From the NCBI RefSeq assembly GCF_031157375.1, contig NZ_JAVIFV010000003.1, forward strand, positions 186,001-250,000: a stretch of DNA of 64,000 bases, in the 5' to 3' direction. The notes below the pieces were generated by a model. The model searched no databases. It was given only the letters and a program-made list of their open reading frames with translations, and was not told the DNA's origin. Shown one piece after another: positions 1 through 64,000 of the stretch. This DNA is from Sphingosinicella sp. LHD-64 (GTDB taxonomy: Bacteria > Pseudomonadota > Alphaproteobacteria > Sphingomonadales > Sphingomonadaceae). The position numbers and the translations under genes are program-made. Position 1 is the stretch's first letter, and each line of letters opens with the position of its first letter.

Positions 1-1221
1 CGCCGCGGCGGCTGCGACCTGATCGCCGCCGAGAAAGTAGCAGATCGCGCCGGCGCCCTGCCCTTCGGCCGGCGCGAACGAGGCGGCGTCCCAGCCGGCG
101 GCGAACGGCTGTCCCGCCCAGAGCGCGCCGCCATAGCCAAGCGAGTCGCGCCACGGCTGCGTCTCGTATCCGACCACCAGCTTCTCGTTGCGGCCAAGCT
201 CGATCTCACCGATCAGGTCGCGCCACAGCGGCGGCAGCGGCCCGTCGATCTCCACCTCGCGGATCAGCGGCGCCGGAAGCGCGAGGATCACCCGGTCGGC
301 GCGCACCTCCTCGCCGTCGGCAAAGGCGAGACGGACCTCCGGCCCGCTCACGTCGAGCCGGGTCAGGCGCCTGTTGAGGCGGATCGCGCCTTCGTACAGG
401 CGGCCGAGCGCGCCGGCGATCTGATCCGACCCGCCCGAGATGACGTAGCGCTCGTCGGACAGGCTGACCCGGGTGACCCGCGCGCCGTCGACGGTGGGCA
501 GGTTGAACAGCAGCTCCAGCGCGGAGGCGTCGCGCGGCTCGGCGCCATATTCGGTGCGAATGCCCGCCTCGATCGCGTCGCGGGCATCGCCGGCGGGCAG
601 TTCGCGGCGATCGAGATAGTCGGCGACGGACATCGCATCGATCTCGCGCGCGACCGCCTCATAGTCCCGGTCGAGCCGATCCGAATCCCGTGTGATCTCG
701 GCGGCGATGCCGCGTAATGCACGGGCGAGATCCGCCTCTTCGACAGGCGCGCTGTCGCGGCCGATCTGCACTTCATGCGTCGGACCGAACGCCTTGCGGT
801 CGACCATCCGGATGCCAAACCGGCGGATGAGGCGGATCATGTCGGCATGGTCGCTGTTCACCAGCTGCCCGCCCTCGTCGAACGCATAATCCGGCGCGAA
901 CACGCCCCGCACGCTGCGCGTCCGCCCGCCGACCGCACCGCGCGCTTCATGGAGCGTTGCCGCGACACCGCGCGACGCCAGCGTGTCGAGTGCACTGAGG
1001 CCAGCCAGCCCGCCACCGACGATCGCGATGCGTGGCGGCGTCTGCCCGAAGGCCGGCGCGCGCGGCAGCAGCAGCGCGCCGGCGCCACCCGCGAGCCCGG
1101 CCAGCACCCGGCGGCGCGTGATCCCGTCGCCGCCTAGCCGCGCCAGCGCCTCGCCATTCGCCTTTAGGTTCATCGCCCGCGCCCGATCGAGCGCCCGCCA
1201 GATGCCGACTCCCTTGCTCAT
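1..1221 (-). CDS. Flavin-containing amine oxidase, Tat-exported (partial, C-terminus beyond window)
   Basis: The frame is open from an ATG at 1221 to the window edge, giving 407 visible residues; the C-terminus is missing. A twin-arginine-like stretch (ITRRRVLAGL, residues 34-43) followed by an Ala/Leu-rich core suggests a Tat signal, so the flavoprotein would fold in the cytoplasm and act in the periplasm. After it comes a dinucleotide-binding motif (IAIVGGGLAGL, about 65-75), an acidic residue ending the second strand, and GGRTRS, the usual start of the amine oxidase family. Such enzymes oxidise amines with FAD and release H2O2. The substrate cannot be read from the sequence. M17 is an alternative start. 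Family call is firm; specificity unknown. Confidence 0.85.
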   Translation of the reverse strand, partial: MSKGVGIWRALDRARAMNLKANGEALARLGGDGITRRRVLAGLAGGAGALLLPRAPAFGQTPPRIAIVGGGLAGLSALDTLASRGVAATLHEARGAVGGRTRSVRGVFAPDYAFDEGGQLVNSDHADMIRLIRRFGIRMVDRKAFGPTHEVQIGRDSAPVEEADLARALRGIAAEITRDSDRLDRDYEAVAREIDAMSVADYLDRRELPAGDARDAIEAGIRTEYGAEPRDASALELLFNLPTVDGARVTRVSLSDERYVISGGSDQIAGALGRLYEGAIRLNRRLTRLDVSGPEVRLAFADGEEVRADRVILALPAPLIREVEIDGPLPPLWRDLIGEIELGRNEKLVVGYETQPWRDSLGYGGALWAGQPFAAGWDAASFAPAEGQGAGAICYFLGGDQVAAAAA

Positions 1222-1403
1222 TTGCCCTTCTCCCCCAAAAGAAGCTTTGACAACCACGTTAGTAGAGAAACTCTAGACTCGTGTTTCGACATGCCCTAAA
1301 AGCGGCGTCCGCTGGAGGGCCGGAGGGGGGCCACTTGTGCCCGAAACGGCGCCGTGCCAGCGAATGAACTGGTTCTCCTCGCAACTGGTAAAGGAATACG
1401 AAC

Positions 1404-1664
1404 GTGAAGAAGATTGCTATTGCTCTCGTCGCTGTGTCGACCCTCGGCCTCGCCGCTTGCGGCGGTGAGACCACCCCGACCACCAACGAGGTCGTTGCCA
1501 ACACCCTCGACGCCGCCAACGAAGCCGTTGCGGACCTTGAGAATGCGGCTGACGCTGCGGTTGCCGACATCGGCAACGCGACCAGCGATCTGACCAATGC
1601 GGCCGACGCTGCCGGCGACTCGGTTGCCAACGTCGCCGACGCGGCCGGCAACGAGCTGAACTAA
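1404..1664 (+). CDS. Small alanine/aspartate-rich lipoprotein
   Basis: 86 residues. The signal peptide ends in the lipobox LAAC (Cys19), followed by GGE, so this is a predicted lipoprotein. The mature part is short, acidic and made of imperfect repeats around DAAxxAVADLxNA, with hydrophobic residues spaced as in an amphipathic helix; it contains no further Cys. An A/G-rich ribosome site (GGTAAAGGA) lies about 10 bases upstream. A strong intrinsic terminator follows directly, so it is probably transcribed alone. I do not recognise the family beyond small Ala-rich envelope lipoproteins and assign no function. Confidence 0.8.
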   Translation: MKKIAIALVAVSTLGLAACGGETTPTTNEVVANTLDAANEAVADLENAADAAVADIGNATSDLTNAADAAGDSVANVADAAGNELN

Positions 1665-1688
1665 GCAAAGCTTCACAGCATTGCGGAA

Positions 1689-1725
1689 GGGCTGCGTGCC
1701 GGATTGGCGCGCAGCCCTTTTTCTT
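1689..1725 (+). terminator. Rho-independent terminator after the small lipoprotein gene
   Basis: An 8-bp perfect GC-rich stem (GGGCTGCG at 1689-1696 pairing with CGCAGCCC at 1710-1717) is followed directly by TTTTTCTT. It lies 24 bases after the stop codon of the upstream gene. Confidence 0.85.
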
Positions 1726-1788
1726 TGCCCGCGTCTCGCGTTAGACAACCGGCTTTGCGATTCTAAGCCGATTCTGGGAGGATGCGGG

Positions 1789-2031
1789 ATGAGACTGACG
1801 CTGAAGCTGGCCGGACTGGGCCTGGCGCTGACGCTCGGCGCGTGCGGCGGCGGCAACGACAATAGCGGCGGCCTGACCCGCGAAGAGGAGCGCCAGCTCG
1901 ACAATGCCGCGGCGATGCTGGAGGACAATGTCTTCGACGCGTCCGCCGACAGCCTGGTCGCCAACGAGGCGGATCTCGGCGCGGCCGAGGACGGCGCGGT
2001 GCTCGACAACGAAAGCGTCAACTCCCAATAG
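1789..2031 (+). CDS. Small lipoprotein of unknown function
   Basis: 80 residues. The start was chosen at ATG 1789 because GGGAGG sits 7 bases upstream (1776-1781) and a signal peptide follows, ending in the lipobox LGAC (Cys18), then GGGND. The mature part is acidic and helical in look, with an EEERQLDNAAAMLEDN stretch and a tail rich in Asp, Glu and Asn. Its 3' end overlaps the convergent hydrolase gene by 14 bases. It resembles the preceding small lipoprotein in size and acidity but shares no clear sequence. Function unknown. Confidence 0.75.
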   Translation: MRLTLKLAGLGLALTLGACGGGNDNSGGLTREEERQLDNAAAMLEDNVFDASADSLVANEADLGAAEDGAVLDNESVNSQ

Positions 2032-3514
2032 CTTCGGCCGGCGCGTTCGGCAGGGCAAAGGCGGGACGGCGCATCGCGGCAACGCAGGAGGTGTCGATCC
2101 CCTCCGTGCTGCCGCGGTCGAACAGCTGCCGCGTGAGCGACTGGGTGCAGTCGTTGACCGGCACATGGCCGGCCGGCACCACGACGTGCAGCGGGCGGCT
2201 GAAATTGCGCGCCATCGCCGCGCCCCAGGAGGGCGGAGTCACGGGATCGAACTGCCCGGACAGGATGAGCACCGGCACATCCGAGCGCATCTGTCGATAA
2301 TAGTCGTCGGACACCTGCCCGCGCGGCCAGACCGAGCAGGCCGCCATCTGGCCGCGGACGCGGTAGGCGCCGATGAAGCTTCCCTCGGTCAACCGCGCCA
2401 CCTCCTCCGGCCGAATTCGCCAGACGTCCTCGGCGCAGCTGATCGAGAGCATGAGGCCGGTGCGGACCGCGCGTCTCAGCCCGCGGCTGCCTTGCATCGC
2501 CGCCTCGGCAAACGGCGCGAGATCGCCAGCGCGGCCGCGCTTCAGGAGGAGCGGCACCTGCAGCGCATTGTCGCCGTAGAGAATGACCCGGAGGCCGTCG
2601 CCGAACGCAGAGGCTGTAAGCCGAACCTCCACCGGCGCGTTGGTCGCAGGATGCGGAATGCGGACCATGACCGGCGCGGCACCGAGCCGGGCGAGAATCG
2701 CCGCGAGGTCGCCGCGCACGTCGGGATAGGCCGCGGCGCAGGCCGGATCGGCGACACAGCTCTCGACGATCAGATCGAAGGCGCGCTGGGCAGCGGCGGC
2801 GTGATAGAGCGGCAGCCGGTTCTCGATCGGCGCTGCGCCGGACAGTGCCGCGGCGCGGACATGGGACCCGAACATGCGGATATAGGTGAGCGCGGCACGG
2901 GTGCCGTAGGAACCGCTGTCGATCAGGATCCGGTCATGGCCGAGCGCCTGACGCAACTCGTCCAGATCCTCCATCGCCTTGGGGGTGGTATACTGGGTGA
3001 GGTCGGCGCGTTGCGCGAGCTGATCGCGGCATTCGGCATAGCGGACGCCGTCGGCGAGCAGCGGCTCGAGATAGGCCTGCACATTGTCGTCCGATCCGCC
3101 GAGCGCGCATTCCAGCGCGTTGTCGCCGCCGGTCCCGCGGATGTCCATGAGGACGATGTCGCGGGTGTCGCGATACCGGGCGTCGGCAAAGCCCGGCGCG
3201 TCGACCGTCGCCGCCTGGCCGGGGCCGCCCGAAATGAAATAGACCGGTTCGCGGCCGGGCAGATTGCGTGCGGGCAGGACCACGACGTTGAGCGCAAGCA
3301 CGCGACCGTCGGTCACCTCGCGGTTCTCGGGAACCCGGAGGGTGCCGCAACGCGCGGTGACCTGCTCCCCGGTCTCGGCGCCGTCGGGGCCGCGCACGGC
3401 AATCTGGCAGGACGACAAGCCAAGACGCTCTGCCGGCGGCGCAAGCTCAGCAAAGGCCGGGGCGGAACTCGCCAGCAGGGCGGCGATGACGATGAGCAAG
3501 CGGTGCGCGATCAC
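2018..3514 (-). CDS. Secreted alpha/beta hydrolase with TAP-like C-terminal domain
   Basis: 498 residues from a GTG start at 3514, chosen because GGGAGAG precedes it and the product begins with a clean signal peptide ending AFA. The fold carries an oxyanion-type segment (YFISGGPGQAA), a nucleophile elbow read as SGSYG where GGSYG is usual, an Asp in SGQFDPVTPP and a His in PAGHVPVN, giving the Ser-Asp-His triad. The Asp and His lie in the TAP-like C-terminal domain found in tripeptidyl aminopeptidase and proline iminopeptidase relatives. Four or more Cys residues fit a periplasmic location. Likely an exported peptidase or esterase; substrate not determinable. Confidence 0.85.
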   Translation of the reverse strand: MIAHRLLIVIAALLASSAPAFAELAPPAERLGLSSCQIAVRGPDGAETGEQVTARCGTLRVPENREVTDGRVLALNVVVLPARNLPGREPVYFISGGPGQAATVDAPGFADARYRDTRDIVLMDIRGTGGDNALECALGGSDDNVQAYLEPLLADGVRYAECRDQLAQRADLTQYTTPKAMEDLDELRQALGHDRILIDSGSYGTRAALTYIRMFGSHVRAAALSGAAPIENRLPLYHAAAAQRAFDLIVESCVADPACAAAYPDVRGDLAAILARLGAAPVMVRIPHPATNAPVEVRLTASAFGDGLRVILYGDNALQVPLLLKRGRAGDLAPFAEAAMQGSRGLRRAVRTGLMLSISCAEDVWRIRPEEVARLTEGSFIGAYRVRGQMAACSVWPRGQVSDDYYRQMRSDVPVLILSGQFDPVTPPSWGAAMARNFSRPLHVVVPAGHVPVNDCTQSLTRQLFDRGSTEGIDTSCVAAMRRPAFALPNAPAEAIGS

Positions 3515-3569
3515 GAGGCTCTCCCGTCGGTCTGTTCGGCACCTTGTTCCGCAAGCGGCACTGCCGGGC

Positions 3570-3603
3570 AAGAAAAAGGGCCAGGGAGTCGCCTCCCCGG
3601 CCC
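3570..3603 (-). terminator. Likely intrinsic terminator downstream of groESL
   Basis: Read on the minus strand, a GC-rich stem (GGGCCGGGGAG pairing with CTCCCTGGCCC, one mismatch) is followed by TTTTTCTT. It lies about 130 bases past the groEL stop and before the start of the next minus-strand gene. Confidence 0.7.
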
Positions 3604-3700
3604 TTTCTCGTTTTCTGCCTGGGCAGCGGCGCGAAGTGAATTCGCGCCGTCGGTTGGGTCGGCGGCATGCCGCCGCCCGCCGTCCGTTCCGATTCCGTCT

Positions 3701-3726
3701 CCGGCGCAGCGCGAACGCTGCGCCGG
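3701..3726. other. Perfect 11-bp hairpin just after groEL
   Basis: CCGGCGCAGCG and CGCTGCGCCGG pair perfectly around a CGAA loop, 8 bases after the groEL stop. There is no T-run, so it may stabilise the groESL mRNA 3' end or assist the terminator further on. Confidence 0.6.
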
Positions 3727-3733
3727 TGCGAAA

Positions 3734-5377
<1,644 letters not shown>

Positions 5378-5434
5378 CTACCTTTCAGTCTGGAAAATTC
5401 ACGAAGTTCACGGTGTTCGCCGTGCGTGCGAAGG

Positions 5435-5722
5435 TCAGCCGACGATCCCCAGGATGTCGCTTTCCTTCATGATGATGAGGTCCTCGCCGTTGACCTTGAC
5501 CTCGGTGCCCGACCATTTGCCGAACAGGATGCGGTCGCCGGCCTTGACGTCGAGCGGGGTCACCTTGCCGTCCTCGGCCTTCGCGCCGGTGCCGACGGCG
5601 ACGACTTCGCCTTCCTGCGGCTTTTCCTTGGCGGTGTCGGGGATGATGATCCCGCCGGCCGTCTTCTCCTCGGCCTCGACGCGGCGTACGAGCACGCGAT
5701 CGTGCAGCGGACGAAAGTTCAT
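5435..5722 (-). CDS. groES: Co-chaperonin GroES (10 kDa)
   Basis: 95 residues beginning [14 protein letters not shown], the standard GroES N-terminus; a longer reading from 5800 would run through the CIRCE operator and is rejected. The mobile-loop sequence [18 protein letters not shown] and the conserved [19 protein letters not shown] end are present. GroES caps the GroEL ring. It is the first gene of the groES-groEL operon, with its promoter and CIRCE element 70-130 bases upstream of the start. Confidence 0.98.
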
Positions 5723-5789
5723 GCGTTCAACCTTTCCCTGTGGCGCGGCAACCCCATCTGGATGACAAGGCTGCGCTGATGATTCACTG

Positions 5790-5816
5790 TTAGCACTCAT
5801 GCATGACGAGTGCCAA
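5790..5816 (-). promoter_or_regulatory. CIRCE operator (HrcA binding site) of groESL
   Basis: TTAGCACTC, 9-base spacer, GAGTGCCAA: the CIRCE inverted repeat with one departure from the consensus TTAGCACTC-N9-GAGTGCTAA. It lies between the promoter and the groES start. The HrcA repressor binds this element in many bacteria; hrcA itself is not in the window. Confidence 0.95.
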
Positions 5817-5824
5817 CGCGCGCC

Positions 5825-5853
5825 GATTTAGGCACGGGAAAGGCGGCGTCAAG
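5825..5853 (-). promoter_or_regulatory. groESL promoter
   Basis: On the minus strand CTTGAC (5848-5853) and TAAATC (5825-5830) are separated by exactly 17 bases, directly upstream of CIRCE. The CTTG -35 is shared by housekeeping and RpoH (heat-shock) promoters of alphaproteobacteria, so either sigma factor is possible. Confidence 0.7.
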
Positions 5854-5877
5854 GGCCGCGACGCGAAGCGGGCGCAA

Positions 5878-7500
5878 TCAGGGTCGAATCGAGACCCGCC
5901 AGGCGACCGAGAAGCGCCAGTCGGACTCATATCCGGCGAACGGCCGGTCGACGGTGCGGGCATATTCGAGCTCGATCATCGCCCGGTCCATCCAGGCGAG
6001 GCGCACGCCCGCCCCGGCCGAGGCCAGGTCGAAATCGGCGCCCGTGAAGAAGCCCGGTCGCGGCACCAGGCGGACGGCCGCATAGTCGCCGAAGCCGTAG
6101 ATTTCGCTGGCCGCGAACCGGCCGGAGCCGATCGGGCGCCAGGCGAGCTCGGCGAGGCCGGCGAGGCCGCGGTCGGCATTGAGGATGCCGATCTCGAAGG
6201 CGCGGCCGAAATCGGCGCCGCCGATCGAGAAGCGCTCGACCGCCGGTAGGGGATCGCGCGTCCACTGGCCGCTGCCGCGCAGGCGCAGGACGGCGCGCCG
6301 GCCCAGAGCCTGATCGAAGGTCGCGCGGCCATTGATCTTGAAGAAGGTCGCATCGCCGCTGGCAGCAGGCACGTCGGCGCCGAGCACGGAGAGGCCGCGG
6401 CTGACGGTGAGGCCGGCGCTCAGCGCCCGCCGCTCGGCGGTCTGGGCGTAGCCGGCCGCGGCGCGGAGCGCGCGGGTCTGCTCGGTGGCGATGATCGAGC
6501 CGAAGGCGGCATTCTCGCTGTCCAGGCCGTCAAAGGCGAGGCTCAGGGTCAGGTTGCGCCGGTAGCCGCGGATCAGCGGATGGGTGAGGACGAGGCCGAA
6601 GGACGTCGCCTCGCCGCGCAGGTCCGAGCCGCGGGGACGGGTGATGAGATGGCCGACGCTGCCCGTGAGGCGGGTACCCTCGCGCCCGATCGGGGTCGAA
6701 TGGCTGCCGCCGACATAGAGCTGCTCGTCGAAATCGACCGAGGCCAGGCCGGCGATCTGGGTCTCGTCGCCCTCGCGTAGCAGGCCGTAGCCGCGCGCCG
6801 TCGCCTGGAACTGGCCGTCGCGGACCAGCCGGGTGGTGCGGTTGTCGAAGCTGAAGGCCAATGTGGGCCGGCGATAATCGAGCGCGAGGATGAGGCGCAC
6901 GCCGCCCGGCCCCGCCCCCATCTCGAGCCGCGACTGGACCTTGAGGCCGGGGATATCCTGGATCAGCGAGATGTAGCGTTCCAACGTGCGGCGGCTGGTC
7001 GGCCGCTCGCGGGTGAGATTCTCGGCATAACGCCGGACCAGCTCGTTGGAGCGCCCCTCGACCTCGCCGGTCAGGATCACCGCCTCGATATGCCCCTCCG
7101 CGACCAGCACGCGGACATTGCCGGTCGACAGGTCCTGCTCCGGAACGGCGATGGTGAAGAGGGCGACCTCGGAGCGGCCATAGGCGCGCGACATCGCATC
7201 GGCGAGCGCCTGCAAGGTCGCCCGGTTCGCCGGCTGGCCGACGAAGACCATCGCCGCCTCGGCCACGATTCCCGGTACGTCGGTCTTTTCGAAGGAAATG
7301 GTGCGGATCGGCGGCGCGGCCTCGTCGCCGGCCTGGACGCTGACCGCCGCCGACGGCGTGTCCGCCGCCTCGCCGGTCGGCACCGGCGCGGTTGGCTGGG
7401 TGCGATCGACGCGGTCGCGGTCGATCGGGGTCGAGGTCTGCGCGCCCGCCGCCGACGCCGCGCCGGCCAGCGCGAGCGCGCCGAGCATGTGACGTTTCAT
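5878..7500 (-). CDS. ShlB/FhaC/HecB-family outer-membrane transporter (TpsB of two-partner secretion)
   Basis: 540 residues with an N-terminal signal peptide ending AGAQ. A low-complexity linker is followed by a ShlB-type POTRA domain (about residues 65-145, with an NRATLQALADAMSRAYGRSE helix), a second stretch with RPTSRRTLERYISLIQDIPG, then a beta-strand-rich barrel to the C-terminus. The length fits FhaC-type TpsB pores, which move a partner protein across the outer membrane. The upstream co-oriented gene, 81 bases away, encodes a collagen-like lipoprotein and not a classical haemagglutinin-type TpsA. The C-terminus ends WRVSIRP and not the usual Phe. Good family confidence; the partner assignment is inferred. 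Confidence 0.88.
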   Translation of the reverse strand: MKRHMLGALALAGAASAAGAQTSTPIDRDRVDRTQPTAPVPTGEAADTPSAAVSVQAGDEAAPPIRTISFEKTDVPGIVAEAAMVFVGQPANRATLQALADAMSRAYGRSEVALFTIAVPEQDLSTGNVRVLVAEGHIEAVILTGEVEGRSNELVRRYAENLTRERPTSRRTLERYISLIQDIPGLKVQSRLEMGAGPGGVRLILALDYRRPTLAFSFDNRTTRLVRDGQFQATARGYGLLREGDETQIAGLASVDFDEQLYVGGSHSTPIGREGTRLTGSVGHLITRPRGSDLRGEATSFGLVLTHPLIRGYRRNLTLSLAFDGLDSENAAFGSIIATEQTRALRAAAGYAQTAERRALSAGLTVSRGLSVLGADVPAASGDATFFKINGRATFDQALGRRAVLRLRGSGQWTRDPLPAVERFSIGGADFGRAFEIGILNADRGLAGLAELAWRPIGSGRFAASEIYGFGDYAAVRLVPRPGFFTGADFDLASAGAGVRLAWMDRAMIELEYARTVDRPFAGYESDWRFSVAWRVSIRP

Positions 7501-7581
7501 GATGACTCCCCCTTTACATCGCGACGACGCGCGAAGGCGGGGCCCGGCGAACCAGACCCCGCCCTCTTCACGCGCGCGCCG

Positions 7582-8751
7582 TCAGTCGCGGCGGCCGCCG
7601 GTCAGGCCGCCGAGCAGGCCGCCGTTGTTGCCGCCATTGCCGTTGCCGCCCGTTAGGCCGCCGAGCAGGCCACCATTGGTGGCACCATTGCCGTTGCCGC
7701 CGCCGAGCAGGCCGCCGGTGAGGCCGCCGACCGTGCCGGTGACGCCCTGCACGACGCCCTGCACCGGACTGGTCGGAGCGGGGCTGCCAGTGCCGCCGCC
7801 CGTGGCCGGCTGGAGCACGCCGGTGACGGTGTTCACCACCGTCTGGACCGGATTGCCGCCCTGCCCGTCGCCGCCGCCCGGCAGCACGCCCGTCACGGTT
7901 TCGACGACCGCCTGGACGGGATTGCCACCCGCGCCGCCACCGCCGCCCGGCAACGCGCCGGTGACGGTGTTCACGACGGTCTGCACGACATTGCCGCTGT
8001 TGCCCGTCGCGGGCGTAGCGATGGTGAGCAGCTGCCCTTGCGAGCCTACGCCGAGGGTCAGCGCCTCACCCTGCTGCTGGGTCGGCGAGAGGACGCTGGC
8101 GCCGATCAGCGGCGACTGGCCCTCGCGTCCGATCACCCTGGCATTGCCGACGGTGACGTTGACCAGGGCGCCCGGCGCAGCGGTGAGGCCGTCGACGAGA
8201 TAATCCTGGCCGTTGCCGGCACGGACCAGCGCCTGACCGGTATTCTCGATCACGTCGACCACCCGACCGGCAAGCGAGACCTGGCCGGGCAGCACGCCAT
8301 CGACCTGGTCGGCAAGGTTCGAGACCGGACCGCCGGCAAGGCCCGTCACGGCGTTGCCGGACGCAACGAGCACGCCGGAGACGACCGGAAGCCGGCTGTT
8401 GGGATCGCCGGTATTGGCGAGAAGACCCGTGCCGGCGATGCCGTTCGGCCCGATCAGGCCGCCGACCGCCAGCGCGCCGAGCCCGCCAAGGCCGGGAAGC
8501 CCGTTCGAGCCGCCGGACCCGTTTGTGCCCGGAGGTCCGGCGGGTCCGGCGGGTCCGGCGGGTCCGGCGGGGCCTCCAGGGCCCGCTGGGCCCGCAGGCC
8601 CCTCGGCACCGGCCGGTCCCTGAGCGCCTTGCGGGCCGGCGGGCCCGACGCCCGAGAACCGAGTCGATCCGTTCGACTCACATGCCGAGAGACCAACGAA
8701 AAGAACGGCCGATGATGTCACGGCCATTGCCCTTGCTAACATGTGCGACAT
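7582..8751 (-). CDS. Collagen-like Gly-X-Y lipoprotein, candidate partner of the adjacent TpsB
   Basis: 389 residues from ATG 8751, which is preceded by AGGAGCAGGGAG. The signal peptide ends in the lipobox LSAC (Cys24). Residues about 35-78 are Gly-X-Y triplets rich in GPAGPAGP, a bacterial collagen-like segment. A middle region (about 150-240) resembles a small beta domain (VDVIENTGQALVRAGNGQDYLVDG). The C-terminal third is Gly/Asn-rich and built of repeats: a unit NPVQTVVNTVTGVLPGG occurs in four variants and GGLLGGLTGGNGNG in three. There is no recognisable TPS (haemagglutination) domain. First gene of a two-gene unit with the ShlB-type transporter, behind an EcfG-like promoter. Confidence 0.85.
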   Translation of the reverse strand: MSHMLARAMAVTSSAVLFVGLSACESNGSTRFSGVGPAGPQGAQGPAGAEGPAGPAGPGGPAGPAGPAGPAGPPGTNGSGGSNGLPGLGGLGALAVGGLIGPNGIAGTGLLANTGDPNSRLPVVSGVLVASGNAVTGLAGGPVSNLADQVDGVLPGQVSLAGRVVDVIENTGQALVRAGNGQDYLVDGLTAAPGALVNVTVGNARVIGREGQSPLIGASVLSPTQQQGEALTLGVGSQGQLLTIATPATGNSGNVVQTVVNTVTGALPGGGGGAGGNPVQAVVETVTGVLPGGGDGQGGNPVQTVVNTVTGVLQPATGGGTGSPAPTSPVQGVVQGVTGTVGGLTGGLLGGGNGNGATNGGLLGGLTGGNGNGGNNGGLLGGLTGGRRD

Positions 8752-8793
8752 ACTCCCTGCTCCTTCCCCGTTTGAAGTCACTAGTAAGACTAT

Positions 8794-8818
8794 AACGCAG
8801 TTCTACTTATTATGTTCC
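8794..8818 (-). promoter_or_regulatory. EcfG-type (general stress response) promoter of the collagen-like/TpsB operon
   Basis: On the minus strand GGAAC (8814-8818) and CGTT (8794-8797) are separated by 16 bases, matching the known alphaproteobacterial EcfG promoter GGAAC-N16/17-CGTT. The -10 element lies 42 bases upstream of the ATG at 8751. Confidence 0.7.
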
Positions 8819-8895
8819 CGAAACTGTTCCGAAACGGATGCAATAGATTCCAAGGGGTTAACTGCTATTAACTATATCTGTTAATAAACGTTACT
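8818..8895. promoter_or_regulatory. AT-rich intergenic control region with phased short repeats
   Basis: The 8752-9006 gap is markedly AT-rich for this genome. It holds two CCGAAAC copies 11 bases apart (8818, 8829) and four GTTAAY-like copies (8857, 8867, 8880, 8890) with spacings of 10, 13 and 10 bases. Such phasing suggests a cooperatively bound regulator serving the divergent collagen-like operon and/or sppA. No regulator can be named. Confidence 0.4.
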
Positions 8896-9006
8896 TATGC
8901 GTCTATTTGATCTAATCTATAGACAAATTGACCAGTAACGACAGTCATCTGACCATTTACATGAGACGGTGGCTGGTCTAGCGGAGCGGGCATAAGGAGG
9001 CCCCGC

Positions 9007-10881
9007 ATGAAGTTCGTCGGCAAGGTCTGGAGGCTGCTGGTCGGGATCAAGGACGCGCTGGTCCTCATCTTCCTGCTGCTCTTCTTCGGCGGGCTCTACG
9101 CCCTGCTCTCGGCGAGCCCCTATGACGGCAGCGCCCGCGATGGCACGCTCCGGCTCGATCTCGCCGGCGCGATCGTGGAGCAGCCGGCGGAGGAAAGCGC
9201 GCTGGCCGCGCTCGGCGGCGGATCGGTGACGCGCGAATATCGCCTCGCCGAGGTCGTGCGGTCGCTCGACGCCGCGGCGGAGAACAGCCGCATCCGGGCC
9301 GTCGCGCTCGATCTCGACATCTTCACCGGCGGCGGCCAGACCGCGATCGCCGATGTCGGCGCCGCGCTCGACCGGGTGCGGCGCGCCGGCAAGCGCGTCG
9401 TCGCATATGCGACCGGCTATACCGACGACAGCTACCAGCTCGCCGCCCATGCCGACGAGATCTGGCTCGATCCCTTGGGTGTGGTCGTGATCGCCGGGCC
9501 GGGCGGCGCCAGCCTCTATTATGCCGGGCTGATGGAGCGGCTCGGCATCACCGCCAACGTCTACCGGGTCGGCACCTACAAGTCGGCGGTCGAGCCCTAT
9601 ACGCGCAGCGACATGTCCCCGGAGGCGCGCGAGGCGAGCCAGGCGCTCGCCGACGGGCTCTGGCAGACCTGGCAGCAGGACGTCCGCCAGGCGCGGCCGC
9701 GCGCCAACATCGCCGGCTGGGTGCAGGACCCGCAGGCCTTCATCCAGGCCGCGAACGGCGACCTGGCGCAAGCGGCGCGGCGGGCGGGACTGGTCGACCG
9801 GGTCGGCGATCGCGTCGCCTTCGGCCGGCGCATAGCCGAACTCGGCGGCGCGGGCGAGGCGAGCGTGCCCGGCAGCTACCGGGCGGTCCACTATGACGCG
9901 TGGGCCGCGGAGAATCCGCTGAGCCGTTCGGGCCAGATCGGCGTGCTCACCGTCGCCGGCACGATCGTCGACGGCCACGCCGCGCTCGGCACGGCCGGGG
10001 CCGAGACGGTGGTCGAAACGCTGGAGACCGGACTCAGGAACAACACGCTGCGCGCGCTCGTCGTCCGGGTCGACTCGCCCGGCGGATCGGTGATCGCCTC
10101 GGAGCGGATCCGCCGCGCCATCCTGGGCGTGCGCGAGCGCGGCATCCCGGTGGTGATCTCGTTCGGCTCGGTGGCGGCCAGCGGCGGCTACTGGATCGCG
10201 ACCGCCGGCGACACGATCATGGCCGAGCCTTCGACGATCACCGGATCGATCGGCGTGTTCGGCATCCTGCCGAGCTTCCAGGGCACGCTGCAGCGGATCG
10301 GCGTCGGCGCCGACGGGGTGCGCACCACGCCGCTCTCCGGCGAGCCGGACCTGCTGCGCGGCCCTTCCGAAGAGGCGAGCCGGCTGCTGCAGACCGGCGT
10401 CGATGGCACCTACCGGCGCTTCATCGGCCTCGTCTCGCGGGCCCGGCGGCTGCCGCCGGCGCGGGTCAACGAGATCGGCCAGGGGCGGGTCTGGGCCGGC
10501 GGAACCGCCCGGCAGATCGGCCTGGTCGACCGCTTCGGCTCGCTCAATGACGCGATTGCCGAGGCGGCGCGGCGCGCGAACATCGCCGCCGAGGATGCCC
10601 GCCCGGTATTCCTCGACAAGCCGCCGAGCTTCTGGGCACAGCTGCTGCGCGGCGTCGCCGAGGGCGAGAATACGGCGCGCGCGCCGGATGCCTTCTCGCG
10701 CCTCGCGCAGCGGCCACAAACCGTGCTGACCCGGGTGCTGGCAGACGCCGAGGCAATGCTGGACGGCCCGGCGATCCAGGCCCGCTGCCTCGAATGCCCG
10801 GCAATCGCGCCGGTGCGGCGGGCGCGGGGGGCGGACGACTCGCTGATCGGGCGCCTGCTGGCGCTGGTCTGGCGACCGTGA
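9007..10881 (+). CDS. sppA: Signal peptide peptidase SppA, long (67K) type
   Basis: 624 residues, the double-domain form. One transmembrane helix (about 17-36) anchors it in the inner membrane with the catalytic part in the periplasm. The catalytic Lys192 lies in GTYKSAVEPY in the first half and the nucleophile Ser392 in VAASGGYWIAT in the second half, the same Lys/Ser dyad spacing as E. coli SppA. AAGGAGG precedes the start. SppA degrades cleaved signal peptides in the membrane. Its stop overlaps the GTG start of the next gene by 4 bases (GTGA), suggesting translational coupling. Confidence 0.96.
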   Translation: MKFVGKVWRLLVGIKDALVLIFLLLFFGGLYALLSASPYDGSARDGTLRLDLAGAIVEQPAEESALAALGGGSVTREYRLAEVVRSLDAAAENSRIRAVALDLDIFTGGGQTAIADVGAALDRVRRAGKRVVAYATGYTDDSYQLAAHADEIWLDPLGVVVIAGPGGASLYYAGLMERLGITANVYRVGTYKSAVEPYTRSDMSPEAREASQALADGLWQTWQQDVRQARPRANIAGWVQDPQAFIQAANGDLAQAARRAGLVDRVGDRVAFGRRIAELGGAGEASVPGSYRAVHYDAWAAENPLSRSGQIGVLTVAGTIVDGHAALGTAGAETVVETLETGLRNNTLRALVVRVDSPGGSVIASERIRRAILGVRERGIPVVISFGSVAASGGYWIATAGDTIMAEPSTITGSIGVFGILPSFQGTLQRIGVGADGVRTTPLSGEPDLLRGPSEEASRLLQTGVDGTYRRFIGLVSRARRLPPARVNEIGQGRVWAGGTARQIGLVDRFGSLNDAIAEAARRANIAAEDARPVFLDKPPSFWAQLLRGVAEGENTARAPDAFSRLAQRPQTVLTRVLADAEAMLDGPAIQARCLECPAIAPVRRARGADDSLIGRLLALVWRP

Positions 10882-11423
10882 CGATTCGGCTGGCGACGCC
10901 GGAAGATGCCGGAGCGATTGCGGAAATCTATGCGCCCTACGTGACCGGCTCGGCGGTCTCGTTCGAGACCGAGCCGCCGGACGCCGCGATGGTCCGCGAG
11001 CGAATGGCAGCGGGCGATGGCCTCTATCCCTGGCTCGTGTTCGAGGAGCCGGACGGGACGATCGCCGGCTACGCCTATGCCACCCAGTTCCGTGCCCGCC
11101 GCGCCTATCGCTTCACCGTCGAGGCGACCGTCTACGTGCGCGGGGACCGGCACGGCCGCGGTATCGGCGCGCGGCTCTACGAGACGCTGTTCGCGCTGCT
11201 GACTGACCAGGGCTTCACCCAGGCGATCGTCGCCATCACCCTGCCCAACGACCCGAGCATCAAGCTGCACCGGGCCCAAGGCTTCACCGAAGCGGGCGTC
11301 TACCGCGACGTCGGCCACAAGCTCGCCGAATGGCGCAGCGTCGCGATCTGGCAGCGCCCGCTCGCGCCACCCGCCGCGAACCCGGCCGAGCCGCGCCCGG
11401 TACACGAGGCCTGGCGGGGCTGA
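10878..11423 (+). CDS. GNAT N-acetyltransferase, phosphinothricin-acetyltransferase-like
   Basis: 181 residues from GTG 10878, which overlaps the sppA stop (GTGA). The N-terminus TIRLATPEDAGAIAEIYAPYV and VSFETEPP are typical of the phosphinothricin/methionine sulfone acetyltransferase subgroup; the acetyl-CoA loop is HGRGIGARLY, and LPNDPSIKLHRAQGF matches the conserved C-terminal motif. The family acetylates the amino group of glutamate-analogue toxins or methionine sulfone/sulfoximine using acetyl-CoA in the cytoplasm. The exact substrate cannot be fixed. A Pro-rich tail of about 20 residues extends beyond the usual end. Confidence 0.9.
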   Translation: MTIRLATPEDAGAIAEIYAPYVTGSAVSFETEPPDAAMVRERMAAGDGLYPWLVFEEPDGTIAGYAYATQFRARRAYRFTVEATVYVRGDRHGRGIGARLYETLFALLTDQGFTQAIVAITLPNDPSIKLHRAQGFTEAGVYRDVGHKLAEWRSVAIWQRPLAPPAANPAEPRPVHEAWRG

Positions 11424-11506
11424 CGAAGCGTCCCGTTCCGGGGCAGGATTTTCTTAACCCTGTTCCGGTCTCGACAGACCGGGCCGCGACGCGTCAGTTC
11501 GCGCCC

Positions 11507-12451
11507 ATGGACCGGCGTTTCCTCATCGCACTCGTGCTCGCCTGCCTGTTCGTGGCGATTCCCTCGCACGGCCAGGTGCCGCCCGCGCCGTTCACCGTGC
11601 AGGAGAGCGGCAACGGGTTCGCGACGCTTGCCGAGGCCGTCGCGGCGATCGGCGACGGCAGCGGCACGATCCTGATCGCGCCCGGCCGCTACCGCCAGTG
11701 CGCGGTGCAGAACGGGGGAGAGATCGCCTATGTGGCCCAGCAGGCGGGGACGGTGATCTTCGACGGCGTCGCCTGCGAGGGCAAGGCGGCGCTCGTCCTC
11801 GACGGCCGCGCCGCCCGGATCGAGGGCCTCGTCTTCCAGAACATCCGCGTGCCCGACATGAACGGCGCCGGTATCCGGCTCGAGACCGGCGATCTCACCG
11901 TGCGCGAGACGATGTTCCGGAGCGGCGAGAACGGCATCCTCGTGTCCAACGACCATGGAGGCACGATCCGGATCGAGCACTCGACCTTCTCCGGCCTCGG
12001 CGGCTGCCCGGAAAATGCCGGCTGCGCCCATTCGATCTACAACAGCGGCACCGGCACGCTGATCGTCACCCGGACCCGCTTCGAGCGCGGCACGGGCGGC
12101 CATTATCTCAAGAGCCGCGGCCGGCGGATCGAGGTCACCGAATCGAGCTTCGACGACAGCCAGGGCCAGGCGACCAACTACATGATCGACCTCTCCAACG
12201 GCGCCACCGGCACGATCGCCGGCAACACCTTCGTCCAGGGCGAAAACAAGGAAAATTACAGCGCCCTGATCATGGTCGCGGCGGAGGGCGCCGAGCATCG
12301 TTCGGCGGGGCTTTCCGTCACCGGCAATCAGGCCGATCTCGCCCCGGGCGTCGACCGGCGGACCGCCTTCGTGGCCGATGCGAGCGGCGATCCGATCACG
12401 ATCGCGAACAACCGCCTGGGGCCGCAGATCGCCCGGTTCGAGCAGCGCTAG
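11507..12451 (+). CDS. Secreted right-handed parallel beta-helix protein
   Basis: 314 residues from ATG 11507, with a signal peptide ending SHGQ. The start of the mature part, SGNGFATLAEAVAAIGDGSG, is the common opening of pectate-lyase-like beta-helix proteins, followed by short coils with repeated hydrophobic-Asn/Gly steps (IEGLVFQNIRV, IRIEHSTFSGL, IVTRTRFERG, IEVTESSFDD, IAGNTFVQG). These are the rungs of a parallel beta-helix. No clear pectate-lyase calcium or Arg catalytic motif was seen, so it may be a carbohydrate-binding or epimerase-like scaffold. Only four Cys. Function unknown beyond fold. Confidence 0.8.
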   Translation: MDRRFLIALVLACLFVAIPSHGQVPPAPFTVQESGNGFATLAEAVAAIGDGSGTILIAPGRYRQCAVQNGGEIAYVAQQAGTVIFDGVACEGKAALVLDGRAARIEGLVFQNIRVPDMNGAGIRLETGDLTVRETMFRSGENGILVSNDHGGTIRIEHSTFSGLGGCPENAGCAHSIYNSGTGTLIVTRTRFERGTGGHYLKSRGRRIEVTESSFDDSQGQATNYMIDLSNGATGTIAGNTFVQGENKENYSALIMVAAEGAEHRSAGLSVTGNQADLAPGVDRRTAFVADASGDPITIANNRLGPQIARFEQR

Positions 12452-12476
12452 GCTCTTTCCGAAACACGAACAGGTC

Positions 12477-12560
12477 GTCACCCTGAACTTGTTTCAGGGT
12501 CCAGCTGGTCACTTGCCCGGGCGGTGGAGACCTGGATGCTGAAACAAGTTCAGCATGATG
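12477..12560. repeat. Dispersed palindromic element (CTGAACTTGTTTCAG type)
   Basis: Begins GTCA and contains perfect 15-base arms, CTGAACTTGTTTCAG (12483-12497) and its reverse complement (12539-12553), separated by 41 bases; each arm is also partly self-complementary. It ends CAGCATGATG. Intergenic, between a beta-helix gene and gdx. Confidence 0.75.
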
Positions 12561-12662
12561 ATGTGAGTGGGCGGAGCGTCCGGCTTCCAGTCTTGACCCC
12601 GCCCGCCGTCGCCCTAGATAGGCGCGGCGAGGCCACGCCCTCCCCCTTTCACGGGTACAAGT

Positions 12663-12698
12663 CCGGGACGGCCCGGCTCTTTTTCAAAGGAGAGCCGG
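12663..12698 (+). promoter_or_regulatory. Riboswitch-like leader of gdx (guanidine-II/mini-ykkC candidate)
   Basis: Two mutually exclusive hairpins precede gdx. One is CCGGG-ACGG-CCCGG (12663-12676), a stem with an ACGR tetraloop as in guanidine-II RNAs. The other is an 8-bp perfect stem (12673-12680 with 12691-12698) that encloses the Shine-Dalgarno AAGGAG (12687-12692) and uses the 3' arm of the first. A second ACGG occurs at 12651-12654, but I see no clean stem round it. Forming the ACGG hairpin would free the ribosome site, giving an ON switch. Confidence 0.6.
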
Positions 12699-12699
12699 C

Positions 12700-13020
12700 A
12701 TGGCTTGGCTGTTTTTGATCGTCGCGGGATTGCTCGAGGTCCTCTGGGCCTATTCGATGAAGCTGTCGGAGGGGTTCACCCGCCCCGGAGCGTCGGCGGT
12801 GACGATCGTCGCGATGATCTTCAGCTTCGGTTTGCTCTCGATCGCGATGCGCGCGCTGCCGCTCGGCACCGCCTATACGGTCTGGACCGGGATCGGTGCG
12901 GTCGGCGCCTTCCTGGTCGGCATCGTCGTGCTCGGCGAGCAGGTGAGCGCGTTGCGCATCGCTGCGGCGGTGATGATCGTCGGCGGCCTCGTCCTGATGA
13001 AGGTGTCGACGACGGCTTGA
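12700..13020 (+). CDS. gdx: Guanidinium exporter Gdx (SMR family, formerly SugE)
   Basis: 106 residues with four hydrophobic helices, the small multidrug resistance fold. The residues that mark the Gdx subtype are all present: Glu13 (LLEVLWAY), Ser42, Tyr59 and Trp62. These proteins work as antiparallel dimers in the inner membrane and export guanidinium in exchange for protons. AAGGAG lies 7 bases upstream inside a potential sequestering hairpin. The ACGG-loop leader RNA supports guanidine control and the guanidinium assignment over a general drug pump. Confidence 0.92.
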   Translation: MAWLFLIVAGLLEVLWAYSMKLSEGFTRPGASAVTIVAMIFSFGLLSIAMRALPLGTAYTVWTGIGAVGAFLVGIVVLGEQVSALRIAAAVMIVGGLVLMKVSTTA

Positions 13021-13029
13021 GCCAAGATC

Positions 13030-13111
13030 GTCATTGCGAGCGACGCGAAGCAATCCGGTACGGCTTTCGAGTCAGGCTGGATTGCTTCGTCGCTTCGCTC
13101 CTCGCAATGAC
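13030..13111. repeat. Dispersed palindromic element (GTCATTGCGAG type)
   Basis: Starts GTCATTGCGAG (13030-13040) and ends CTCGCAATGAC (13101-13111), with further internal complementarity (GAAGCAATCC and GGATTGCTTC-like arms). The same element type occurs at 19147-19275. It separates gdx from the dsbD-like gene. Confidence 0.85.
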
Positions 13112-13174
13112 GCCCTCCGCGGCCAGTCCACTGAACACCTCGCGCATGGGCCGCGCCATGCTATAGCGCGCGCG

Positions 13175-15232
13175 ATGACTCGGTTGGCGGCCGTCCTTTT
13201 CCTGCTTCTCGCATTGGTCGGCGCCGCTGGTCCGGCCGCCGCGCAGCCGCCGCAGCGGATGAACGTCAGCCTGGTGCCGGAGACGGAGGGCGTGCTGCCG
13301 GGCGGCACGATCACGCTCGCCTTCGTGATGCGGCCGACGGCGGGTTGGCACGGCTACTGGCGCAACCCGGGCGACGCCGGGGCGGAGCCGCGGGTCGACT
13401 GGCGCCTGCCGACCGGCTGGACGGCCGAGCCGCTGCAATATCCGGTGCCCGACCGGCTGCTCGTCATGGGCCTGATGAACTATGTCTACGAGCATGATTA
13501 CGCGTTGCTCGTGAACCTGAAGGTGCCCGAGACGGCCGAGCCCGGCGTCACCGTGCCGGTTGACGCGCGGCTCGATTATCTGGTCTGCACCAACGAGCTG
13601 TGCGTGCCCGAGACCGCCACGGTCTCGATCGAGCTCCACACGATCCAGCCGGGCGCACGCGATCCCGCCTTCGGGGCGTGGCGCCAAGCGCTGCCGCGGC
13701 CGCTCAATGAGCCGGCGCGCTTCCAGGTGGCGGGCAACCGCCTCAGGATCGCGATTCCTTTCCCGCAGGGGACCAATGTCGCCGCGCCCTATTTCTTCCC
13801 TATCACCACCGATGCGATGCGCCATTCCGAGCCGCAGACCGTCTCGCGCAGCGGCCAGTTCCTGATCGTCGAGGCGGGCGCCGGGGCGCAGGCCGCCTCG
13901 CTCCGGACGCTCGAGGGCGTGATCGAGATCGGCACCGGGACCGGCCTCCAGTTCGCTGCACGGCCCGGAGAGGTTCCGGCCGCCGGGGCGACGATCGCCG
14001 GGCCGGTCGAGAATGAAGGGGGGCAGGCGAGCGAGGCGGACGCGGGCGGCTCGATCCTGCTCGCTTTAATCGGTGCGCTGATCGGCGGCCTGATCCTCAA
14101 CGTCATGCCGTGTGTGTTTCCAATCCTGAGCCTCAAGGCATTGAGCCTCGCCCGCGTGGGCGCGGACAGCGGTGCGGCCCGGCGCGAGGCGCTGGCCTAT
14201 GCGGCCGGCGTGATCGGCACCTGCCTGGCGCTCGGCGGCGTGCTGCTGGCGGTGCGGGCCGGGGGCGCCGCGGCGGGCTGGGCATTCCAGCTGCAGGACC
14301 CGCGAGTGATCCTGCTGCTGCTGCTGCTCGTGACAGCGATCGCGCTCAACCTCGCCGGTCTGTTCCAGCTTCCCGCGCTGGCCGGTGGCGACGATCTCGC
14401 GCGGAGTGGGGGCACGAAAGGCGCCTTCTTCACCGGCGCGCTGGCTGCCTTCATCGCGACGCCCTGCACCGGGCCGTTCCTCGGCTTCGCGCTCGGCGCG
14501 GCGCTGGTGCTGCCGACCTGGGCCGGGCTCGCGGTGTTCGCCGGCCTGGGCCTCGGGCTGGCGCTCCCGTTCCTGCTCTTCGGCTTCGTGCCGGCGCTGC
14601 GCAATCTGCTGCCGAAGCCTGGCGCGTGGATGGAGACGCTCCAGCGCATCCTGTCCGTTCCGATGTTCCTGACCGCGCTCGGCCTGATCTGGGTGCTGGG
14701 CCGTCAGGCCGGCGTCGACGGCATGACGCTCGGCCTCGCCGCCGCACTGCTGCTCGGCCTCGGCCTGTGGTGGCTCGGGCGCAAGCAGGGCGGCGGGCGC
14801 ATCTGGCTCGCACTCGCGGTGATCGCCATCGCGGTAGTCGCACCCTTGCCCTTCGTCCGCACCGCCGCGCCGGCCGCGGCGGAGGCGAGCGCTGATCCGC
14901 TCGGCAGCGAGCCGTTCAGCGAGGCGCGTCTCGCGGAACTTCGCGCCGGCGGCACGCCGACCTTCGTCTATTTCACCGCCGACTGGTGCATCACCTGCAA
15001 GGTCAACGAACGCGCGGCCTTGGAGCAGGAGGAGGTGGCGGAGGCCTTCCGCGCCAGGGGCGTCCGCGTCCTCGTCGGCGACTGGACGCGCGGCGACGAG
15101 GCGATCGGCCGCTTCCTCGAACGCCACGGCCGCTCGGGCGTGCCCTTCTACCTCTATTACGCCCCCGGCCGCGAACCGGAGGTGCTGCCGCAGATCCTGA
15201 CGGTCGGCCGGCTGACGGCGCTCGGCGCCTGA
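13175..15232 (+). CDS. DsbD/ScsB-type transmembrane thiol:disulfide interchange protein
   Basis: 685 residues from ATG 13175 with a signal peptide ending AAAQ. Three parts are visible: a periplasmic N-domain with a Cys pair (VCTNELCVPE); a central membrane domain of about eight helices with Cys in MPCVFPILSLKA and ATPCTGPF; and a C-terminal thioredoxin-like domain with DWCITCK (Cys605, Cys608). Electrons pass from cytoplasmic thioredoxin through the membrane Cys pair to the outer thioredoxin domain and then to periplasmic partners. The large N-domain resembles ScsB-type proteins more than short CcdA. Transcribed alone, with a palindromic repeat upstream. Confidence 0.92.
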   Translation: MTRLAAVLFLLLALVGAAGPAAAQPPQRMNVSLVPETEGVLPGGTITLAFVMRPTAGWHGYWRNPGDAGAEPRVDWRLPTGWTAEPLQYPVPDRLLVMGLMNYVYEHDYALLVNLKVPETAEPGVTVPVDARLDYLVCTNELCVPETATVSIELHTIQPGARDPAFGAWRQALPRPLNEPARFQVAGNRLRIAIPFPQGTNVAAPYFFPITTDAMRHSEPQTVSRSGQFLIVEAGAGAQAASLRTLEGVIEIGTGTGLQFAARPGEVPAAGATIAGPVENEGGQASEADAGGSILLALIGALIGGLILNVMPCVFPILSLKALSLARVGADSGAARREALAYAAGVIGTCLALGGVLLAVRAGGAAAGWAFQLQDPRVILLLLLLVTAIALNLAGLFQLPALAGGDDLARSGGTKGAFFTGALAAFIATPCTGPFLGFALGAALVLPTWAGLAVFAGLGLGLALPFLLFGFVPALRNLLPKPGAWMETLQRILSVPMFLTALGLIWVLGRQAGVDGMTLGLAAALLLGLGLWWLGRKQGGGRIWLALAVIAIAVVAPLPFVRTAAPAAAEASADPLGSEPFSEARLAELRAGGTPTFVYFTADWCITCKVNERAALEQEEVAEAFRARGVRVLVGDWTRGDEAIGRFLERHGRSGVPFYLYYAPGREPEVLPQILTVGRLTALGA

Positions 15233-15246
15233 CAAGAGACGCATGA

Positions 15247-15272
15247 TGTGTTCCCGCTTCCGCGGGAACACA
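15247..15272. terminator. Symmetrical hairpin between convergent genes, possible bidirectional terminator
   Basis: Perfect 11-bp arms TGTGTTCCCGC and GCGGGAACACA enclose a TTCC loop, 14 bases after the dsbD-like stop and 9 bases before the end of the convergent amidohydrolase gene. There is no T-run, so termination is inferred from position only. Confidence 0.45.
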
Positions 15273-15281
15273 CTGGTTACA

Positions 15282-16967
15282 CTATCGACTCTGGCCGTTT
15301 GACCCCCGGCGGCGGTCGAACGCCTGCCGCCCGGCCACCCAGGTCTCGATCACCTGCGTCTCGCGGATCGCGTTCGGATCGGATGTCTGGAAGATATCCC
15401 GGTCGAGGAACAGGAAGTCGGCATAGCGCCCGGGCTCCAGCGTCCCGATCTGCTCCTCGGCGAAGCCGGCATAGGCCGCGCCGCGGGTGAAGGCGTCGAA
15501 CGCCTGCTCGAGCGTCAGCCTCTGTTCGGGCAGCCATCCGCCGGGCGGCTGCCCCTGCGCATCCTGCCGGCTGATCGCTGCGGCGAGGCCGTGGAACGGG
15601 TTCGGGTTCTCGACCGGGAAATCCGAGCCGAAGGCGATCGGCACATCATTGGCGAGCATCGAGCGCCAGGCATAGGCGCCCTGCAGCCGCTCCATGCCCA
15701 TCCGCACCTCGGCCATCCGCCAGTCCGAGGTCTCGTGCACCGGCTGCATCGACGCGATGATGCCGTGCCGGGCGAAGCGCGGCAGATCGACCGGATCGAC
15801 GATCTGGGCGTGCTCGATCCGCCAGCGCCGATCTCCCGTATAGGTATCGGATAGTTCCTCGATCGCGCCGAGCAGTTCGGCATTGGCCCGATCGCCGATC
15901 GCGTGGACCGCGACCTGGAAATTGTCCATGGCCGCGCGGCTCATCAGATTCTTGAGCACCGTATCGGTGAGCAGCATGAGTCCGCGCTGTCCGGGGGCGT
16001 CGCGATAGTCCTGCTTGAGCAGGGCGCCGCGCGAGCCGAGCGCGCCATCGAGGACGAGCTTCACCCCCACCATCCGGAGGCGTCCGTCGTAGAGCCACGG
16101 CGTCGGCCGCGTGCCGGCGGTGGCGAGCAGCGCATCGACCCCCGCCGCGTAGGAGAGGATGCGCAGGTTGAGCTGGTTGTTGTCGCCGGCGCGGCGGATC
16201 GTGCTCCAGTCCTCGATGCTCGTCCCCATGTCGGCAACGCCGGTGAGGCCGTTCGACAGCAGGATCTCCTGCGCGCGCGCAAGGGCGCGATCGCGCTGGA
16301 CCGGGAGCGGCGGCGGCACGGCGCGCTGCATCAGCTCCATGGCGGTGTCGACGAAAATCCCGGTTGGCGCCGCATTCGCGCCGCGGCCGGCCCGCTCGAT
16401 CCGGCCGCCGGCCGGCGCCTGCGACTGGGCGGTGATCTGCGCCTCGGTCATCGCGACCGTGTTCGCCCAGCCGGCATGGCCGTCGACCCGCTCCAGCCAG
16501 ACCGGCCGGCCCGGCACGACGGCGTCGAGATCGGCGGCGGTCGGGAAGCGGCCGAGGCCCCAGCGCTCCTGGTTCCAGCCGCGCCCGATGATCCAGCGCG
16601 GGCTCGGGTTGGCGGCGGCGTATTGGGCGATGCGCTGCTGCGCCTCCTGCAGCGAGTTCGTATCGGACAGGTCGAGCGTCAGCGCGCCCATGCCGAGGCC
16701 CATGACATGGCCATGCGCGTCGATGAGGCCGGGGATCACCGTCCGGCCCCGCCCGTCGAGCAGGTAGCGCGGCCGTTCAGGGCGGCGGTCGCCGCGCCGG
16801 AGGAGCTGCTTCACCCGGCCGTCGTCGCCGATCACCATGCCGTTGAAGCGGAACAGCCGCCCGTCCTCGCGCATGGTGTAGCCGTTGACATTGTCGACGA
16901 GCTGATCGGCGAGCGCCGGCGTGGCGGCGACGAGGATCGCCGCGAGGAACAGCAACAGACGCTTCAA
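15282..16967 (-). CDS. Exported amidohydrolase, YtcJ-like
   Basis: 561 residues from a TTG start at 16967 that overlaps the stop of the upstream dehydrogenase (TTGA), so the two are probably translationally coupled. A signal peptide (RLLLFLAAILVAATPALA) is followed by the metal-binding HxH motif in IDAHGHVMG (His85, His87), a His in QVAVHAIGDRAN, RWRIEHAQ with the next metal His, and the Asp in FGSDFPVENPNP. This is the YtcJ-like branch of the metal-dependent hydrolases, which cleave amides or N-acyl compounds. Export suggests a periplasmic substrate. The substrate cannot be inferred. Confidence 0.9.
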   Translation of the reverse strand: MKRLLLFLAAILVAATPALADQLVDNVNGYTMREDGRLFRFNGMVIGDDGRVKQLLRRGDRRPERPRYLLDGRGRTVIPGLIDAHGHVMGLGMGALTLDLSDTNSLQEAQQRIAQYAAANPSPRWIIGRGWNQERWGLGRFPTAADLDAVVPGRPVWLERVDGHAGWANTVAMTEAQITAQSQAPAGGRIERAGRGANAAPTGIFVDTAMELMQRAVPPPLPVQRDRALARAQEILLSNGLTGVADMGTSIEDWSTIRRAGDNNQLNLRILSYAAGVDALLATAGTRPTPWLYDGRLRMVGVKLVLDGALGSRGALLKQDYRDAPGQRGLMLLTDTVLKNLMSRAAMDNFQVAVHAIGDRANAELLGAIEELSDTYTGDRRWRIEHAQIVDPVDLPRFARHGIIASMQPVHETSDWRMAEVRMGMERLQGAYAWRSMLANDVPIAFGSDFPVENPNPFHGLAAAISRQDAQGQPPGGWLPEQRLTLEQAFDAFTRGAAYAGFAEEQIGTLEPGRYADFLFLDRDIFQTSDPNAIRETQVIETWVAGRQAFDRRRGSNGQSR

Positions 16968-17830
16968 GGCTCCAGCCTCCGGACCAGTGAAGAGGTGTCC
17001 TGCCGCGCGCCGCCGATCGCCTGCACGTCGGCATAGAATTGATCGACCAGAGCGGTGAGCGCGAGACGGGAGCCGTTGGCGCGCGCCTCTTCGAGCGCGA
17101 GCCCGAGATCCTTGCGCATCCAGTCGACCGCGAAGCCGAAATCGAACTCGCCCTTGTCCATCGTCGCCCAGCGATTGACCATCTGCCAGCTCTGCGCGGC
17201 GCCGCCCGAGACCGCCTCGAACACCTTTCCGGGGTCGAGGCCGGCGCGGTGGGTGAAATGGATCGCCTCGGCGAGGCCCTGGACGATTCCGGCGATGCAG
17301 ATCTGGTTGACCATCTTGGTGAGCTGGCCGCTCCCCGCCGGCCCGACATGGACGATCCGCGCCGCATAGGCCTGCATCAACGGCGTCGCGGCGGCGATCG
17401 CGGCGTCGGTGCCGCCGCACATGATCGAGAGCTTGCCGTTCTCGGCCCCAGCCTGGCCGCCCGAGACCGGGGCGTCGACGCTGTGGAGATCCCGCCTCTC
17501 CGCCTCTTCGGCCAGTTGCCGGGCGATGCGGGCGGAGACGGTGGTGTGGTCGATGAAGACCGCGCCGGGCCGCATCGCGCTGAAGGCGCCGTCCGGCCCC
17601 AGCGTCACCGCCTCGACATCGGCGTCGGCGCCGACGCAGGCGATCACCGCGTCGGCTTCGGCCGCCGCGTCGGCCGCGCTTGCCGCGCCGGTGCCGCCGT
17701 AGCTCTGGATCCAGGCCTCGACCTTGGCCGGGCTGCGATTGTAGACGGTGAGCGCGTGCCCGGCGGAAGCGAGATGCCGGGCCATCGGCGCGCCCATGAC
17801 GCCGAGCCCGAGGAAAGCGATGCGTGCCAT
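16964..17830 (-). CDS. NAD(P)-dependent beta-hydroxyacid dehydrogenase (3-hydroxyisobutyrate dehydrogenase family)
   Basis: 288 residues from ATG 17830; longer readings add an Arg-rich tail unlike the family. The N-terminus has the family signature IAFLGLGVMGAPMARHLASAG (residues 3-23), the substrate loop DAPVSGGQAGAENGKL and the catalytic-lysine motif GSGQLTKMVNQICIAG. Enzymes of this family oxidise 3-hydroxyisobutyrate, tartronate semialdehyde or related acids, or reduce succinic semialdehyde. Specificity is open. It is the first gene of a two-gene unit with the amidohydrolase and is divergent from ilvA, 58 bases away. Confidence 0.92.
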   Translation of the reverse strand: MARIAFLGLGVMGAPMARHLASAGHALTVYNRSPAKVEAWIQSYGGTGAASAADAAAEADAVIACVGADADVEAVTLGPDGAFSAMRPGAVFIDHTTVSARIARQLAEEAERRDLHSVDAPVSGGQAGAENGKLSIMCGGTDAAIAAATPLMQAYAARIVHVGPAGSGQLTKMVNQICIAGIVQGLAEAIHFTHRAGLDPGKVFEAVSGGAAQSWQMVNRWATMDKGEFDFGFAVDWMRKDLGLALEEARANGSRLALTALVDQFYADVQAIGGARQDTSSLVRRLEP

Positions 17831-17888
17831 GGGCCCCGCGATAAGGCCTGTTTGCCGTCGGCGCCAGATGGGTCTAGGGCTCGCTCCC

Positions 17889-19127
17889 ATGGCGAGCCCC
17901 GCGCGCACGACGCACCCTCCGGTCACCCTCGCAGGGATCGAAGCCGCCGCAGCGCGCATCGCCGGCGCAGTGATCCGCACCCCGACGATGCTGAGCCGCA
18001 CATTGTCCGAGCGGAGCGGCGCCACGGTCTACGTGAAGTTCGAGAATCTCCAGCATACCGGCGCCTACAAGGAGCGCGGCGCGCTCAACAAATTGCTGCT
18101 GATGGACCCGGCCCGGCGGTCGCGCGGGGTGATCGCCGCCTCGGCGGGGAACCATGCGCAGGCCGTCGCCTACCATGCCCGGCGCCTCGGCGTGCCGGCG
18201 GTGATCGTGATGCCGAAGCCGACCCCGATCGTGAAGGTGAGCCAGACCGAAGCGCATGGCGCCGAGGTCGTCCTGTTCGGCGAGACGTTCGACGAGGCCT
18301 ATGCGGAATCGCGTCGGCTTGCGGAGGAACGCGGCCTCACCTTCGTCCATCCGTTCGACGATGCCGAGGTCATGGCGGGGCAGGGCACGGTGGCGCTGGA
18401 ACTGCTCGCCGATGCGCCGGAGATCGACGCGCTCGTCATCCCGATCGGCGGCGGCGGGCTCATTTCCGGCATTGCGACGGCGGCCAAGGCGCTGAAGCCC
18501 GGCATCGCCGTGGTGGGTGCGCAGGCCGAACTCTATCCCAGCATGTACGCGAAGTTGTCGGGCCAGTCGCTGCCCTGCGCCGGTGACACGATTGCCGAGG
18601 GCATCGCGGTCAAGGCGCCGGGCGTCGAGACCGCCGACATCATCCGCGAGGTCGTCGACGACATCGTGCTCGTCTCCGAACGCGACATCGAAAGCGCGCT
18701 CTGCCTGCTCGCCACTGCCGAGAAGACGGTCGCCGAGGGCGCCGGCGCGGTCGGCCTCGCCGCCTTGCTCAGCCATCCTGACCGCTTCGCCGGCAAGACC
18801 GTCGGCCTCGTCGTCAGCGGCGGCAATATCGACACCCATCTTTTCGCAAACGTGCTGCTGCGCGATCTCGTCCGCTCCGGCCGGATGACGCGGCTGCGCA
18901 TCCATCTCCAGGACCGCCCCGGCGCGCTGGTCGCGGTGATGAAGCTGTTCTCCGCGCACCAGGTGAACATCGTCGAGGTCAACCACCAGCGCGTGTTCAC
19001 CTCGCTCCCCGCCAAGGACGCCGCGATCGAGGTCGCCTGCGAGGCGCGCGACGCCGGCCAGATCGCGAAGCTGATCGAGACGCTCGAGGGCGACGGCTAC
19101 AAGGTCTTTCCGGTCGCGCTGGAGTAG
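17889..19127 (+). CDS. ilvA: Threonine ammonia-lyase with C-terminal ACT domain
   Basis: 412 residues from ATG 17889. The PLP lysine is Lys61 in GAYKERGALN, the phosphate-binding glycine loop is PIGGGGLISG, and the C-terminus (from about 330, LRIHLQDRPGALVAVMKLFS) is one ACT domain. Cytoplasmic, it deaminates threonine (and serine) to 2-oxobutyrate. Length and single ACT domain fit the roughly 400-residue form common in alphaproteobacteria, which serves as the isoleucine-pathway or catabolic enzyme. It could also act on other hydroxy-amino acids. Followed by a palindromic repeat. Confidence 0.93.
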   Translation: MASPARTTHPPVTLAGIEAAAARIAGAVIRTPTMLSRTLSERSGATVYVKFENLQHTGAYKERGALNKLLLMDPARRSRGVIAASAGNHAQAVAYHARRLGVPAVIVMPKPTPIVKVSQTEAHGAEVVLFGETFDEAYAESRRLAEERGLTFVHPFDDAEVMAGQGTVALELLADAPEIDALVIPIGGGGLISGIATAAKALKPGIAVVGAQAELYPSMYAKLSGQSLPCAGDTIAEGIAVKAPGVETADIIREVVDDIVLVSERDIESALCLLATAEKTVAEGAGAVGLAALLSHPDRFAGKTVGLVVSGGNIDTHLFANVLLRDLVRSGRMTRLRIHLQDRPGALVAVMKLFSAHQVNIVEVNHQRVFTSLPAKDAAIEVACEARDAGQIAKLIETLEGDGYKVFPVALE

Positions 19128-19146
19128 GTTTGGTTCAGTTCAAACC

Positions 19147-19275
19147 GTCATTGCGAGCGTAGCGAAGCAATCCAGCGTAGCCTCAGATGCAGACTGGATT
19201 GCTTCGTCGCTGCCGCGAAGCGGCAGTTTATCCTGAGCGACGCCGCAGGCAGCGTCGAAGGGCGCCTCGCAATGA
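19147..19275. repeat. Dispersed palindromic element (GTCATTGCGAG type, long copy)
   Basis: Starts GTCATTGCGAG (19147-19157) and ends CTCGCAATGAC (19265-19275). An inner pair, GAAGCAATCCAG and CTGGATTGCTTC, repeats the structure at 13030, with an added central segment holding a CTGCCGCGAAGCGGCAG hairpin. Between ilvA and bpt. Confidence 0.85.
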
Positions 19276-19421
19276 CGGGTACTGTTAATCGTCCTCCAGT
19301 CGCCGTCCCGGCGTGGAACGGCTCGCCGCAACGTGGCTGCCGACATGTTAACCGGCCTTCCCAACGCCCCGGCGCAGGCGCATACTTGCCGCCAGGTCCA
19401 GACGAGCCTGCCGGAGTCGAA

Positions 19422-20180
19422 TTGAGCGCACCGTTTCGTTTCCCCCGCTTCTTCGTGACCACGCCGTCACCATGCCCCTATCTGGACGGCAGGACGGAGC
19501 GGAAGGTGTTCACCGAGCTGTCGGGCCCGCATGCGGGCGAGCTCAACGACGCGCTCGGGCGGATCGGCTTCCGCCGCAGCCAGAACGTCGCCTACCGCCC
19601 CTCCTGCCTCGATTGCGCCGCCTGCGTCTCGGTCCGCGTCGTCGCCAGCGAATTCAAGGCCACCGCGAGCCAGCGCAAGACGCTGCGCCGCAACGCCGAC
19701 CTCGAGGTCACCGCCTGCAAGGCGTGGGCGACCGAAGAGCAGTACGACCTGCTCCGCCGCTACCTGCGCGCCCGCCATCCCGACGGCGGCATGGTCGAGA
19801 TGGACGAGCACGATTTCTCCGACATGGTCGAGCAGAGCCCGGTCCGCACCTATATCGTCGAATATCGCGAGCCCGCGACGGACGGCCGCCCGGGCCGCCT
19901 CGTCGGCGCCTGCCTCACCGATCAGCAGGCCGATGGCCTCAGCATGATCTACAGCTTCTTCGAGCCGGACAACGAGCACCGCGCGGGTCTCGGCACCTAC
20001 ATCATCCTCGACCATATCGTCCGCGCCGGGCGGGCGGGGCTGCCCTATGTCTATCTCGGCTACTGGGTCGAGGAGTCGAAGCGCATGGCCTACAAGTCGC
20101 GCTTCCGGCCGCTGGAGAAGCTCGGCCCCGGCGGCTGGCGCCGCTTCGATCCCGAGCAGCGCGAGCTGGCGCTGGGCTGA
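19422..20180 (+). CDS. bpt: Aspartate/glutamate leucyltransferase (N-degron pathway)
   Basis: 252 residues from TTG 19422, chosen because GGAG lies 6 bases upstream and the product then starts [20 protein letters not shown], the normal start of the family. Conserved Cys residues occur in SPCPYLDG and [14 protein letters not shown]; the C-terminal half ([24 protein letters not shown]) is the GNAT-like ATE/Bpt catalytic part. The enzyme moves leucine from Leu-tRNA to proteins with N-terminal Asp or Glu and marks them for ClpS-ClpAP. An upstream ATG in frame is not excluded. Confidence 0.9.
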
Positions 20181-20230
20181 GCGGCGTCACCTCGCTTCGT
20201 CGGGAACGAGGTGATCGATCGCCATACGAC

Positions 20231-20870
20231 CTACTCCCGGCGCAGGAAGGCGAAGGCGTTGTCCCTTGGCGCGTCGTGATTGAATGCCTGATCGATCCAG
20301 AGCATCGCATAGGGCTCCAGCAAACGCGCGTTGCGGAGCGGACCGGCGTCGATCCCCTCGAAGCCCAGATTTTCCACCAGCCGCAGCACGTCGATCTTGC
20401 GCTCCCCATCGTCCCCGGCGACGAACATCGCCGGACGGGCGGCATAGCCCGATGCGTCGGCCATGACCGCGAAGCCGACCTGATTCATTGTCTTGAACAC
20501 GATCGCGTCCGGGGCGAGCCGGGCGACCTCCTCACCCCCCGATGTCGAGAAACCCAGGGCGAGCGCGGGTCCATCCTTCCCGAATGTCAGCGGATTGGTC
20601 GCGTCGATCACGATCTTGCCGGCGAGCGATCCGCACTGACGGATCGCGTCCGGCACTGCCTCCCATCCGACGGCCAGCACGACCACGTCCGATTGGTCCG
20701 CCACGGCCTCCACTCCGGCAATCCGCGCATCGCCCGCCGCTTGCGCTGCGGCCACATGCTTCGGATCAACTGGATCGCGCACGCCGAACAGGATCTCATG
20801 CCCTGCGCGGGCCCAGCCGGTTCCCAGGGCCTTGCCGACATCGCCGGCGCCTATGATTCCTAATTCTCAT
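20231..20870 (-). pseudogene. NADPH-dependent F420-reductase-like oxidoreductase with a frameshift at codon 4
   Basis: From ATG 20870 the reading begins M-R-I, then one extra base (the T at 20861 on the plus strand) breaks the frame; removing it gives M-R-I-G-I-I-G-A-G-D-V-G-K-A-L-G, a perfect NADP-binding start, and 212 residues to the stop at 20231. Without correction no ATG, GTG or TTG precedes the glycine motif; the first in-frame start (GTG 20782) would lose it. The body (IDATNPLTFGKDGP, FKTMNQVGF) matches the F420 reductase/YadS-like NADP oxidoreductase family that reduces flavins or other small substrates. A single-base sequencing error or true gene decay are both possible. Divergent from an HxlR regulator. 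Confidence 0.75.
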
Positions 20871-20944
20871 CGCATGATCTCCGAGTTGCCGGCCGATTCC
20901 CGTCGGCTCGAAATCGGTCTAGGATCGGGTCGCTAGGGCTTTCA

Positions 20945-20962
20945 ACGCACCGGATGGTGCGT
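20945..20962 (+). promoter_or_regulatory. Palindromic operator candidate upstream of the HxlR gene
   Basis: ACGCACC and GGTGCGT are perfect 7-base arms round a GGAT centre, 16 bases before the HxlR start and in the control region shared with the divergent oxidoreductase. Position and symmetry fit autoregulation by the dimeric HxlR protein. Confidence 0.5.
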
Positions 20963-20977
20963 GGACGAGGGGTTTGC

Positions 20978-21316
20978 ATGAAACGACTGAAGTCCCGCTA
21001 TGGCTGCCCGGTCGAGCTGGCGATCGAATTTGTCGGCGGCAAATGGAAGACGGTGATCCTCGCCTGGCTGAAGGAAGCGCCACATCGTTACAGCGACCTG
21101 CGCGCCCGCATTCCCGGCATTTCGGAGAAGGTCCTGACACAACGCCTCAAGGATCTGGAAATGCTGGGCCTGGTGGAGCGAACGCGTGGCGAGGGCGGCC
21201 AGGCAGTCTCCGTCTATCGCCTGACCGCGCTCGGCGAGAGCCTTCGTCCGATGCTCGACGCACTCTATGAGTGGGGGGACGCACGCGCCAACGACCTGTC
21301 TATTTCGGTGCGTTAG
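20978..21316 (+). CDS. HxlR-family winged-helix transcriptional regulator
   Basis: 112 residues from ATG 20978 with GAGGGG just upstream. The family signature is plain: RYGCPVELAIEFVGGKWKTVILAWL with the N-terminal Cys that many HxlR proteins use as a redox or electrophile sensor, the recognition helix in GISEKVLTQRLKDLEMLGLVER, and a short C-terminal dimer helix. It is divergent from an NADP oxidoreductase, the usual partner arrangement for HxlR proteins that react to reactive aldehydes, quinones or similar stress. A palindrome lies 16 bases upstream. The inducing signal is not known. Confidence 0.92.
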   Translation: MKRLKSRYGCPVELAIEFVGGKWKTVILAWLKEAPHRYSDLRARIPGISEKVLTQRLKDLEMLGLVERTRGEGGQAVSVYRLTALGESLRPMLDALYEWGDARANDLSISVR

Positions 21317-21360
21317 GCCCGACGACAGTTGGGGCGTGGTCTTTTACGGGCAATCCACGC

Positions 21361-21389
21361 TTGACCGGCATATAAAGACATCTTTATAT
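21361..21389 (+). promoter_or_regulatory. Promoter with embedded 20-bp perfect palindrome (operator of the ArsR-methyltransferase met operon)
   Basis: ATATAAAGA-CA-TCTTTATAT (21370-21389) is a perfect 9-2-9 palindrome. TTGACC (21361-21366) lies a suitable distance before TTATAT/TATATC inside its right arm, so the operator would cover the -10 box. The ATG follows 8 bases later without a Shine-Dalgarno, suggesting a leaderless or nearly leaderless message and autorepression by the ArsR domain. Confidence 0.75.
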
Positions 21390-21397
21390 CCCCAAAT

Positions 21398-22354
21398 ATG
21401 GCTGCGGCTCCAAAGATTTTTGCGTCCCTCGCCGATCCGACGCGGCTCAGAATCCTGATGCTGCTGCGTGCAATGGAATTGTCGGTGGGCGAGATCGCGC
21501 AGGTGCTGGGGCAGAGCCAGCCGCGCGTGTCGCGCCATGTGAAGATCCTGATCGACGCCGGTCTCGCCGAGCGACGCAAGGAGGGGAGCTGGGTGTTCGT
21601 CAGCCTCGGCGAACGTGGCCGGACGGAGCCGCTCTTCCAGCTTCTCGACCGCTGGACCGAGCTCGACGGCGAGAATGCCTGGATGACCGCCGATGCCGCC
21701 CGGCTCGCCGCGGTCCGTGCCGATCGTGCCGCTGCCGCCGAGCGCTATTTCGCCAGCCATGCCGGCGATTGGGACGCGCTGCGTTCGCTGCATGTCGCCG
21801 AAAGCGAGGTCGAGGCGGCGATCGCCCGTGCGCTGGGCGAGGACCCTTATGGGCGCCTTGTCGATATCGGCACCGGCACCGGGCGGATGATCGAGCTGTT
21901 CGGCCCGAAGGCCGAGCGCGCGCTCGGCATCGACCGTTCGCCGGAGATGCTGCGGCTCGCGCGGGTAAAACTCGCCGACGCCGGACTCGAATCCGCCGAG
22001 CTGCGCCAGGGCGACATGTATGCGCTGCCGTCGCCATCGGGCAGCGCCGACACGGTCATCATCCATCAGGTGCTGCATTATGCGCAGAACCCCGCCGCGG
22101 CGGTCGCCGAGGCGGCGCGGCTGCTCGGCCCGGGCGGACGGCTGCTGATCGCCGATTTCGCGGCCCATGAGCGCGAGGAGCTGCGCAGCCGCGATGCGCA
22201 TGCCCGTCTCGGCTTCGCCGATGAATCGGTGCTGCGCTACCTCGCCGAGGCCGGCCTGGAGGGCGAGGTCGTCGAGCATCTCGAAGGCGGCGAGCTCACC
22301 GTCACCATCTGGCTCGGCGTCCAGCCCGAGGCGCGCCTGAAGGTGGTCGCATGA
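21398..22354 (+). CDS. ArsR-family regulator fused to a SAM-dependent methyltransferase
   Basis: 318 residues. Residues 1-90 form an ArsR winged helix (FASLADPTRLRILMLLRAM; recognition helix GQSQPRVSRHVKILIDAGL). Residues about 145-300 are a class I methyltransferase with the SAM motif LVDIGTGTGRMIELFG and the acidic strand ALGIDRSPEML. No CxC-type metal site is visible, so the ligand is more likely SAM, SAH or a similar metabolite bound by the methyltransferase domain. It heads metF-metH1-metH2 (4-base ATGA overlap with metF), so it very probably controls methionine synthesis. ArsR-type methionine regulators (SahR, SamR) are known in Proteobacteria; this fusion form is related in role by inference. 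Confidence 0.9.
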   Translation: MAAAPKIFASLADPTRLRILMLLRAMELSVGEIAQVLGQSQPRVSRHVKILIDAGLAERRKEGSWVFVSLGERGRTEPLFQLLDRWTELDGENAWMTADAARLAAVRADRAAAAERYFASHAGDWDALRSLHVAESEVEAAIARALGEDPYGRLVDIGTGTGRMIELFGPKAERALGIDRSPEMLRLARVKLADAGLESAELRQGDMYALPSPSGSADTVIIHQVLHYAQNPAAAVAEAARLLGPGGRLLIADFAAHEREELRSRDAHARLGFADESVLRYLAEAGLEGEVVEHLEGGELTVTIWLGVQPEARLKVVA

Positions 22355-23280
22355 GCCCGGCCGCGCCCGCACTCTCCCGCACCGCCCGGCCGCTGTTCGA
22401 GGACGCCGCCGGCGACATTGCGGTCAGCTTCGAATTCTTCCCGCCCAGGACTGAGAAGATGGAGGCGACGCTCTGGGAGTCGATCCAGACGCTGGCGCCG
22501 CTGAACCCGCGCTTCGTCTCGGTGACCTACGGCGCCGGCGGCTCGACCCGGGAGCGCACCCACGCGACCGTGGCGCGGATCGTGCGCGAGACGGCGCTGA
22601 CGCCGGCTGCCCATCTCACCTGCGTCGCCGCGACCCGGGGCGAGATCGACGACGTCGCGCGCGCCTATTGGGACGCCGGCGTGCGCCACATCGTCGCCCT
22701 TCGCGGCGATCCGCCCGAGCCCGGCGCGCGCTTCCGGTCGCCGGAGGGCGGCTACGCCAATGCCGCAGAGCTGGTCGAAGGGTTGAAGAGGGTCGCGCCG
22801 TTCGACGTGTCGGTCGCCGCCTATCCCGAATGCCATCCGGATTCGGCGACGCGCGCGGCCGATCTCGACAATCTCAGGCGCAAGATGGACGCGGGCGCCG
22901 ACCGGGCGATCACCCAGTTCTTCTTCTCGGCCGAGAGCTTCTTCCGCTTCCGCGACGAGGCGGCGGCGGCCGGGATCGACGCGGAGATCGTGCCGGGCAT
23001 CCTGCCCGTCTCCAACGTCGCCCAGACCCGCAAGTTCGCCGGCCAGTGCGGCGCCGCGATCCCGCCCTGGATGGACCGTCTGTTCGAGGGGCTGGACGAC
23101 CTGCCCGATGCCCGCAAGCTCGTCGCGGCGACCGTCGCGGCGGAGCTTTGCGCGCAGCTCTATCGCGGTGGCGTGCGCCATTTCCACTTCTATACGTTGA
23201 ACCGCGCAGAGCTGGCCTATGCCATCTGCCACCTGCTGGGCGTGCGGCCCGGCGCCAAGCAGAAGGACCAGGCCGCGTGA
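22351..23280 (+). CDS. metF: 5,10-Methylenetetrahydrofolate reductase
   Basis: 309 residues. Family marks are VSFEFFPPRTEKM near the N-terminus, VTYGAGGSTRERT, ALRGDPPEPG and ITQFFFSAESFFRFRD. The FAD enzyme reduces 5,10-methylene-THF to 5-methyl-THF, the methyl donor for the MetH proteins encoded next. The ATG overlaps the stop of the ArsR-methyltransferase gene (ATGA) and its stop overlaps the GTG of metH1 (GTGA), so the whole unit is translationally coupled. Confidence 0.97.
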   Translation: MSPAAPALSRTARPLFEDAAGDIAVSFEFFPPRTEKMEATLWESIQTLAPLNPRFVSVTYGAGGSTRERTHATVARIVRETALTPAAHLTCVAATRGEIDDVARAYWDAGVRHIVALRGDPPEPGARFRSPEGGYANAAELVEGLKRVAPFDVSVAAYPECHPDSATRAADLDNLRRKMDAGADRAITQFFFSAESFFRFRDEAAAAGIDAEIVPGILPVSNVAQTRKFAGQCGAAIPPWMDRLFEGLDDLPDARKLVAATVAAELCAQLYRGGVRHFHFYTLNRAELAYAICHLLGVRPGAKQKDQAA

Positions 23281-24338
23281 GCGCACGTGAGAGACTGAAG
23301 ACCGCGGCCGGTGAGCGTATCCTGCTCACCGATGGCGCGTTCGGCACCGAGATCCAGAACCGCAAGCTGACCGAGGCCGACTATCGCGGCGCGCTCGATC
23401 TCTCCCGCGACCAGAAGGGCAACAACGACATCCTGGCGCTGACCCGCCCCGATGTCGTGGACGCGATCACGCGCGCCTATCTGGAGGCGGGGTCCGACAT
23501 CGTCTCGACCAACACATTCAGCGCCAACCGGATCAGCCAGGCCGATTATGCGGCGGAAGCCTTGGTTGGCGACATCAACCGGGCTTCGGCCCGGATCGCC
23601 CGTGCTGCTGCGAACGACTACGAGGCGAAGGACGCCAAAAACGGAATCGGGCGCCCGCGCTTCGTCGCCGGCGCGATCGGGCCGACCAACAAGACGCTGT
23701 CGCTCTCGCCCGACGTCAACGATCCCGGCTTTCGCGAGATCGACTTCGACGAATTGAAGGCGGTCTATCGCGAGCAGATCGACGCGCTGCTGGAAGGCGG
23801 CGCCGATTTCATCTTGATCGAGACGATCTTCGACACGCTGAATGCCAAGGCCGGCATCATGGCCGCCAAGGACGCGGCCGCCGCGCTCGGGCGCGACGTG
23901 CCGCTGATGATCTCGATGACCCTCACCGACCTCTCCGGCCGCAACCTTTCCGGCCACACGGTCGAGGCCTTCTGGCACGCCGTGCGCCATGCCGACGCCG
24001 TGACGATCGGCCTCAACTGCTCGTTCGGCGCCCAGCAATTGCGCCCGCATGTCCAGGCCCTGTCCGGCATCGCCGACACGCTGATCATGGCCTATCCCAA
24101 TGCGGGCCTGCCCAACGAGCTGGGCGAATATGACGAGCTGCCCGAGCAGACCGCGGCTTTGCTCAAGGAATGGGCCGAGGCCGGCTGGGTCAACATCATC
24201 GGCGGCTGCTGCGGCTCCACTCCCGCGCATATCGCCGCCATGGCGAAGGCCGTCGCCGGCTATGCGCCTCGCCGGATCGCGACGCCGGCGCGGGTCACCC
24301 GCCTCGCCGGCCTCGAGCCGATGATCCTCGCCGCCTGA
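23277..24338 (+). CDS. metH: Methionine synthase, homocysteine-binding subunit (MetH N-terminal part)
   Basis: 353 residues from GTG 23277. It corresponds to the first module of cobalamin-dependent Met[13 protein letters not shown] start, and the zinc-binding cysteines in [10 protein letters not shown] and [10 protein letters not shown] that activate homocysteine. The remaining modules are encoded by the next gene, so methionine synthase is split into two polypeptides here, a known arrangement in many alphaproteobacteria. The two must associate to transfer the methyl group. Stop to next start: 14 bases. Confidence 0.95.
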
Positions 24339-24352
24339 AACACATAAGAGAC

Positions 24353-26965
<2,613 letters not shown>

Positions 26966-26995
26966 TCACGCTCGTCCCGGGCGATATTCGATCCG

Positions 26996-27568
26996 CTAAT
27001 GCCCTTCGCTCCGGCGGCGTACCCAGTCGACCGGCCCGCGCACGAACCGGTCGCGCAACTGCTCCAGCGAGACGCGGTTGCCGGCGCGGAAGAAGCCGAG
27101 GAGCTGCCGGCCGGCGTCATTGTCCGCATAGTTGGTGCCGGTCAGACGCACGCGGGTCGCGCGCCCTTCCGGTATCAGCTCGAAGATGCTCACCACCTGG
27201 CGGTAAGTGTCGAAATGGGGAAAGCCCCCCGGCGCCTTGACGGTGCGGAAGACGAGCAGCCGGCCGGGAATGCGGGCGAGGACTTGCTGGCGGATCGTCG
27301 TCTGGTCGTTCGGCCCGGCGGTCGGCGTATAGCTGGTCTCGATGAGGTCGGGCGCACCGTCGACCGAGCGCGCGACCGGCGCCGCCCAGGTACGCCAGCC
27401 TTCGGGCGTCGAAATCGCCGCCCAGACCGCGTCCGGAGGCGCCGCCACGACGACCTCATGGGACAGGACGAGAGTCCCCGCGGGATCGCGCTGCTCGCTG
27501 ACGGCAACATCCTGGGCCGGAGCAGGCGCCGCGGCCAGCAAGGCGAAAGCGACGAGCATTCCTTTCAT
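26996..27568 (-). CDS. Exported SRPBCC (START-like) protein
   Basis: 190 residues from ATG 27568, preceded by GGAGGGAGAG. A signal peptide ends APAPAQ. The mature part has the SRPBCC pattern: LSHEVVVAAPPDAVWAAISTPEGWRTW at the front, a middle of antiparallel strands, and a long C-terminal helix (LLGFFRAGNRVSLEQLRDRF). This fold binds hydrophobic ligands in a deep cavity. Export of such a domain is less common than the cytoplasmic form. No partner gene is suggested by context. Function unknown. Confidence 0.85.
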   Translation of the reverse strand: MKGMLVAFALLAAAPAPAQDVAVSEQRDPAGTLVLSHEVVVAAPPDAVWAAISTPEGWRTWAAPVARSVDGAPDLIETSYTPTAGPNDQTTIRQQVLARIPGRLLVFRTVKAPGGFPHFDTYRQVVSIFELIPEGRATRVRLTGTNYADNDAGRQLLGFFRAGNRVSLEQLRDRFVRGPVDWVRRRSEGH

Positions 27569-27614
27569 GGCGGCTCTCCCTCCTGCCGCCATCATTCTTG
27601 AATGATCGATCAAG

Positions 27615-28253
27615 TCAAGGCTTGTCGGACCGATATTCCGGCAACGCCCAGCCATACCACAAGGCGCCGCCGCGCAGGGCGAAACCGGCCAGGGTGGCGA
27701 CGAGGCCCGCCACGCCGCCGGGTACGCCCGCGACGACCAGCCCGACCAGCAGGGCGGCGGAGAGGGCGGCGGCGGTGACATAGAGTTCCGGCCGCAGCAG
27801 GATCGAAGGCTCGCCGGCGAGCACGTCGCGGACGATGCCGCCCAGGCAACCGGTGAGCACGCCCATGCCGAAGGCGGGGAGTGGCGCGAGGCCGAAGGCG
27901 AGGCCCTTGGCGGCGCCGAAGCTGGCGAAGGCGGCGAGGCCCGCGGCATCGAACCACAGCAGCGCCTTGTGGTGCCAGGAGCCGCGCGGCAGCAGCCAGG
28001 CCGCCAGCGCCGCGCCGAAGCAGATCAGGAGAGTCGCATTCTCGTGCACCCAGAAGACCGGCGCGCCGATCAGCAGGTCACGCACCGTGCCGCCGCCCAC
28101 CGCCGTGACGACCGCGAAGAAGATGAAGGTGACCAGCGTCTGGCGCTTCTCCGCCGCCAGCAGCGCGCCCGACAACGCGAAGACGGCGATGCCGGCATGG
28201 TTCAGCACCTCGAGCATCGGCGCAAGCGCGGCGGGGAGCTGGGTCGGCGACAT
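27615..28253 (-). CDS. TRIC-family cation channel (UPF0126/YicG type)
   Basis: 212 residues with about seven hydrophobic helices arranged as an internal repeat. Each half carries the family motif: AVGGGTVRDLLIG in the first and GGIVRDVLAGEPS in the second. Prokaryotic TRIC proteins form trimeric inner-membrane channels permeable to monovalent cations such as K+. It stands alone; its start is about 25 bases from a long palindromic repeat that separates it from lpd. Confidence 0.92.
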   Translation of the reverse strand: MSPTQLPAALAPMLEVLNHAGIAVFALSGALLAAEKRQTLVTFIFFAVVTAVGGGTVRDLLIGAPVFWVHENATLLICFGAALAAWLLPRGSWHHKALLWFDAAGLAAFASFGAAKGLAFGLAPLPAFGMGVLTGCLGGIVRDVLAGEPSILLRPELYVTAAALSAALLVGLVVAGVPGGVAGLVATLAGFALRGGALWYGWALPEYRSDKP

Positions 28254-28276
28254 GGCCTCTCCCGTACCATATTCCC

Positions 28277-28355
28277 GTCACCCCGGCGAAGGCCGGGGTC
28301 TCGTGGAGACCGCCGTAACCTTTTGTCCTGAGACCCCGGCCTTCGCCGGGGTGAC
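28277..28355. repeat. Dispersed palindromic element, perfect 26-base arms
   Basis: The arms at 28277-28302 and 28330-28355 are perfect reverse complements 26 bases long, beginning GTCACCCCGGCGAAGG and ending CCGGGGTGAC. Each arm can also fold on itself (CCCCGGCGAAGGCCGGGG). Lies between lpd and the TRIC gene; the same type recurs at 33969 and 55953. Confidence 0.9.
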
Positions 28356-28363
28356 GCGTTAGG

Positions 28364-29761
28364 TCAGATGTGGATCGGAAGGCCCCGGACCGCCATCGCC
28401 GCTTCCTTGACCGCCTCGCTGTGCGTCGGGTGGGCGTGGCAGGTATAGGCGATGTCCTCGCTGGTCGCGCCGAACTCCATTGCCTGGGCGGCCTGGGCGA
28501 TCATCGTGCCCGCGACCGAGGCGATGATCCAGACGCCCAGCACCCGGTCCGACTTCGCGTCGGCGATCACCTTGACGAAGCCGTCGGCCTCTTTGTTGGT
28601 CTTGGCGCGGCTGTTGGCGAGCATCGGGAACTTGCCGGTCTTGACCTCATAGCCCTCGGCCCTGGCGTCCTCCTCGGTCTTGCCGACGCCGGCGATCTCC
28701 GGGAAGGTGTAGACGACGCTCGGGATCACGTCGTGGTTCACGATGCCGACCTGGCCGGCGATGATCTCGGCCGCGGCGATGCCCTCGTCCTCGGCCTTGT
28801 GGGCGAGCATCGGGCCGGGCGTCACGTCGCCGATCGCGTAGATGCCGGCAACGCCGGTGCGAAAACCGTGGTCGACCTCGATCTGGCCGCGCGTGTTGAC
28901 CTGGATGCCCGCCTTGTCGAGATCGAGCCCTTCCGTATTGGGCTTGCGGCCGATCGAGACCAACACCGCATCCGCCTCGATCGTCTCGGCCGCGCCGCCG
29001 GCGGCGGGCTCGACGGTGAGGACGACACCCTTGCCCTTCTTCTCGGCCTTGGTGACCTTGGTCGAGGTGCGGATCTCGAAGCCCTGCTTCCTGAAGATCT
29101 TGTTCGCTTCCTTGCGGACGTCACCGTCCATGCCGGGGAGGATCTGGTCGAGGAACTCGACGACCGTGACCTTGGCGCCGAGCCGCTTCCAGACCGAGCC
29201 GAGCTCAAGACCGATCACGCCACCGCCGATGACGACGAGATGGTCCGGCACCTTCGCCAGCTCCAGCGCGCCGGTCGAATCGACGATTCTGGCTTGGTCG
29301 ATCTCGACGCCCGGCAGCGGCGTCACCGACGAGCCGGTGGCGATGATGAAGTTCTTCGCGGTGTAGGACGTGCCGCCAACGTCGATCGTGGTCTTCGACG
29401 TAAACTTGGCATGGCCCTTCAGCCACTCGACCTTGTTCTTCTTGAACAGGAAGGCGACGCCCTGGGTGAGGCCCTTGATCGATTCCAGCCGGGCCTCGTG
29501 CATCACGCCGAGATCGAGCTCGACCTTGCTGGTCTTCACGCCCCATTTGGCGAGCGTGCCATGCGCGGCCTCCTCATACAGCTCGGAAGCATGGAGCAGC
29601 GCCTTGGAGGGGATGCAGCCGACGTTGAGGCAGGTGCCGCCCAGCGTCTCGCGGCTCTCGACGCAGGCGGTCTTGAGCCCGAGCTGCGCCGCACGGATCG
29701 CGGCCACATAGCCGCCGGGCCCGGCGCCGATCACGATCACGTCGAAATTGGTGTCTGCCAT
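28364..29761 (-). CDS. lpd: Dihydrolipoyl dehydrogenase (E3)
   Basis: 465 residues. FAD-binding start (VIVIGAGPGGYVAAIRAAQLG), the redox disulfide in GGTCLNVGCIPSK, the NAD-binding motif VVIGGGVIGLELGSVW, and the active-site HAHPTHSE near the C-terminus are all present. It reoxidises the lipoyl group of the 2-oxoglutarate dehydrogenase E2 encoded upstream and produces NADH. Last gene of the mdh-sucD-sucA-odhB-lpd cluster; it may also serve pyruvate dehydrogenase and glycine cleavage, since a separate copy is not seen here. Confidence 0.97.
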   Translation of the reverse strand: MADTNFDVIVIGAGPGGYVAAIRAAQLGLKTACVESRETLGGTCLNVGCIPSKALLHASELYEEAAHGTLAKWGVKTSKVELDLGVMHEARLESIKGLTQGVAFLFKKNKVEWLKGHAKFTSKTTIDVGGTSYTAKNFIIATGSSVTPLPGVEIDQARIVDSTGALELAKVPDHLVVIGGGVIGLELGSVWKRLGAKVTVVEFLDQILPGMDGDVRKEANKIFRKQGFEIRTSTKVTKAEKKGKGVVLTVEPAAGGAAETIEADAVLVSIGRKPNTEGLDLDKAGIQVNTRGQIEVDHGFRTGVAGIYAIGDVTPGPMLAHKAEDEGIAAAEIIAGQVGIVNHDVIPSVVYTFPEIAGVGKTEEDARAEGYEVKTGKFPMLANSRAKTNKEADGFVKVIADAKSDRVLGVWIIASVAGTMIAQAAQAMEFGATSEDIAYTCHAHPTHSEAVKEAAMAVRGLPIHI

Positions 29762-29778
29762 ATTCTGTTTCCCTTGGG

Positions 29779-29852
29779 CATCATCCCAGCGGAAGCTGGG
29801 ATCTCATTGCCTTTTCACAAGGAAGGGAGATTCCAGCTTTCGCTGGAATGAC
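29779..29852. repeat. Dispersed two-hairpin element (CCAGCGGAAGCTGG type)
   Basis: Two adjacent hairpins, CCCAGCGGAAGCTGGG and TCCAGCTTTCGCTGGA, sit between odhB and lpd and the element ends GGAATGAC. Same overall plan as the GTCAC... elements but different stem sequence. It leaves little room for a separate lpd promoter. Confidence 0.75.
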
Positions 29853-29860
29853 GACAATCA

Positions 29861-31138
29861 TCATAGATCGATCAGCAACCGCGTCGGATCCTCGAGCGCT
29901 TCCTTCATTCGCACGAGGAAAGTGACCGCCTCGCGGCCGTCGATCAGGCGGTGGTCGTAGCTGAGCGCGAGATACATCATCGGGCGGGCGACGATCTGGC
30001 CGTCCTTCACCACCGGCCGCTCCTCGATGCGGTGCATGCCGAGCACCGCCGACTGCGGCGGATTGATGATCGGGGTGGAGAGAAGCGAGCCGAACACGCC
30101 GCCATTGGAGATGGTGAAGGTGCCGCCCTGCATCTCCTCGATCTTCAGCGTGCCGTCCTGCGCGCGCTTGCCGAAATCGGCGATCGTCTTCTCGATCTCG
30201 GCGAAGCTCATCGCCTGGGCGTTGCGGACCACCGGGACGACCAGGCCCTGCGGCGCCGACACCGCGACCGAGACGTCGAGATAGTCGTGATAGACGATCT
30301 CCTCGCCGTCGATCGAGCCGTTGACCGAGGGGACGTCGCGCGCGGCGAGCGCGGCCGCCTTCACGAAGAAGGCCATGAAGCCGAGGCGGATGCCGTGCTT
30401 CTTCTCGAACAGGTCCTTGTACTTCGCCCGCGCCGCCATCACCGCCGTCATGTCGACGTCGTTGAAGGTGGTGAGCATCGCCGCGGTGTTCTGCGCCTCC
30501 TTGAGGCGGCGGGCGATGGTCTGGCGGACACGCGTCATCCGCACCCGCTCCTCGCGGCGCTCGCCCGTCGCGGCGGCCGCGCTGGGCGCAGGGGCCGTAG
30601 CGGGCGTCGCCGGCGCGGGCGCCTCGGCCTTCTGCAGCTTCGAAGCAGCGAGCACGTCGTCCTTGGTGAGGCGCCCGTCCTTGCCGGTGCCTTTGATCTT
30701 CGAGGGATCGAGATGATGCTCCAGCACCACCCGGCGCACGGCCGGCGACAGGGTCAGGTGGGATTCGTCGTCCCCTGCGGGGGCGGCAGCCTCTTCCTTG
30801 ACCTCGATATTCTCGCCGGCGCCGGCCGGATTGACCGGCGTTTCCGCCGGTGCTGGCGGCGCCGGGGCCGCGGCGGCAGGTGCGTGAGCGGCGCTGCCGC
30901 CGCCCGCCTCGATCCGCGCGATCAGGGCGCCAACCGCGATCGTGTCGCCTTCCTTGACGAGCTGCTCGCCCATCACGCCGGCCGACGGCGCATTGACCTC
31001 GACCGCGACCTTGTCGGTTTCGAGGCTGGCTACGGCCTCGTCCGCCTTCACTGCCTCGCCGGGCTGCTTGAGCCACTGGCCCAGCGTCGCCTCGGTGATC
31101 GATTCCCCGAGCGTCGGGACCTTGACGTCTATGGCCAT
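29861..31138 (-). CDS. odhB: 2-Oxoglutarate dehydrogenase E2, dihydrolipoyl succinyltransferase
   Basis: 425 residues. Order: one lipoyl domain (1-80, lipoyl-lysine in ETDKVAVEV), an Ala/Pro-rich linker, a peripheral subunit-binding domain ([21 protein letters not shown]), a second Ala/Pro linker, and the acyltransferase core with the catalytic [12 protein letters not shown] near the C-terminus. It transfers succinyl groups to CoA within the 2-oxoglutarate dehydrogenase complex. It follows sucA by 18 bases. Confidence 0.97.
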
Positions 31139-31156
31139 GCTGGTTGCGCTTTCTCT

Positions 31157-33958
31157 CTAGCTGGCTTTGCGATGGGCGATGGCGCGCGCCGAATGGCCGA
31201 GCGCGTCCTCGATGAGCTCGGCCTGCTCGGCGGCATGCCGCTTGGCGAGGCCGGTGGCAGGCGAGGCCGAAGCCTTGCGGCCCGCGTAGAGCGGCCGCTG
31301 CGCCTTGGCGTCGGCGAGGCACTTCTCGATCCGCCATTCGACGAAGTGCCAGTAGCCCTGGTTCTTGGGCTCCTCCTGGCACCAGACCACCTCTTCGAGG
31401 TTGGTCATCCGCTTGATCCGCGCGATGAGCGGCTCGCCCGGGAACGGATAAAGCTGCTCGACCCGGACGATCGAGGTGTTGGCATCGCCCGCCTTGTCGC
31501 GCGCCTCCATGAGCTCGTAGGCGACCTTGCCGGTGCACAGGACGAGCCGGCGCACCTCCTTGTCGGCGGGCGGGTTGAGATCGGACAGGAGGCGGCGGAA
31601 ATGGCCGTCGCCCTCGAAATCGGCCGCGCTCGAGACGGCGTACTTGTTCCGGAGCAGCGACTTCGGGGTCATGATGATCAGCGGCTTGCGGAAATCGCGG
31701 TGCATCTGCCGGCGCAGGATGTGGAAATAATTGGCCGGCGTGGTGCAGTTCGCGACCTGCATATTGTCCTCGCCGCAGAGCTGCAGGAAGCGCTCGGGCC
31801 GCGCCGAGCTGTGCTCCGGCCCCTGCCCTTCATAGCCGTGCGGCAGCAGCATCACGAGGCCGTTGGCGCGCAGCCACTTCGCCTCGCCGGCGGCGATGAA
31901 CTGGTCGATCATCACCTGCGCGCCGTTGGCGAAGTCGCCGAACTGCGCCTCCCAGAGCACGAGCGTCTTCGGGTCGGCGCTGGCATAGCCATATTCGAAG
32001 CCGAGCACGCCATATTCGGAGAGCGGGCTGTCGCGCACCTCGAACCGGCCCGGGCCGATGCGGGTGAGCGGGATATATTTGGCGCCCGAATTCTGGTCGA
32101 CCCAGGCCGAGTGGCGCTGGCTGAAGGTGCCGCGGCCGCTGTCCTGGCCGGACAGGCGCACGCCATAGCCTTCGCTGAGCAGCGTGCCGTAGGCGAGCGC
32201 CTCGGCCGTCGCCCAGTCGAAGCCCTGGCCGCTCTCGAACATCTCGCGCCGCGCGTCGATGATCCGCCCCAGCGTCTTGTGGATGGTGACGCTGCTGGGG
32301 ACGGTGGTCAGCACCTTGCCGACGTCATGGTAGGCGGTCTTGCCGATCGCGGTGGCGACGTTGCGGCGCTCCTCCTCCGGCGTCGCCGGCTTGTTGAGCC
32401 CGCTCCAGCGGCCCTCGAACCAGTCGGCCTTGTTCGGCAGGTAGGACTTGGCCGCCTCGAACTCGCTTTCGAGCAGGGTCGAGAAGGCCGCGACCTCGCC
32501 GTCCATCCAGCCCTCGCCGATCACGCCTTCGTCGACGAGGCGCGCGCCATAGACGTCGGAGACGCCCGGATGCTGGCGGATCGCGGCATACATGAGCGGC
32601 TGGGTGAAGCTCGGCTCGTCGCCCTCGTTGTGGCCGAAGCGCCGGTAGCACCACATGTCGATGACGATGTCGCGCTGGAATTCGTGGCGGTATTCCATCG
32701 CCAGCTTGCAGGCGAAGGTCACCGCCTCCGGATCGTCGCCGTTGACGTGGAGGATCGGCGCCTGGACCATCTTCGCCACGTCCGACGGATAGGGCGAGGA
32801 GCGCGCGAACTGGGGCGAGGTGGTGAAGCCCACCTGATTGTTGATGACGAAGTGCAGGCAGCCGCCGGTGTCGTAGCCCGGCAGGTCCGAGAAGCCGAAG
32901 CATTCGGCGACGATTCCCTGCCCCGCGAACGCCGCGTCGCCGTGGATCAGCACCGGCAGCACGGTCGCGCCGGTCGTGTCGCCGCGGCCCTGTTGCTGCG
33001 CCCGCGCCTTGCCGAGGACGACGGGGTCGACCGCCTCCAGATGGCTGGGGTTCGGCACGAGGCTGAGATGGACCCGCACGCCGTCGAACTCGCGGTCGGA
33101 CGAGGTGCCGAGATGGTATTTGACGTCGCCCGAGCCGCCGACATCCTCGGGGTTCGCCGAACCGCCGGCGAACTCGCTGAAGATGACGCGGTAGGGCTTG
33201 CCCATGACGTTGGCGAGGACGTTGAGGCGGCCGCGATGGGCCATGCCGATCACGACCTCCTGGACGCCGTAGCCGCCGCCATATTTGATCACCGCCTCAA
33301 GCGCGGGGATCATCGATTCGCCGCCGTCGAGGCCGAACCGCTTGGTGCCGACATACTTTTTGGCGAGGAAGCGTTCCCACTGCTCGCCCTGGATCACCTT
33401 GATGAGGATCGCCTTCTGGCCCTCGGGCGTGAAGCGGATCTCCGCCTCGCGCCCCTCCATCCGGTCCTGCAGGAAGCGGCGCTCCTCCAGGTCGTTGATG
33501 TGCATATATTCGAGGCCGACCTTGCCGCAGTAATTGCGCTGCAGCACCGGCACGATCTCGCGCACCGTCGCCCATTCGTAGCCCAATGTGCCGTCGAGAA
33601 AGACCGGGCGGTCGAGATCGGCGCCGGAGAAGCCGTGGAATTCGGGGGTGAGATCGGCCGGCAGCTCGCGCTTGGTGAGGCCGAGCGGATCGAGATCGGC
33701 GGCGAGATGGCCGCGCACCCGGTAGGTGCGGATCAGCATCATCGCCTGGATCGCGTCCTTGGCGGCCTGCTCGACCTCGGCCTCGGACTTCCCGGCGGCA
33801 GTCGCGGCGGCCTTCGCCTTGTCCGCCACCTTCGGAAGCGTCATCCGCGTGGGATCGAGCCCCGCATTGACCTCATCCAGCTCGACCAGGGGCCAACCTG
33901 CGCGGGCCCAGCTCGGGCCTTGTTCGCGCTCGCTCGTCATCGATAGGTCGTTTGTCAT
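31157..33958 (-). CDS. sucA: 2-Oxoglutarate dehydrogenase E1
   Basis: 933 residues from ATG 33958 (AGGC upstream); a GTG at 33973 in frame would add five. Core motifs are present: [17 protein letters not shown], the TPP/Mg segment [17 protein letters not shown], and [15 protein letters not shown]. The enzyme decarboxylates 2-oxoglutarate with TPP and loads the E2 lipoyl group. The N-terminus starts close to [16 protein letters not shown]; the FLSGANAxYLE-type segment that precedes this in many E1 proteins and helps bind E2 is absent, and the DNA upstream is occupied by a palindromic repeat. Whether short E1 is normal in this lineage I cannot tell. Confidence 0.96.
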
Positions 33959-33968
33959 TTTGCCTGCC

Positions 33969-34035
33969 GTCACCCCGGCGAAGGCCGGGGTCCAGTTCCA
34001 ATCTCCGTCTGGATACCGGCCTTCGCCGGTATGAC
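33969..34035. repeat. Dispersed two-hairpin element between sucD and sucA
   Basis: Starts GTCACCCCGGCGAAGG and ends CGCCGGTATGAC; a first hairpin (CCCCGGCGAAGGCCGGGG) and a second (ATACCGGCCTTCGCCGGTAT) are separated by about 21 bases. It fills most of the sucD-sucA gap and reaches to within 10 bases of the chosen sucA start. Confidence 0.85.
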
Positions 34036-34043
34036 GGATTCGC

Positions 34044-34928
<885 letters not shown>

Positions 34929-34935
34929 TCGCTTT

Positions 34936-36211
<1,276 letters not shown>

Positions 36212-36316
36212 TCAAAGCGAAGGGGCCGCGGAACGCGGCCAGACGTGGCGCTCGCTTAGACCCGTGATGCGCGAGGGGCAACCGGGGAGGCAGAGAATCT
36301 TGGCGCTCGCGCCGAA

Positions 36317-36790
36317 CTACTCGGCGCGGGTCAACACATGGCGGGCGAACTCGCGCGAACCGCCGTCGCGCGTGGCCACCGTATCGGTGACCTCGAGCCG
36401 CCCGTCGGGCATCAGCCGGTAGACGGTCCGGCCGCGCTCGGTTTCGACCGAACCCCAGTCGGCGGTGAGCACCTGCCCCTCGACCCGGCCGGAGATGCCG
36501 AAGGTCACGCCGCGATTGTCGAACCACTGCGCCTGCCAGCCGCCGGTCTCGACCGGCCGATAGAAGGCCCGCCCCTCGAAGCCGCCGCCGCCCCGGTAAC
36601 TCAGCTCGAGGAACTTGCCGCCGAGCGCCGGGCGGATATCGAGCGCCGCCTCGCTCGCGGCGCCAAACATCGTTCCCGTCCCCTGCCAGCGCCCCACCAG
36701 CCAGGAAAGAGCGCCAAGGTCCTGGGCCGCGGCCGGAACGGCGGCGACCAAAGCCAGCGCGGCGACGGCGCCCCTAAACACCCTGCTCAT
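36317..36790 (-). CDS. Exported lipocalin-like protein of unknown function
   Basis: 157 residues with a signal peptide ending VPAAAQ. The mature start LSWLVGRWQGTGTMFG and the following run of beta strands with conserved Gly and Trp (GWQAQWFDNRGVTFGISG) resemble small beta-barrel, lipocalin-like or DUF1579/THAP4-like proteins that bind hydrophobic ligands. Its start overlaps the end of the upstream VOC gene by 17 bases, so both are in one unit. Function unknown. Confidence 0.75.
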   Translation of the reverse strand: MSRVFRGAVAALALVAAVPAAAQDLGALSWLVGRWQGTGTMFGAASEAALDIRPALGGKFLELSYRGGGGFEGRAFYRPVETGGWQAQWFDNRGVTFGISGRVEGQVLTADWGSVETERGRTVYRLMPDGRLEVTDTVATRDGGSREFARHVLTRAE

Positions 36791-37163
36791 GTGCCTCGCT
36801 CAGGTCCTGATAGAACATCAGCGCATTGTCGTCGGGATCGTAGAAGGTGAGCAGGCGAACCATGCCGGGAATGTCCATGATCGGCCCGTCCTGACGGATG
36901 CCGCGCCGGTCGAGCTCGGCCTTGGCCGCGTCGAGGTCGGTGACCCCGAAGGTCAGGGTCGCGCCGCCCTTGCCGCCCGGCTCCTCGACCTCGGACAGGC
37001 CGATATTGACCCGCGCGACGCCCGAGGTGAGCTCGCACCAGGCGAGATCGTCCATCCGGTAGATAAGCTCGCCGCCGAACACGTCCAGATACCAGGGGAT
37101 CGCGCGGTCCAGGCTCTTGACGCTCATCGAGCAGGTCAGGCCGCCATCATAGGTGATCGCCAT
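36774..37163 (-). CDS. VOC-family (glyoxalase/dioxygenase fold) protein
   Basis: 129 residues from ATG 37163, preceded by GGGAGGCG. Two beta-alpha-beta-beta-beta units are visible: YDGGLTCSMSVKSLDRAIPWYLDVFGGELIY and TLTFGVTDLDAAKAELDRRGI ... RLLTFYDPDDNALMFYQD. Members bind a metal ion and act as glyoxalases, dioxygenases, epimerases or drug-binding proteins. It is divergent from a winged-helix regulator 74 bases away, which may control it. Confidence 0.85.
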   Translation of the reverse strand: MAITYDGGLTCSMSVKSLDRAIPWYLDVFGGELIYRMDDLAWCELTSGVARVNIGLSEVEEPGGKGGATLTFGVTDLDAAKAELDRRGIRQDGPIMDIPGMVRLLTFYDPDDNALMFYQDLSEAHEQGV

Positions 37164-37237
37164 CGTTTCGCCTCCCGAATCATCCATAAGTTCTATTTTT
37201 ATATCGCATATACTTTCTGGCGCTGCTAGCAAGAGGC

Positions 37238-37774
37238 ATGATCGATGACGCCGATCTCCTGAGGCTGACCGCGGGGCGCTGGCTGGTGCCGCTGATGGCG
37301 CATGTCGCGACGGCCGGGGGCGGCGCGCGCTTCGCGGCGATGCTGGCGCAGATCGGCCTGTCGCGCAGCGCGCTGACGGCGAGTCTGGCGCAGCTCCAGG
37401 AGGCTGGCTGGCTCACGCGCAATCCTGGACACGGTCACCCGCTCCGGCCGGAATATGTGCTGACCGCGAAGGGCGAGCTGATCGCCAGGTTCTGCGAGAG
37501 TGTGATGCGGCAGCGGACGCGGCTCGGGCTGGAGCCCGGCCAGTTGCCGCGCTGGTCGCTGCCGATCGTCGCGCGGCTGGACGGGGCGCGCACGCGGTTC
37601 AATATGCTGCGCACCGAGCTCAGGCCGGTCACGCCCCGTGCCCTGTCGCTGACGCTCAAGCAGATGCTGGCGATCGACCTCGTCGACCGGTCGCTCGAAG
37701 ACGAATTTCCGCCGATCGCGATCTACGGCCTGACCTCTCGCGGTCAGGATCTCGCCGCCGCGATGCACGGATGA
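37238..37774 (+). CDS. Transcriptional regulator with two tandem HxlR-like winged-helix domains
   Basis: 178 residues. The first half (LLRLTAGRWLVPLMAHVATAGGGARFAAMLAQIGLSR..., with recognition helix SRSALTASLAQLQEAGWLTRN) and the second half (LPRWSLPIVARLDGARTRFNMLRTELRPVTPRALSLTLKQML...) each read like one winged-helix domain ending in an LTxKG or LTSRG wing/strand. A single chain could thus mimic the usual dimer. It lies between two VOC genes, divergent from one and just upstream of the other (15 bases), and probably regulates them. The ligand is unknown. Confidence 0.75.
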   Translation: MIDDADLLRLTAGRWLVPLMAHVATAGGGARFAAMLAQIGLSRSALTASLAQLQEAGWLTRNPGHGHPLRPEYVLTAKGELIARFCESVMRQRTRLGLEPGQLPRWSLPIVARLDGARTRFNMLRTELRPVTPRALSLTLKQMLAIDLVDRSLEDEFPPIAIYGLTSRGQDLAAAMHG

Positions 37775-37788
37775 CGACAGGAGGCTCC

Positions 37789-38160
37789 ATGCTTTTCGAA
37801 GGCATCAACGTCGTGTCCATCGAGGTGCCGGACCTCGCCGCTGCCAAGCATTTCTACGGCGAGGTGCTCGGTCTCGGGACGCCGCTCTACGATCTGCCCG
37901 ACGCGGGCTGGATCGAGTTCGCCACCGGCAGGGCCGGCGGCAACCTCTCGATCATGACGGCCGGCCCGGGCTGGACCCCGTCGCACACGACCACGATCGT
38001 GCTCAACAGCCCCGATTGCCACCAAACCTGCGCCGCGCTTCGCGCCCGCGGCGTCCGCTGCGACGATCCGCAGGTCTTTCCCGGCTATGTCACCTTCGCC
38101 AGCTTCTACGACCCCTTCGGGAACCGGCTGCAGATGTGCAGTCCGGCACCGGACGCCTAG
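37789..38160 (+). CDS. VOC-family protein, glyoxalase-like
   Basis: 123 residues from ATG 37789, chosen over ATG 37771 because AGGAGG lies 5 bases upstream. It opens GINVVSIEVPDLAAAKHFYGEVLGLG and ends FASFYDPFGNRLQMC, the paired VOC units with the acidic metal ligand replaced or shifted. It is co-transcribed with the tandem winged-helix regulator. Its TAG stop lies inside a CTAG that also holds the stop of the convergent VOC gene. Confidence 0.85.
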   Translation: MLFEGINVVSIEVPDLAAAKHFYGEVLGLGTPLYDLPDAGWIEFATGRAGGNLSIMTAGPGWTPSHTTTIVLNSPDCHQTCAALRARGVRCDDPQVFPGYVTFASFYDPFGNRLQMCSPAPDA

Positions 38161-38537
38161 GCCGCGCCGACGATGTTCAGGATGTTGCCGTCCGGATCCT
38201 TGAACCAGGCGATCTTGTAGCCGTCGTCGGCGACATGGAGATCGCCCTCGGCGCGCATGCCGGGCATGTCGTAATGTTCGAAGGCGACGCCCTTGCGCTT
38301 CAGGTCGGCGACCTCGGAATCGATGTCGTCGACCTCCCAGGTGACCGCGGTCGCCTCGTTGGTGCCGGCGAACTCCGAGCGATAGACGTTGATGCTGCTG
38401 TCGCCGCTTTTCAGCACGATCAGCTCCTCGCCCTCATTGTCGATCTGCTTCAGGCCGAGCGTGCCGGTGTAGAAATCGCGCGCGCGACCGATGTCGCTGA
38501 CCGCGAGATTGGCGACGGCGTTGCGGGTTCCAAGCAT
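38157..38537 (-). CDS. VOC-family protein, glyoxalase-like
   Basis: 126 residues from ATG 38537, preceded by GAGGAGG. Opening VANLAVSDIGRARDFYTGTLGL and end YKIAWFKDPDGNILNIVG are typical of the family; YDMPGMRAEGD lies between. It converges on the preceding VOC gene with a 4-base overlap (CTAG). Its substrate is unknown. Three VOC genes within 1.8 kb with one regulator suggests a shared response to a reactive metabolite. Confidence 0.87.
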   Translation of the reverse strand: MLGTRNAVANLAVSDIGRARDFYTGTLGLKQIDNEGEELIVLKSGDSSINVYRSEFAGTNEATAVTWEVDDIDSEVADLKRKGVAFEHYDMPGMRAEGDLHVADDGYKIAWFKDPDGNILNIVGAA

Positions 38538-38590
38538 GGCGTCCTCCTCTGCCGCGGACAATGTCTCGCGCCGGAGGAGGGTTCCGGCGT

Positions 38591-40024
38591 CTACCGCGCC
38601 GGACCTGCCAGCCGTCGAATCATGCCGACCCAGTGATCGATATTCTCGTAGAACGAGCGCTGCGGATTGCGCTCGTCGCGGCCGTGGGCGCGCTCGTCGG
38701 TGGGCGAGATGCCCCAGCCCGATTCGACGCCATAGACCGGCACGCCCCTGTTGCGGAAATAGAGGCCATCGGTGGCCCCCGTGCTCATCTGCGGCACGAT
38801 CGCGACGCCGGGATGGCGGGCGTGGATCTCGGCTGTGAAGGCGCCGACCACGTCCTCGCGCAGCGGCGAGGCATCGGCCGGACGCGCCTCGCGGACCGGC
38901 TCGACCGCGACATTGTCGGGGCCTGCGATCTCGCGCAGGATCGCCAGCACCCGCGCCGGATCATGGCCCGGGAACATGCGGCAGTTGACGTTGGCCTGCG
39001 CCTGCTGCGGCAGCGCGTTGGGGGCGTGGCCGCCGCTCAGCATGGTCGCGACGCAGCGGGTGCGGGTGAGGCCGACCTCGGTCGGCGAGGCCTCGATCAC
39101 GTCCGCCGCCGCGCCGTCATTGGGATTGGCGAGCCAGGCGCGGATCGCCGCGGCCAGCGGCGGCTCGGCATTGCGCACACGATCGGCGAGCATCGCCCGC
39201 GTCGTCTCGTTCTGCATCGGCTCGAACCGGTAGCGCTCCAGCCGCTCCAGCGTGTGGGCGAGCGCATAGATCGCGTTGTCGGGGCGCGGGCGCGAGCTGT
39301 GGCCGCCCGGATTGGTCGCGGTGAAGGTGAAGTCCTGATAGACCTTCTCGGCGGTCTGGATGCCGAAGCCGAGCGGCGTCCCGTCGGCCAGATAGGCGCC
39401 GCCGCCGGCATCGGCATTGAGCGCGAAATCGATCGTGGCGACGTCGAACCATTCGTTGGCGGCGAGACGTGCGCCGTCCCCGCCCGTCTCCTCGTCGCCG
39501 GTGAACAGGACGAGGATGTCGCGGTCCGGTGCGAAGCCTTCGGCGCGCAGCCGCAGCAGGGCCATCGTGATCGCGACCACGCCCTGCTTGTCGTCGGCGG
39601 TGCCGCGCCCGTAGAAATAGCCGTCCGCCGCGCCCAGCTCGAACGGCTCGCGCGACCAGTCCTCGCGGCGCGCGTCGACCACGTCCATATGCGCCATCAG
39701 CAGGATCGCCTTGCGGCCCGACGGCCGCGCCGCCGGCCAGCGCAGGGTGAGCGCGGCGGTGTGATCGTCCGGCAGGGTCACGTCATAGGGTCGCACGGTG
39801 ACATCGGTCAGCCCGCCGGCGCGGAACTGCTCCTGGAGATAATTGGCGAGCTCCGTCATCCGCCCGCGCCCCTGCACGGTCGGGATCGAGATCGCCCGCG
39901 CGTAGATTTCCCGCGCCTTCTGGTGCCACGGGTTGGCGGGCTCCATCGCCACCCGGTCCGGCTGGGCGACGGCGGCCGTGGCAAGCAACGCGGCAGCCAC
40001 CGCGGCGAATCGGGCGAAGCGCAT
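38591..40024 (-). CDS. Exported M20/M28-type metallopeptidase
   Basis: 477 residues from ATG 40024 with GGGAGA upstream and a signal peptide ending AVAQ. Metal-site motifs follow in order: MAHMDVVDA (His and Asp), GTADDKQG (bridging Asp), TGDEETGGDG (catalytic Glu) and ALNADAGGG; a dimerisation domain with NPGGHSSRPRPDN and a late His region complete the M20 pattern. It would cleave peptides or acylated amino acids in the periplasm with two zinc ions. Stands alone; specificity unknown. Confidence 0.9.
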   Translation of the reverse strand: MRFARFAAVAAALLATAAVAQPDRVAMEPANPWHQKAREIYARAISIPTVQGRGRMTELANYLQEQFRAGGLTDVTVRPYDVTLPDDHTAALTLRWPAARPSGRKAILLMAHMDVVDARREDWSREPFELGAADGYFYGRGTADDKQGVVAITMALLRLRAEGFAPDRDILVLFTGDEETGGDGARLAANEWFDVATIDFALNADAGGGAYLADGTPLGFGIQTAEKVYQDFTFTATNPGGHSSRPRPDNAIYALAHTLERLERYRFEPMQNETTRAMLADRVRNAEPPLAAAIRAWLANPNDGAAADVIEASPTEVGLTRTRCVATMLSGGHAPNALPQQAQANVNCRMFPGHDPARVLAILREIAGPDNVAVEPVREARPADASPLREDVVGAFTAEIHARHPGVAIVPQMSTGATDGLYFRNRGVPVYGVESGWGISPTDERAHGRDERNPQRSFYENIDHWVGMIRRLAGPAR

Positions 40025-40151
40025 GAAAATTCTCCCTGTTTGGCGGCGCACGATCACCGGAAACGGCGCGGCGTCAAGCGCCCCCAATCCGGAGGCCTAC
40101 TCAAACATCGGGATTACCACCCGAGAGAGCGCACTGTCCGTTCCATCGGGC

Positions 40152-40688
40152 TCAATTGACAAACTCGCGCGGCCGAAATCGCGACCTAGGAGCCCTGAGA
40201 CCAACTGCACGATAATCGGACTCGCTTACCTGAAGGTTCAGTGCTGACCGATAGCACCGTTGAAGGCGGTCTTGCGAAAAGACTGCGGCACTCCAGAACC
40301 TTGAGCCAGCAGGTGTACTCATGAATCGACGAATGTCATTTAGCTCATCGACAGTAAGCTCATATGCGGCGCCTTCCGCGTCGCAAGCAATTGCAGTTCG
40401 ATCAATTTGAGATCTGTCCACAGGCACGCGAGTGGCTAGGTGCTGGGCCAGAAGGTCAAGCTTCTCCACCCATCGCCGTTGTCCCGGGCGGATTCCAGCG
40501 GCGATCAGGGCATCTGCCGCTGTCGTGGTAATCGCTGCTTCTATCGACGATCGCCTCCAAAATTCTGGGATGGGATGATCCTCCCATAATCTGATCGCAG
40601 CCTCGTGACGCCCCGTCTCAGGTGGGGATGGTGGTGGCACCAACTGATAAAGCAACGCGAGAATCGCAAGAGCATATTGTCCTGGCAC
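40152..40688 (-). CDS. Hypothetical exported protein, possibly DUF2059-like
   Basis: 178 residues from GTG 40688, beginning with a short hydrophobic stretch (YALAILALLYQLV) that could be a signal peptide. The segment ELTVDELNDIRRFMSTPAGSRFW resembles the core of DUF2059 proteins (an Asp-rich helix followed by a FxxTPxGxxF-like motif), but this is a weak match. The base composition is lower in GC than its neighbours, and it sits alone between the M20 peptidase and zapE. Possibly horizontally acquired. Function unknown. Confidence 0.6.
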   Translation of the reverse strand: MPGQYALAILALLYQLVPPPSPPETGRHEAAIRLWEDHPIPEFWRRSSIEAAITTTAADALIAAGIRPGQRRWVEKLDLLAQHLATRVPVDRSQIDRTAIACDAEGAAYELTVDELNDIRRFMSTPAGSRFWSAAVFSQDRLQRCYRSALNLQVSESDYRAVGLRAPRSRFRPREFVN

Positions 40689-40737
40689 GCCAAACTCCGA
40701 ATTTCAGCAATGACCCAACAAGCGGCTGAGCCATTCC

Positions 40738-41850
40738 CTACTCCACCCCGTGCCCCTTCGCGAGATAGTCCTCGCTCTGCATCTCCATCAGGCGTGAGGC
40801 GGTGCGCTCGAATTCGAAGGCGCCGTCGCCCGTCGGATAGAGCGCCTGCGGTTCGGCATCGGCGGCGGCGAGGAGCTTCACCTTGTGCTCGTAGAGCGCG
40901 TCGATCAGCGTCACGAAGCGGGCGGCCTCGTTGCGGTTCTCCGGGCCGAGCTTCGGAATGCCGACGAGGATCACCGTATGGAAATGCCGGGCGATGGCGA
41001 GATAGTCGCTGGCGCCCCGCGCCTCGCCGCACAGCCGCTTGAACGAGAAGACGGCGACGCCCTTCAGGCTCTTGGGCACATGCAGCGTCCGCCCGCCGGG
41101 GATCGCCAGTTCCTCGGTCGGCACCTTCGCCCGGTCCTCGACCGGATAATCGGTGAGGCGGAAGAAGGCTTCGGAGAGCGCCGCGCTCGCCGCCGGCCCG
41201 TTCGGCACATACCAGGTCGGCATGCCGCCGAGACGTTCCAGCCGGTAGTCCGTGGGGCCGTTGAGCGGCAGCACCTCCAGCTTCTGCTCGATCAGCGCGA
41301 TGAAGGGCAGGAACAATTCGCGGTTGAGCCCGCCCTTGTAGAGATCGCGCGGTGGCCGGTTCGAGGTGGTGATCACGGTCACGCCGGCGTCGAGCAGCTG
41401 GATGAACAGCCGCGACAGGATCATCGCGTCGGCGCTGTTGTTGATGATCATCTCGTCGAAGCACAGCAGTTTCGCCTCGGCCGCGACCGCGCGGGCGACC
41501 GGCGGGATCGGATCGCCCTCTTCACGCGCCCGGGCGGCGCGCAGCCGATCGTGCATCTCCAGCATGAACTCGTTGAAATGGACGCGGCGCTTGGGTGCGT
41601 AGTCGATGGTGTCGAAGGCGAGGTCCATCAGCATGGATTTGCCGCGCCCGACCCCGCCCCACATGTAGATGCCGCCGGGCGGCTGCACCTTCCTGCCCGC
41701 GAGCCGCCACAGGATGCTGCCCTTCTTCGGCACCTCGGCGAGCGCGGTGGCCAGCCGGTCGAGCGCAGCGACCGCGCGTTCCTGATCGGCATCGGGCCTG
41801 AGCTCGCCCGCCGCGACGAGGGCGCGGTAGCGCTCGCCGACGCGCGTCAT
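40738..41850 (-). CDS. zapE: Cell division AAA+ ATPase ZapE (AFG1-like)
   Basis: 370 residues from ATG 41850. Walker A is GGVGRGKSMLMD, Walker B is LLCFDEMIIN, and later segments TSNRPPRDLYKGGLNRELFLPF and YLAIARHFHTVILVGIP match the AFG1/ZapE family. In E. coli ZapE acts at the division ring late in constriction and under low oxygen; in mitochondria the homologue acts on respiratory subunits. The start overlaps the thioesterase stop (ATGA). Confidence 0.95.
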   Translation of the reverse strand: MTRVGERYRALVAAGELRPDADQERAVAALDRLATALAEVPKKGSILWRLAGRKVQPPGGIYMWGGVGRGKSMLMDLAFDTIDYAPKRRVHFNEFMLEMHDRLRAARAREEGDPIPPVARAVAAEAKLLCFDEMIINNSADAMILSRLFIQLLDAGVTVITTSNRPPRDLYKGGLNRELFLPFIALIEQKLEVLPLNGPTDYRLERLGGMPTWYVPNGPAASAALSEAFFRLTDYPVEDRAKVPTEELAIPGGRTLHVPKSLKGVAVFSFKRLCGEARGASDYLAIARHFHTVILVGIPKLGPENRNEAARFVTLIDALYEHKVKLLAAADAEPQALYPTGDGAFEFERTASRLMEMQSEDYLAKGHGVE

Positions 41851-42293
41851 GTCGAGGCCTTGCACAACGCGCCGGTGAAGGCGGCGACCAGTTCCTCGCC
41901 CTGCACCACCTTGCCCTGCAGGAACACGAGCCGTCCGGTCTCGCGCAGCAGCTCGACCTCGGCATCGAGCGGGGCGCCCGGCCGGGCCGGCGACAGGAAG
42001 CGGGTGCTGCAATCGAGCGTCACGCCGCGCGCGACCGACGCGCCGGCGAGCGCGCCGCCGGCGAACATCGCCATGTCGATGAAGGTCAGGATCGCCCCGC
42101 CATGGACGATCCCGCCGAGATTGCAGTGCCGTTCCTCGGGAAACATCCGGCAGGTTGCCCGGCCGAGCCCGTCGGCGCGGACGACGAGCTTGCCGACCAC
42201 CGCGTGGAAACGGCCGTCCTCGGGCAGGTCCCAGGTCCACCAGCCGGGATGATCCGGATCGGGCGCGTGGCGGATCAAAGGGTGGATGTCCAT
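41847..42293 (-). CDS. PaaI-family hotdog-fold thioesterase
   Basis: 148 residues from ATG 42293. The hotdog motif is HCNLGGIVHGGAILTFIDMAMFAGG, with the catalytic region HGG and the acidic residue Asp two turns later; DCSTRFLSPARPGAPLDAEVEL and GKVVQGEELVAAFTGAL complete the fold. Such enzymes hydrolyse aromatic or other acyl-CoA esters in the cytoplasm. The downstream overlap with zapE indicates one transcript. Longer N-terminal readings are Arg-rich and rejected. Confidence 0.88.
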   Translation of the reverse strand: MDIHPLIRHAPDPDHPGWWTWDLPEDGRFHAVVGKLVVRADGLGRATCRMFPEERHCNLGGIVHGGAILTFIDMAMFAGGALAGASVARGVTLDCSTRFLSPARPGAPLDAEVELLRETGRLVFLQGKVVQGEELVAAFTGALCKAST

Positions 42294-42330
42294 CGACGGT
42301 CGAAGCAGCCGCGGCCGGCGTTCGGTGAGG

Positions 42331-42600
42331 CTAGGCCGCCGCGCGCCGCAGCGCCCCGCCTTCTGCAAGGCGCAGATGCAGGGCATGGGGCGACAGCTCA
42401 AGCCCGTTGGGCCAACCCAGCGCCCCCCCCTCGATGAACGCACGCGCGAAATAGGCCGGATCCCGCAACCGTTCGGTCAGGACGGTCCCGCGCGCGATGA
42501 GTCCGCCCGCCGACCAGATGCCGACGCTGCCGTCGCTGAAGCCCAGCTCCAGCATCGGATGATCCAGCGGCCTCACCGACACGAGCTTAATCATCGACAT
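42331..42600 (-). CDS. DUF2442 protein, partner of DUF4160 (putative toxin-antitoxin-like pair)
   Basis: 89 residues. IKLVSVRPLDHPMLELGFSDGSVGIWSAGGLI, with a G-x-W/F step, then AFIEGGALGWPNGLELSPHALH, is the DUF2442 pattern. Its start overlaps the end of the DUF4160 gene by 14 bases. DUF4160-DUF2442 pairs are widespread and are suggested to act as toxin-antitoxin-type modules, but the role is not settled. No further motif seen. Confidence 0.85.
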   Translation of the reverse strand: MSMIKLVSVRPLDHPMLELGFSDGSVGIWSAGGLIARGTVLTERLRDPAYFARAFIEGGALGWPNGLELSPHALHLRLAEGGALRRAAA

Positions 42601-42856
42601 CGGCTCCCGGGATCATTTCCATCGGCTCAAGCGCTTCGCCATGCGCCCAGTTTGCCATAAGCGCGTCACGGTGGTCCAGCGCCCACTGACGGACGATGCG
42701 CGCGGCCTTCTTCGGCAGATCGCCATGGATGATCTCGCCGTCGGAGATACCGACAAACGCCTCGAAACCCTGGTAGGCGGCGTGAAAATGTGGGGGCGGG
42801 TGATCGTCGTGATACATGCGGATGACGATGCCGAAGAAGACCGAGATGATCGGCAT
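42587..42856 (-). CDS. DUF4160 protein, partner of DUF2442
   Basis: 89 residues from ATG 42856. The start MPIISVFFGIVIRMYHDDHPPPHFHAAYQG holds the DUF4160 signature with its His-rich HDDHPPPHFH segment, which looks like a metal or nucleic-acid site. DGEIIHGDLPKKAARIVRQWALDHRDALMANW continues the domain. It lies 20 bases after sdhB on the same strand and overlaps the DUF2442 gene, so the pair may ride on the sdhB transcript. Confidence 0.87.
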   Translation of the reverse strand: MPIISVFFGIVIRMYHDDHPPPHFHAAYQGFEAFVGISDGEIIHGDLPKKAARIVRQWALDHRDALMANWAHGEALEPMEMIPGADVDD

Positions 42857-42876
42857 CGGCTTCGTCTCCGCTCGAG

Positions 42877-43662
42877 CTAGACTGCTCTTTCCACCAGCAT
42901 CTTCTTGGTCTCGGCGATCGCCTTGGCGGGGCTCAGGCCCTTGGGGCAGACGTTCGCGCAGTTCATGATCGTGTGGCAGCGGTAGAGGCGGAACGGGTCT
43001 TCGAGGTCGTCGAGCCGCTCGCCGGTATATTCGTCGCGGCTGTCGGCGAGCCAGCGATAGGCCTGGAGCAGGATCGCCGGCCCCAGGAACTTGTCGCTGT
43101 TCCACCAGTAGCTCGGGCAGCTCGTCGAACAGCAGGCGCACAGGATGCACTCGTAGAGGCCGTCCAGCTTCGACCGGTCCTCGGGCGACTGCAGCCGCTC
43201 CTTGCCCGCCGGCGCCGGCGTCTTGGTCTTCAGCCAGGGCTCGATCGAGGCATATTGCGCGTAGAAATGGGTGAAGTCCGGCACCAGATCCTTGATCACG
43301 TCCATGTGCGGCAGCGGCGTGATCCTGACCTCGCCCTTCAGGTCCTCGATCGTGGTGGTGCAGGCGAGGCCGTTCGTGCCGGCCATGTTCATCGAGCAGG
43401 AACCGCAAATGCCCTCGCGGCATGAGCGGCGGAAGGTGAGCGTCGAATCCTGCTCGCTCTTGATCTTGATGAGCGCGTCGAGGACCATCGGGCCGCAGCT
43501 GTCGAGATCGACCTCGTACGTGTCGTAGCGCGGGTTCTCGCCGCTGTCCGGATCGTAGCGGTAGACCTTGAAGCTCTTTGTGCGCGTCGCCCCGGCCGGG
43601 GCGGGATGCGCCTTGCCCTTCTTCGTGATCTTGCTGTTCTTCGGAAGCGTGAATTCGGCCAT
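42877..43662 (-). CDS. sdhB: Succinate dehydrogenase iron-sulfur subunit
   Basis: 261 residues from ATG 43662. The [2Fe-2S] cysteines are in [16 protein letters not shown] and its downstream Cys, the [4Fe-4S] and [3Fe-4S] cysteines in [16 protein letters not shown] and [11 protein letters not shown]. It carries electrons from SdhA to ubiquinone in complex II. The companion genes sdhC, sdhD and sdhA lie about 16 kb away at 59551-62200, so the operon is split. Downstream it is followed by DUF4160/DUF2442 and not by another respiratory gene. Confidence 0.97.
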
Positions 43663-43728
43663 GGACGTCTCCCCGGTACGTCGGCGGGGATAGCGGCAAG
43701 CGCCGCGCGGCTCAATGGCCAAGCGGCG

Positions 43729-44514
43729 TCACGCCGCCAGCCGCTTTTCCATCAGCAGGCTGGCGATCCGGTGGGTCCGGGCATTGTCGACATCGACCGC
43801 ATAGGCGCCGTCGTCGAGGATGATGCGCGACGCCCGGATCCCGAACCTCTTGCCGATCCGGCGCATCGCCTCCTCGGTCGTCACCCGGCCGAAGCGCATG
43901 CGGACGAGGTTCATGACGCCGAACGCCCGGGCGATCCGCATCGGATTCTTGAAGAACTGGCCACCCTCGCGGAACGCCTCGGCCGCCTTCAGTCCCTGCT
44001 GCGACAGCCCGTAGAGATTGCAGTTGGAAAAGCCGCCGTCGCGAAACCGGTAGAAATTGCGCTGCGCCTCGGGATGGGCGGCCTGGATGTCCTCCTTGCG
44101 GGCCAGCGCGACCACGGCGTCGTCGCCCGCCCGCAGCCGCGCCGCCACCTGCTCCACCGGCCCGGCCGCGAGCAGGACATTGTCGGCCGTGGTCACGACC
44201 ACCGGCCCGCTCGCACCTTCGGCGGCGGCATAGACGCTGTCGGCGATGTTGCCGGCCGCCGGCATGAAGCGGACCGGCAACGGCGAGGCCGTCGCAATGG
44301 CGGAGAGCTTCTCGTCCGCCCCCGCCTCGACCGAGATGCGGACGCTCGCAATGCCCTCGACCAGCTCCAGCCCGGCCAGCACATGGGCAAGCAGCGGCCT
44401 GCCCCGGATCGGCACCAGGCACTTGTGGGTCACTCCGGCCTCGGCGGCGAGCGGATCGAGCCTGCCGTCGCGCTGGGCGGCAAGCACCACGACGACGAGG
44501 TCCTTGGCCGTCAC
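43729..44514 (-). CDS. MobA-like NTP-transferase-fold protein, paralogue of the gene at 46391
   Basis: 261 residues from GTG 44514, which overlaps the ATP-grasp stop (GTGA). The N-terminus VVVVLAAQRDGRLDPLAAEAG then HKCLVPIRGRPLLAHVLAGLE is a divergent version of the nucleotidyltransferase signature (GxGxR...PK...GxP), with the Gly-rich loop replaced by QRDGR and PK by HK. PVVVTTADNVLLAAGPVEQ gives the D-x-N metal step. It resembles the 46391 protein in the same positions. It could form a CDP- or similar activated alcohol. Substrate unknown. Confidence 0.8.
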   Translation of the reverse strand: MTAKDLVVVVLAAQRDGRLDPLAAEAGVTHKCLVPIRGRPLLAHVLAGLELVEGIASVRISVEAGADEKLSAIATASPLPVRFMPAAGNIADSVYAAAEGASGPVVVTTADNVLLAAGPVEQVAARLRAGDDAVVALARKEDIQAAHPEAQRNFYRFRDGGFSNCNLYGLSQQGLKAAEAFREGGQFFKNPMRIARAFGVMNLVRMRFGRVTTEEAMRRIGKRFGIRASRIILDDGAYAVDVDNARTHRIASLLMEKRLAA

Positions 44515-45644
44515 GCCGCGCACTCCTCCGGCGCGCCGCGGCCGAACGCCCGCCCCGGCCGCTCGACCGTCTCGATCACCCCCTGACGCAGCAGGCTGTG
44601 CGCGACGATGGTCTCGACCAGCTCGGCATGGCTGACGCCGATCGAGCGCGCCGAACGGCTGATCGTCTTCTTCGACCAGAGGTTGCAGGAGAGATTGACC
44701 TCCATGAACCTCAAATCACCGGTGGCGGGATCGTAGCGGAACTCGAACCGGCCGTAGTCGAACGGCCACAGTTCCGGCAGCAGCGCTCGGACATGGGTGT
44801 CCAGCCGCGCCGCGACCTCCGCGTCCTCGACCCGCTCCAGCGGATCGTCGCCGCCGCCGGAGAGGTTGCGCTTCTCGGCATAGGAGCGCACCTCGTCCGG
44901 ACGGTCCGGCGGGCGGTAGCCTAGGCTCGGCAGCAGCCACGCCCCGTCCGCACCGACCACCGGCACGGCGAGATCGATCAGCGGCGCATAGGCTTCGAGG
45001 ATCACGTCGTGCCCGGCCGCGAGCAGCTCTTCGGCATGCTCCCTTGCCGCGGCCCAACCGTCATGAATACGCACGCCCCACGAGGCCGAGCTCGCATTGG
45101 GCTTCACCACCAGCCGGTCCCAGGCGAAGGCCGGCTCCGGCACCCCGCTTTGCCCCTGGCGGACGATCGCCCAGGGGGTCACCGGCACGCCGCGCCGCTC
45201 GGCGACGCATTTCATCAGATGCTTGTCGTCCGAAAGGCCGCGCAGGATCGGCGAGGCGCCGAGGAACGGCAGCGCGTGCCGGCGCAGCAACAGCGGCGCC
45301 AGCATCTCGCTGTTCACGAACCCGCCGCGGTTGAGCAGGGTGACGACGAAATCCGCGTCCGGGCGGTCGAACAGGGCCTCATAGCTGTTCGCCGCGACCA
45401 CGTTGAGGCCGACCTGGCGGAGCGTGGTCAGCATCTCGTGATGGTAGACGGCATGGGTGCCGTCCACCGCGTCCGGCTGGCCGCCGGCCAGCGCGTGCTT
45501 GGCAAGGAACAGGACCTTCAACCGCGCCTTGTCGGCCGCGGGAACCGACAGGATCGCCGGATGGGGCGGCGCCGATACGCGCGGCGACGCGCCCCAGAGG
45601 AGGGCAAGCCGCTCGTCGGGCGCGGTGCGGTGGCGGACGTCCAT
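44511..45644 (-). CDS. ATP-grasp ligase, D-Ala-D-Ala-ligase-like
   Basis: 377 residues. Visible parts of an ATP-grasp fold: an N-terminal Rossmann-like region (LKVLFLAKHALAGG), FLGASPILRGLSDDKHLMKCVAERRGVPV, the ATP lysine region RLVVKPNASSASWGVRIH, EAYAPLIDLAVPVVG, and the Mg site RFEFRYDPATGDLRFMEVNLSCNLWSKKT. It would join a carboxylate to an amine or other nucleophile with ATP. It sits in the CDP-alcohol cluster, coupled to the downstream nucleotidyltransferase (GTGA). It might add an amino acid to a surface component; this is inference. Confidence 0.85.
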   Translation of the reverse strand: MDVRHRTAPDERLALLWGASPRVSAPPHPAILSVPAADKARLKVLFLAKHALAGGQPDAVDGTHAVYHHEMLTTLRQVGLNVVAANSYEALFDRPDADFVVTLLNRGGFVNSEMLAPLLLRRHALPFLGASPILRGLSDDKHLMKCVAERRGVPVTPWAIVRQGQSGVPEPAFAWDRLVVKPNASSASWGVRIHDGWAAAREHAEELLAAGHDVILEAYAPLIDLAVPVVGADGAWLLPSLGYRPPDRPDEVRSYAEKRNLSGGGDDPLERVEDAEVAARLDTHVRALLPELWPFDYGRFEFRYDPATGDLRFMEVNLSCNLWSKKTISRSARSIGVSHAELVETIVAHSLLRQGVIETVERPGRAFGRGAPEECAA

Positions 45645-45711
45645 GGGGCCTGACTAGCCCGCAGGTGTGACCGGGTAAGGACGAAGCCGTGAAAGCTGTG
45701 CGACAGTGCGG

Positions 45712-46398
45712 TTACGGACGCTGCCAGTCCGCCACCGGCCAGCCCCGCTCGGCGGCGAGCCGGGCCAGCTTGCGCGACGGATTGACCGCCATCGGTTCGT
45801 CCGCCCATTCGAACACCGGGCGGTCCGAGGAGCTGTCGGAATAGAAGCGGACCGCCAGCCCGTCCCGCACCAGCGCCTCGCGGATCAGGAACTGCTCGAC
45901 CGCGGCGAGCTTGCTGTTGCCATAGACGTTGGCGCCGGCCAGCCCCGGGCCGACCCGCCCGTCGTCGCCCACCCGCACCTGCGTCGCGACCACGAAATCG
46001 AAGCCCAGCTGCCGGGCGATCGGCGCCGCATAGACTTCGTGTGCGGCGGTCGCGAGCACGAGCCTTGCCCCGTCCGCGCGATCCCTTTCGATCTGCGCCC
46101 GGGCACCCGGCCGGATGTTGCGCGCCAGCGTCGCCGCGGTGAAGGCGTCGATCGCCCGCGCCATCCGCGCCGCCGGCACGCGTCCCAGCATCACCGCCCA
46201 CATCGCCGATTTCAGCTGGTCGCGATCGAACGCGCCGAGCTTGTGCGCGATCATCAGCAGGGGGACGAGCGGCACGAGCAGCAGCCGCGCCGGCGCGATC
46301 AAAGCCGCGCTCTTCAGCAGGAACAGCGAATAGGTGGGCCGCCAGCTCACGGTGCGGTCGAGGTCGTAGATGGCAAGCAGCTGCCGGCCCTCAGCCAT
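45712..46398 (-). CDS. HAD-IB family phosphatase (PSP-like)
   Basis: 228 residues. The catalytic DxDxT motif is IYDLDRTVSW near the N-terminus; a helical cap with several hydrophobic helices follows (IAPARLLLVPLVPLLM), then motif II ATAAHE and motif III/IV YSDSSSDRPVFEWAD. The Ala-rich, Leu-rich cap suggests contact with the membrane or a lipid substrate. It would dephosphorylate a small phosphate ester in the neighbouring pathway. The start overlaps the 3' end of the upstream nucleotidyltransferase by 8 bases (TGA inside the start region). Confidence 0.88.
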   Translation of the reverse strand: MAEGRQLLAIYDLDRTVSWRPTYSLFLLKSAALIAPARLLLVPLVPLLMIAHKLGAFDRDQLKSAMWAVMLGRVPAARMARAIDAFTAATLARNIRPGARAQIERDRADGARLVLATAAHEVYAAPIARQLGFDFVVATQVRVGDDGRVGPGLAGANVYGNSKLAAVEQFLIREALVRDGLAVRFYSDSSSDRPVFEWADEPMAVNPSRKLARLAAERGWPVADWQRP

Positions 46399-47194
46399 GC
46401 TGCGCTTCCGCGATCAGGCGGGTGGCGAGCGCGTGGTCCTCGACCTTGTCGACGTCGATGCAGGCGACCGGGTCGCTGAGCTCGACGGCAGTGGCCGTCA
46501 GACCCAGCCGCTTGCCCGCCAGACGAAGGGCCTGTTTGAGCGACAGGAGCCGCAGCCCCACCCCGGCAAGCAACAGCGGCCCGAACGCCGCAACGATCTT
46601 GCCGCCCTTCTTGCGGTGCGCCTCGATCTCGCGCCAGAACGCGATCGCGATCCGCGCGCGCGCGTTCGAGAGCAGGAACAGATTGGCGCCGGAATAAGCG
46701 CCGGCACGGAAGCGGATCCAGGTGCGCCGGCCGTCGAACCGGGTGCGGTAGAGCCGCTCCTCGACCATAGCGACGGCCAGATCGGTGCCGGCCGCCCTCG
46801 CCCTGTCCAGAAACTCGTCGATCATCGCGCGGGTCAGCAGCGGATGATCGCCGGTCGTGACCAGCACCGGCTGGTCCGGCGTCGGCGTCCCCATCGCGTC
46901 GAGCACGGTCTGGCTGATCGTGCTCGCGCCGGCCGCGAAGGTGACCTTGGGATGCCCGGTCAGCCAGGCGCAGCCCGGATCGGCGCCGAGGACGGCGGCA
47001 TCGGCGCCGAGGATGGTGACCCGGCCGATCGCCGGATGCCCGACCAGCGTCCGCGCGATCCGCGACAGCATCGGCTCGCCGGCCAGCGGCACCAGCACCT
47101 TCAGCGGAACATGGAAATGGTCGGCAAGCGCGTCCGGCCCGGGCCGCTGGCCCGCGAGCAACAAGGCGTGGACGGAACCGGCGGGCGCGATCAT
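46391..47194 (-). CDS. MobA-like nucleotidyltransferase in the CDP-alcohol cluster
   Basis: 267 residues. HALLLAGQRPGPDALADHF then LKVLVPLAGEPMLSRIARTL is a divergent nucleotidyltransferase start, sharing the LAxQRxGxDxLA...KxLVPxxGxPxL pattern with the gene at 43729. VLVTTGDHPLLTRAMIDEF provides the acidic metal site. The C-terminal half has a long helical hydrophobic segment (FGPLLLAGVGLRLLSLKQAL). Probably makes a CDP-activated alcohol for the phosphotransferase encoded divergently 116 bases away. Substrate unknown. Confidence 0.82.
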   Translation of the reverse strand: MIAPAGSVHALLLAGQRPGPDALADHFHVPLKVLVPLAGEPMLSRIARTLVGHPAIGRVTILGADAAVLGADPGCAWLTGHPKVTFAAGASTISQTVLDAMGTPTPDQPVLVTTGDHPLLTRAMIDEFLDRARAAGTDLAVAMVEERLYRTRFDGRRTWIRFRAGAYSGANLFLLSNARARIAIAFWREIEAHRKKGGKIVAAFGPLLLAGVGLRLLSLKQALRLAGKRLGLTATAVELSDPVACIDVDKVEDHALATRLIAEAQHG

Positions 47195-47310
47195 CGCGCG
47201 CCCATAGCCAAGCGCCTCCCTGTCATCAATCTTTCACGACGCCTTCGCCGGCCGGCAAAGAATGCGCGCGCTTCCCCGCGAAAGCTGTTAGCAGACCGCC
47301 AAGAGGGACA

Positions 47311-48474
47311 ATGACCGATCAGCTTTCGACCGCGCCGACCGTCGCCGTGATCGGCGACAATCCGACCCGCCTGTGGGGCATCAGCATGACCGAACGCACC
47401 CGCCGCATCGCGCGCGCGGCGAAGCTCGGCTGGGCCGAACCCGGCGTCGACGGCGCCGCCCCGGCCGCGCCGGTCGTGCTCGTCAATCCGGCCTTCGCCT
47501 TCGATCCCGGCTGGCTGCGCCATGTCGCGGCGCATCCCGGCCTTGCGCTGACCAAAGGCGGCGTGCCGGTGCTGGCCCATGCGACGAGCGACGCCACCGC
47601 GGCGGCAGTTGCCGGCGCGATGCAGGACGGCACGGTGCTCGACGCGCCGGGGCTGGAGACCGTCGCCTATGAAAGCGGGCCGACGCTGGAGAACGAGGAG
47701 CTGCGCAAGCGCGAGGTGCCGTTCCTCGACCGGCTGGAGCCCGCCACGGTGCGGTCGCTCGAGCGGGCAAGCTATGCCGGCGCCTACAAGGGCGTGACCG
47801 ACCTGCTCACCAAATATCTCTGGCCGGAATGGGCGCTGGTCCTCACCCGGCTCGCGGCGCGGATCGGGATGACGCCCAATATGGTGACGTCGGTCGGCGC
47901 GATCCTCTGCGTCATCGCCACGATCTGCTTCTTCAGGGGCTGGTACTGGACCGGGCTCGGGCTCGGGCTCGTTTTCATGGTGCTCGACACGGTCGACGGC
48001 AAGCTCGCCCGTTGCACCATCACCTCGTCCTGGTGGGGCAACATCTTCGACCACGGCATCGATCTCATCCATCCGCCGATCTGGTGGTATGCCTGGGGCG
48101 TCGGGCTCGGCGCCGTCGGGCTGGCCCTTACCGACACGATGTTCTGGACGGTGATGGCGGTGATGCTCGCCGGCTATGTGCTCCAGCGGCTGATCGAAGG
48201 CGCCTTCATCCAGCAGTTCGGCATGCACATCCATGTGTGGCGCAAGTTCGATTCGGACTTCCGGCTGGTCACGGCGCGGCGCAACCCGAACATGGTGATC
48301 CTGTTCGCCTCGCTGCTGTTCGGACGCCCGGACGTCGGGCTGATCGCGGTGGCGGTGTGGACAATGCTCTCGCTCGTCGTCCACCTGGTCCAGCTGGTTC
48401 AGGCCTTCATCGCGCGGGCGCGGGGCCAGAAGCTGGTTTCCTGGCTGGCGACGGACGCCTCGGCCAGCACCTGA
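47311..48474 (+). CDS. CDP-alcohol phosphotransferase with N-terminal nucleotidyltransferase-like domain
   Basis: 387 residues. The complete CDP-alcohol phosphotransferase signature is present: Asp226, Asp229-Gly230, Ala233-Arg234, then after eight residues Gly243, Asp247 and Asp251 (in FDHGID). About six membrane helices surround it (roughly 180-370). The first 150 residues (VAVIGDNPTRLWGISMTERTRRIARAA...) read like a degenerate nucleotidyltransferase fold, an arrangement seen in archaeal inositol-phosphate cytidylyltransferase/phosphotransferase fusions. It transfers a phospho-alcohol from a CDP donor to an acceptor alcohol, often a lipid. Acceptor unknown. Its 3' end overlaps the convergent gene by 76 bases. 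Confidence 0.88.
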   Translation: MTDQLSTAPTVAVIGDNPTRLWGISMTERTRRIARAAKLGWAEPGVDGAAPAAPVVLVNPAFAFDPGWLRHVAAHPGLALTKGGVPVLAHATSDATAAAVAGAMQDGTVLDAPGLETVAYESGPTLENEELRKREVPFLDRLEPATVRSLERASYAGAYKGVTDLLTKYLWPEWALVLTRLAARIGMTPNMVTSVGAILCVIATICFFRGWYWTGLGLGLVFMVLDTVDGKLARCTITSSWWGNIFDHGIDLIHPPIWWYAWGVGLGAVGLALTDTMFWTVMAVMLAGYVLQRLIEGAFIQQFGMHIHVWRKFDSDFRLVTARRNPNMVILFASLLFGRPDVGLIAVAVWTMLSLVVHLVQLVQAFIARARGQKLVSWLATDASAST

Positions 48475-49568
48475 ACGATCTCCTCGGCGGCACGGGCCGG
48501 CGCGGCGGCGGTTGCGTCGCCGAGCGCCCGCGCGACGAAGGCCGTCTGGAACGGTTCGTAGAGCGGGTGCCGTCCCGCCGCCGCCTCGATCGTCGGCCAG
48601 AACGCTGCGTGATCGCGCACGACATCGCCGCAGCCCTGATAGTCCTCCGCGCCCTCGCGCCACGACATGTTCGGTGCCTCGAGCAGCACGCAGGGACGGG
48701 GCCGGGCGAGATATTCGACGATCTGGCTGGAAACGTCGCCGACATAGAGATCGGCCATCTCGGTATAGCTGCCGTCGACCATCGCGAAGCTGCCGGTATC
48801 GACATGGACGTGCGGTGCCTCTCCGGCCGCCGCGAGCACCGCGAGCGCACCGGGATCGCGCTCGAACAGGCGCTGATGCGGCGCGAGCACGACATTGTAG
48901 CGATCCTGCGCCACCAGCCTTTCGACGATCTCGCGCCCCCAGTCCCACCAGGACGAGCAGTAACGCTGCCAGTGCGGCGTGTAGAGAAGCACCGGCCGGT
49001 CGTCGGCGAAGAGATCGCCGCGGCGCAGCGACGGCCGGAAGCTCGCCTTGGCGTAGCCGGTCTCGACGATCCGCTCGGCGCGGATGCCATGGGCGAGATG
49101 ATCGGTCGTGTGGAACCCGCTCGGCACCAGCAGCCGCGCGGCGTAGCGCAGCCGCCCGTCGCGATTGTAGTTGAGCGGCCCGGCGCCATGAACGGTGAAC
49201 AGATAGCGCGCCTTTGCGGGCAGCAGCCGTGGCAGCCAAAGGCTGGTCTGCTCGGCGCAGACCACGACACGCGTCCCGATCAGCCGCGGCGCGAGCCGCG
49301 CCAGCATCGGCATCTTTGCCGGCAGCGGCGGATTGCGGCCGGGCTCGAAGCCATTGAGTTTCAGGAAACCGGGCGCCCGCCGCAACCGCACGTTGCGATG
49401 CTGCGGCCCCAGCCAGTCGGCGACCAGGTCCTCATGGGCGGAGGTGCTGACCCACAGGTCGATCGGCAGATCGGGCCGTCGCCGGGCCAATGCGTCGACA
49501 ATCGGCCACAGATGCGGCGCGAGCAGCATCTCGCCAAGGAACAGGAATGCAACATCGCTGCGGCCCAT
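48399..49568 (-). CDS. CDP-glycerol glycerophosphotransferase-like protein (TagB/TagF relative)
   Basis: 389 residues. A GT-B-like arrangement is suggested by LYTPHWQRYCSSWWDWG, VVLAPHQRLFERDPG and the late segment MADLYVGDVSSQIVEYLARPRPCVLLEAPN, which resemble the C-terminal part of teichoic-acid glycerophosphotransferases; VVVCAEQTSLWLP and FTVHGAGPLNYN occur in the N-half. Such enzymes add polyol-phosphate units to a membrane-bound acceptor. Finding one with a CDP-alcohol phosphotransferase and nucleotidyltransferases suggests a phospho-polyol product. Convergent overlap with the previous gene is 76 bases. Confidence 0.78.
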   Translation of the reverse strand: MGRSDVAFLFLGEMLLAPHLWPIVDALARRRPDLPIDLWVSTSAHEDLVADWLGPQHRNVRLRRAPGFLKLNGFEPGRNPPLPAKMPMLARLAPRLIGTRVVVCAEQTSLWLPRLLPAKARYLFTVHGAGPLNYNRDGRLRYAARLLVPSGFHTTDHLAHGIRAERIVETGYAKASFRPSLRRGDLFADDRPVLLYTPHWQRYCSSWWDWGREIVERLVAQDRYNVVLAPHQRLFERDPGALAVLAAAGEAPHVHVDTGSFAMVDGSYTEMADLYVGDVSSQIVEYLARPRPCVLLEAPNMSWREGAEDYQGCGDVVRDHAAFWPTIEAAAGRHPLYEPFQTAFVARALGDATAAAPARAAEEIVQVLAEASVASQETSFWPRARAMKA

Positions 49569-49614
49569 GGCCTTCCTACTTCACGCTACGGCACGCCACG
49601 ACCACTGGACGATT

Positions 49615-50319
49615 CTAACCCTTCCAACCCGCAATATGCTCGACGCGGTCGATCTCCACCCAATGGCCCTTGTCGATCACCACGCCGTGGACGGGGCCAG
49701 TCTTCGCCAAGTCGTCGATGATCGCATGGTGGAAGCTCTGGATGCCGTTCTCGGCACGCATCGCCTTGTCGAGCCCGGCCCGGTACACGCCGCCGTCGTC
49801 GACGCTCGCGATGACGCCGAGGGAATGGAAACGGGCACGCGACGGATTGAGCGTCTTCGCCACCTGACGCACCAGTCCTGCCTCCATTTCCACCAGCATT
49901 TCGTCCAGAACCGGCGAAACCATCGGCTCGACGAAAAGGTTCACACCCTGCTGAATTCGCGACAGGCCGTCTGAAATCAGCGTCGGCTCGTAGACCGTGT
50001 CGCCGTTCAGGATCGCATAGCGGCCCTCGAGCAGGTCGCGGGCCGCCCAGACGCTGGAGATGCTGCTCGACACCGCCCAGAACGGGTTAAAACGCAGTTC
50101 CACGTCGTCGCCGCGCGCCGCGAGATGGTCCGCGAGGCGATCGATGCGATAGCCGCCGACGACGATGCGGCGCTTGACCCCGGCCGCGGCAAGCGCGTCG
50201 AGCTGGTGATCGACGATCGCGCGGCCGCCGACCTCGATCAGGCATTTCGGCCGGTCGGCGGTGAGCGGCAGCAGCCGCGTGCCCTTGCCGGCGTTCAGCA
50301 GGATGGCGGTGTCGATCAT
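49615..50319 (-). CDS. Sugar-phosphate/phosphocholine cytidylyltransferase-like nucleotidyltransferase
   Basis: 234 residues from ATG 50319. This is the most classical nucleotidyltransferase of the cluster: AILLNAGKGTRLLPLTADRPKCLIEVGG, with the complete GxGTR and PKCL motifs, IVVGGYRIDRL, YAILNGDTVYEP (metal Asp), and a C-terminal VVIDKGHWVEID. It resembles LicC-type phosphocholine and glucose-1-phosphate nucleotidyltransferases. It probably activates a phospho-alcohol or sugar phosphate as its CDP/NDP form for the neighbouring transferases. Divergent from the FMN enzyme, 64 bases away. Confidence 0.88.
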   Translation of the reverse strand: MIDTAILLNAGKGTRLLPLTADRPKCLIEVGGRAIVDHQLDALAAAGVKRRIVVGGYRIDRLADHLAARGDDVELRFNPFWAVSSSISSVWAARDLLEGRYAILNGDTVYEPTLISDGLSRIQQGVNLFVEPMVSPVLDEMLVEMEAGLVRQVAKTLNPSRARFHSLGVIASVDDGGVYRAGLDKAMRAENGIQSFHHAIIDDLAKTGPVHGVVIDKGHWVEIDRVEHIAGWKG

Positions 50320-50383
50320 CGGCGGAGCGCCTAGCCGCCAATTATGGCGAGACTTGGAAGGCACGCATGCTAGGAATTGCCTG

Positions 50384-51532
50384 ATGAATGTCAGGCACTG
50401 CCACAATATCGACGACTTCCGGCGGCTGGCGAAGCGGCGGCTGCCCGGGCCGGTGTTCGACTATATCGACGGCGGCGCCGACGACGAGGTGACCCTCAAA
50501 CGCAATACCGCCGCCTTCGACGATTGCGATCTCGTCCCCAACGTGCTCGCCGGGGTCACCGACATCGACATGTCGGTCACCGTCATGGGCCGCAGGATCG
50601 AGATGCCGCTGATGCTCTCGCCGACCGCGATGCAGCGGCTGTTCCACTGGGAGGGCGAGCGTGCCGTCGGCCGGGCGGTCGAGAAGTTCGGCACCTGGTT
50701 CGGCATCTCGACGATCGGCACGGTGAGCATCGAGGAGATCGGCCGGACGGTTTCCACGCCCAAGCTCTTCCAGCTCTACGTCCACCGCGATCCCGGCCTC
50801 AACCGCGCGCTCGTCCAGCGCTGCAAGGACGCCGGCTTCGATGCGATCGCACTCACCGTCGACACGATCGTCGGGGGCAACCGCGAGCGCGACCTCCGCA
50901 CCGGCTTCACCACGCCGCCGCGCTGGACGCCGCGATCACTGGCGAGCTTCGCCGCCCATCCCGGCTGGACCTTCGACTATCTGCTGAGGGAACCCTTCGC
51001 GCTCGCCAATGTGAGGGACTTCGTGACGGACGGCAGCTCGGTCGCCTCGGGAGTCGCCGAATATATCGACAAGATGTTCGATCCGGCGATGGACTGGAAG
51101 GCGGCCGAGGCGATCCGGGCGGACTGGGGCGGCCCGTTCGCCCTCAAGGGCGTGATGTCGGTCGCCGACGCCCGCCGCGCCGTCGAGATCGGGGCGAGCA
51201 CGATCTACGTCTCCAACCATGGCGGCCGCCAGCTGGACGGCAGCCGCGCCCCGTTCGACCAGCTCGCCGAGATCGTCGACGCAGTCGGCGACAAGCTGGA
51301 GGTGATCTGCGACGGCGGCATCCGCCGCGGCAGCCACGTGCTGAAGGCGCTCAGCGTCGGCGCCACCGCCTGCTCGGGCGGCCGCCTCTATCTCTACGCG
51401 CTGGCGGCCGGCGGCCAGGCCGGCGTCGAGTGCGCGCTCGGCAAGCTCCAGGCCGAGATCGCCCGCGGCATGCGCCTCATGGGCGTCACCCGGATCGACC
51501 AGCTCTCCCGCGACAACCTGCGCTGGCGCTAG
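50384..51532 (+). CDS. FMN-dependent alpha-hydroxyacid dehydrogenase (LldD-like)
   Basis: 382 residues from ATG 50384. The fold starts DDFRRLAKRRLPGPVFDYIDGGADDEVTL; the active-site motif SNHGGRQLDGS carries the catalytic His and Arg, and CDGGIRRGSHVLKALSVGA binds the FMN phosphate. This family includes L-lactate dehydrogenase, glycolate and mandelate oxidases. The close similarity in layout to LldD suggests respiratory oxidation of L-lactate or a related acid at the membrane, but the substrate is not proved. It shares a CTAG stop with the convergent YfiB-like gene. Confidence 0.9.
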   Translation: MNVRHCHNIDDFRRLAKRRLPGPVFDYIDGGADDEVTLKRNTAAFDDCDLVPNVLAGVTDIDMSVTVMGRRIEMPLMLSPTAMQRLFHWEGERAVGRAVEKFGTWFGISTIGTVSIEEIGRTVSTPKLFQLYVHRDPGLNRALVQRCKDAGFDAIALTVDTIVGGNRERDLRTGFTTPPRWTPRSLASFAAHPGWTFDYLLREPFALANVRDFVTDGSSVASGVAEYIDKMFDPAMDWKAAEAIRADWGGPFALKGVMSVADARRAVEIGASTIYVSNHGGRQLDGSRAPFDQLAEIVDAVGDKLEVICDGGIRRGSHVLKALSVGATACSGGRLYLYALAAGGQAGVECALGKLQAEIARGMRLMGVTRIDQLSRDNLRWR

Positions 51533-52047
51533 GCTGTCGCCGGGCAGGGCCCCTGCCCTTCGCCCGACGAGGGCACGATGATCACCACCCGCCGGTTCTC
51601 CGCCCGGCCGGTGCGGGTCGTGTTGCTCTCGATCGGCCGGGTGTCGCCGAATCCCTCGGCGCGCAGCAGCCCGCGCGCCATGCCGCCTTCGACCAGCGCA
51701 TTGGCGACGACGAGCGCGCGGCGCTCGGACAGCTGCTGGTTGTACTCGGCCGTGCCGGTGCTGTCGGCATGGCCCTCCACCCGCGCGCTGCGGATCTCGA
51801 CCGCGCACAAGGCCGTGGCGATCCGGCGCAGGGCCTCGGCCTGGACTGGATCGATTTCGCTGCCGTCGGTTGGGAAGAGCAGCCGGCTCGACATGTCGAA
51901 CAGCCACGCCTCGTCGCCCTCGACGAAGCCCTGCGCCTGCAGCACCGCCTCTTGCGCGGGATTGAGACCGGCCTGGGGCGGCGGCATGGTCTGGCAGCCC
52001 GCCAGCGCCAAGGCGACAAGAACAAGACAACGACCCGGTATCGACAT
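51529..52047 (-). CDS. OmpA-domain outer-membrane lipoprotein, YfiB-like
   Basis: 172 residues from ATG 52047. Signal peptide with the lipobox LAGC (Cys18), then a short linker and an OmpA domain: LLFPTDGSEIDPVQAEALRRIATAL, VEGHADSTGTAEYNQQLSERRALVVANAL and FGDTRPIESNTTRTGRAENRRVVI, the peptidoglycan-binding pattern. It lies 17 bases after the YfiN-like gene. In Pseudomonas YfiB binds YfiR and relieves inhibition of YfiN under envelope stress; the gene order here supports the same role. Confidence 0.85.
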   Translation of the reverse strand: MSIPGRCLVLVALALAGCQTMPPPQAGLNPAQEAVLQAQGFVEGDEAWLFDMSSRLLFPTDGSEIDPVQAEALRRIATALCAVEIRSARVEGHADSTGTAEYNQQLSERRALVVANALVEGGMARGLLRAEGFGDTRPIESNTTRTGRAENRRVVIIVPSSGEGQGPCPATA

Positions 52048-52064
52048 CACGTCAACTCCCACAG

Positions 52065-53291
52065 TCACTCGGCCCCGTCCGCAGCGCGGACGCGGCGCTT
52101 CTTCTCGGCATACATCGCCCGGTCGGCCTTGCGCAGCAGCGCCGCCGCATCGCGGCCATGTTCGGGATAGAGCGCGATCCCGGCGCTCAGCGCCGGCCGG
52201 ACCTCGCTGCCGTCGGGCAGCGTGAACGGGCGCTGCGACGTCCCGGCGATCTCGGCGGCCATCGGTCCCGACCGCGCTGCGGCATCGTCGCCGACCAGCA
52301 GCACGACGAACTCGTCGCCGCCGACTCGTGCCACCACGTCGGCGGCGCCTGCGCAGGCCCTGATCCGCATCGCCATTTCGACCAGCACGGCATCGCCGGC
52401 GGCATGGCCGTGCCGGTCGTTCACTGCCTTGAAGCCGTCGCCGTCGACATAGATCAGGCCGACCGTCGCTTCCGCCGTCTCCGCCTCCTCGAGCGCCCGG
52501 GCGATCTGGTTCTCGAAGAAGGCGCGGTTGGGCAGGCCGGTCAGCGCGTCGTGGGTGGCGCGGTAGGCGAGCGTCTCGTGCTCCGATTCCACATGCGATC
52601 GCCACGCCTCGAGCTCGGCGAGCAGCGCATTGAAGTCGTCGCCCAGCGAATCGATTTCGGCGATCTCCGCCCCCGGCACCCGCCGCTCGAAGGCGCGCTC
52701 GGCACGGACCTCGTGCGCCACGCGGGCGATCGCCGCGAGCGGATCGGCGACGGTGCGCTGCAGGCGACGCGACAGCGCCCGGCCGACGACGGCGATGATG
52801 AGGAGGCAGGCCAGCATGCCGGCGAGGCCGCGCAGCAGCAGATGCGCCAGCCCCGCGCCGCTGCCCCTGAGCTCGACCTCGCCGATGCGCTGGCCCTGAT
52901 AGGTGACCGGCGCCACCGCTGGCGCGAGCATGGCGAGCCCGCGCACGATGCGTTCGCCCGGGAAATGCAGCCCGTTCGCCTCCGATCGCCAGGCGTACAT
53001 CTCGCGACCGTCGGTCGTGCGGACGACGAGCAGCTCGACGTCCCCGGTCCGCACGACCGGGGCCAGCGCCTCGGCCAGCGCAATGCGATCCTCGAACACC
53101 AGCGCCGCTTCGGCCGTGTAGGCGGCGGCCTGGGCGGTGAGCCGCACCTCCTTCTGCGCATAGTCGCGGGCGGCGAGATAGCCGACCAGCAGCATCGCGA
53201 AGGCCGACAGGGTCACGGCGAACAGGGTCACCCGCGCATGGACGCGGGCGAGCGCGTCGCGGATGGTGGGACGGGGCGCCGGCGCACTCAT
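52065..53291 (-). CDS. Membrane diguanylate cyclase with periplasmic sensor, YfiN-like
   Basis: 408 residues from ATG 53291. Layout: transmembrane helix (about 20-41), a periplasmic CHASE8-like domain (about 45-145), a second helix (about 148-170), a HAMP region, then a GGDEF domain with the intact active site GGDEF at 324-328. It makes cyclic di-GMP from two GTP. The inhibitory-site pattern RxxD that should precede it by five residues reads GAAD, so product inhibition is probably absent. Its start overlaps the YfiR-like stop (ATGA). Periplasmic control by YfiR is expected. Confidence 0.9.
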   Translation of the reverse strand: MSAPAPRPTIRDALARVHARVTLFAVTLSAFAMLLVGYLAARDYAQKEVRLTAQAAAYTAEAALVFEDRIALAEALAPVVRTGDVELLVVRTTDGREMYAWRSEANGLHFPGERIVRGLAMLAPAVAPVTYQGQRIGEVELRGSGAGLAHLLLRGLAGMLACLLIIAVVGRALSRRLQRTVADPLAAIARVAHEVRAERAFERRVPGAEIAEIDSLGDDFNALLAELEAWRSHVESEHETLAYRATHDALTGLPNRAFFENQIARALEEAETAEATVGLIYVDGDGFKAVNDRHGHAAGDAVLVEMAMRIRACAGAADVVARVGGDEFVVLLVGDDAAARSGPMAAEIAGTSQRPFTLPDGSEVRPALSAGIALYPEHGRDAAALLRKADRAMYAEKKRRVRAADGAE

Positions 53292-53860
53292 AGCGGGTCT
53301 CCCACGGCGCCGGACAGGCGCAACACGCGGGGGTCGACGCGGACCCGGCTGCGCGACACGGCATCGAGATTGAGGTCGAGGCCGACCTCGGCGCGCGCCA
53401 CGCGCAGGCAGAACATCGCGCCGGCCCGACATTGTGGATCGGCCTCGTCGATCGTCACCACCGCCTGGCCGCGCATCCGGCCGAGCAGCGCGACGCGATC
53501 GGCTGCGGCCATCGATCCGAGATAGACCGCGTCACAATCCTCGGCGCGGGCGGCCGGCGCGGCGATCCGCCGAACGGTGGTCCGGGGGCCAGGCCCTGCT
53601 GCCGCGCCGATCTGCCCTGCGAAGCGCGGCGCCCCGGCGATGCAGATGCGAACCACCGGGGGCGAAGCGGGCCAGCGGCTGTAACCGAGAATGCCGTGAA
53701 CGATGCGCGCCACCGCTTGCGGCTGGCCGGCCGGACCGGCGCCCACGCGCGCCTGGGCAAGGCTGACCGCGGCCTCCTCGGCCGCCGCCCCCGACACCGC
53801 CAGCATTGCCGACAGGAACGCAACAAATGTCGATCGAACCGGCAACGCCCCCTCCCGCAT
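53288..53860 (-). CDS. YfiR-family periplasmic repressor (DUF4154)
   Basis: 190 residues with a signal peptide ending AAAE. The mature part has the DUF4154 look: AVARIVHGILGYSRWP, VRICIAGAPRFAG, CDAVYLGSM and the C-terminal end VGLDLNLDAVSRSRVRVDPRVLRLS. The four cysteines (ICIA, EDCD, PQCR, MFCL) match the two redox disulfides that control YfiR stability. It would bind the YfiN sensor domain in the periplasm and hold cyclic di-GMP synthesis off. First gene of the yfiR-yfiN-yfiB unit. Confidence 0.87.
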   Translation of the reverse strand: MREGALPVRSTFVAFLSAMLAVSGAAAEEAAVSLAQARVGAGPAGQPQAVARIVHGILGYSRWPASPPVVRICIAGAPRFAGQIGAAAGPGPRTTVRRIAAPAARAEDCDAVYLGSMAAADRVALLGRMRGQAVVTIDEADPQCRAGAMFCLRVARAEVGLDLNLDAVSRSRVRVDPRVLRLSGAVGDPL

Positions 53861-53921
53861 GTCGGGGAGACCATCTCCATCAGCGGCAGGGGGCGCCTTT
53901 AGCCGGAACGGCTCCGGAATG

Positions 53922-55337
53922 CTATGCCGTGGTTACCGGCGTCTCAACCGTTTCGGGGTCATCGGTGCGGCCGCCCCAGTTCAGGTTGCGGGTGACGTAC
54001 ATCACCGCGGCCAGCGCCACGAAGAGCATCAGCGACCCGATCAGCAGCGAATAGGCCTCGAGGCTGAGCAGCACGTAGAGCACCGCATAGAGGCCGGCGA
54101 GCAGCGCGCCGATGAACGCGGCCCGCCGCCAGCTCTTCAGCACCGCCGCCGAATAGGCGGTGTTGAGCGCTGCGATCGCGCCCGCGGCGACCAGATAGGC
54201 CGGCGCGAAGCCGATCACCTCGGCGAAGGCGAGCAGCAGCACGAAGAACAGCACCAGCCCGGCGCCGACCAGCAGATACTCGACCCCGGAGACGCGCACG
54301 CCGCCGATCACGTCGAACATCAGGAAGGCGAGGAAGGTGAAGCCGATGAACAGGAAGCCGTATTTGGTCGCACGATTGACCTGCGAATAGAGATCGACCG
54401 GCTGGACCAGGTCGATCTGTGCGAGCTGCCCGCCGGGCGGAGTTGCGCCGCGCGGCCCATATTCGTCCGTGACGACGGGCGGCGGCGGGGCGGCACCGGG
54501 CGCACCGGTGGAGACCAGCGACTGGCCGAGCGCGAGATTGCCGACCCGATAGACGGCGTTGAAGCCGTCGGCGGTCACCGTCCGATCGGAGGGAAGGAAG
54601 CTGCCCTGGAAGCTCGGATGCGGCCAGGCGGAGTGGACGCGCCAGCGCGTGTCGCCCGCCTGCGGCGCCAGGCTCAGCGACCCGTTGCCGCGGAACTCAT
54701 ATTCGAAATCGACGAGGATCGGCTGGCCGGCCAGCGCGCCGGCGTCGAGCCAGGCGAAGAAGCCCCGCCCGCCGGTCGCGCCGCTGCCGCCGCCCGGCTG
54801 AAGTCGCAGCGTCCGTCCGCCGACCCGGATGCGCGGATTGGCGCCGAGCCCGCGCGGATCGGTGAGGCCGAAGCGCAGCTCGGCGCGGGTGAGGTCCATG
54901 TCCGCGACCGCGACCGCGAGCTGCGACAGATCGGCCGGCATGGCGAAGCGCGCCCGCCCGCGCACCCGGCTGTCATAGACGACGACCTCGTAGATCGACC
55001 GCGCCCGGCGCTCGGGCCGGACCTCGGTCGAAAGGTCGGCAATTTCGGGCGACAGGGTCAACTCGCGCTGCACCTGGCGCGACCGGGTGACCTGCTGGCC
55101 GTTCTCGGTGACGGTCTCGCTGGTCGTGGCGCGATAGGGGATGACGAGCGTCGGCCCGGCGATCACCTGCGGCCCGCCCCACCCCTCGGCGATGCTGGAG
55201 CGCGCGAATTCCGACTGCTGCTGCCGGTCGTAGACCAGCAGCCAGACGGTGAAGAGCGGGAAGGAAAGCAGGAAGCCGATGAAGATGGCGAGCGCCAGCT
55301 TCGTCCCGGGCGACCGGTCCGTGGAAAGTAGCGACAT
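53922..55337 (-). CDS. creD: Inner-membrane protein CreD
   Basis: 471 residues from ATG 55337, preceded by AAGGAG. One N-terminal transmembrane helix (AIFIGFLLSFPLFTVWLLVYDR), a large periplasmic beta-rich domain (about 45-320), and five or six C-terminal helices with YGFLFIGFTFLAFLMFDVIGG, the CreD family pattern. In E. coli it belongs to the CreBC response and influences envelope integrity and beta-lactam tolerance; creBC genes are not nearby here. A palindromic operator is not obvious. Confidence 0.92.
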   Translation of the reverse strand: MSLLSTDRSPGTKLALAIFIGFLLSFPLFTVWLLVYDRQQQSEFARSSIAEGWGGPQVIAGPTLVIPYRATTSETVTENGQQVTRSRQVQRELTLSPEIADLSTEVRPERRARSIYEVVVYDSRVRGRARFAMPADLSQLAVAVADMDLTRAELRFGLTDPRGLGANPRIRVGGRTLRLQPGGGSGATGGRGFFAWLDAGALAGQPILVDFEYEFRGNGSLSLAPQAGDTRWRVHSAWPHPSFQGSFLPSDRTVTADGFNAVYRVGNLALGQSLVSTGAPGAAPPPPVVTDEYGPRGATPPGGQLAQIDLVQPVDLYSQVNRATKYGFLFIGFTFLAFLMFDVIGGVRVSGVEYLLVGAGLVLFFVLLLAFAEVIGFAPAYLVAAGAIAALNTAYSAAVLKSWRRAAFIGALLAGLYAVLYVLLSLEAYSLLIGSLMLFVALAAVMYVTRNLNWGGRTDDPETVETPVTTA

Positions 55338-55434
55338 GTTGGACGACTCCTTTTGTGGACTCAACTCGTCGTATGTAATGCACGGTTCATCGTCAAGTTC
55401 CCTGCGATGAGCCGTTTTCACGCAGGTTCGCCGG

Positions 55435-55944
55435 ATGCGTCCGCCCACCCTCCTCCCCCTCGCCTTCCTCGCCGCCTGCGGCGCCTCTGTGGACAGCGCG
55501 GCGCCGCCGGCGACCGGCACCTCGACGGAGATGCCGGTGGGCGCCGTCGTGCTGCCGGCGGCAAGCGTGCCGACGATCCTGCAGCAATGCTCCCGCCAGT
55601 CTCCGACCGCGGGCGAGGGCGGCTGGCAGCCGTCGGCGGGCGAGATCGTCGCGCTGGAGGCGGCCGCCGCCGCGGCGCTGCGCGCGCGGCAGGAGACGAA
55701 CGACCCCGACTGGTCGCGCTTCCCGGACAACTGGCGGCGGCAATATGTCGGGCTCGTGCGCGGCGGCCGGCGCTTCATCTACGGCAACGCGTACCCGCGC
55801 GACGTCGACCGCCACGCCCGCGACTCCGGTCAATGGCGGCGCGAGCCAGTGATCGTGTGCGACGGCGGCCCGTCCTTCTTCGGCGTCGAATATGATGTCG
55901 AGGCGGGCCGGATCACCCAGCTCGCCTTCAACGGCGGGTTCTGA
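55435..55944 (+). CDS. Lipoprotein of unknown function
   Basis: 169 residues with a lipobox LAAC (Cys15) after a short signal peptide. A Ser/Thr/Pro-rich linker is followed by a compact domain of strands with conserved aromatic residues: WSRFPDNWRRQYVGLVRGGRRFIYGNAYP and VIVCDGGPSFFGVEYDVEAGRITQLAFNGGF. Two further Cys residues (LQQCSR, VIVCDG) may form a disulfide. The VCDGGPSFFGVEYD segment is a good search key. I do not recognise the family. Divergent from creD, separated by 97 bases. Confidence 0.75.
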   Translation: MRPPTLLPLAFLAACGASVDSAAPPATGTSTEMPVGAVVLPAASVPTILQQCSRQSPTAGEGGWQPSAGEIVALEAAAAAALRARQETNDPDWSRFPDNWRRQYVGLVRGGRRFIYGNAYPRDVDRHARDSGQWRREPVIVCDGGPSFFGVEYDVEAGRITQLAFNGGF

Positions 55945-55952
55945 GGCCGATC

Positions 55953-56034
55953 GTCACCCCGGCGCAGGCCGGGGTCCAGCCCTTCAGGCAAACATTACAG
56001 CCTTCATCTGGATACCGGCCTTCGCCGGTATGAC
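55953..56034. repeat. Dispersed two-hairpin element (copy of the 33969 type)
   Basis: GTCACCCCGGCGCAGG start, a CCCCGG...CCGGGG hairpin, about 35 bases, then the same second hairpin ATACCGGCCTTCGCCGGTAT as at 34013, ending TATGAC. It lies between convergent genes. Confidence 0.85.
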
Positions 56035-56054
56035 GAACCAACGGAACAGATCGC

Positions 56055-56507
56055 CTAGCCGATCAGCCGCGCCCGCTGCTCGTCGCTGAGCAAAGCGCAA
56101 TAGTCGGCCTTGCCGAACCAGCGGTAGCGATTGGCGGCGACCCGGTCGTAGAGCCAGTCACGCAGACTCTCCGGCAGCACGCCCATCGCCCTCAGCAGCC
56201 GCCACCAGCCGCCGAGCACCGAGAACAGCGCGAGATAGCCCGCACTCTTGGTGAACGCCCGCCCGTCGCACAGGAACAGATAGGTGTCGTCCATCGCCAG
56301 CCCGTAATGGCGGTAGAGCGCCGCGCCGAGCGCGCCCTGCGCCGAGGCCATGTCGACGCGACGCTCGCGGTCGTGCCGCATGATGAAGGCGGCCCCGCCC
56401 GAGCAGAGCACGCAGACGGCGTCGAACACGAACAGCGGCCTCTCGCCGAAGTCCGGCACGGCGGGATCGTCGCGCCAGGACCAGAGCTTGCCGGCCAGCT
56501 CAGGCAT
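56055..56507 (-). CDS. DCC-family (DUF393) thiol-oxidoreductase-like protein
   Basis: 150 residues. The family motif DxxCxxC is FDAVCVLCSGG; the His region MRHDRERRV and the downstream RYRWFGKADYCAL also fit. DUF393 proteins are predicted thioredoxin-fold disulfide proteins. An extra 25-residue N-terminal extension (LAGKLWSWRDDPAVPDF) precedes the motif. It overlaps the upstream saccharopine-dehydrogenase-like gene by 8 bases, so both come from one transcript. Confidence 0.85.
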   Translation of the reverse strand: MPELAGKLWSWRDDPAVPDFGERPLFVFDAVCVLCSGGAAFIMRHDRERRVDMASAQGALGAALYRHYGLAMDDTYLFLCDGRAFTKSAGYLALFSVLGGWWRLLRAMGVLPESLRDWLYDRVAANRYRWFGKADYCALLSDEQRARLIG

Positions 56508-57615
56508 CGGCGCCCTCGACGATCACCGAAATGTCCAGCCCGTCCAGGGCGGCCAGATAGGTGTCGAGATCGACGAGATCGAGGCACGCCCGCGCCCCCG
56601 CCGGCACCGCCGCGCCGGCCGCAAGCCGCTTCGCGAGAAGGATCGCGGGCATGCAGGGAATATAGGGCCCGTGCCCCGAACGGGCGATCAGGAAGAAGCG
56701 GATCGTCTTCGCCGCGCCGGCGGTATCGGTGCCGGCCAGATAGACGTGCATACCGCTGCGCCCCGATCCCAGCGGATCGAACAGGAAGGCGGCGCGGAGC
56801 AGGAACGGCGCCATCCGGTCGAGCGACGGCAGCAGCCGGGCGCGGACCAGACCGGAGAGCGCCCAGGTGCCGAGGTGGAGCGGGGCGACCTCGTGGCCCG
56901 CCGAGAAGCGGACGGTGCGAAGCTCCGGCCAGCGCGCCGGGAAGAGGTCGAGATCGGGAATGTCGCAATTGCCGAACCAGCGCCGGCCGAGCTCGGGATA
57001 GGTTTCGACGTGGAGGTCCTGCCAGCCATGGACCGTGACCCAGTCGCCGTCGCGCAGTGCCCGGAACGGCTGGCCGATATAGCTCAGGACGGCCGAAGCG
57101 GTGGCGAGGCCGCGATTGGTCTGCTGCGCCGCGCTGATCCCGTAATCGACGCTGTCGAGCCGGGCGAAGTCGCCGCGATAGCGGTCGATCACCGCGGCGC
57201 TGAGGCACGGCACCGAGCTTGCGCCGGTGACGATCGCGACGCCGGCCGCGCGCGCCCGTTCGTCGAGTGCGCCGATCCCGCCGACGAAGGCGCGGGCGTC
57301 GGCAAGGTCGAGATAGTGCGCGCCCGCCGCGATGCAGGCCTCGGCGACGCGATAGCTCTGCTTCTGGAACGGCCCGACGGTGTGGATCACCACCTCCGCC
57401 CGCGCCGCCGCGAGCGCCGCGCCGACATCGCCGTCGATGTCGATCGCAACGGCCTCGGCCGGGTTCACCGCCTCGAGCCGGTCAAGGAACGCAGCCGCCT
57501 TGTCACGCGAACGCCCGCCGACGAGCAAGGTCACGTTCGGATCGGCGGCGAGCCGGCGGGCGATGCAGGACCCGAAATTGCCGTAGCCGCCGATGACGAG
57601 GACGCGGGCGGTCAC
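56500..57615 (-). CDS. Saccharopine-dehydrogenase-like NAD(P)-binding protein
   Basis: 371 residues from GTG 57615, overlapping the upstream DUF2269 stop (GTGA). Dinucleotide motif RVLVIGGYGNFGSCIARRLA, the following VTLLVGGRSRDKA, and HTVGPFQKQSYRVAEACIAAGAHYLDLADAR match the saccharopine-dehydrogenase-like family. Family members include trans-acting enoyl reductases and carboxynorspermidine dehydrogenases, so the substrate cannot be given. Coupled with DUF2269 and DUF393 genes in one three-gene operon. Confidence 0.87.
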   Translation of the reverse strand: MTARVLVIGGYGNFGSCIARRLAADPNVTLLVGGRSRDKAAAFLDRLEAVNPAEAVAIDIDGDVGAALAAARAEVVIHTVGPFQKQSYRVAEACIAAGAHYLDLADARAFVGGIGALDERARAAGVAIVTGASSVPCLSAAVIDRYRGDFARLDSVDYGISAAQQTNRGLATASAVLSYIGQPFRALRDGDWVTVHGWQDLHVETYPELGRRWFGNCDIPDLDLFPARWPELRTVRFSAGHEVAPLHLGTWALSGLVRARLLPSLDRMAPFLLRAAFLFDPLGSGRSGMHVYLAGTDTAGAAKTIRFFLIARSGHGPYIPCMPAILLAKRLAAGAAVPAGARACLDLVDLDTYLAALDGLDISVIVEGADA

Positions 57616-58076
57616 GACGGCTTCGCCACCATCAGGAAGAAGACCGCGACGAGGCCGATGAAGGCCGGCCAGCCGAGCGCGAACCACCAGCGGAACAGCC
57701 GGTCGAACAGCGCCGCGTCGAACGGCCCGCCCGCGACCTTGGCGGCGAGCATCCGCGCCATCCGCGCCTGGATCCATACCACCGGCAACCAGCAGACACC
57801 GGCGAGGACGTAGAGCGCATAGGTCCACATCAGCCAGGCCTCGGTCCCGTCGAGCCCGGTGCGCGCCGCCAGCCAGGCGCCGCTCAGCGGCTGCACGATC
57901 ACCGCCGGCAGGGTGAACAGGAAATCTGCCCGCACCGTCGCGCGCGCCGCCTGCAGCCGCGCCGCGTCACCGGCGTTGCGCGCCGACCAGAAGAAGAAGG
58001 CGGTGCCGAGCCCGGTGCCGAACAGGATCGTGGCGCTGAGGATGTGGATCGTCTTGACGAGGATGTAGCTGTCCAC
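57612..58076 (-). CDS. DUF2269 integral membrane protein
   Basis: 154 residues from GTG 58076, four or five hydrophobic helices. The N-terminal YILVKTIHILSATILFGTGLGTAFFFW carries the conserved His, and LPAVIVQPLSGAWLA and WTYALYVLAGVCWLPVVWIQ follow in the DUF2269 pattern. Members have been compared with membrane haem or small redox proteins. Translationally coupled to the saccharopine-dehydrogenase-like gene. Confidence 0.85.
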   Translation of the reverse strand: MDSYILVKTIHILSATILFGTGLGTAFFFWSARNAGDAARLQAARATVRADFLFTLPAVIVQPLSGAWLAARTGLDGTEAWLMWTYALYVLAGVCWLPVVWIQARMARMLAAKVAGGPFDAALFDRLFRWWFALGWPAFIGLVAVFFLMVAKPS

Positions 58077-58092
58077 GTTTGGCCAAACTCCG

Positions 58093-58168
58093 GTTCGGGC
58101 TGAGCCTGTCGAAGCCCTGCCCCTCCCCTAAAGAAGAAAGACGGCCCTTCGACAAGCTCTGGGCGAAC
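58093..58168. repeat. Dispersed inverted repeat (GTTCGGGCTGAGCCTGTCGAAG type)
   Basis: Two imperfect 22-base arms (58093-58114 and 58147-58168) pair at most positions: GTTCG...TCGAAG against CTTCGA...CGAAC. Upstream of higA, in a 283-base gene-free stretch. Confidence 0.7.
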
Positions 58169-58252
58169 GGAAATGCGCAGCCAAAATCCCAGGACACTCG
58201 TCAGGCCGACGGGCCGTGCCGCCCGCTGGCTCGACAAGCCACGCCCCTTTTC

Positions 58253-58321
58253 GTCACTCCCGCGAAAGCGGGAGTCCAGCTCAGTTGAAGGAAGCGGGAT
58301 TCCCGCTTTCGCGAGAATGAC
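58253..58321. repeat. Dispersed two-hairpin element (CCCGCGAAAGCGGG type)
   Basis: GTCACTCCCGCGAAAGCGGGAG opens the element and TTCCCGCTTTCGCGAG ... AATGAC closes it, giving one hairpin per end. It ends 38 bases before the higA start and would lie in its leader region. Confidence 0.8.
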
Positions 58322-58359
58322 GGTAAGAGGGGGCGCCTCGATCCGGAGGACTGTCCCTG

Positions 58360-58662
58360 ATGGCCATTCGCATCTCTCGCGCCTTCGCCGTCCATCCGGG
58401 CGACTGGCTGCGCAGCGAGATCGTCGCGCCCAATGGCCTCAACGTCACGGAGGCCGCGCGCCATCTCGGCGTGACCCGCCAGGCGATGAGCAACCTCCTC
58501 AACGCCCGCGCCGGCCTCTCCGCCGACATGGCGATCCGCTTCGAAAAGGCCTTCGGCGTGAAGGCGGACACGCTGCTTCGGATGCAGACGGCCTATGAGC
58601 TGGCAGGGGCGCGGGCGAATGAGCGCGAGATACGGGTGGAGCGGTTCAGGAAGGCGGCGTGA
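58360..58662 (+). CDS. higA: HigA-family addiction module antitoxin (no partner toxin seen)
   Basis: 100 residues. HPGDWLRSEIVAPNGLNVTEAARHLGVTRQAMSNLLNARAGLSADMAIRFEKAFG is the XRE/HigA helix-turn-helix. HigA usually follows a HigB toxin of about 90 residues. Immediately upstream lie only palindromic repeats with no HigB-like reading in any frame, so this copy is an orphan. It may act as a solitary regulator. It converges on hicA, 26 bases away. Confidence 0.88.
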   Translation: MAIRISRAFAVHPGDWLRSEIVAPNGLNVTEAARHLGVTRQAMSNLLNARAGLSADMAIRFEKAFGVKADTLLRMQTAYELAGARANEREIRVERFRKAA

Positions 58663-58688
58663 TCGCGCAAAGCGCTTAGCCAAGTAGT

Positions 58689-58886
58689 TCAGAACCGTTC
58701 CTTTACGCCCGCTTGCTTCAGAATCGCGTTGGCCGTGAACCGCTTGCGTGTTCCCATATCGAGCGCGAAATTGCGATCGGTGATCGGGCTGTGCCAGATT
58801 TCATGGTCGCCTTTGCCGTGCCGCACGAACGTGCAGCCATTGTCGAGCAGAATGCGCTTGAGCTCGCGACCATAGGGTCCACCCAT
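58689..58886 (-). CDS. hicA: HicA-family mRNA interferase toxin
   Basis: 65 residues. YGRELKRILLDNGCTFVRHGKGDHEIW follows the HicA double-stranded-RNA-binding-like fold with the catalytic His in GKGDHEIWHS. The ATG overlaps the HicB-like stop by one base (TGATG). HicA cleaves mRNA during growth arrest until HicB neutralises it. Gene order antitoxin-toxin is the reverse of the common hicA-hicB order. Confidence 0.88.
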   Translation of the reverse strand: MGGPYGRELKRILLDNGCTFVRHGKGDHEIWHSPITDRNFALDMGTRKRFTANAILKQAGVKERF

Positions 58887-59131
58887 CAGGCGGCGACCGG
58901 CATCGTGCTTTCGTGGAAGGCAACGAGGCGCAGCGCGTGCGGGCCCTGGCGACGATCCTCGTCGATCAGATGCGCGTTGTCGGCGATCAGTTCCGGCATC
59001 ACCGCCATTGCCCGCTCCCGCAGCCGCTCGAGCGTATCGCCCTCGGTCACCAGCCCGGGCACGTCGCAGTCAAGCGTGTACCAGACCTTCGCCTCGGGAT
59101 CATATCCGGCGTGAAGGGTCCAGATGGCCAT
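58886..59131 (-). CDS. hicB: HicB-like antitoxin (DUF1902 domain)
   Basis: 81 residues from ATG 59131, preceded by GAGGAGTGAG. YDPEAKVWYTLDCDVPGLVTEGDTLERLRERAMAVMPELI is the HicB/DUF1902 fold, with the AxVWYTLxxDVPGL start. It has no recognisable C-terminal DNA-binding helix, so autoregulation is less obvious than in classical HicB. Coupled to hicA by the TGATG junction. Confidence 0.85.
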   Translation of the reverse strand: MAIWTLHAGYDPEAKVWYTLDCDVPGLVTEGDTLERLRERAMAVMPELIADNAHLIDEDRRQGPHALRLVAFHESTMPVAA

Positions 59132-59201
59132 ATGCTCACTCCTCTCGGAGAATATGGATGCGAGCGTGGTGGTTGGCAACCAAGCACGGAAGCCCGAGAG
59201 G

Positions 59202-59465
59202 TTACTCGACTACCTCATAAGGCCATTGCCAAGGCGACTGTAGAAATGAGCCACCGCCTTTGATGTCGGACTCCTTGACCCAGATGCGAAACTTGGTTCC
59301 AATCCGGTGCCTGTTCCGTGCTTCGCGAGAGAATTGAACCTGCATTTCTGGCGGGAACATCTGCCCCGACACCGGCCTGACCCGGACCTCGCCTCGGCTC
59401 CCGGTTCGCCTTGCTTGGTAAGACTCTACGATGATCTGATGGTGATACTCCCACGGCATTGCCAT
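59202..59465 (-). CDS. Hypothetical protein
   Basis: 87 residues from ATG 59465, with GGAG 9 bases upstream. Basic and rich in charged residues (MQVQFSREARNRHRIGTKFRIWVKESDIKGGGSF). It looks like a small folded protein with an extended strand region. Lower GC than the flanking sdh genes and no recognised motif. It sits between the hic module and sdhA; role unknown. Confidence 0.55.
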   Translation of the reverse strand: MAMPWEYHHQIIVESYQARRTGSRGEVRVRPVSGQMFPPEMQVQFSREARNRHRIGTKFRIWVKESDIKGGGSFLQSPWQWPYEVVE

Positions 59466-59550
59466 CAACAAGAACTCCGTTGAAGGTCGGATACGCCGAA
59501 ATGGGGTTCGCACAATCGGACGCGGTCGGCTTAAACAACAGCAGCGGGCC

Positions 59551-61365
59551 TCAATACACCCGCGCCTTCGGCTTGATGTACTGGACCTCGTCGGTCAGCG
59601 TATATTCGTGGACCGGGCGGTAATCGAGGGTGACCTTGCCGCCCTGCCCGCCCCAGCCGTCGAACCAGGAGGCGGTGTGCTTCATCCAGTTCTTGTCGTC
59701 GCGATTCGGATAGTCCTCGTGCGCGTGGGCGCCGCGGCTTTCCTTGCGGTTGACCGCGCCGGCGATCGTCACGCTCGCCTGGCTGATCAGGTTGTCCAGC
59801 TCGAGCGACTCGACGAGGTCGGTGTTCCAGATCAGGCTGCGGTCGGTGACCTGGATGTCGTTCATCCGCGCGTAGGTCTTCGCCAGCTTCTCGACGCCTT
59901 CCTTCATCAGCTCGTCGGTGCGGAACACCGCGCAGTGGGTCTGCATGTTGCGCTGCATCTCGGTGCGGATCTCCGCGGTCGGCGAGCCGCCGCTGGCGAA
60001 GCGGAACCTGTCGAGCCGGGCGAGCGCCAGATCGGCGCCGTTCGCCGGCAGCGGCGCCTGCGCCGCGTTCGGCTTCAGGATCTCGGCGAGCCGCAGGCCC
60101 GTCGCGCGCCCGAACACGACGAGGTCGATCAGGCTGTTCGAGCCCAGCCGGTTGGCGCCATGGACCGAGACGCAGGCCGCCTCGCCCACCGCGAACAGGC
60201 CCGGCACCACGCTGTCCGGATTGCCGTCCCTGATGGTCACGACCTCGCCGTGGAAGTTGGTCGGGATGCCGCCCATATTGTAGTGGACGGTCGGCGTGAC
60301 CGGCAGCGGCTGTCGGGTCAGATCGACGCCCGCGAACACCTTGCCGCTTTCCGTGATCCCCGGCAGCCGCTCGGCCAGGATCTCCGGCGCGATATGGTCG
60401 AGGTGGAGGTAGATATGGTCCTTGTGCGGGCCGACGCCGCGGCCCTCGCGAATCTCCATCGCCATCGAGCGCGACACGACGTCGCGTGACGCGAGGTCCT
60501 TCGCCGACGGGGCGTAGCGCTCCATGAAGCGCTCGCCCTCGGAGTTGGTCAGATAGCCGCCCTCGCCGCGCGCGCCCTCGGTGATCAGCACGCCGGCGCC
60601 GTAGATGCCGGTGGGGTGGAACTGGACGAACTCCATGTCCTGCAGCGGCAGGTCGGCGCGCAGCACCATGCCGCCGCCGTCGCCGGTGCAGGTATGGGCC
60701 GAAGTCGCGGTGAAATAGCAGCGGCCGTAGCCGCCCGTCGCCAGCACCACCGCCTGGGCGCGGAAGCGGTGGATCGATCCGTCCTCCATGCAGAGCGCGA
60801 CGACGCCGCGGCAGACCGGACCGTTCGGGCCGTTCTCCATGATCAGGTCGAGCGCGAAATATTCGATGTAGAAATCGGCGTCGTACTTCAGGCTCTGCTG
60901 GTAGAGCGCGTGCAGCATGGCGTGACCGGTGCGGTCGGCGGCCGCGCAGGTGCGCTGCGCCGGCGGCCCCTCGCCCATATTCTGCATCATGCCGCCGAAG
61001 GCGCGCTGGTAGATCTTGCCCTCGTCGGTGCGGCTGAACGGCACCCCGGCATGCTCCAGCTCGTAGACCGCCGCCGGCGCCTCACGGACCATATATTCGA
61101 TCGCGTCCTGATCGCCAAGCCAGTCGGAGCCCTTGACCGTGTCGTACATGTGCCAGGTCCAGTGGTCCGGGCCCATATTGCCGAGGCTGGCCGCGACGCC
61201 GCCCTGCGCGGCGACGGTGTGGCTGCGGGTCGGGAAGACCTTGGTGATGTTCGCCGTCTTGAGCCCGCCCTGCGCGGCGCCCATCGTCGCGCGCAGGCCC
61301 GAGCCGCCGGCGCCGACCACCACGACATCGTAGGTGTGGTCGATGATCTTGTAGGCCTCGGCCAT
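59551..61365 (-). CDS. sdhA: Succinate dehydrogenase flavoprotein subunit
   Basis: 604 residues from ATG 61365, overlapping the sdhD stop (TAATG). FAD motif [22 protein letters not shown], the covalent-flavin histidine region [13 protein letters not shown], and [21 protein letters not shown] are present. It oxidises succinate to fumarate in complex II. Its partner sdhB is 16 kb away. End of the sdhC-sdhD-sdhA unit. Confidence 0.98.
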
Positions 61366-61760
61366 TATGCGGCGCTCCCGGTCACGGCGATCTTGAAGAG
61401 GGCGAAGAGCGCGAGCCCGGCGCCGAGAATGGCGAGGAAGTTGACCAAAGTGACCCAGAAGAGCTTGCTGCCCTCCTCGTGCACATAGTCCTCGATGACG
61501 ACGATCACGCCCATCTTCAGGTGCCAGAAGGTGGTGATGACGAGCAGCGCCATCGGCACCGCGGCGAGCGGCGAGCCCAGCCATTCGACGATCGTGCCGC
61601 GGTCATAGGCGGGCAGCCGCAGCAGCGAGACGATGAACCAGCCGGACAGGATCAGGCTGGCGAGCGCGCTCACCCGCTCGTGCCACCAGTGCCGGGCGCC
61701 CTCGCGCGCCGAGCCGAGGCCGCGCACCTGCTTGAGAGCGGTTTCCATCTTCGCGCTCAT
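61365..61760 (-). CDS. sdhD: Succinate dehydrogenase membrane anchor subunit D
   Basis: 131 residues from ATG 61760, overlapping sdhC (ATGA) and sdhA (TAATG). Three hydrophobic helices; the [19 protein letters not shown] segment contains the His that ligates haem b. With SdhC it holds the SdhAB head and the ubiquinone site. Length and position are typical. Confidence 0.95.
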
Positions 61761-62200
61761 GCGCCCCTCCCGAACAGGATCCAGGCCCAGAACAGGGCGG
61801 TGAGCAGCAGCGATCCGACGATCGTCATCACCGCCCAGGTCCTGTTGGTCCGAAGCTCGTAGCCCGCGCCGATGTCCATGACGAAGTGCCTGAGGCCCGA
61901 CAGCGTATGCTGGAAGAAGGCCCAGACCAGCCCGACGCCGATGATCACCCCGATCGCGTAAAGGATCCAGCCGACGGCGCCTTCGGGCGCACCCGTCCCG
62001 GTCAGCCAGCCCATCACGCTGGTGAAGGTCGCATAGGCCTCCGCGCCCGTCGCCGCGGCGACCAGCCACCAGACGAGCAAAGCCGCGGCGAGCGCGAGGC
62101 CGGAGCCGGTGACCCGGTGCAGGATCGACACCAGCATGTGCGGGCCCCAGCGCCAGATAGAGAGATGCGGCGACAAGGGCCGGGACGGATTACGATGCAT
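61757..62200 (-). CDS. sdhC: Succinate dehydrogenase cytochrome b556 subunit C
   Basis: 147 residues. RPLSPHLSIWRWGPHMLVSILHRVTGSGLAL is the standard SdhC start with the quinone-pocket Ser and Arg; the haem His lies in the HTLSGLRHFVMD helix. Three transmembrane helices. First gene of the unit; its start is 4-base coupled to sdhD. Confidence 0.96.
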   Translation of the reverse strand: MHRNPSRPLSPHLSIWRWGPHMLVSILHRVTGSGLALAAALLVWWLVAAATGAEAYATFTSVMGWLTGTGAPEGAVGWILYAIGVIIGVGLVWAFFQHTLSGLRHFVMDIGAGYELRTNRTWAVMTIVGSLLLTALFWAWILFGRGA

Positions 62201-62455
62201 GAAGCGAGCTCCCCTTCGCTGGGGTCGCTTCTAATCCGAATGCGTGCGGTTGCAAGATCGGCTTTACCCCTCCGGCGATGCCGAACGCTCAACGTCCAAC
62301 ATGAACCTTCCCCTCCCTGCAACGGAGGGGCCAGGGGTGGGTAGGCGCACAGCGCCTTTCTGATAATTTCATGCAGTGAACTGCCGGATCGAACGAAGAA
62401 TTATGCTCGTAACAATCGCAGCATCACTATAGGTCGACGTAATAAGGGGGCAACT

Positions 62456-62824
62456 ATGCGGAAAGGTCTTGTCGGGTTTCTATTCGCGGGGTTTCTTGCG
62501 GCGCTGGCGCCTGCTTCGGCAGAAGCCCAGCCGTCGGCAAACGCCAGAGCAGAGTGGACACCGCGAGAGCACGGGGTCGTCATCGCCGACACTTGGGTTC
62601 CGCTGAGACTCTGCTGGATCGGCGAAGGAGGATATCCCGATCCTGGTGCGATATGGACTCCGGACCACCACACCGCGATTCGGGACCTGAACGTTATGAG
62701 CTCCTGCTACGATCGCGAAGTGAGGTTTACCGAGCCCGGCACGCGCTCCATCACCTTTACGGACGAAGCCCCCGCTACCGTTGGGATACCGTTGGCAGAT
62801 TTCGGGTTCGATGGGCGAGGTTGA
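62456..62824 (+). CDS. Exported hypothetical protein, possibly frameshifted near its end
   Basis: 122 residues from ATG 62456, with AAGGGGG a few bases upstream and a signal peptide ending AEAQ. The mature part has WTPREHGVVIADTWVPLRLCWIG and a Cys pair (LRLCWIG, SSCYDRE). After about residue 118 the coding look shifts to another frame, which continues to a stop at 63066 with SETSGPYRIRSVVIRNGEPL and two Cys. A one-base change near 62800 would give about 200 residues. No known family. Lower GC than most of the window. Confidence 0.6.
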   Translation: MRKGLVGFLFAGFLAALAPASAEAQPSANARAEWTPREHGVVIADTWVPLRLCWIGEGGYPDPGAIWTPDHHTAIRDLNVMSSCYDREVRFTEPGTRSITFTDEAPATVGIPLADFGFDGRG

Positions 62825-63246
62825 GCGAGACCTCCGGCCCCTATCGCATACGATCAGTCGTCATCAGAAATGGAGAACCCTTAGTTCCAACGAGAACGAG
62901 GGAGGCCCTACTTTCTCGAGCGCAGGTCGTGACACCGAGTGGCCGCTTCAGGGCAACCGCGCCGAATAACAGGGACGTCATCTGTTCGTCTGTCCGGGAG
63001 GTGTCGTCCGGGCGCCGGGTCAGCGGTAGCAACGGCAGGCTAATCAGACGTTGCTACCTAATCTAAGACGGTTGAGGGTCGAGATTGCCGCCGCCATGGG
63101 TGCGGGAGGGGCGCAGCCGCACTGACGAAAAGGTGCGGGTGCCAACTCAGAACAAAGCCGCCTTCCAACCATAGCGGACATAACTGACAACACAGTTCAC
63201 GCACAACCACTTTCCTATTTTGAACCTTTATGGTTCATACTGTCGA
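62825..63246. other. Gene-poor 422-base stretch
   Basis: Apart from the possible second-frame continuation of the preceding gene up to 63066, no gene is supported. From 63070 the sequence becomes AT-richer and ends in a small palindrome before the last gene. No terminator was recognised. Confidence 0.5.
63221..63237 (+). promoter_or_regulatory. Short palindrome upstream of the last gene
   Basis: TGAACC-TTTAT-GGTTCA, perfect 6-base arms, ends 9 bases before the ATG at 63247 in an AT-rich stretch. Symmetry and place suggest an operator, possibly for the HTH protein it precedes. Confidence 0.45.
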
Positions 63247-64000
63247 ATGACAGAGAACCGATTCGCGCACAGCCCTGCGCTCCGTCACGAGGCGGCGACC
63301 GATGAGCCCGCCTTTGCCGAAACCTACCGGCCGCGCCCCGGCGATCCGGCCTATGATCCGGCCAGCGACTTCGAGTTCGCGACCGAGGCCGAGTCCGACG
63401 CCTATTTCGCCGGCCTGTGCGACGGCATCCGCCAGGGCGGCGGGGTGGTCACGCCGCGGCTGGAGGCGCGCGCCCGCGCCGCCTATCCCGAGCTGTTCGG
63501 CGAACCCGCGCCCGCCGAAAGCGGGGACCTGCTGGATTTCGATCCGGCGCCGCTGCGCTACCGCAGCGACGGCCTGACACCGGAGAAGCAGCGCGAATAT
63601 GTCGAAGCGCTGGCCGATTGCGGCGTCGCCCGCGTCGCCGCGGCGCGGATCGGCGTCTCCGAGCAGGCGATCAATCGCGTCCGCCGCCGCGCCGACGCCC
63701 GGTCCTTCGATCTCGCCTGCGAGGCGGCGATGCGCTTCGGCGCCCGGCGGCTGCGCGCCATCGCCTTCGAGCGGGCGATCGAGGGCACGGTGAAGCGCCA
63801 CTATTGGCACGGCGAGCTGAAAAGCGAAGAGCGGGTCTACGACAACCGGCTGCTCGTCTACCTGCTCGGGCGTACTGCCCACCTGCTCGACGAGCCCGAC
63901 GACGCCAAGGCCGTCGCCGACCAATGGGAGCCCTGGGTCGAGGCGATCGGCGCGGGCACGCCGCCGCCCGTGCCGAGCGCGCCTGCTCCAGCCGAAGCCG
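63247..64000 (+). CDS. Helix-turn-helix protein of unknown function (partial, cut by window end)
   Basis: 251 residues visible from ATG 63247; no stop before the window end. An acidic N-terminal part (AETYRPRPGDPAYDPASDFEF) is followed by a DYCDGIRQG-like helix and then a clear HTH region: QREYVEALADCGVARVAAARIGVSEQAINRVRRRADARSFDLACEAA. The remainder is helical (LRAIAFERAIEGTVKRHYWHGELKSEERVYDNRLLVYLLGR), reminiscent of small phage or plasmid-type DNA-binding proteins. No SD is visible. Family not recognised. Confidence 0.7.
   Translation, partial: MTENRFAHSPALRHEAATDEPAFAETYRPRPGDPAYDPASDFEFATEAESDAYFAGLCDGIRQGGGVVTPRLEARARAAYPELFGEPAPAESGDLLDFDPAPLRYRSDGLTPEKQREYVEALADCGVARVAAARIGVSEQAINRVRRRADARSFDLACEAAMRFGARRLRAIAFERAIEGTVKRHYWHGELKSEERVYDNRLLVYLLGRTAHLLDEPDDAKAVADQWEPWVEAIGAGTPPPVPSAPAPAEA

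Follow-up and report, generated by a model that had tools for sequence, protein, structure and literature searches.

Seven adjacent genes in the genome of Sphingosinicella sp. LHD-64 form at least two modules and not one cluster of seven. Judged by gene content and order, the first module is the form that the Caulobacter ceramide-diphosphoglycerate (CPG2) pathway takes in sphingomonads, and the cluster probably makes a phosphosphingolipid head group through a CpgA-type step plus a pair of proteins, NT3w and GPT. This pair and its relation to CpgD are new here and were missed by the initial annotation. All seven open reading frames were found, with their predicted folds and catalytic motifs, in a 64,000-nt window (the whole stretch of DNA that was analysed; assembly GCF_031157375.1, contig NZ_JAVIFV010000003.1, positions 186,001-250,000). 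In window positions they are:

43729-44523 (-): NT1, MobA-like nucleotidyltransferase, partner of the ATP-grasp protein
44511-45644 (-): ATP-grasp protein, D-Ala-D-Ala-ligase-like; separate module, membership in the pathway doubtful
45712-46398 (-): HAD-IB phosphatase; candidate substitute for the CC_1158 phosphoesterase
46391-47194 (-): NT2, CC_1153-type (CofC/IspD-like) nucleotidyltransferase
47311-48474 (+): CpgA-type (CC_1159-type) CDP-alcohol phosphotransferase, 387 aa
48399-49568 (-): GPT, TagF-like protein of the CDP-glycerol glycerophosphotransferase fold
49615-50319 (-): NT3w, COG1213-type cytidylyltransferase, sister clade of CpgD

The NT1 and ATP-grasp genes overlap by 13 bp and the HAD and NT2 genes by 8 bp, while the CDP-alcohol phosphotransferase and GPT genes are convergent, their 3' ends overlapping by 76 bp. 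The initial annotation had listed three nucleotidyltransferase-fold proteins, a HAD-IB phosphatase and a complete CDP-alcohol motif, and all of these are borne out (NTP_transf_3 at 2e-10 and 4e-12, NTP_transferase at 1e-11; HAD at 4e-25 with a DLDRT motif; every motif residue from D226 to D251 present).

Relation to the Caulobacter CPG2 pathway

In Caulobacter crescentus, CC_1152 (CpgD), CC_1153, CC_1158, CC_1159 (CpgA), CC_1160 (CpgB, the ceramide kinase) and CC_1161 (CpgC) lead from ceramide to ceramide-phosphoglycerate (CPG) and CPG2 (PMC11324152). CDP-glycerate is made by CpgD, and CpgA has the putative role of transferring phosphoglycerate from it to CPG (PMC12275187). Orthologues of the pathway are already known in Sphingomonas wittichii (PMC11324152, PMC12275187). 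The core of the window cluster, previously described as uncharacterised, belongs to this pathway of CC_1159/CpgA, CC_1153 and CC_1152/CpgD (PMC11324152, PMC12275187).

Both motif and fold of the 47311 protein are those of a CDP-alcohol phosphotransferase. The motif DxxDGxxAR-x8-GxxxDxxxD is complete (D226, D229, G230, A233, R234, G243, D247, D251), and CDP-OH_P_transf matches at 5e-8. Structure prediction, which had been proposed for each active site, was run for this protein and for GPT (TagF-like, see below). The 47311 model (pLDDT 86.5) is similar almost throughout its length to AF2299 (Z 22.6, 314 residues) and to the bifunctional IPCT-DIPPS (Z 21.3), and its N-terminal part (residues ~6-155) resembles nucleotidyltransferases (MurU, Z 8.3; IPCT, Z 7.7). 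According to the model, the protein thus consists of a degenerate, reduced fourth nucleotidyltransferase-like domain and a membrane catalytic domain. AF2299 and IPCT-DIPPS likewise combine a nucleotidyltransferase-like N-domain with a CDP-alcohol domain, although they share only 15% identity with the 47311 protein, whose N-domain is shortened and whose setting is that of sphingolipid genes.

Orthology to Caulobacter CpgA was assigned on domain content and gene order. In diverse alphaproteobacteria, relatives of the window protein (41-46% identical) adjoin CpgB, CpgC, a CC_1158-type phosphoesterase, LptF2/LptG2, a cerS-like GNAT, a CC_1153-type nucleotidyltransferase and Spt/ACP/AMP-binding genes, in the published CC_1152-CC_1168 order. 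For example, in two such loci (L125 and L126) the CpgA-type gene has beside it a DAGK-type kinase, LptF/LptG-type permeases, a metallophosphoesterase like CC_1158 and genes resembling GNAT and NT2. L126 has in addition a GPT, a CpgC-like gene, an AMP-binding gene and a flippase, and in a third locus (L131) an Spt-like aminotransferase is present as well, together with an AMP-binding gene. As read from the gene content, this arrangement is the published Caulobacter cluster.

A genome scan with the 47311-protein alignment gave 79 distinct loci among the matches listed (best 80), nearly all from named Sphingomonadales and with CpgA-type proteins 54-73% identical; the loci were chosen for their likeness to the window protein and share common descent, so that counts over them are not independent. 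In genomes that came without annotation, gene starts were set mechanically. Around the CpgA-type gene, genes of the NT3, NT2, GPT and HAD types recur in variable order, and this co-occurrence of core genes in the 79 loci listed is more than chance. CpgB, CpgC and Spt genes adjoin the CpgA-type gene in many of these loci, CpgB and CpgC both being near it in 41 of the 79. One locus (L100) unites the whole ceramide cluster with the window's additional genes, carrying cerR, ACP, Spt, CpgC, CpgB, phosphoesterase, LptG2, LptF2, GNAT, NT, CpgA, GPT and NT3w together. NT2 (IspD at 1.2e-6, above the Pfam cut-off) falls in a clade of nucleotidyltransferases located beside CpgA/CpgD genes, and CpgC was found in 40/40 genomes tested.

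The remaining pathway genes of LHD-64 lie elsewhere, spread over four contigs in all, as they are also scattered in S. wittichii (PMC11324152). Contig C6 carries CpgC (41%, 2.6e-48), Spt (52%), ACP and a fatty-acid hydroxylase within 11 kb; contig C1 has an LptF-like permease gene and, next to it, a CpgB candidate (26-31%, with as much as 102 bits against CpgB relatives); and contig C4 has a CpgD-type gene. With Spt, ACP, the CpgB candidate and CpgC, the host has the genes looked for in a phosphosphingolipid producer. Its genome encodes three CDP-alcohol proteins, of which only the window one is CpgA-type.

The HAD phosphatase may stand in for a missing Caulobacter component. CC_1158 is reportedly absent from S. 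wittichii, and another gene partly able to substitute for it is expected (PMC11324152). Near the CpgA-type gene in 117 loci, HAD was found in 31 and a CC_1158-type phosphoesterase in 15, with both in none (Fisher P=0.010, phylogeny not corrected for), which makes the HAD gene a candidate substitute. The window's genome resembles Caulobacter in its CpgA-type transferase, CC_1153-type nucleotidyltransferase, CpgC, Spt and CpgD-type gene, and its relatives do so in their gene neighbours. It differs in having NT3w beside CpgD (in relatives, instead of CpgD), a TagF-like transferase, a HAD protein and not the CC_1158 phosphoesterase, and scattered genes.

The NT3w/GPT pair and CpgD

CpgD contacts its ligands through Arg16, Asn90, Asn110, Ser170 and Trp201 (PMC13228409), and we placed these pocket residues on our sequences by means of the paper's numbering and conserved motifs. 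The NT3 sequences collected form two groups: 29 including the window gene make up a clade with support 1.0, and 60 of the CpgD type (that of the contig C4 gene) lie outside it. At the Asn90 position all 29 members of the NT3w clade have Ser, against Asn in 60/60 CpgD-type sequences; at the Trp201 position they have Tyr or Phe (29/29), against Trp in 56/60; and the residues that follow are His-His, against Tyr-Leu. Compared with CpgD (PMC12275187, PMC13228409), NT3w thus shares the COG1213 fold and the cytidylyltransferase residues R16, K26, N110 and D112 as well as S170, but lacks the Asn90 and Trp201 glycerate/Mg contacts. With the residues that are kept, CDP-glycerate would still be a possible product.

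The gene on contig C4 (G000:C4:316174-316911) has Asn90, Trp201 and the catalytic residues, and scores 382 bits on the CpgD-type profile (versus 179 bits). Because the Asn90 and Trp201 positions are kept in sequences of its type, it is likely the CpgD of the window's genome, and NT3w would then be something other than CpgD, or a strongly altered CpgD. The window's genome holds both types. A CpgD-type gene was found in none of the 28 other NT3w genomes tested, all of which have CpgC. CpgA is conserved in the genomes that have NT3w only, so that NT3w may simply supply CpgA there. In the PDB, LicC, MurU and PntC lead the ranking by the NT3w profile and LicC that by the CpgD-type profile, an outcome that is not informative on the substrate.

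For GPT, the AlphaFold model (pLDDT 91.9) has TagF as its best match (Z 24.7, 3.2 Å, 319 residues), closely followed by UDP-GlcNAc 2-epimerases of the same GT-B fold (Z 23.2). A profile of the 31-member GPT family matches only Cps3D, a TagF-like polymerase (2.6e-4), and TarL (9.7e-4) in the PDB. PF04464 was found in 12 of the 31 members (best 2.3e-5), although the window GPT alone has no Pfam match and stays below the curated score; the likeness to CDP-glycerol transferases that had been claimed for it consequently holds for family profile and model but not for a match of its own. The donor of TagF is CDP-glycerol. Judged by its model, GPT is probably a TagF-like transferase; its use of a CDP-polyol donor is putative. 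Like TagF, TarL and Cps3D (PF04464), it has a full-length GT-B fold and the D-x-S-S motif region; unlike them, it is only 13-17% identical, lacks the membrane-targeting extension, has a COG1213-type and not a TagD-type partner, and lies in a sphingolipid setting.

NT3w directly adjoins GPT on the same strand in 28 of 29 loci, and the GPTs paired with it form one clade (support 0.94). Across 44 classable loci, 25 combine NT3w with that clade and 19 a CpgD-type gene with other GPTs, with no mixed case (Fisher 7e-13, phylogeny not corrected for). Such co-segregation would be expected if one enzyme makes the donor and the transferase uses it. The pair appears to be an addition to the CPG2 pathway that likely makes CDP-X and transfers phospho-X to the ceramide head group, X being an alcohol, and it probably gives a head group different from, or longer than, the only known one. 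Within the open-licence PMC literature, we found no paper that links a sphingolipid and a glycerophosphotransferase in alphaproteobacteria.

The ATP-grasp and NT1 genes

The initial annotation had taken the seven genes as one unit. In the gene-neighbourhood search, the CDP-alcohol transferase, NT2 and NT3, often with GPT and HAD, recur together, but the ATP-grasp and NT1 genes do not. The ATP-grasp fold itself can be kept, if more weakly than the other assignments: Dala_Dala_lig_C (4.5e-5) falls just below its cut-off, a D-Ala-D-Ala ligase model (5e-13) far below, and none of the curated cut-offs is reached. NT1 groups apart from NT2; members of its clade (support 1.0) adjoin ATP-grasp genes in other Sphingomonadales, where the two types form a conserved pair of their own. 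Molybdenum cofactor and cell-wall precursor synthesis had been named as pathways to which several genes might instead belong, but the MobA/MocA, MurU and Ddl assignments all score far below the curated equivalog cut-offs.

All seven genes would form a single pathway if the ATP-grasp protein joined an amine to the carboxylate of a head-group glycerate and NT1 activated a further phospho-compound. The tight packing of overlapping genes on one strand, the free carboxylate on glycerate head groups and the conservation of the ATP-grasp/NT1 pair are in keeping with this. We nevertheless think it improbable, since the ATP-grasp gene is found in 0/79 CpgA-type loci among the matches listed, the CpgA-type gene in 0/19 ATP-grasp loci, and four genomes (G026, G029, G042 and G045) have the ATP-grasp gene and no CpgA-type match. 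Moreover, sdhB, which also adjoins the window cluster, lies near both modules independently (29/79 CpgA loci among the matches listed, 10/19 ATP-grasp loci), so the two may have become neighbours through a common site of insertion. Most simply, two modules would have settled at the same chromosomal place. As the ATP-grasp gene never stands beside CpgA in these 98 relatives' loci, its membership, with NT1, in the head-group pathway is doubtful; the pair probably represents a neighbouring, separate function, and the carboxylate ligation once ascribed to the cluster is not retained. The FMN dehydrogenase gene at 50384-51532 was likewise dropped as a pathway member, having no counterpart in the 79 loci among the matches listed.

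Proposed head-group pathway and alternatives

In our preferred model, ceramide would be phosphorylated by CpgB and, with CpgC, converted to CPG, both proteins being encoded elsewhere in the genome. The CpgA-type enzyme (47311) would transfer a phospho-alcohol unit from a CDP donor to the lipid; NT2 (46391) would be required, by analogy with CC_1153 in Caulobacter, and the HAD phosphatase (45712) would act in place of CC_1158. NT3w (49615) would convert CTP and a phospho-alcohol X-P to CDP-X, with X probably not the glycerate bound by CpgD, and GPT (48399) would pass phospho-X from CDP-X to the head group of ceramide in one or more rounds. This analysis supplies the gene content, synteny, clades, pocket residues and folds, and the Caulobacter papers the roles of CpgA-D and CC_1153; we infer the action of NT3w and GPT in series, an X other than glycerate and its identity, the HAD substitution, the sequence of the final steps and how many units are added. 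Activation of a phospho-alcohol as a CDP derivative, its transfer to a membrane acceptor and its extension by a teichoic-acid-type transferase, as first suggested, therefore survive as the probable reading, shorn of the carboxylate ligation. Of the products then envisaged, we favour a sphingolipid head group, given the linkage to CpgB, CpgC and Spt.

Other readings have to be set against this model. NT3w could be a diverged CpgD that catalyses the same reaction (CTP + phosphoglycerate to CDP-glycerate), GPT adding phosphoglycerate units and the lipid being CPG2 or a longer poly-phosphoglycerate ceramide. NT3w replaces CpgD in 28 genomes, which still have CpgA, CpgC and the CC_1153-type gene; it retains most catalytic residues and two glycerate contacts; and GPT relatives also adjoin CpgD-type genes (19 loci). 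The complete exchange at the Asn90 and Trp201 positions and in the residues that follow, seen in all 29 sequences, the switch of GPT clade along with NT3 type and the retention of both types in the window's genome argue the other way, and we hold this reading to be possible but unlikely. A phospho-polyol decoration of capsule or LPS, unrelated to sphingolipids, would suit the TagF-like transferase and the Polysacc_synt-type flippase in 48/79 loci (among the matches listed), but it is very unlikely, since CpgB, CpgC, Spt and genes for ceramide synthesis are linked to the cluster again and again. Least probable is synthesis of a compatible solute of the di-inositol-phosphate type: the CDP-alcohol enzyme is structurally like AF2299 and IPCT-DIPPS, but its neighbours are membrane-lipid genes throughout and the NCBIfam DIPPS match is weak (2e-5; cut-off 580 bits).

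The preferred model, a ceramide head group built by the CpgA-type step and the NT3w/GPT pair, predicts a sphingolipid head group of a kind not yet described. More tentatively, NT3w and GPT might build poly(phospho-X) on ceramide from a CDP donor other than CDP-glycerate, giving a teichoic-acid-like, sphingolipid-anchored anionic polymer in a Gram-negative outer membrane. Anionic sphingolipids allow Caulobacter to live without LPS, and so far one phosphosphingolipid head-group pathway has been worked out, in part. The sphingomonads offer testable differences from it, namely an alternative cytidylyltransferase in place of CpgD, a teichoic-acid-type transferase that accompanies it and a HAD protein possibly standing in for the dispensable CC_1158 phosphoesterase. 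Through the reading of the CpgD pocket residues, the substrate question becomes directly testable with two purified proteins.

The TagF-like family and sphingolipid genes

In one alphaproteobacterial genus (L126:16346-17473 and L127), a relative of GPT, the TagF-like protein of the window, is flanked on one side by a flippase gene and on the other by the ceramide cluster's AMP-binding (aasR-like) gene. This placement inside a ceramide cluster ties the TagF-like family to sphingolipids beyond Sphingomonadales as well. In the window itself the CpgA-type gene and GPT are convergent, their 3' ends overlapping by 76 bp (48399-48474), and a similar arrangement was observed at L044.

A complete ceramide and phosphosphingolipid cluster, with both NT3w, the COG1213-type cytidylyltransferase, and GPT, is present on contig JAUSQI010000104.1 (L100), which is binned as a MAG of Stagnimonas, a gammaproteobacterial name; this reflects either horizontal transfer or misbinning.

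Genes beside NT3w and elsewhere in the genome

50384-51532, +, FMN-dependent alpha-hydroxyacid dehydrogenase, adjoining NT3w
G000:C4:316174-316911 (L156:9725-10923), CpgD-type gene in the genome that the window comes from, with a HIT-domain ORF immediately upstream

No homologue of the dehydrogenase was found in any of the 79 CpgA-type loci; a 74% homologue adjoins the ATP-grasp gene and sdhB at L196. Around the CpgD-type gene no other sphingolipid genes were recognised nearby.

Additional enzymes in relatives

In some alphaproteobacteria the phosphosphingolipid cluster includes a second, distinct CDP-alcohol phosphotransferase (L125:8126-9337; relatives at L124, L129, L131 and L136), which is absent from the published Caulobacter set. 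Elsewhere, the window-type ATP-grasp protein is directly adjoined by a second one, of the sugar-transfer-associated family PF14397 (L189:6839-8026; L190).
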